Source: Bacillota bacterium (GTDB taxonomy: Bacteria; Bacillota; Clostridia; Peptostreptococcales; Anaerovoracaceae). From it: DNA of 21,349 bases. The DNA is taken from positions 1-21,349 of the forward strand of contig JAFYUX010000054.1 in NCBI GenBank assembly GCA_017549385.1. Reading direction: 5' to 3'. A program made the translations under genes and the position numbers. Shown one piece after another: positions 1-21,349 of the stretch (the stretch's first letter is position 1; every line of letters begins with the position of its first letter). The notes beneath the pieces are model-generated. The model had not been told where the DNA came from. It saw only the letters and a list, made by a program, of their open reading frames with translations, and searched no databases.

Positions 1-140
1 CTAATTTCTTCTGAAATACTTTCAATAGTACCTGCTTTAAACAGATTGATGTTTGATGCTGCTCTGAATATAGGAACGAAAATCAATGTGAATACAACCA
101 GAAAAGTCAGGAAAAATTTAAAAAAAGTCTTTGCCTTCAT
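1..140 (-). CDS. N-terminus of a membrane-anchored protein (truncated by window edge)
   Basis: An open frame starts with ATG at 140 and runs off the left edge without a stop, giving 46 codons. It begins with a short basic stretch (MKAKTFFKFF) followed by a hydrophobic segment to about residue 24, so it is either a signal-anchor or a signal peptide; the residues after it are polar. A purine-rich ribosome binding site (AAAGGG) lies 9 bases upstream. It is on the same strand as metK, but the metK terminator lies between them. Too little is visible to name a family; a LytR-type or other cell-envelope protein is possible but unsupported. Confidence 0.6.
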   Translation of the reverse strand, partial: MKAKTFFKFFLTFLVVFTLIFVPIFRAASNINLFKAGTIESISEEI

Positions 141-293
141 AATACACTACCCTTTGATATTTTAATCTCTATATAGATCTTCAAATCTTGTAGAAAATAG
201 ACTTGCCGGAAGCACCCCTAAATTGCTCCCGATACTTTATCATATACTTTTTTTGAGACGCTGAAAACATTATTTTCTATTTTTGCGAAAAAT

Positions 294-319
294 ATGCCCC
301 GGCGAAATCGCCGGGGCAT
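294..319 (-). terminator. Rho-independent terminator of metK
   Basis: A perfect 11-bp GC-rich inverted repeat (294-304 with 309-319, loop AAAT) begins about 24 bases beyond the metK stop. On the minus strand it is followed by ATTTTTCGC. The position and U-rich tail fit termination of metK. Confidence 0.85.
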
Positions 320-342
320 TTGGTTTTTCAATGTGTTTTTAA

Positions 343-1527
343 TTATCTGAGAGCTTCTACCTTGTCGAGCTTTTCCCATGGAACTTCGATGTCTGTACGA
401 CCGAAGTGACCATATGCAGCAACCTGTCTGTAGATAGGTCTTCTGAGATCGAGATCTCTGATGATAGCAGCAGGTCTGAGGTCGAAGTTTGCAGTAATCT
501 TTTCTACGATTTCTGCTTCTGGAATCTTTGCAGTACCGAAAGTATCTACCATTACAGATACTGGTCTTGCAACACCGATAGCATAAGCAATCTGGATTTC
601 GCACTTATCAGCTAAACCAGCAGCAACTACGTTCTTTGCAACGTATCTTGCAGCGTATGCAGCTGAACGGTCAACCTTTGTAGGGTCCTTACCAGAGAAT
701 GCGCCACCGCCGTGACGAGCATAACCACCGTAAGTATCAACGATGATCTTTCTGCCTGTGAGACCTGAGTCACCGTGTGGACCACCGATAACGAATCTGC
801 CTGTAGGGTTAACAAAGATCTTTGTTTCAGAATCCATGAGTTCTGCAGGAAGGATGTAGTTGATTACGTGTTCGATGATGTCAGCTCTAATCTGTTCTAA
901 TGTAGCTTCTGGAGCATGCTGTGTAGAAACGAGAACTGTGTCAATTCTCATAACCTTGCCAGCTTCGTCATACTCAACAGTAACCTGAGTCTTGCCGTCA
1001 GGTCTGAGGTATGGAAGCATACCGTTCTTTCTAACTTCTGTAAGTCTGCGAGAGAGCTTGTGAGCAAACATGATAGGAGCAGGCATGTATTCTGGAGTTT
1101 CGTTGCACGCATAACCGAATACGAGACCCTGGTCGCCAGCGCCTGTTGCTTCGATGATATCTTCTTCTGACTTTTCCATTTCGCCAGTCTTGTATTCGAG
1201 AGCTTCGTCTACGCCCATAGCGATGTCAGCAGACTGTTCGTCGATAGCTGTGAGTACAGCACAAGTATCAGCATCAAAGCCGAACTTGCCTCTGTTGTAA
1301 CCAATGTCATTGATTACGCCTCTAACGAGCTTTGGAATGTCAACATAGCAGCTTGTAGTGATTTCGCCTACTACAAGTGCCATACCTGTAGTTACTGTAG
1401 TTTCTGCCGCTACTCTACCCATTGGATCCTTTTCGAGGATAGCATCAAGGATAGCATCTGAGATCTGGTCACAGATCTTATCTGGATGTCCTTCAGTAAC
1501 GGACTCAGATGTAAATAATCTTCTCAT
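343..1527 (-). CDS. metK: S-adenosylmethionine synthetase
   Basis: MetK makes S-adenosylmethionine from methionine and ATP in the cytoplasm, with release of phosphate and pyrophosphate. The 394-residue product has the usual family length. All signatures are visible: GHPDK with His14 at the active site, the hexapeptide GAGDQG at 129-134, the glycine-rich phosphate loop GGGAFSGKD at 273-281, and conserved [15 protein letters not shown] at 239-253. The ATG is preceded by GGAGG at good spacing. The gene is a single unit behind a SAM-I riboswitch and a sigma-A-like promoter, so its expression should fall when SAM is plentiful. It is followed by a strong terminator. Identification is certain by sequence signature. 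Confidence 0.98.
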
Positions 1528-1615
1528 TTTGTGTCCTCCGTATATGTACGAGTGTGCCCTTATATTTTCATCTTTTCGAATAATTACTTATTATATACGA
1601 ATCGATATTTGCATT

Positions 1616-1642
1616 AAAAAAACCTCTTCGTCGCAGAAGAGG
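1616..1642 (-). terminator. Terminator of the SAM-I expression platform
   Basis: A 7-bp stem (1623-1629 with 1636-1642, CCTCTTC/GAAGAGG, six-base loop) is followed on the minus strand by seven U residues (1616-1622). It lies between the aptamer and metK, so it is the conditional terminator. Confidence 0.93.
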
Positions 1643-1772
1643 CGCTATTCATTAATTAGCTTGAACCTCATCTTCCAGAAAAATCTGCAGGATTTAGCAC
1701 CTTACGTGTGTGCTGGCACACGCCGGTTGCCGGGCTTCATCGGGCCTGTTCCCTCAGCCTCTCTTGATAAGG
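1616..1772 (-). promoter_or_regulatory. SAM-I (S-box) riboswitch with expression platform
   Basis: Read on the minus strand, the leader carries the conserved S-box core: CTTATCAAGAG, GAGGGA, the GGCCCGATGAAGCCCGGCAACC segment and GGTGCTAAATCC, ending in GAAGATGAGG. P1 can form between CCTTATC (1766-1772) and GATGAGG (1666-1672); P3 is CGTGTG/CACACG-like and P4 is CAGA-TTTT-TCTG. A terminator hairpin follows at once. The GATGAGG strand of P1 is also complementary, with wobbles, to the 5' arm of that terminator, which fits the usual switch: SAM stabilises P1 and frees the terminator. It controls metK, 88 bases downstream. Confidence 0.96.
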
Positions 1773-1789
1773 ACAGATATTCCACAGCA

Positions 1790-1817
1790 ATTTTACACTA
1801 ATCTGCACTTTTGTCAA
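1790..1817 (-). promoter_or_regulatory. Sigma-A-type promoter for the metK leader
   Basis: On the minus strand a perfect -35 TTGACA (1812-1817) is separated by 16 bp from TAAAAT (1790-1795). Transcription would begin near 1783, just ahead of the S-box aptamer. Confidence 0.8.
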
Positions 1818-1868
1818 TATGGAATAACCTCTATTTATCAATGTTTCCAATTTGTTTTTACCTGTTTT

Positions 1869-1897
1869 TTGACATAAAAAACACCCTGTGATATAGT
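1869..1897 (+). promoter_or_regulatory. Sigma-A-type promoter for the SLH protein gene
   Basis: TTGACA (1869-1874), 17-bp spacer, TATAGT (1892-1897). It is divergent from the metK promoter, and the two -35 boxes are about 50 bp apart. The expected start is near 1904, giving a leader of about 45 bases to the ATG at 1950. Confidence 0.82.
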
Positions 1898-1949
1898 TTA
1901 GTGCGATTAACGAAGTATTTTCACCCGAAGAGAAGGGGGTACAATCATA

Positions 1950-3179
1950 ATGAAAAAAATATTATCGCTGTTGCTGGTGATGACTCTCGTCATCACGATG
2001 TCAGCAAGTGCAATATTTGCAGGTACCACAAGCACCTTGATTACTGATGTAGCCGGCACTCCATACAGCACAGCTGTAAATTCACTTGTTGCCGCAGGCA
2101 TCGTAAACGGATATGAGGACAATACATACCGTCCAGAAAATCCTGTAACAAGAGCCGAAGCCTGCAAACTTCTTTACGAGACTTACATTACAGATAAGTC
2201 ATCTATTCCTGCGTATGACGCAAAAGCCACCTTTAATGATATTCCTGGTTACGGCTGGGCATCTCAGTATATAGGCTGGTGTGGAGATACAGGTATTGTA
2301 GAAGGTTACGGTAACGGCCAGTTCCGTCCTGGAGCATACGTTACAGTAGCAGAATTCCTCACAATGCTCATCCGCGCAGGTGGTCATGAAGCACCAGATA
2401 TGACATGGCCAGCTGACTACATTGCTATGGCCAACGATATGGATCTCGCTTCTAACCTGGTAGGCATCACTCTTCCTGCTGATAACAACACAGCTTCTTC
2501 CAGAGGTAACTGCGCTATCATGCTTTTAGAAACAGGTCTTATTCCGGTAGTTCGTCCTGCAGCACCAGAAACAGATCCGGTTTTCAAAGGTTTTAGCGGC
2601 AAAGCCTTCGGCTTTGTTTTAGAAAACGGAAAGGTCCTCAACAAAAGTGACCAGGTTGTAGATATGATTACTTTCCAGGTTGGCACCGAAGAATATCTGG
2701 CATTAGCCAAGAAAGACGTCGATCTTGAAAGTCTCAATTTAAGTCCCGCAAGCGGCCTCGTATGCCTTCAGTTCTCAAATGGTGAAATTACAGGCGCAAC
2801 ACCTGTACATGACAAGGATGATGTAAAAGCATCTGACGGCACAAGCATAATGATGCTTACAGCTCAGGATCAGCCTGATCTGCTAGAATTCTACAAAGTC
2901 ACTGATTCAAACGACAGCTATATTTTTTACAACAATGGCACAGACGTTGATTATGTAGGTCTTAGCTCACATTTCATAGTGTACAACTGCTACATGGATG
3001 GCAATGAGTTAGTTTACAGCGCTACTCCTTACTATAATCAGATTGATGAAAAATGCTATTTCGCTGCATTTACAGTTGCCAACGAAGGCAGTCATCTGGT
3101 AGATATCATCGTTTACATGGAACCTTCAGAAGCAGCGGCTATTTTCCAGAACAATCCGCATTTTGTGCGCATCGGCTAA
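1950..3179 (+). CDS. Secreted SLH-domain protein with unknown C-terminal domain
   Basis: The 409-residue product has a Sec signal peptide, probably cleaved after Ala24 (SAIFA|GTTS). Three SLH repeats span about 30-200. Repeat 1 keeps the TRAE motif used for binding secondary cell-wall polymer (VTRAEACK), repeat 2 has VTVAEFLT and repeat 3 SSRGNCAI. SLH domains usually hold proteins on the peptidoglycan-linked polymer of S-layer-bearing cells. The remaining ~205 residues form a beta-rich, acidic domain that I do not recognise; it contains no obvious catalytic motif. The start is set by AAGGGGG 10 bases upstream. The gene has its own promoter and ends in a strong stem-loop. Its SLH module is built like that of the SLH-TolC protein at 5251-7089, so the two are likely paralogous in that part. 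Confidence 0.93.
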   Translation: MKKILSLLLVMTLVITMSASAIFAGTTSTLITDVAGTPYSTAVNSLVAAGIVNGYEDNTYRPENPVTRAEACKLLYETYITDKSSIPAYDAKATFNDIPGYGWASQYIGWCGDTGIVEGYGNGQFRPGAYVTVAEFLTMLIRAGGHEAPDMTWPADYIAMANDMDLASNLVGITLPADNNTASSRGNCAIMLLETGLIPVVRPAAPETDPVFKGFSGKAFGFVLENGKVLNKSDQVVDMITFQVGTEEYLALAKKDVDLESLNLSPASGLVCLQFSNGEITGATPVHDKDDVKASDGTSIMMLTAQDQPDLLEFYKVTDSNDSYIFYNNGTDVDYVGLSSHFIVYNCYMDGNELVYSATPYYNQIDEKCYFAAFTVANEGSHLVDIIVYMEPSEAAAIFQNNPHFVRIG

Positions 3180-3205
3180 CGATTTAAAACTATATTAAAA
3201 ACAAC

Positions 3206-3242
3206 AAAGGGGCTGTTGCATGAAAGTGCAACAGCCCCTTTT
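3206..3242. terminator. Bidirectional terminator between convergent genes
   Basis: A perfect 15-bp stem (3206-3220 with 3227-3241, loop TGAAAG) lies between the plus-strand SLH gene and the minus-strand membrane protein gene. It has a U-rich tail (TTTTCATTTC) on plus and T-rich sequence on minus, so it probably serves both. Confidence 0.9.
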
Positions 3243-3266
3243 CATTTCTATATACCATTTTAAAAA

Positions 3267-4055
3267 CTATGCTTTTTTCTTTCTGCCCGGCATATATTTT
3301 GTTCTGTACTTTCTCAGGAAGTTCTGGAGAGACTTCTTATGACGGCAGAGTTTTTCTTCGCAGTTTGCGCAAGAAAGACACATGTTTGATTCTTCGTGGA
3401 AACGATGCGGATACATCTTGTAGAGCACTTCCCAATTGATAAAGAGGATAAGTGATACGATGAACAGAGATGTATTGTATAAACTTGGCATGAAGATCAT
3501 CGGTGTGAACATCATGATAAAGTCCCAATTGTAAATACGACATGTGCCACAGCACTTATTTTTCATCATCCATTCCTGGAACGGACAGAAGAAAAGGATA
3601 CAAATCATGTCACAGATCGAGTAAGCCATACTGATGAGGAACATTACTCTTTCGCCTATAATATCTGCATAGAACAGTCCTGCAATAGCGCCATTAAGAA
3701 TAATCCAGCTGGCAGCTACGATAAGCACCGGATGCTTTGGACCAACTGCCGGGAATGACGGCTTGTAATCTGCTGTAGGTCTCTGGTAGTTTACCTTAAA
3801 CTGTTTCTGGCAGCCCATACTTTCAAAGCTGGATGGCATAAAACGGAGACCCATTTCTAACATGAAGATAACCCATATAATCCACTTTACAATCTTAAAG
3901 AAAGTTGTTGTTTCCAGCTGTACATTTGCAAAACCTAATGCATCAAACAGGAATATAAATGCAAAGAACAGAAAGATTGAACTTCTGCCTATCAGTTTGA
4001 GGTAATGCATACCAGAAATACGGGACATTTTTTTAAGCTTTTCTTTTAAACTCAT
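3267..4055 (-). CDS. Conserved cysteine-rich polytopic membrane protein, function unknown
   Basis: The 262-residue product has about five or six hydrophobic segments (roughly 25-44, 52-72, 109-130, 134-156, 178-190, 195-213). It carries three groups of cysteines: Cys148, 152 and 157 at the end of one segment; Cys168, 169 and 172 (KNKCCGTCR) in a loop; and Cys226, 229, 232 and 237 (CLSCANCEEKLC) in a basic C-terminal tail. The last group has CX2CX2CX4C spacing, which could bind zinc or an Fe-S cluster or take part in thiol chemistry. I recall similar proteins (RIYNWD and CANC..KLCRHK motifs) as hypothetical membrane proteins in clostridia, but no function. AAGGAT precedes the ATG. It lies 76 bp downstream of hslO with no terminator between, so co-transcription with this redox chaperone gene is likely. 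Confidence 0.9.
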   Translation of the reverse strand: MSLKEKLKKMSRISGMHYLKLIGRSSIFLFFAFIFLFDALGFANVQLETTTFFKIVKWIIWVIFMLEMGLRFMPSSFESMGCQKQFKVNYQRPTADYKPSFPAVGPKHPVLIVAASWIILNGAIAGLFYADIIGERVMFLISMAYSICDMICILFFCPFQEWMMKNKCCGTCRIYNWDFIMMFTPMIFMPSLYNTSLFIVSLILFINWEVLYKMYPHRFHEESNMCLSCANCEEKLCRHKKSLQNFLRKYRTKYMPGRKKKA

Positions 4056-4131
4056 AACTGTTTATCCTTGTGTGTCTACCCGACGAGACAGCCGCGGACT
4101 TGCTGTTTCATCCAGTCTGCTGTAGTTAAAA

Positions 4132-5073
4132 CTATACGTTAAATCTGTCTCTGAGACATTCGAGTCTGAGTCTTTCGAGATGTTCTCTGTCGAAGTGATA
4201 TGCTGTTCTGCAGAACTGACAAGTTACTTCTGCCTGACCATCTTCCTCGATAATAGCGCCGATTTCCTTTGCGCCAAGGCTCATTACAACCTGTTCGAGA
4301 CGTTCTTCTGAACAGTCACAGTTCCAGCCCATATCGAGAGTATCGAGAGGAATAATCTTGTGTTCATCAGGCATGCCGAGAAAAGCAGTCTGCATGTATT
4401 CCTGCATGATGCTCTCTGGTGTTCTGCCTACTGCATTTGCTGTCACAGACTCAACGAGATCTGAGAGTCTAGGCATTTCTGGGAGCCACTTTTCTAAAGC
4501 TTCGATTGCACTGTCTGTAGCATCAGGAAGCATCTGAATAATCATACCGCCTGCAGCCTTTACGTTTGCTTCTTCGTCAAGCTTTACGCCAAGAGATACA
4601 GACGTGTTCTGCTGTTCTGAAATAAAGAAGTAAGCAGTAAGGTCATCTGCGATTTCGCCGTTTACAAAGTCAATACGACCAACATAAGGTTCTTTTACGC
4701 CAACGTCTCTGATACATGTAAGAGTACCGATACCGAGAGCTCCGCCCACATCAGGAGAACCATCTGCTCTTGCTGGAAGATCTACATAAGGATTTACAAC
4801 ATAACCCTTAACCGAACCGTCAGAACCTGCTGTGCAGAGAACCTGCTGTGCAGGACCGTCGCCCTTGAACTGAAATGTTACCTTAAAACCTGGTTCTCTG
4901 AGCATGATACCCATGAGACCTGTACCAATAAGGGCTCTGCCGAGAAGATGTGTAGCAAGAGGAGTAGTGTCATGAAGCTCGTGAGCCTTCTGAACCATAC
5001 CATTTGAAATACACATATATACACGAAAAGAACCGCTGCTGTCGATACCTGAAATTACTTTATCGATTTTCAT
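4132..5073 (-). CDS. hslO: Redox-regulated holdase chaperone Hsp33
   Basis: Hsp33 is a cytoplasmic chaperone that is held inactive by zinc bound to four reduced cysteines and is activated when oxidation releases the zinc. The 313-residue product is slightly longer than the usual ~290. Its C-terminal zinc site is complete: NCDC, 30 residues, then CQFC (CXC-X30-CXXC). The N-terminal domain shows family motifs such as the early RVY segment, ATHLLGRAL and the GDGP...V.GYV region. AAGGTGG sets the ATG start. Its promoter overlaps the divergent SLH-TolC promoter, and a cysteine-rich membrane protein gene follows on the same strand. Confidence 0.97.
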   Translation of the reverse strand: MKIDKVISGIDSSGSFRVYMCISNGMVQKAHELHDTTPLATHLLGRALIGTGLMGIMLREPGFKVTFQFKGDGPAQQVLCTAGSDGSVKGYVVNPYVDLPARADGSPDVGGALGIGTLTCIRDVGVKEPYVGRIDFVNGEIADDLTAYFFISEQQNTSVSLGVKLDEEANVKAAGGMIIQMLPDATDSAIEALEKWLPEMPRLSDLVESVTANAVGRTPESIMQEYMQTAFLGMPDEHKIIPLDTLDMGWNCDCSEERLEQVVMSLGAKEIGAIIEEDGQAEVTCQFCRTAYHFDREHLERLRLECLRDRFNV

Positions 5074-5147
5074 ATTTTATCCACCTTTTTTATATTAAAT
5101 ATTCATTTTCTAAAAGCTGTGAACAGCTGATTTTTCAACATCATCAC

Positions 5148-5176
5148 ATTATATTATATAAGGTTGTCAAGTTCAA
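5148..5176 (-). promoter_or_regulatory. Sigma-A-type promoter for hslO
   Basis: On the minus strand TTGAAC (5171-5176), 17-bp spacer, TATAAT (5148-5153). A second TATAAT (5153-5158) overlaps but is badly spaced for this -35. The whole element sits within the -35/spacer region of the divergent plus-strand promoter. A small dyad, AGCTGT-GA-ACAGCT (5115-5128), lies in the predicted 5' leader. Confidence 0.75.
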
Positions 5177-5193
5177 TCGCAAGGTGTTATAAT
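5164..5193 (+). promoter_or_regulatory. Sigma-A-type promoter for the SLH-TolC gene
   Basis: TTGTCA (5164-5169), 18-bp spacer, perfect TATAAT (5188-5193). The expected start is near 5200. It overlaps the hslO promoter back to back. Confidence 0.78.
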
Positions 5194-5209
5194 GGCGAAA
5201 AAGACGTAA

Positions 5210-5225
5210 CTGACCCGTGGGTCAG
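5210..5225 (+). promoter_or_regulatory. Dyad in the SLH-TolC leader (possible operator or 5' hairpin)
   Basis: CTGACCC-GT-GGGTCAG is a perfect 7-bp inverted repeat about 10-25 bases past the predicted start and just ahead of the ribosome binding site AAAGAGG (5234-5240). It may be a repressor site or a stem-loop near the RNA 5' end. It is too far upstream of a U-tract to be a clear terminator. Confidence 0.5.
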
Positions 5226-5250
5226 AAAATTTTGAAAGAGGATTCCATAT

Positions 5251-7089
5251 ATGCGCAACAGAGTAAAACGATATATAAGTATACTCGTGGTTCTGCTCCT
5301 TGTGACTGGCTGTTTTGCACCTGCAGGGGTATTCGGCGCCACTGCTGTAAAAGAGTACACAGACGTAAAAGGCACTATCTACGAATCTGCCATAAAAACC
5401 CTTACAACAGAAGATATTATAACCGGTTATCCCGACGGAACATTCGTTCCAGAAGGTGATATCACCCGTGCAGAAGTCAGCAAAATCTTCGGTACTATTA
5501 TATATGACAACTACGAAGGCTCCGAAAAGACTCTCGTAAGCGAATCTGACATGAAAAACTACGCTTCCGACAGCTTCGCTGACCTGTCCGGATACAGCTG
5601 GGCTTCTCAGTTTATAGGTATTTGCGCAAAGCTTGGTATCGTAGAAGGCTACGGCAATTCCACATTTAAGCCAGGAAACAACATTACATATAACGAACTT
5701 ACTGCCATGGTGGTGAGAGCTGCAAACTATGACATGAGCAAAGTTACCGGCACATGGCCTGACAACTACATCTACGCAGGCCAGCAGCTCAAGATTTATG
5801 ACGGTCTTAAGGATTTCAAACCTTACGAAGACGGCAATAAAACTGCAACTCGCGGCAACACAGCTATCATCGTAAACAACGCTCTCAAGACTATAAAAAC
5901 AGCCTGCAAGACAGGATATGCCACAGGCAACAAAGTAACAGAATCTAAAAATACAAAGAGACTGAGCCTTGACGAAGCACTCAGCCGCATGAAATCATCT
6001 GGCATGTTAGCCCAGCTGGCATCAGCAAATTATGATAACGACAGAGCTATCGCTCAGGGATATGGGGAAAATATTACAAATTTAAATAGTAGTATTTCGA
6101 CATTAAATGAGTTTTATACTTTATCTGGAAAACAGCAAGCTAACATCATAACAGAAGAAGAACGTGCAAGATTAGCTGAAATCAGCACAACTGCACAGGG
6201 TATTCTTATGCAGGGTATGACAGTCAGCAGCATGGAAAAGAGCAAGGAAATCGTTCAATTCCAGAGATCTTTTATCAATAACAATATTGATGCAAACCAT
6301 CAGGCTGACATCAACAGCATCGAAGCTACAACATACCAGCTCTACTACGGCATCCTTCAGGCAGAAGATAACGTGGCAGCAAGCAAAGCAGCCCTCAAAG
6401 TTCAAGAACAGAAAACTGCAAATACAAAGAAAAAATATGATGTTGGCATGGCATCAAAGATAGAAGTTCAGCAGGCTGAGATGAATCTCCTCAATGCTCA
6501 GAGCACTCTTATCCAGGCAGAAAACACACTGGAAAGCGCAGAACTCAACTTCAAGATGCTCCTAAATATCGATTACAAAACGGATCTCATTCTTACAACT
6601 CCTATCAAAAAGACTAAGGTTGAAATTCCTACTCAGGCAAATGCCATCTCAACAATGCTCAGCAAGAACATGACTCTGAAGTATTATGATTATCTTTATG
6701 ATCTCACTGGCAAAACAGTTGATATGTATTCTGCTGGGTCAGCAGATCGCGCAAAAGCTGTTGCCGCACATAGCCAGACTCTGGTTGCATCAAACCAGAC
6801 TTACTCTAGCCTGAGAGCAAACATGATTTCCGCATATTCCGAACTTCCACTTCTGGAAAAGAATATCGAGTCTATGGAATCAACAGTAGCCCTTGCTGAA
6901 AAAGGATACGAAGTTGCCATGATTCAGTTTACAAGAGGCATGATTACTCAGGCGGATCTGGACAACGCAGAACTGAGCCTTATGCAGGCAAACCTAGGGC
7001 TTACAAATGCTATAGCAACTTACAATCTTGCTATCTACGACATCAACTACAATGCTGGCGTAGGCACAAGCAGAGTAACATTCAGCTAA
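5251..7089 (+). CDS. SLH-anchored TolC/outer-membrane-efflux-type protein
   Basis: The 612-residue product begins with a signal peptide that also contains a lipobox-like VTGC (Cys21); signal peptidase I cleavage near VFG|A (29/30) is the alternative. Three SLH repeats cover about 34-215: ITRAEVSK in the first, ITYNELTA in the second, ATRGNTAI in the third. From about 236 to the end lies an alpha-helical TolC/OEP-type domain with the two classic half repeats. It opens with RLSLDEAL; one half has YYGILQAEDNVAASKAAL and KKYDVGMASKIEVQQAEMN, the other KGYEVAMIQFTRGMITQADL then ATYNLAIYDI. Such domains form trimeric periplasmic tunnels in Gram-negative cells. Here the SLH module would tie it to the cell wall, so it may act as a wall-spanning helical conduit or simply as a structural coiled-coil surface protein. 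The beta-barrel strands are not obvious. No inner-membrane transporter or adaptor gene is nearby. Confidence 0.9.
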   Translation: MRNRVKRYISILVVLLLVTGCFAPAGVFGATAVKEYTDVKGTIYESAIKTLTTEDIITGYPDGTFVPEGDITRAEVSKIFGTIIYDNYEGSEKTLVSESDMKNYASDSFADLSGYSWASQFIGICAKLGIVEGYGNSTFKPGNNITYNELTAMVVRAANYDMSKVTGTWPDNYIYAGQQLKIYDGLKDFKPYEDGNKTATRGNTAIIVNNALKTIKTACKTGYATGNKVTESKNTKRLSLDEALSRMKSSGMLAQLASANYDNDRAIAQGYGENITNLNSSISTLNEFYTLSGKQQANIITEEERARLAEISTTAQGILMQGMTVSSMEKSKEIVQFQRSFINNNIDANHQADINSIEATTYQLYYGILQAEDNVAASKAALKVQEQKTANTKKKYDVGMASKIEVQQAEMNLLNAQSTLIQAENTLESAELNFKMLLNIDYKTDLILTTPIKKTKVEIPTQANAISTMLSKNMTLKYYDYLYDLTGKTVDMYSAGSADRAKAVAAHSQTLVASNQTYSSLRANMISAYSELPLLEKNIESMESTVALAEKGYEVAMIQFTRGMITQADLDNAELSLMQANLGLTNAIATYNLAIYDINYNAGVGTSRVTFS

Positions 7090-7111
7090 AACAAAACCCG
7101 ACAAAAAAGAA

Positions 7112-7145
7112 AAAAGCCTGATGCAAAAGCATCGGGCTTTTATTA
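7112..7145. terminator. Bidirectional terminator after the SLH-TolC gene
   Basis: A 13-bp stem with one G-U (7112-7124 with 7129-7141, loop AAAA) is followed by TATTAT on plus and by TTTTTTCTTTTTT on minus. It closes the SLH-TolC gene and the convergent small gene at 7176-7451. Confidence 0.9.
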
Positions 7146-7175
7146 TGTCTTATTTTCTATCTGTGAAGGAATGGA

Positions 7176-7451
7176 TTATTCTTCTACGCAAGTTAAGAAA
7201 TAAGCTTCGATTGTTTCCCAGTCAGTGAGTCTGTTTTCAGGTGTGCACATAGGCTTAACCTGCTTTTCGAATTCGCCTGTTGGGTTCATCCATGGCTTTG
7301 GAACGTCGAGCTTGTAGAACTGGAAGCCTCTTTCGAAACCATACTTTAAGCCTGAAAGCTTGATTGTACCTTCGCCAGCTTCGTTGATAGGATTAAGTGT
7401 ATATAATTCTGTATTTGCATATCTGCTTGTTTTTACGCCTAATTTTTTCAT
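7176..7451 (-). CDS. Small protein of unknown function (91 aa)
   Basis: The product is a 91-residue soluble protein with no signal peptide or membrane segment. It starts MKKLGVKTSRYANTELYTLN and ends in an acidic helix (TIEAYFLTCVEE). It has two cysteines (in KPMCTPEN and LTCVEE) and several aromatic and glycine residues in the middle (KYGFERGFQFYKLD). I do not recognise a family. It is probably real: AAAGAGGT precedes its ATG, an extended -10 promoter lies upstream and a U-rich terminator lies downstream, so it forms its own transcription unit after spoIIR. Confidence 0.8.
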   Translation of the reverse strand: MKKLGVKTSRYANTELYTLNPINEAGEGTIKLSGLKYGFERGFQFYKLDVPKPWMNPTGEFEKQVKPMCTPENRLTDWETIEAYFLTCVEE

Positions 7452-7486
7452 AACTTTACCTCTTTCTTTGTGGTGTCACTCCGATG

Positions 7487-7495
7487 ATTATAACA
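7487..7495 (-). promoter_or_regulatory. Extended -10 promoter for the 91-aa gene
   Basis: On the minus strand TG-T-TATAAT (TG at 7494-7495, TATAAT at 7487-7492) lies about 35 bases upstream of the ATG. No good -35 is visible, which fits an extended -10 promoter. Confidence 0.6.
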
Positions 7496-7528
7496 CATAT
7501 ATTCCACATATACCCTATAATTTTTTCA

Positions 7529-8209
7529 TTAATCCGAAAATCTTTTTGCAAATTCAAGCGTTTTAAACTTAAGTTTCAGTACTCGGGCTTTTTCGCCCTT
7601 TTTAATAGCACTTTCAAGCTGACTGTACTTGCCTTCTTTTATGAGATCCCTCGTAATTTCATCATTTTTATACGCATCACTAGTATCGATTAGACATAGT
7701 GGCGGATAAAGCACACACCACCAGTTGCGGCCGGAGGCCTCGCCGATAAGAATTTTTAATGCTTCGTAATTTCCTGCAGGAAATATTACCGAACCGTAAG
7801 TTTTCTGAGGTATCCAGCTTACTCCAAATTCTGCATTGACGTCATAATCGTAACCCTCTTCAGAAATCACTTTTTCTGCTACATCTACTATCTCATCCAG
7901 ATTATCCGTAATGAATGCTCTGGATTCTTCTATGCTATACCCCACATAACCCTCAGTTCCATCTGATTTTCGGACCGCTTCGCGGACCATCTCGTCATTT
8001 ACGTAATCTATAATATGATCCCTGACCTTTAACTTTAAGGCCTGGTCTTTATCCGAATCGCTGTTAGCCACAACGTGAAGTCTTATAAAATCTTCGTTGG
8101 TAAGCTGTTCTTCTGCAGCAGCTCCCTGATATCCACATGAGGCTACTATCAGCAGCACTGCCACCAGAATAACCGTTATGCAGATCAGCGGTGTCTTAAT
8201 AGTTTTCAT
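7529..8209 (-). CDS. spoIIR: Stage II sporulation protein R
   Basis: SpoIIR is the forespore-made signal secreted into the space between the two membranes, where it triggers SpoIIGA to process pro-sigma-E in the mother cell. The 226-residue product shows the family blocks FIRLHVVANSDS, LKLKVRDHI, FPAGNYEALKI and NWWCVLYPPLC. An N-terminal hydrophobic segment (about 8-24) precedes IVASC, a possible lipobox with Cys25, so it could be lipid-anchored instead of freely secreted. GGGAGGTG precedes the ATG. It lies 81 bp downstream of the sipL-like gene, and a sigma-F-like promoter can be drawn at their junction. Its presence indicates an engulfment-stage sporulation pathway. Confidence 0.96.
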   Translation of the reverse strand: MKTIKTPLICITVILVAVLLIVASCGYQGAAAEEQLTNEDFIRLHVVANSDSDKDQALKLKVRDHIIDYVNDEMVREAVRKSDGTEGYVGYSIEESRAFITDNLDEIVDVAEKVISEEGYDYDVNAEFGVSWIPQKTYGSVIFPAGNYEALKILIGEASGRNWWCVLYPPLCLIDTSDAYKNDEITRDLIKEGKYSQLESAIKKGEKARVLKLKFKTLEFAKRFSD

Positions 8210-8266
8210 CTGTCCGCCACCTCCCGGCAGAATGTGTTTGCATCATTTACATCCGTCTCTGCGAGA

Positions 8267-8296
8267 GATTATAGACATTTCTCCTGTGTTTTATAC
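8267..8296 (-). promoter_or_regulatory. Candidate sigma-F (or sigma-A) promoter for spoIIR
   Basis: On the minus strand GTATA (8292-8296) matches the sigma-F -35 element. Exactly 15 bases later comes GTCTATAATC (8267-8276), a partial match to the GGNNANAN-type -10. The same bases contain TATAAT (8268-8273), so a sigma-A reading with a poor -35 is possible. The -35 overlaps the sipL stop codon. spoIIR is a known sigma-F target in Bacillus. Confidence 0.4.
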
Positions 8297-9997
8297 AATC
8301 AGCAGCCTGCTTCCCGGCTGAAGTTCCTGATCTTCCTCCATCCCGTTTACACTCTGTATGGTTTCCATATCTGTACGGAACTTTTTAGCGATACTCCACT
8401 GTGTGTCATCCGGCATTGTTACGTACACCACCATACTGGCTCTTCTGGATCTGTCATTTTCATCTTCTATGTAGCACACCCTATCTATAAACTCATGGGA
8501 TGTAATATCCCAGGTGTTTACTCTCACAGCGATACTGCAGCTGAAATCTATCTGCCTGCTGTTCAGTCGGTCAAACCACACGTCTCTGAGACCTGCAGTA
8601 CATTCCGGCGTTACATCAGCATTAACTCCAGGTATGTCGATTGAGGATTTAAACTGTGCAGTCTCTTTTCTGCAATTGACCGCACCGGTGCCTTCGTCGG
8701 CAAATATAACATCCATCTCAAGCTGGCCTTCTATCTGACATCTGTCGCTTTCAGGTTTCGCCTTTATCTGACCGATTTTTACCGCTACATATGGTATGCC
8801 TTCTGCCATAGCAATTTCCTCTGGTGCTGTTATGGTTTCTCTCACACTGATGTCTGCAGCGCCAGTCCCTCTAAGCCTGGATATCTTATGAGGGCTGGTG
8901 GAAAAATCAAGATTCCTTGTGCGGTGGTACATATCTGTAACCAGTTCTCTTTCAATTTCGCGATACACATTTATCGTCGTATCCACTGTCGAATCCAGCT
9001 GGAAATACTTCTTTCCATCTGTGTCGACGGAGTCGTCGCCGGTGCTGTCGTTTCCTGCTGTATTTTCGTGGCGACCGTCTCTTATGCGGATATCTGATGA
9101 TGTTATGTTGTAATTGACCACCAGGCCTGTGATTTCCCCTGCAGAAAGGTCAGGGAGTCTGAAGAATTGTGTGAAATCTGTCTTACCGCGACAAAACGTT
9201 GGTATCGTAGAAGGATTTTCTTCCTCCGAAACCGGCACGTAAAGAATGCTGTAATACAGGCTGCCTTCGATTATAATTTTGCCTTTCGAAATCTGGCGAT
9301 GATTTTCCACTGCATTTACGCTGTGTTTAAGTATCGTGGCAGGTTCAGGCAGATTGTCGCGAACCACTATCTTCTCACTGATTTCTGTGCCGTCGCTTTT
9401 CCTGTAGGTCATATCGGTAAATTTTATCTTTTCCTTGCGGAGCAGCAGAGAATCATCTTTTACCCCTTCAAGCAGTTCGATTTCTTTATCTCCATAATCT
9501 AGCACTTTAAACTGGACAGCTGCGCTGACACGAATTTTTCTTTCGTTTATGACACGGCTGGTTACTGTTTTTACGTCTGCCATGATTTCCGCAGATTTTG
9601 CGGGATGTTCAGTCACCTCAGTTTCGTATCTGAAAGGTATCCGTGATGATATGGCTACCAACCCATCCGACTTTCCAGATGCCACATAAAGTGTTGAAAC
9701 ATCGAGGTTTCCGCTGATGCGGATTATATTCGCGCCGCCGGAGGCGCCGTAAGTATCCCAGCTGCTAATCTCGGGAACAGCATCTATGCTGAGGATTTTT
9801 TCCAGATCTGGTCGTACATCGGGAACCAGCAGGTCTTCCTCTACGGACATTTGGGGCAGTGCTGTGCGTTTTGATTCTGAAAGGCGCAGTCTCCTATTGA
9901 TAATTTCATCCCCTGCTGGGATGAGTTTTACAGGATTAGCCTGTTCTTCCGGTGCTGTTGCCGGCATCATTGCATAATCAGGAATTTCTTCGTGCAT
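8291..9997 (-). CDS. sipL: SipL-like SPOCS (DUF3794)/LysM spore morphogenetic protein
   Basis: SipL in Clostridioides difficile is a mother-cell protein that binds SpoIVA and helps assemble the coat around the forespore. The 568-residue product has repeated beta-rich SPOCS (DUF3794) units; the first begins near 50 with the typical DLLVPDVRPDLEKIL, and others lie around 190-305 and 370-500. A C-terminal LysM-like domain (about 524-568) has MPDDTQWSIAKKF, with Asp in place of the usual Gly of PGDT. A hydrophilic Asp/Gly/Thr-rich insert (about 306-330) breaks the middle. No signal peptide, as expected for a mother-cell protein. GGAGGTT precedes the ATG. It lies between a radical SAM terminator and spoIIR. 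The family call is firm; the specific SipL role rests on domain order and neighbourhood. Confidence 0.88.
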   Translation of the reverse strand: MHEEIPDYAMMPATAPEEQANPVKLIPAGDEIINRRLRLSESKRTALPQMSVEEDLLVPDVRPDLEKILSIDAVPEISSWDTYGASGGANIIRISGNLDVSTLYVASGKSDGLVAISSRIPFRYETEVTEHPAKSAEIMADVKTVTSRVINERKIRVSAAVQFKVLDYGDKEIELLEGVKDDSLLLRKEKIKFTDMTYRKSDGTEISEKIVVRDNLPEPATILKHSVNAVENHRQISKGKIIIEGSLYYSILYVPVSEEENPSTIPTFCRGKTDFTQFFRLPDLSAGEITGLVVNYNITSSDIRIRDGRHENTAGNDSTGDDSVDTDGKKYFQLDSTVDTTINVYREIERELVTDMYHRTRNLDFSTSPHKISRLRGTGAADISVRETITAPEEIAMAEGIPYVAVKIGQIKAKPESDRCQIEGQLEMDVIFADEGTGAVNCRKETAQFKSSIDIPGVNADVTPECTAGLRDVWFDRLNSRQIDFSCSIAVRVNTWDITSHEFIDRVCYIEDENDRSRRASMVVYVTMPDDTQWSIAKKFRTDMETIQSVNGMEEDQELQPGSRLLIV

Positions 9998-10065
9998 ATG
10001 TTAACCTCCATTCGGTAAGACAAATTTCTTTACCTATATGTATGAGAGGCTTGTTTTCAATATGC

Positions 10066-10099
10066 AAAAAAGGTACCGGATAAAAATCCGATACCTTTT
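10066..10099 (-). terminator. Rho-independent terminator of the radical SAM gene
   Basis: Stem 10068-10081 with 10086-10099 has a single C/A mismatch and loop AAAA, followed on the minus strand by TTTTTT (10066-10071, partly in the stem). It lies just past the radical SAM stop and separates that run of genes from sipL. Confidence 0.85.
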
Positions 10100-10102
10100 G
10101 TC

Positions 10103-11248
10103 TTATACGTAATTTCTAAGAATGTTATTGAGATGAGCTTCCCACTGGTCTGCCGCGTAGTACTTTTCTGCCGCACCTCTGAGGTGGAGAAGTCTAGGCT
10201 GCGGAATGGAAGCAAGCTGAGGATAATCCTCGATAAATCCGTGACGTCTTGCCAGCTGGTAGAGTCTCTGTTCTTCTGGTGGAAGGTTGAGGACTCTGTC
10301 TGCCTGAGCCAGCATCTTTTCTTTGTCTGTACCGATACGGCCACCGAGAGAACCGATAAGGTTGATAATGTGGTCGCTTACGATAGTAACGTCTGGTGCT
10401 GTAACATCTGCAATGAGATTTCTGATTTCTCTGAGTTTCTGGATGTCTGTACACTCCTCAAAGAGGCCGTTTCTCAGAAGATCCACCATTTCTGAATCGT
10501 ACTTCAGTACAAATGTTCTGAATCTTACGAAGTCAGGTGAAATCTGGTTGATAACGTGAGCTGTTTCTCTTGCATTTTCGTCAGAATACTCTACACCACC
10601 GATACCTGGCATAAAATATACTGAAAGCTCGATGCCTGCTTCCTTTGCCTTTACGCCTGCATCAATCTGCTGTGCCTGTGTCAGGCCTTTGTTGATGAGC
10701 TTTAATACGTTGTCTGAACCAGTTTCGAAACCTGAGTGGATACGGTTGAGACCACTCTGTCTCAGGAGTTTGAGTTCTTCTAAGCTGTGTCTTGCGATAG
10801 ACTCAGCTCTGCCATAAGTAGTGATACGCTCAATCTGCGGGAACTTTTCTCTGAGATAGAAAAGTACATCTGCCAGTTTGTCCGCCTTGAGGGCAACTGT
10901 ATTGCCATCCTGGAGAAATACTGAAGTTCCGCCGTTGCTGAGCCATCTATATACCATGTAGAAACATTCCAGTTCGCTCTGTGTGAGTTTGCCAAGCTCT
11001 AATGTAAGGCCTTCTCTGTCCAGAGTACCGTCTGTTCTTACGTAGGAAGCGATCATGTCTCTGAAGTATGCCATATTGTCGATTGTGCGCTTGAGCTCAT
11101 CCGGCTGATGCATGTGGAACTTGTCTCCGCGATATACCACGCAGAATTTGCACTTGTTCCATGTGCAACCTCTGGCCACCTGCAGCAAAAGACTGTTGGC
11201 CTCACTCGGAGGTCTGATAGGTCCTACTTCAAATGATCTGTCTGTCAT
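10103..11248 (-). CDS. Radical SAM protein with CX4CX2C cluster motif
   Basis: The 381-residue product is a radical SAM enzyme of the COG1032-like kind, expected to bind a 4Fe-4S cluster and cleave SAM to a 5'-deoxyadenosyl radical. Near the N-terminus it has RPPSEANSLLLQVARGCTWNKC-type sequence with Cys28, Cys33 and Cys36, a CX4CX2C arrangement in place of the common CX3CX2C. Downstream blocks fit a TIM-barrel: ITTYGRAESI, LNRIHSGFETGSDNVL and a VYFMPGIGG strand. There is no B12-binding domain and no extra cysteine cluster typical of SPASM enzymes. AAGAGGGG precedes the ATG. It starts 28 bp after the GntR/FCD gene, so the two are co-transcribed and the regulator may answer to this enzyme's substrate or product. 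The substrate is unknown. Confidence 0.92.
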   Translation of the reverse strand: MTDRSFEVGPIRPPSEANSLLLQVARGCTWNKCKFCVVYRGDKFHMHQPDELKRTIDNMAYFRDMIASYVRTDGTLDREGLTLELGKLTQSELECFYMVYRWLSNGGTSVFLQDGNTVALKADKLADVLFYLREKFPQIERITTYGRAESIARHSLEELKLLRQSGLNRIHSGFETGSDNVLKLINKGLTQAQQIDAGVKAKEAGIELSVYFMPGIGGVEYSDENARETAHVINQISPDFVRFRTFVLKYDSEMVDLLRNGLFEECTDIQKLREIRNLIADVTAPDVTIVSDHIINLIGSLGGRIGTDKEKMLAQADRVLNLPPEEQRLYQLARRHGFIEDYPQLASIPQPRLLHLRGAAEKYYAADQWEAHLNNILRNYV

Positions 11249-11276
11249 ATTAATCCCCTCTTAAATGTGCACTTGA

Positions 11277-11954
11277 TTATGCTTTCTTTTTTCCGTGAAA
11301 ATCATCTTCTTTTGTGATGGATTCTCTGAGGTTTACAATGTGCTCAATTGAGAATTTGCGTGCATCTTCTGCATTGCCAGACTTGAGAGCGTTGAGAATC
11401 ATTCTGTGTTCGTTAACAACGTCTTCTGCTCTCTTGTTTGACTTGAAGTAGATGTATCTGAATCTGAGTACCTGTTCCTGAAGGTCCTGAAGAATATCTG
11501 TGAGGTACTGGTTGTGGCTACCCTGAGTGATGAGATTGTGGAAATGAGTATCCATGTTGATAAGCTTTTCCATGTCGCCATCTCTGAGAGCTGCTTCGTA
11601 TTCGTCGTTTGCAGCCTTAACTGCTTCGATTTCTTCTTCAGACATGAACTGTGTTGCGAGATATGCTGCGAGGCCTTCAAGAGGTTCTCTAACAACGAGC
11701 ATATTATCAAGATCCTGTGGAGAAATGTCTGATACGTACGCACCCTTTCTAGGTTCGATCGTAACAAGACCGTCCTTTTCGAGCTGTCTGATAGCTTCTC
11801 TTACTGGAGTTCTGCTAACGCCCATGCTCTCAGCAAGGTCGATTTCCATCATTCTTGTGCCAGGCTTGATCTTGCCTGTCATAATGAGTAAACGCAGTTC
11901 TTCGTATACTAATTCTCTAAGCGGCTTGTGCTGCTGCATGTTAATATTAAGCAT
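11277..11954 (-). CDS. GntR-family (FadR/FCD) transcriptional regulator
   Basis: The 225-residue product has an N-terminal winged helix (about 10-75) with the typical DLAESMGVSRTPVREAIRQL recognition region and a C-terminal all-helical FCD ligand domain (about 80-215). The four FCD metal ligands appear intact: Asp135, His139 (DTHFH), His183 and His205, so it probably senses a small carboxylate through a bound metal. CGAGGTG sets the ATG start. The gene follows ispE by 115 bp but has its own promoter with inverted repeats, which suggests autoregulation. The radical SAM gene lies directly downstream. From memory a gntR gene also sits beside ispE in C. difficile. Confidence 0.95.
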   Translation of the reverse strand: MLNINMQQHKPLRELVYEELRLLIMTGKIKPGTRMMEIDLAESMGVSRTPVREAIRQLEKDGLVTIEPRKGAYVSDISPQDLDNMLVVREPLEGLAAYLATQFMSEEEIEAVKAANDEYEAALRDGDMEKLINMDTHFHNLITQGSHNQYLTDILQDLQEQVLRFRYIYFKSNKRAEDVVNEHRMILNALKSGNAEDARKFSIEHIVNLRESITKEDDFHGKKKA

Positions 11955-11997
11955 TTTACACCTCGTATCTATTTAAATTTTTAATTTCATATTTAAT

Positions 11998-12014
11998 GGA
12001 ACTGTTCAAGTTCC
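11998..12014. promoter_or_regulatory. Inverted repeat in the GntR leader
   Basis: GGAACT-GTTCA-AGTTCC: 6-bp arms and a 5-bp centre, at about +2 to +18 of the predicted GntR transcript. It could be a second operator or a small leader hairpin. Confidence 0.5.
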
Positions 12015-12016
12015 GA

Positions 12017-12041
12017 AGTACAATTATACCTCAATTGTACT
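12017..12041. promoter_or_regulatory. Inverted repeat overlapping the GntR -10 (probable operator)
   Basis: AGTACAATT-ATACCTC-AATTGTACT: perfect 9-bp arms with a 7-bp centre. It covers the -10 box, so a protein bound here would block RNA polymerase. The nearby GntR/FCD protein is the natural candidate. Confidence 0.65.
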
Positions 12042-12051
12042 GTGTATACAA
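12023..12051 (-). promoter_or_regulatory. Sigma-A-type promoter for the GntR-radical SAM unit
   Basis: On the minus strand TTGTAT (12046-12051), 17-bp spacer, perfect TATAAT (12023-12028). The -35 is embedded in the palindrome TGTATACA (12043-12050), which fits the TNGTNNNACNA-like core of FadR-type operators. Confidence 0.75.
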
Positions 12052-12069
12052 GATGCAATCTACACAAAG

Positions 12070-12993
12070 TTAAATAGTAGCAACGCAGAACACCTCATGG
12101 TCCCTGCCTTCCAGCGACTCTTTTACAGCATTAAATGCCACCTGAGCCTTTTCTCTGTCCCCGAAAAGAGAAAATACTGTAGGACCACTGCCGCTCATCA
12201 TAGTAATGCCGTCATCGTAAGATGACATCATCTTCTTAAGATCCGCAACTTCCGGAAAATCTCTCAGCGTAACATTTTCCAGGACGTTTGCCATTCCGCT
12301 TCTGATGAGAGAACTGTCTTTTTCTTTTATACCCTTAATAACCATTTCTGTATCAGGATGCGGATAATCAGAAATTGCATCCAGCGCCTTGTACACAACT
12401 GCCGTTGAGACGCCCGCCGGTGGCTTTGCCAGCACGGCCCACATATCGGCAGATGGCAACGGTGTAAGAATCTCTCCGATGCCCTCAGCCAGGGCACAGG
12501 CGGACCCACCTGAGACGCCAAGCTCTGGAGCTGCCGCAGCCAGGGCCATTATGCAGAAAGGCACATCTGCGCCGATGCGTTTGCCTAGGGCACAGAGGCG
12601 TTCCAGGGGCAGGTTGAGTTCCAGAAGGGAATTAAGACCCATGAGAACGCCGGCGGCGTTTGAGCTGCCACCAGCCAGTCCTGCTTCAGCAGGTATAAGT
12701 TTATTTATCTGTATTTCTATAGCATATTTTTTATCACCATTGAGATATTCTTCTGCAATTATGTGAGCTGCTTTATATGCTGTGTTTTTCATATCAGTAG
12801 GAATATCCGGACGGCTGCAGGTGAGGTTTATGCTGTTTTCATCTGCAGGTACAATACTCACTGTCATCTCATCATAAAGATCAACAGCCTGCATAACCAT
12901 CGCCACTTCGTGATATCCGTTTTCTCTCACCCCTGTAACATCCAGAGATATATTTATCTTTGCATATGTTTTTAAGTCTATAGTCTTTTTCAT
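12070..12993 (-). CDS. ispE: 4-diphosphocytidyl-2-C-methyl-D-erythritol kinase
   Basis: IspE phosphorylates CDP-methylerythritol with ATP in the non-mevalonate (MEP) isoprenoid pathway. The 307-residue GHMP kinase has the substrate-binding Lys12 (TYAKINISL), the ATP loop PAEAGLAGGSSNAAG (100-114) and catalytic Asp142 (GADVPF). Near the C-terminus MMSGSGPTVFSLF is the third GHMP motif. Between Asp142 and the GIGEIL motif there is an extra run of about 14 mainly Ala/Gly residues relative to E. coli IspE. This part of the gene is also clearly richer in G+C than its flanks. AGGGA precedes the ATG. The gene sits between the DUF2156 gene (48-bp gap) and GntR. No terminator is visible after it. Confidence 0.96.
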   Translation of the reverse strand: MKKTIDLKTYAKINISLDVTGVRENGYHEVAMVMQAVDLYDEMTVSIVPADENSINLTCSRPDIPTDMKNTAYKAAHIIAEEYLNGDKKYAIEIQINKLIPAEAGLAGGSSNAAGVLMGLNSLLELNLPLERLCALGKRIGADVPFCIMALAAAAPELGVSGGSACALAEGIGEILTPLPSADMWAVLAKPPAGVSTAVVYKALDAISDYPHPDTEMVIKGIKEKDSSLIRSGMANVLENVTLRDFPEVADLKKMMSSYDDGITMMSGSGPTVFSLFGDREKAQVAFNAVKESLEGRDHEVFCVATI

Positions 12994-13041
12994 AATTTTC
13001 CCTGCCGCTACCGGCTACATTGTTTCAGTAGTGAGTCTGTT

Positions 13042-14019
13042 TTATTCGTCAAAGCTGTATCTGCGTACCGCCTCTTCGTCATCTGCCATCATTATGATGC
13101 ATTTTTCAATCATCTTAAACGGCTTGTATGAGCTCTTTGATTTTCTCAGACCTTCCAGACCGAGATCCTCTTCTCTGTTTATATACCGACATCTTCCCTG
13201 GAAGAGTTTACAGAATTCACTGTTGATCTTCTGGTAAATGCCCGGATACTCTATATTTGCTTTTTCCACGTGCTCAACTACGATATCATCGCCAAGTCTG
13301 CCGCCAAAAGCATATGCCTGAAGCTTGCCGTCGATACGAAGAGCCACACCTTCGAAACCGAGTTCCTCGAAAGAAGGCATGATGTCGTTAAGTACCGCCT
13401 TTTCCATGGCAAGCATGTCTGCAGCAAAACCTTCCACCTGCTTGCGGCTGTCGATGTATTCCAGTAGTTCCAGCGCCTCTTCAGCAAGAGCTCCGCTCAT
13501 AGGTACGATTTCATATCTGCCTTCCAACTCGCGGTTAAATCTGTTGAGATGACTCTTTTTTCCGTGGTACTTTCTGCCCTTGAGTTCTGCCAGATCATCC
13601 ACAAGATAAACATAGTCGTGGTTTGCCCTGTCATTGAGCACAAGAAGCTCCCCAGGCATGATATCTTTGTATATCGGACTGAGACGTGGCGGTACAAGAC
13701 GCATTACAAAAGGCTGTCCCGCTTCTCTAAATCTGTGAACAACTTCCTCCATAGCATCCCTGAGTTTCTTTTTATCACAGATGCCCTTTTTAGGAAGCAG
13801 CGGAAATATAAAAGGCTCGTCCTGAAAACCTTCGAAATTACTGTAGCCTGCCACGCAGAGATAATCATTTATAACTTCGTATGAAAATCTGTTCTGGTCA
13901 CGCCACATGTAAAGCGAAGTAAATGTGAGGCCGGAGGTCTCGTGAGGATAAGCATTTACAAATTCTTCGATTTCTTTTCTGTTTTCTAATGTTATCTTAT
14001 TGCTAAAAAAATAATTCAA
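13042..14019 (-). CDS. DUF2156 (phosphatidylglycerol lysyltransferase-like, GNAT-fold) protein
   Basis: The 325-residue product matches the DUF2156 family, related to the C-terminal acyl-tRNA-using domain of MprF and to GNAT folds. Diagnostic stretches are NDYVYLVDDLAEL with GRKYHGKKSHLNRF, IVVEHVEKANIEYPGIYQKIN, and RYINREEDLGLEGLRKSK. It has no membrane segments, so unlike MprF it is probably cytoplasmic; the acceptor it modifies is unknown. The start is TTG at 14019: a stop lies 12 codons upstream and there is no ATG or GTG between. Only a weak AGAG lies at the right distance. It is part of the collinear run surE - DUF2156 - ispE. Confidence 0.9.
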   Translation of the reverse strand: MNYFFSNKITLENRKEIEEFVNAYPHETSGLTFTSLYMWRDQNRFSYEVINDYLCVAGYSNFEGFQDEPFIFPLLPKKGICDKKKLRDAMEEVVHRFREAGQPFVMRLVPPRLSPIYKDIMPGELLVLNDRANHDYVYLVDDLAELKGRKYHGKKSHLNRFNRELEGRYEIVPMSGALAEEALELLEYIDSRKQVEGFAADMLAMEKAVLNDIMPSFEELGFEGVALRIDGKLQAYAFGGRLGDDIVVEHVEKANIEYPGIYQKINSEFCKLFQGRCRYINREEDLGLEGLRKSKSSYKPFKMIEKCIIMMADDEEAVRRYSFDE

Positions 14020-14064
14020 AACTAATCTCTGTGCCTTGCGGCTCCTTCCCTATAAATTTTAAAT

Positions 14065-14086
14065 CCGGCCGGATGACTCCAGCCGG
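14065..14086 (-). terminator. Possible weak terminator after surE
   Basis: CCGGC/GCCGG plus an inner GGA/TCC stem with one opposed C/A and loop TGAC. On the minus strand the tail is only ATTTAAAATTT, so termination would be partial. The other side has TATTTTTT, but no plus-strand gene reads into it. Confidence 0.4.
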
Positions 14087-14106
14087 CATATTTTTTACGT
14101 TATGTA

Positions 14107-14889
14107 CTAGTACTTGAGATCTAGTGATTCCATTGCATCAAGAAGATCAAAATCAGTAACTTCAAATCTGAGAGGTGTAATTGTAACGTATCCATCCTGA
14201 GTTGCCATAGCATCCAGGTCCTCTGGAAGATCTGTGTAATACTTATAATCCCCTTTGTACCAGAAATAATTCTGACCGCTCGGGCTCACACGGATATCGT
14301 AGGCCTCGTCGTATTCTCTAGGTCCGAGCTTTACAACCTTGATACCCTTTATCTGAGATGGTTCCACATCAGGGAAATTTACATTGAGAACAGTGTCCTT
14401 GTTGATCTTTGGAACCGCCTTTTCAAATACTTCCTTGATAAGAGTCGCACAGTTTTCCAGCTGCTCGTCAGTAGGAGTGTGAGTACCCAGCGAAAAAGCC
14501 ACCCCTGGAACTCCGTTAAAAACACCTTCTGCCGCTGCCGCAATAGTGCCTGAGTAGAATACGTCAGTGCCGATATTTGGACCGTGGTTGATACCTGAGA
14601 AAATGATATCGATATCAACGTCGTACAGTTTTTTCATGATAGCAATACCGCTCTTTACGCAGTCAGCCGGCGTACCGGAAGTCTTAAATGCCATAGTGGC
14701 ATAAGGATAATCCTTTACCTCGGACATTGTAATAGGTTTGCTTGTTGTGATGCCGTGACCAGTTGCACTGCGTTGTCCGTCAGGACCCCAGACATAAACA
14801 TTGTTGCCCGGAATCTCAGCCAGCGCCTGAGTGAGGACCATCATCCCCTTTGCGCTGATACCGTCATCATTAGAAATTAATATATTCAT
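14107..14889 (-). CDS. surE: 5'/3'-nucleotidase SurE
   Basis: SurE removes phosphate from nucleoside monophosphates and some short polyphosphates or exopolyphosphates, using a divalent metal. The 260-residue product has the metal site ISNDDG (Asp8, Asp9), Ser41 in DGQRSATGHG, and Asn101 in SGINHGPNIGTDVFYSGT. Length and motif order are typical. AAAGGAG lies 10 bases before the ATG. The Sir2 gene ends 46 bp upstream on the same strand without a terminator, so they are likely co-transcribed. Confidence 0.97.
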   Translation of the reverse strand: MNILISNDDGISAKGMMVLTQALAEIPGNNVYVWGPDGQRSATGHGITTSKPITMSEVKDYPYATMAFKTSGTPADCVKSGIAIMKKLYDVDIDIIFSGINHGPNIGTDVFYSGTIAAAAEGVFNGVPGVAFSLGTHTPTDEQLENCATLIKEVFEKAVPKINKDTVLNVNFPDVEPSQIKGIKVVKLGPREYDEAYDIRVSPSGQNYFWYKGDYKYYTDLPEDLDAMATQDGYVTITPLRFEVTDFDLLDAMESLDLKY

Positions 14890-14935
14890 TGGTGTAATAC
14901 TCCTTTTGTCTACGTCGCCTCCGGTGACACGCAGG

Positions 14936-15715
14936 CTACTTGCCCTTCTTTTTTTCGGCTATATACTCATCCAGACCATCAACAACACTGCCGAAAACCT
15001 TGCCCAGAGAATCATGGATAACCATAGTTGCCTGGCTATCAAAAGCTGTTTCCTGCTTGTTGATAAGAATCAGGTTTTTACCATTAAAGAACTGGATATA
15101 GCTTGCTGCCGGATATACCACCAGAGATGTACCGCCGATGATAAGAGTGTCAGCTTCGGAAATAGCCTTTACTGACTTCAGTGTAAGCACGTCGTTGAGA
15201 GCTTCTTCGTAAAGTACAACGTCAGGCTTGAGGATACCGCCGCATTCGCCACAGATTGGCGTATAAGAATCCGGTTTCCAGTGTTCTTTTTCCAAAGTGT
15301 ATTCCAGCGTGTACTCCTTCTTGCAATCCATACAGAACGCACGAGAAATAGTGCCATGGATTTCGTAAACTTCTTTGCTGCCTGCAGCTTGATGGAGTCC
15401 GTCGATGTTCTGAGTAACGATAGCCTTAAGTTTACCCATATCCTCCAGCTTTGCCAGTGCATAATGAGTGATATTAGGATCTATGCCTGTGAAAATCAGG
15501 TTTTGCATGTAGTACTCATAGAAGTCGTCTGTTCTCTTCATAAAGAAAGAGTGGCTTACGATTTCTTCTGGTGTCAGGTTGAAACGTGTCTTTGCATTCC
15601 AGAGACCGTTTTCTGAACGGAAATCAGGAACACCGCTTTCTGTTGAAACACCTGCGCCGCCAAAGAATACGATATTTTCACTTTCGTCTATGATCTTTTT
15701 AAGTTCTTTGTACAT
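14936..15715 (-). CDS. cobB: NAD-dependent protein deacylase, Sir2 family
   Basis: Sir2 enzymes remove acetyl or longer acyl groups from lysine using NAD, releasing nicotinamide and O-acyl-ADP-ribose. The 259-residue product has GGAGVSTESGVPDFRS (19-34), TQNIDGLH (101-108), catalytic His120 in the EIHG motif, four zinc cysteines (128, 131, 155, 158) and GGTSL (194-198). The C-terminus is short and lysine-rich. AGGAGGG precedes the second of two nearby ATGs; the first ATG is out of frame. No secretion signal, so cytoplasmic. It is flanked on the same strand by an SGNH hydrolase gene (53-bp gap) and surE. The symbol follows usual practice; substrate preference is not shown by the sequence. Confidence 0.95.
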   Translation of the reverse strand: MYKELKKIIDESENIVFFGGAGVSTESGVPDFRSENGLWNAKTRFNLTPEEIVSHSFFMKRTDDFYEYYMQNLIFTGIDPNITHYALAKLEDMGKLKAIVTQNIDGLHQAAGSKEVYEIHGTISRAFCMDCKKEYTLEYTLEKEHWKPDSYTPICGECGGILKPDVVLYEEALNDVLTLKSVKAISEADTLIIGGTSLVVYPAASYIQFFNGKNLILINKQETAFDSQATMVIHDSLGKVFGSVVDGLDEYIAEKKKGK

Positions 15716-15768
15716 ACATGCCCTCCTGTTCTATATTTACTTGTGGGCGGAGCCCACGGAATTTTCAG

Positions 15769-16773
15769 TTATAAAGCGAACTTTTCGTCAGGGTCGTTTG
15801 CCTTTGCTTTAAGGATGCCCATTTCGATAAATGCTTCTTTTGCGATAGCCGCCATAATCTTGTGGCCAGCTGGGTTTGGATGAGCGCCATCCATAAAGTA
15901 TCTGCTGTAACCTGCTCTCAGCTTTTCCTTCATGTGTGTGTCAAAGTCGATATATGGAAGGTTGTTTGCCTTTGCAAACATGATGAGCCATTCTTTGAAA
16001 ACAGCGAGATTTTCTTTTACTTCTTCGTAGTCTACAAAGCCCTTCCACTGTTCTGGAATCTTTTTATGGCTAGGCATAGGAACGATACCAACCATAGGAA
16101 CGATGCCCTTCTGGAGAGCTCTATCTGCCATCATTGCGATATTGTTTGTTACGATATCGAGAGGAACGCCGGCGATGATGTCGTTACCGCCACCCATGAT
16201 AAGACAAGCCTTTGGATTGAGGTCGATTACGTGCTCGTTAAATCTCAGAAGCATGTTTTCTGTCATGTCGCCGTTGATACCTACGTTGAGAAGGTTAATC
16301 TCCTCTTCGCGACGGAGTCTGCCGATCCATGTGAGAGTACCTTCTACCATGTAACCATAAGTGATACTGTCACCGATACAAACGATACGGTCATCCTTTA
16401 CGATAGTCTTGAGCTTTGTGGCAATCTTTTCAGGATCAAGGATTACTGAATTAGCCGCACCTTTTGATGCGATTTCGCCAAAATCAAAACCGGAGTCTTC
16501 CATTTCGGCAAACATTTCAGCCTTCATCTGATCAGCAGTCTTTTTCTGGCGCTGAAGGAATTTCTTTTCTTCTTCCAGACGAATCTTTTCCTCGTAAGCC
16601 ATGAGTTTTTCTTCGATTTCCTTTTCGGAATGTACCGCATAAACGCTGGAAATCTTGGCATTCTGGTCTTCCAGAGTATAAGTCTTGATCTGGATACCGC
16701 CTACATTTTTAGATTCTTTTTTAACGCCTTTTTTTATATTTTCAACTGTCATGTTATTCTTTTCGTCAGCCAT
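15769..16773 (-). CDS. Cytoplasmic SGNH/GDSL hydrolase with charged N-terminal extension
   Basis: The C-terminal ~205 residues form an SGNH hydrolase (esterase/lipase superfamily). Counting from ATG at 16773, block I is IGDSITYG (Ser136), block II NVGINGD (Gly167), block III GGGND (Asn197) and block V DGAHPN (Asp295, His298); all catalytic parts are present. The first ~125 residues are a Lys/Glu-rich, probably coiled-coil segment unusual for this family. There is no signal peptide, so it should act in the cytoplasm. A GTG at 16782 is in frame, but AAAAGGTG sits 6 bases before the ATG at 16773, which I prefer. It is the first gene of the minus-strand run leading to Sir2 and surE. A TATAGT (16829-16834) upstream is a possible -10. 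The substrate is unknown. Confidence 0.9.
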   Translation of the reverse strand: MADEKNNMTVENIKKGVKKESKNVGGIQIKTYTLEDQNAKISSVYAVHSEKEIEEKLMAYEEKIRLEEEKKFLQRQKKTADQMKAEMFAEMEDSGFDFGEIASKGAANSVILDPEKIATKLKTIVKDDRIVCIGDSITYGYMVEGTLTWIGRLRREEEINLLNVGINGDMTENMLLRFNEHVIDLNPKACLIMGGGNDIIAGVPLDIVTNNIAMMADRALQKGIVPMVGIVPMPSHKKIPEQWKGFVDYEEVKENLAVFKEWLIMFAKANNLPYIDFDTHMKEKLRAGYSRYFMDGAHPNPAGHKIMAAIAKEAFIEMGILKAKANDPDEKFAL

Positions 16774-16985
16774 ATTTTTCACCTTTTCCTGAATTTTCAG
16801 TGCAATTACCTGCTTATCTTTTTATTTTACTATAATTCCTAGTACTCTTGTACCCTTTTTCTGCCACCGGTAAACCACCATAGAAATCATGCCGTTTTTC
16901 TGTTATTCTAAGAGGTAGAATGGCTGTAATACAGCACCCTGGACGCCTGCCGGCGACCCGGATTCAAAACGAACGGAGTATTAAA

Positions 16986-18797
16986 ATGGTATTAGTAAAT
17001 GCTGATAAAATAAATAAAAGTTACACAGAAAAGCCGCTGCTTAAGGACATCAGTCTCAGCATTCATGAAAATGAAAAAATCGGCCTTATCGGTGTAAACG
17101 GCACAGGTAAAACAACTCTTCTCCGCATCATCGCAGGCGTAGAAGAACCTGATGACGGCAAGGTGGTCTACACAAACAATATCAAGATCGCCTATCTGCC
17201 GCAGCATCCTGAGTTTGACCCTGAGCTGACAGTTGCAGAACAGGCTGAGATTTACCTCAAGCAAATCGACCCGTCAACAGAAAACTTTGCCTTCAGATCT
17301 ATGATGACAAAGCTTGGCATCAAGGATTTTGATCTCAAGATGGGCAATCTCTCCGGCGGTCAGCGCAAGAGAGTTGCCATGGCGGCAGTTCTTTCTGTAG
17401 GTGCAGAACTCCTCATCCTGGACGAACCTACCAACCATATGGATAACGACGTTATCGCATGGTTAGAAGAATTCCTCATGAAGTACCGTGGCGCTGTATT
17501 TATGATCACCCACGACAGATACTTCCTGGACCGCGTAACTAAAAAGATTTTCGAAATCGACAACGGCGGACTCTATGCCTACGACGGCAACTACGACTAC
17601 TATCTGGAAGCAAAAGCTGCAAGAGAAGAAATGATGCTGGCATCAGAACGCAAGCGTGCAGCTTTATATAAAAAGGAACTTGCATGGATTAGACGTGGCG
17701 CAAGAGCCCGTACTACAAAGGCAAAGTCACATATCGAAAGATTTGAAGAACTCAGAGACAGCAAACTCATCATCGACGATTCTTCTTTATCAATCGGCAC
17801 GCTCAGCAGCCGCTTAGGTAAAAAGATTATTGAAATCGAAGGTCTCAGCAAGACTTATGAGGATAAAAAACTCATCGAGGACTTCACTTATACAGTACTC
17901 AGAAATGACCGTATCGGTATTATCGGTGACAACGGCTCCGGCAAATCTACATTCCTCAAGATGATTCTCGGCGAGGTTGAACCAGACGCAGGTATAGTAA
18001 GCATCGGCGACACAGTAAAGATCGGTTACTTCTCTCAGGACACACAGGTATGGGATCCAGAACAGCGTATTATCAAATATATCTCTGGTATTTCCGACAA
18101 TGTCCGCACAGAGGACGGTTACCTTTCAGCATCCCAGATGCTTGAGCGCTTCCTCTTCCCGACACACAAGCACTCAATTCCAATTGGCAGACTTTCCGGG
18201 GGCGAAAAGCGCAGACTGTACCTTCTCAGTATCCTGATGCAGGCACCAAACGTTCTCATCTTTGACGAACCGACAAACGACCTGGATATCGCCACACTGA
18301 CAGTTCTGGAAGATTATCTTGACGAATTCTCAGGGGCAGTTATCATCGTATCCCACGACAGATACTTCCTGGACAGACTCTGTATCCGTACATTCTCATT
18401 CGAAGGCGATGGCGTAGTACGTCACTTCCCTGGCGGCTACACAGATACAGCAAAAGCAAAAGAACTTGAACAGCTGACAAAAGAAATAAACTCTGGCAAA
18501 TCAGGCTCAAAATCAGGCCAGTCCGACAGCTCCGCTGACAAAGACACACGCCAGCGTCAGAAAAAACTCAAGTTTACTTACAAAGAACAGAAAGAATACG
18601 AAACTATAGACGACGATATCGCCACACTGGAAGAACAGATTGCAGAAAAAGAAGCTGCTATGGGTTCTACAGGCAGCGATTACGTAAAACTCCAGCAGCT
18701 CACAGCAGAACGCGACGAGCTTGCTGCTCAGCTCTACCACAAGATGGAACGCTGGGTATACCTCAACGACCTGGCAGAACAGATTGCAAACCAGTAA
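16986..18797 (+). CDS. ABC-F family ATPase (Uup/YdiF-like)
   Basis: ABC-F proteins have two ATPase domains and no membrane part; they act on the ribosome in translation or rescue. Counting from ATG 16986 (603 residues), domain 1 has GVNGTGKT (36-43), LSGGQ (122-126) and LILDEPTNH (143-151). A basic linker (P-site-tRNA-interaction motif region) lies around 205-275. Domain 2 has GDNGSGKS (314-321), LSGGE (403-407) and LIFDEPTND (424-432). A Ser/Gly/Lys-rich spacer (about 500-525) leads to a C-terminal coiled coil (527-603) as in Uup. The start is set by ACGGAG 7 bases upstream; an in-frame ATG at 16920 would add 22 unconserved residues. nnrD follows directly on the same strand. Sequence alone does not separate a housekeeping from an antibiotic-resistance ABC-F, but the Uup-type tail favours housekeeping. 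Confidence 0.94.
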   Translation: MVLVNADKINKSYTEKPLLKDISLSIHENEKIGLIGVNGTGKTTLLRIIAGVEEPDDGKVVYTNNIKIAYLPQHPEFDPELTVAEQAEIYLKQIDPSTENFAFRSMMTKLGIKDFDLKMGNLSGGQRKRVAMAAVLSVGAELLILDEPTNHMDNDVIAWLEEFLMKYRGAVFMITHDRYFLDRVTKKIFEIDNGGLYAYDGNYDYYLEAKAAREEMMLASERKRAALYKKELAWIRRGARARTTKAKSHIERFEELRDSKLIIDDSSLSIGTLSSRLGKKIIEIEGLSKTYEDKKLIEDFTYTVLRNDRIGIIGDNGSGKSTFLKMILGEVEPDAGIVSIGDTVKIGYFSQDTQVWDPEQRIIKYISGISDNVRTEDGYLSASQMLERFLFPTHKHSIPIGRLSGGEKRRLYLLSILMQAPNVLIFDEPTNDLDIATLTVLEDYLDEFSGAVIIVSHDRYFLDRLCIRTFSFEGDGVVRHFPGGYTDTAKAKELEQLTKEINSGKSGSKSGQSDSSADKDTRQRQKKLKFTYKEQKEYETIDDDIATLEEQIAEKEAAMGSTGSDYVKLQQLTAERDELAAQLYHKMERWVYLNDLAEQIANQ

Positions 18798-18844
18798 TGG
18801 ATATAATATCTGCCAGCGACTCAACCCTGAAAAGAGGTGCAACT

Positions 18845-19747
18845 ATGAGTTTAGAAAACAAGATAGATCCAAGACCGATTTTAGCTGACGATGTATGGGC
18901 ACGCATCCCTGCAAGCCGTGAACAGGACAGCCACAAAGGCACTTTCGGAAAAGTCCTCTGCATAGCAGGATGCTCCCGCTACAGAGGTGCCGCATCCCTC
19001 ACCATCGAGGGTGCGCTCCGTTCAGGATGCGGTATCGTAACCCTGGCCAGCGTAGAAGAAGTGTTTCCTTCTGTGCAGCCACGACTTCCAGAATGTATCC
19101 TGATAGCATGCGACCACGACGAAATCGGCGGCATTGCAGCATCAAACCTGCCGAAACTCCAGGCAGAACTGGACAACGGATACTCAGCATTACTCATGGG
19201 ACCAGGTATGGGAAACACTACATCTACTACTGACCTGGTAATCAATATGGTAGAAAACGCGGACTGCACAGTAGTTCTCGACGCAGATGCACTCAACGCC
19301 CTTCCTCAGGGAGTGATGCCACACCCAAAAGGTGGCCACAAAGTCATCATCACGCCCCACCCTGGCGAGATGGCTCGTCTGTGCAACTGCTCCATCCGCG
19401 ACATAAAAGCAGACCGCTACAACATCATCCTCGACTATGCCCGCAAACATGACTGCATAGTCGTGCTAAAGGAGCATCGCACTCTGATTGCTTCGCCAGA
19501 CGGCCAGCTGTGGATCAACACAACTGGAAATTCTGGGCTGGCCCGAGGCGGCAGCGGCGACATCCTGGCAGGGATGATGGGATCCTTTGCTGCTCAGGGG
19601 TGGGATCCCCTGGACGTGGCCCTCTGTGCGGTATGGCTCCACGGCGAGGCCGCTGTCCGCTGTTCTCAGCGTAAGAGTCAGACAGCGATGCTCCCACACG
19701 ACATCTTTGATGACCTTGGACAGATATTTTTAGAACGTAATTTATAA
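18845..19747 (+). CDS. nnrD: ADP-dependent NAD(P)H-hydrate dehydratase
   Basis: NnrD repairs hydrated, inactive NADH and NADPH by removing water using ADP. The 300-residue ribokinase-like fold shows KGTFGKVLCIAGC (31-43), GPGMG (119-123), DADALN (146-151), PHPGEMARL (171-179) and GNSGLARGGSGDIL (228-241) with the catalytic Asp239. Many bacteria carry NnrD fused behind the NnrE epimerase domain; here only the dehydratase is present. I chose ATG 18845 because AAGAGGTG lies 6 bases before it; another in-frame ATG at 18797 overlaps the ABC-F stop (TAATG) but has no clear ribosome site. It is co-transcribed with the ABC-F gene and ends at a terminator. Confidence 0.94.
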   Translation: MSLENKIDPRPILADDVWARIPASREQDSHKGTFGKVLCIAGCSRYRGAASLTIEGALRSGCGIVTLASVEEVFPSVQPRLPECILIACDHDEIGGIAASNLPKLQAELDNGYSALLMGPGMGNTTSTTDLVINMVENADCTVVLDADALNALPQGVMPHPKGGHKVIITPHPGEMARLCNCSIRDIKADRYNIILDYARKHDCIVVLKEHRTLIASPDGQLWINTTGNSGLARGGSGDILAGMMGSFAAQGWDPLDVALCAVWLHGEAAVRCSQRKSQTAMLPHDIFDDLGQIFLERNL

Positions 19748-19760
19748 TTTATAAAAGACA

Positions 19761-19785
19761 AAACCCTGCGCTTAGCGCAGGGTTT
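19761..19785 (+). terminator. Terminator of the ABC-F-nnrD unit
   Basis: A perfect 11-bp stem (19761-19771 with 19775-19785, loop TTA) begins 13 bases past the nnrD stop and ends in TTTCTTAT on plus. The U-tract is short but the stem is very stable. Confidence 0.82.
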
Positions 19786-19794
19786 CTTATGCAC

Positions 19795-19820
19795 AAAAAA
19801 GCCTGGCCTTACGGCCAAGC
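19795..19820 (-). terminator. Terminator of the small gene at 19836
   Basis: On the minus strand GCTTGGCC-GTAA-GGCCAGGC (with one G-U pair) is followed by six U residues (19795-19800). On plus the same pair would be C/A, so this stem favours minus-strand RNA. It lies back to back with the nnrD terminator. Confidence 0.88.
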
Positions 19821-19835
19821 TTATGTATTTTCTCT

Positions 19836-20111
19836 TTATTTCTTACCGAAAGCTTCTCTTAAGATATACTTTGAGAACTCGAGATCGCTACGCTTTACGT
19901 AGATAGAATAGCTGTTGTCGAAAGACTTGTTTTCGCTGCCGTCACCAGTAGCACCTCTTAAACCGTATCTCCAGCCAGCGCTGTACATTCTGCGACCATC
20001 AACCTTGATAGAATACTGGATACCCTTTCTAGTAAGAGCACGTCTGATAGTTGCGTAGTAAGACATGTTGTTTGTCTTGTAAAGTAAAACTCTATTAAAA
20101 ATATGAACCAT
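19836..20111 (-). CDS. Small basic protein of unknown function (DUF2007-like pattern)
   Basis: The product is a 91-residue basic soluble protein. It has an N-terminal beta strand (NRVLLYKT), a helix (YYATIRRALTRKG), a strand (QYSIKVDG), a variable Gly/Ser/Asn-rich loop, a strand (SYSIYVKR) and a final helix (FSKYILREAFGKK). This alpha/beta pattern resembles the ferredoxin-like fold of DUF2007/signal-transducing-type small proteins, but I cannot confirm membership. AGGAGGAA at ideal spacing and its own promoter and terminator mark it as a real, probably well-expressed single gene. No function is assigned. Confidence 0.85.
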   Translation of the reverse strand: MVHIFNRVLLYKTNNMSYYATIRRALTRKGIQYSIKVDGRRMYSAGWRYGLRGATGDGSENKSFDNSYSIYVKRSDLEFSKYILREAFGKK

Positions 20112-20165
20112 AAAGATTCCTCCTGTTGTATATGTATAATCCCACCTATGTGAGCTTACAACTAT

Positions 20166-20194
20166 ACTTTAGCTTCTCCATGTCTATAGGTCAA
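20166..20194 (-). promoter_or_regulatory. Sigma-A-type promoter for the 19836 gene
   Basis: On the minus strand TTGACC (20189-20194), 17-bp spacer, TAAAGT (20166-20171). It lies about 55 bases upstream of the ATG. The rest of the 148-bp gap to the YwlG-type gene is AT-rich and shows no terminator for that gene. Confidence 0.6.
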
Positions 20195-20259
20195 TGGTTT
20201 ATCCATATATTTCTAAATATCTTTCTTCACAAATTTATTCCATTTCTGCAGCAATATAC

Positions 20260-20805
20260 CTATAACATCTCTGCATCATAAACAGCTCTCTCTCCGCCGA
20301 TAAACTTTGGACGAGTGCGGGCTGCTGTAACAAGCGCTTCGCCGATTTTGTTGTTTTCCAGTCTCACTGGCACTGCAACCTTTTTAAGGTGCATACCGAT
20401 AAGTGTGAGACCTATGTCTATGCCTGCATCTGCTTTGATTTCTTCTACTGCCACAGGATTTCTGAAATTCTTGTAAGCATGAGTAGCTATTGCTCCTCCA
20501 GCCTTTGGCTGCGGTACCACATTTACTGTTTCGGCAAAAGGAACAGCTTCTTTTTCAATTATGATGGCACGATTAAGATGCTCACAACACTGGAATGCCA
20601 GGTAAAAGCCCTTTGCTTCCGCAAACTCGTGAATTGCCTTAAAAACAGTAGCTGCAGTTTCCGGACTTGAGCTTGTGCCTATCTTTGATCCGATGATTTC
20701 ACTTGTAGAGCATCCTACTACAATGATATCACCTTTCTTGAGTTTTGCCTTTTCAGTCAGCTCAGCCATAACTGATGTAGCCTGCTGTACGAGTATATTT
20801 TCCAT
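20260..20805 (-). CDS. YwlG / TIGR01440 (UPF0340) family protein
   Basis: The 181-residue product matches the UPF0340 family: VVGCSTSEIIGSKIGTSSS near residue 30-48, FQCCEHLNRA (about 91-100), VVPQPKAGGAIATHAYKNF (about 115-133), GIDIGLTLIGMHLKKV and a final RPKFIGGERA. Members are small cytoplasmic alpha/beta proteins of unknown activity, widespread in Bacillota. The ATG at 20805 has AGGAGA 7 bases upstream and gives the family's usual length; longer readings to 20847 have no ribosome site. It is divergent from a MocR-type regulator, and the gap contains a repeated CTGAC site, so it may be a target of that regulator. Confidence 0.93.
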   Translation of the reverse strand: MENILVQQATSVMAELTEKAKLKKGDIIVVGCSTSEIIGSKIGTSSSPETAATVFKAIHEFAEAKGFYLAFQCCEHLNRAIIIEKEAVPFAETVNVVPQPKAGGAIATHAYKNFRNPVAVEEIKADAGIDIGLTLIGMHLKKVAVPVRLENNKIGEALVTAARTRPKFIGGERAVYDAEML

Positions 20806-20833
20806 TTCATTTTCTCCTGTTGCTTTATATATA

Positions 20834-20876
20834 CTGACAGAATACAATAATTCTGACGATATTAAAATAGTCAGAA
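20834..20876. promoter_or_regulatory. Candidate MocR operator: CTGAC direct repeats plus inverted copy
   Basis: CTGAC occurs at 20834-20838 and 20853-20857 (19 bp apart, about two helical turns) and inverted as GTCAG at 20870-20874. The second and third copies form a 7-bp inverted repeat TTCTGAC/GTCAGAA around a 12-bp AT-rich centre. The cluster lies in the divergent gap between the YwlG-type gene and the MocR gene and overlaps a possible plus-strand promoter (CTGACA, 18 bp, GATATT). Confidence 0.6.
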
Positions 20877-20898
20877 AAGGAGAATTTTGTATATTCAG

Positions 20899-21349
20899 AT
20901 GAAGTATAAAATAGATGAAACCAGCAAATCACCTGCTTATCTTCAGTTATATATGCAGGTTCGTGACGATATTATAAACGGCATCTACCCCGTTAACAGC
21001 AAACTCCCATCAAAGCGTATCATCGCATCCGATACAGGAGTCAGCACAGTTACCGTAGAGCATGCCTACGCCCTTCTCTGCGACGAAGGATATATAGAAA
21101 CAAAAGAGCGCAGCGGATATTTCGTCATCTTTAATACAGATGATGGATTTATCTCACCAGCTGCAGACAGATCTGTGTCCTCTTCAGTGGAGTTTCCGGC
21201 CATCGCTACTCAAAACAGCAATCTGGAAAGCACAGAGTTTCCATTTTCAGTTTTAGCCAAAACTATGCGCAGCGTAATCAGCGACATGGGCGAATACATC
21301 CTGGAACGATCCCCAAACCCGGGCTGCCTTGAACTTAGAAACGCAATCC
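20899..21349 (+). CDS. MocR/GntR-type regulator, N-terminal part (truncated by window edge)
   Basis: The visible 150 codons run off the right edge. Residues 1-75 form a GntR-type winged helix: SPAYLQLYMQVRDDI, LPSKRIIASDTGVSTVTVEHAY and a GYIETKERSGYFV wing. A linker of about 40 residues follows, then the beginning of an aminotransferase fold-I domain, with FPFSVLAKTMRSV and ERSPNPGCLELRNAI, where MocR proteins normally bind pyridoxal phosphate; the PLP lysine lies outside the window. AAAAGGAG (20875-20882) is 16 bases before the ATG, which is too far; an in-frame TTG at 20887 is 4 bases from it, so the true start is uncertain. Which MocR subfamily (PdxR, GabR, TauR or other) cannot be said. 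Confidence 0.9.
   Translation, partial: MKYKIDETSKSPAYLQLYMQVRDDIINGIYPVNSKLPSKRIIASDTGVSTVTVEHAYALLCDEGYIETKERSGYFVIFNTDDGFISPAADRSVSSSVEFPAIATQNSNLESTEFPFSVLAKTMRSVISDMGEYILERSPNPGCLELRNAI

Follow-up and report, generated by a model that had tools for sequence, protein, structure and literature searches.

The window analysed here, a 21,349-nucleotide stretch that forms contig C35 of genome bin G000 (1.02 Mb, 57% complete), encodes a 612-aa protein (5251-7089, forward strand) in which an SLH cell-wall anchor is fused to an OEP domain of the TolC type. We conclude that, in this single-membrane bacterium, the fusion probably serves a tripartite RND efflux pump as its exit-duct subunit and is seated in the cell wall. 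The computed basis for this reading consists of the domains and fold of the protein, the lack of barrel hairpins in its model, the lack of outer-membrane markers in its host, the operon found in relatives, the adaptor (MFP), RND and TetR genes of its own genome, and the co-occurrence of ducts and pumps. From these we infer a trimer that would dock on the adaptor, sit in the wall and take part in the transport of a substrate. The host family includes Bacilliculturomica massiliensis, which NCBI places in Anaerovoracaceae, Peptostreptococcales. The features of the fusion gene and of a second SLH protein are given in Table 1.

Table 1. Features of the SLH-OEP fusion gene, its flanks and the second SLH protein in the window.
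Feature	Position	Strand	Basis
SLH-OEP fusion gene, 612 aa	5251..7089	+	ORF and Pfam
Signal peptide, about residues 1-30	5251..5340	+	by eye, sequence and alignment A1
Three SLH repeats, residues 34-217, wall anchor	5350..5901	+	
Linker, residues 218-234, poorly conserved (mean 0.39)	5902..5952	+	conservation; pLDDT <50 at 226-233
First TolC half-repeat, residues 235-443	5953..6579	+	predicted structure
Second TolC half-repeat, residues 444-607	6580..7071	+	predicted structure, profile alignment
Half 1 tip, putatively adaptor-facing, residues 395-405, VGM turn, G399 invariant	6433..6465	+	alignment, conservation
Half 2 tip, putatively adaptor-facing, residues 558-570, RGM turn, G563 invariant	6922..6960	+	alignment, conservation
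Sigma-70-like promoter TTGTCA-18-TATAAT, 11/12 matches, 57 bp before ATG	5164..5193	+	consensus match only
Terminator-like hairpin, 13 pairs, 23 bp past stop	7112..7141	+	consensus match only
Second SLH protein, 409 aa: three SLH repeats and C-terminal OB-like region X	1950..3179	+	Pfam, homology

Pfam matched both SLH (84.1 bits) and OEP (PF02321, 71.6 bits) in the fusion protein, both well above their cut-offs, and the OEP match falls into two stretches, indicating that two half-repeats are present. The SLH repeats number three, as for SLH wall-anchored proteins. In a single-chain structure prediction the protomer has the TolC helical fold, with half 1 comprising strand 235-238 and helices 240-249, 252-296, 302-320, 325-397 and 403-438, and half 2 comprising strand 445-448 and helices 462-472, 474-490, 498-561 and 567-602. 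Each TolC protomer contributes four transmembrane beta-strands to a 12-stranded barrel. The model of the fusion contains no barrel strands, its only strands being the two just named, and in a profile alignment of fusion residues 347-606 with TolC 117-428 the region of the second TolC beta-hairpin is absent, with gaps of 20 and 35 residues there. The NCBIfam model type_I_sec_TolC (TIGR01844) gave 49.3 bits, under its curated score of 225.15. A preliminary description of this DNA, made from the sequence alone, had proposed that three SLH repeats are joined to a TolC-type helical domain of two half-repeats in which barrel inserts are not obvious, and Pfam and the model bear this out: the OEP family was matched and the predicted fold is not a simple coiled coil, the two points on which that proposal could have failed.

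By eye, an AxA-type cleavage site is visible in most relatives of the fusion in alignment A1; the VTGC in the signal region resembles a lipobox, but some relatives in that alignment lack the Cys. Both tip glycines are invariant in 23 aligned sequences. Conservation along the duct is highest at residues 341-375 (0.75), and the tips, which would face the adaptor if their role is carried over from TolC, score 0.56-0.62 versus 0.29-0.33, the lowest values, for the opposite (distal) helix end. In a database of 5.8 billion proteins, the best 120 of 2055 matches included 39 clusters in which both domains occur, 28 to 100% identical to the window protein; a profile search added no further fusion among the best 120 of 2096 matches.

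The fusion gene stands alone in the window, 178 bp from a divergent hslO, and no adaptor or RND gene was found on the contig. The hairpin just past its stop codon suggests that it is probably a single-gene unit; promoter-like sites in the stretch number 8 versus 5.9 expected in shuffles, and terminator-like hairpins 4 versus 2.0 expected. This isolated position, with promoter-like and terminator-like sites of its own, counts against the duct reading. The stand-alone fusions of G242 and G327 likewise lie near hslO (3.7 kb each), but this proximity is not special to the fusion, since ABC-linked OEPs share it (3.6 kb in locus L126 and 6.7 kb in L128). Genes for SpoIIR and a SipL-domain protein near the fusion gene (Pfam) are consistent with a spore former. 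Elsewhere in the window we observed a SAM riboswitch (1665-1773, reverse strand, 79.6 bits) upstream of a metK-like gene (343-1527, named by eye), a 262-aa membrane protein with a Cys-rich stretch and no Pfam or NCBIfam match (3267-4055, reverse strand), and two 91-aa ORFs on the reverse strand (7176-7451, which lacks a Pfam match, and 19836-20111).

The loci of relatives were tagged by profile searches. Of 13 genomes with a fusion, six encode it in an adaptor-RND-TetR operon, six apart from the pump genes and one without a pump. The order adaptor, RND (about 1050 aa), TetR, SLH-OEP, with the fusion last, was found in G297 (locus L063), G255, G015, G016 and G250, and the G313 locus reads from the end of an RND gene through TetR to the fusion. 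The TetR frames of these operons are 200-250 aa long; the three scanned match TetR_N and the others are homologs of these. An adaptor-RND-TetR trio was also found in G242, G327, G231 and G002, and RND-TetR at a contig end in G350; in these five genomes no OEP was detected in the 3.7-4.7 kb past TetR, and the fusion is on another contig and is the sole OEP match. The pump-less exception is G226, which gave no AcrB-type RND hit (best E 1.3e-4); its fusion frame is interrupted by a stop. In G245 the adaptor, RND and TetR genes are present and the OEP match is only weak (E 7e-10). Both genomes count against the duct reading.

The genome of the window itself contains both an RND permease and an RND adaptor. 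The adaptor (TIGR01730, 230.9 bits) and an RND piece (PF00873 positions 2-394) are on contig C152, and a second RND piece (positions 403-1020) is on C118 with TetR, followed by a helicase-like gene. The two pieces were searched apart and are taken as one gene by their complementary model positions. An RND-type adaptor, for which the preliminary description had suggested a search, is present together with RND and TetR, but no OEP was found on C152 or C118; at 57% completeness, the G000 assembly could have left out a further duct gene. The C152 piece matched G297 at 59% versus 49% for the next (in a comparison set without L183-L188), and the C118 piece matched G245 at 54.6% and G297 at 53.5% versus 51.8% for the next; by sequence, this RND is nearest to genus g144. 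The top match of the adaptor is the G297 adaptor, and on the tree the sister of the window fusion is the G297 fusion (support 100/99), which is operonic.

In TolC pumps the adaptor hairpin bears an R-L-S motif. The pattern RxxxLxxxxxx[ST] was present in 5/5 full adaptors of fusion operons and in 9/12 adaptors beside unfused OEPs; the window genome's own adaptor keeps R and L and has A instead of the motif S. Because adaptors beside unfused OEPs share it, and all adaptors compared come from OEP-bearing genomes, this docking motif is not specific to the fusion system.

A wall-anchored protein of TolC fold could also have lost its pump and be retained for wall architecture or adhesion, as a spoke-like structure or a coil on the surface. 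The genes of the window, G242, G327, G350, G231 and G002, all outside a pump operon, and the poorly conserved distal helix end would fit such a role. Those genomes nevertheless keep RND and TetR and, contig permitting, the adaptor, with no other OEP of the family seen; the adaptor-facing tips are still conserved and the closest relative is operonic. We regard a pump-less function as unlikely. The surface coiled coil raised in the preliminary description is likewise less probable than a conduit for a pump, given that the fusion belongs to the adaptor-RND-TetR operon in six relatives.

We then compared the occurrence of ducts and pumps in 296 genomes of the family, taking the OEP and RND genome lists as the same draw. 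OEP profile A3 matched in 72 genomes and an AcrB-type RND in 73 (best E <1e-190, a threshold set after two E-value groups were seen); at most two RND candidates were scored per genome, and split RND genes such as that of G000 counted as absent. Both were present in 61 genomes, OEP only in 11, RND only in 12 and neither in 212 (Fisher p 2e-39), so that an AcrB-type RND accompanied 61/72 genomes with a TolC-like gene versus 12/224 without. The corresponding table by genus, 33/6/6/47 (p 6e-13), is the safer one since species are not independent. A longer second RND type (about 1120-1290 aa), which matches only about positions 198-1020 of PF00873, is common in family genomes without a detected OEP or AcrB-type RND (e.g., G300, G383, G143); the two RND classes seem to be split by duct presence.

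Some OEP genes of the family adjoin an adaptor gene and two ABC-2 permease-like genes (L067, L126, L128, L131, L133-L136 and L140; L131 lies on the same contig as L069), by sequence a putative ABC-type tripartite arrangement in monoderms, Bacilliculturomica massiliensis included. These nine OEP rows raise the question of whether the fusion might mainly serve an ABC-type exporter of this kind or a MacB-like one, or several pumps as TolC does. All nine (9/9) are unfused, RND-linked and ABC-linked proteins part on the OEP tree with one change, and within the loci retrieved, tagging revealed no ABC cluster of this type next to a fusion. Service mainly to an ABC exporter, or to several pumps, is improbable, slightly more so than a pump-less role, and we retain the RND pump as the probable partner of the duct.

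The preliminary description had also allowed that the organism is diderm. An outer-membrane TolC whose SLH repeats tether that membrane to the wall would have a parallel in OmpM of Negativicutes, described as SLH plus a porin barrel (PMC5007114). The barrel-less model speaks against this, as do the marker searches. Omp85 was found by profile search in 0/98 genomes sampled from the order and in 0/18 genomes chosen for their fusions or OEPs, where the same search was positive in 7/14 controls. In the order sample, 85 genomes reach a completeness of 90% or more with contamination of 5% or less, and the only fusion genomes included are G000 and G002. LpxC was found in 0/18 of the chosen genomes and 4/14 controls. 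CsaB, the pyruvyl transferase that makes the SLH ligand, scored above cut-off in 16/18 chosen genomes (controls: positive in 8/14, above cut-off in 4/14); it was not found in G000 or in G313 (73% complete). By these markers the host is a monoderm whose close relatives have wall anchoring of the SLH type, and a diderm organization is highly improbable.

Taken together, the data suggest how a wall-seated duct could work. The exported fusion would bind pyruvylated wall polymer (SCWP) through its SLH repeats, and three copies would assemble into a helical tunnel like that of TolC, with lower tips that may dock on the hairpins of the adaptor, itself resting on the AcrB-type RND pump that would drive export. 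The wall anchor would replace the outer-membrane beta-barrel in holding the duct, probably at the equatorial level of the tunnel, since the linker ends at strand 235-238. Substrates taken up at the membrane or in the cytoplasm could then be released in the inner zone of the wall or past it. The wall-spanning conduit first envisaged is not borne out, as a helical tunnel as long as that of TolC measures about 10 nm, less than the thickness of a typical Gram-positive wall; no claim is made here for a duct spanning the full wall. Since small molecules can pass through the pores of a monoderm wall, it is not evident why a duct would be needed.

The second SLH protein of the window may bear on the origin of the anchor. 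Pfam matched only SLH in it, and its X region has homologs (E 4.2e-13) in SLH proteins whose genes immediately precede OEP genes in relatives. It could act as the partner of barrel-less ducts in the wall, and such neighbouring SLH proteins with an OB-like region, of which the window encodes one, are the likely source of the duct's SLH anchor. Tentatively, and with more doubt than for the duct itself, we propose that the Anaerovoracaceae wall took over the outer membrane's role as the seat of TolC-type ducts, with unfused ducts pinned in trans by the neighbouring SLH-OB (SLH-X) protein, the SLH module captured onto the duct at least twice, and wall-anchored RND pumps forming an architectural class of their own among tripartite exporters.

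For monoderm Firmicutes, TolC-like proteins are already in print, with 12 examples in S-layer-bearing hosts without BAM (PMC8809574, PLoS Biol 2022), and so the envelope system is not wholly undescribed, as had been suggested; the SLH-OEP fusion itself was not found in the literature searched, and the term SLH is absent from the main text of that report. Its authors proposed the S-layer as the seat on the strength of co-occurrence, data on shed proteins and a homology model; a duct that carries a wall anchor of its own suggests where such ducts sit and would make that question directly testable. An OEP-family protein has also been described in the surface proteome of Gram-positive Desulfotomaculum reducens (PMC4137172), and diderm-like protein secretion loci are reported as absent from monoderm genomes (PMC4793230). 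New here are the covalent wall anchor on the duct, its repeated origin and its likely source. The fusion shows how a cell that lacks an outer membrane can retain or adapt a diderm-type machine, and clostridia should be regarded as possible hosts of AcrB-type tripartite pumps.

Like the proteins of PMC8809574, the fusion has a duplicated OEP domain, carries a putative export signal (by eye) and belongs to a monoderm host without BAM; it differs in carrying the SLH anchor within the same chain and in a model without barrel strands, where the C. difficile protein was modelled with an omission in its barrel. Many TolC-like genes in that report lie in operons with the other two tripartite components, as in our six relatives, whereas the adaptor, RND and TetR of the window genome are on other contigs without a duct gene; as the report says "many", an operon with a pump does not define the kind. 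With E. coli TolC and Pseudomonas OprM the fusion shares the two-half-repeat helical fold, conserved tips and a partner adaptor and AcrB-type pump, but it lacks their transmembrane beta-hairpins, has an N-terminal SLH anchor and comes from a host without outer-membrane markers. OmpM of diderm Firmicutes, as described in PMC5007114, likewise joins an SLH module to an envelope channel, but there a membrane barrel tethers the outer membrane, in contrast to a barrel-less helical domain in a monoderm. The overall set of adaptor, RND pump, TetR regulator and duct resembles AcrAB-AcrR-TolC of E. coli, where tolC lies apart from acrAB, while in six relatives the duct is within the operon and wall-anchored.
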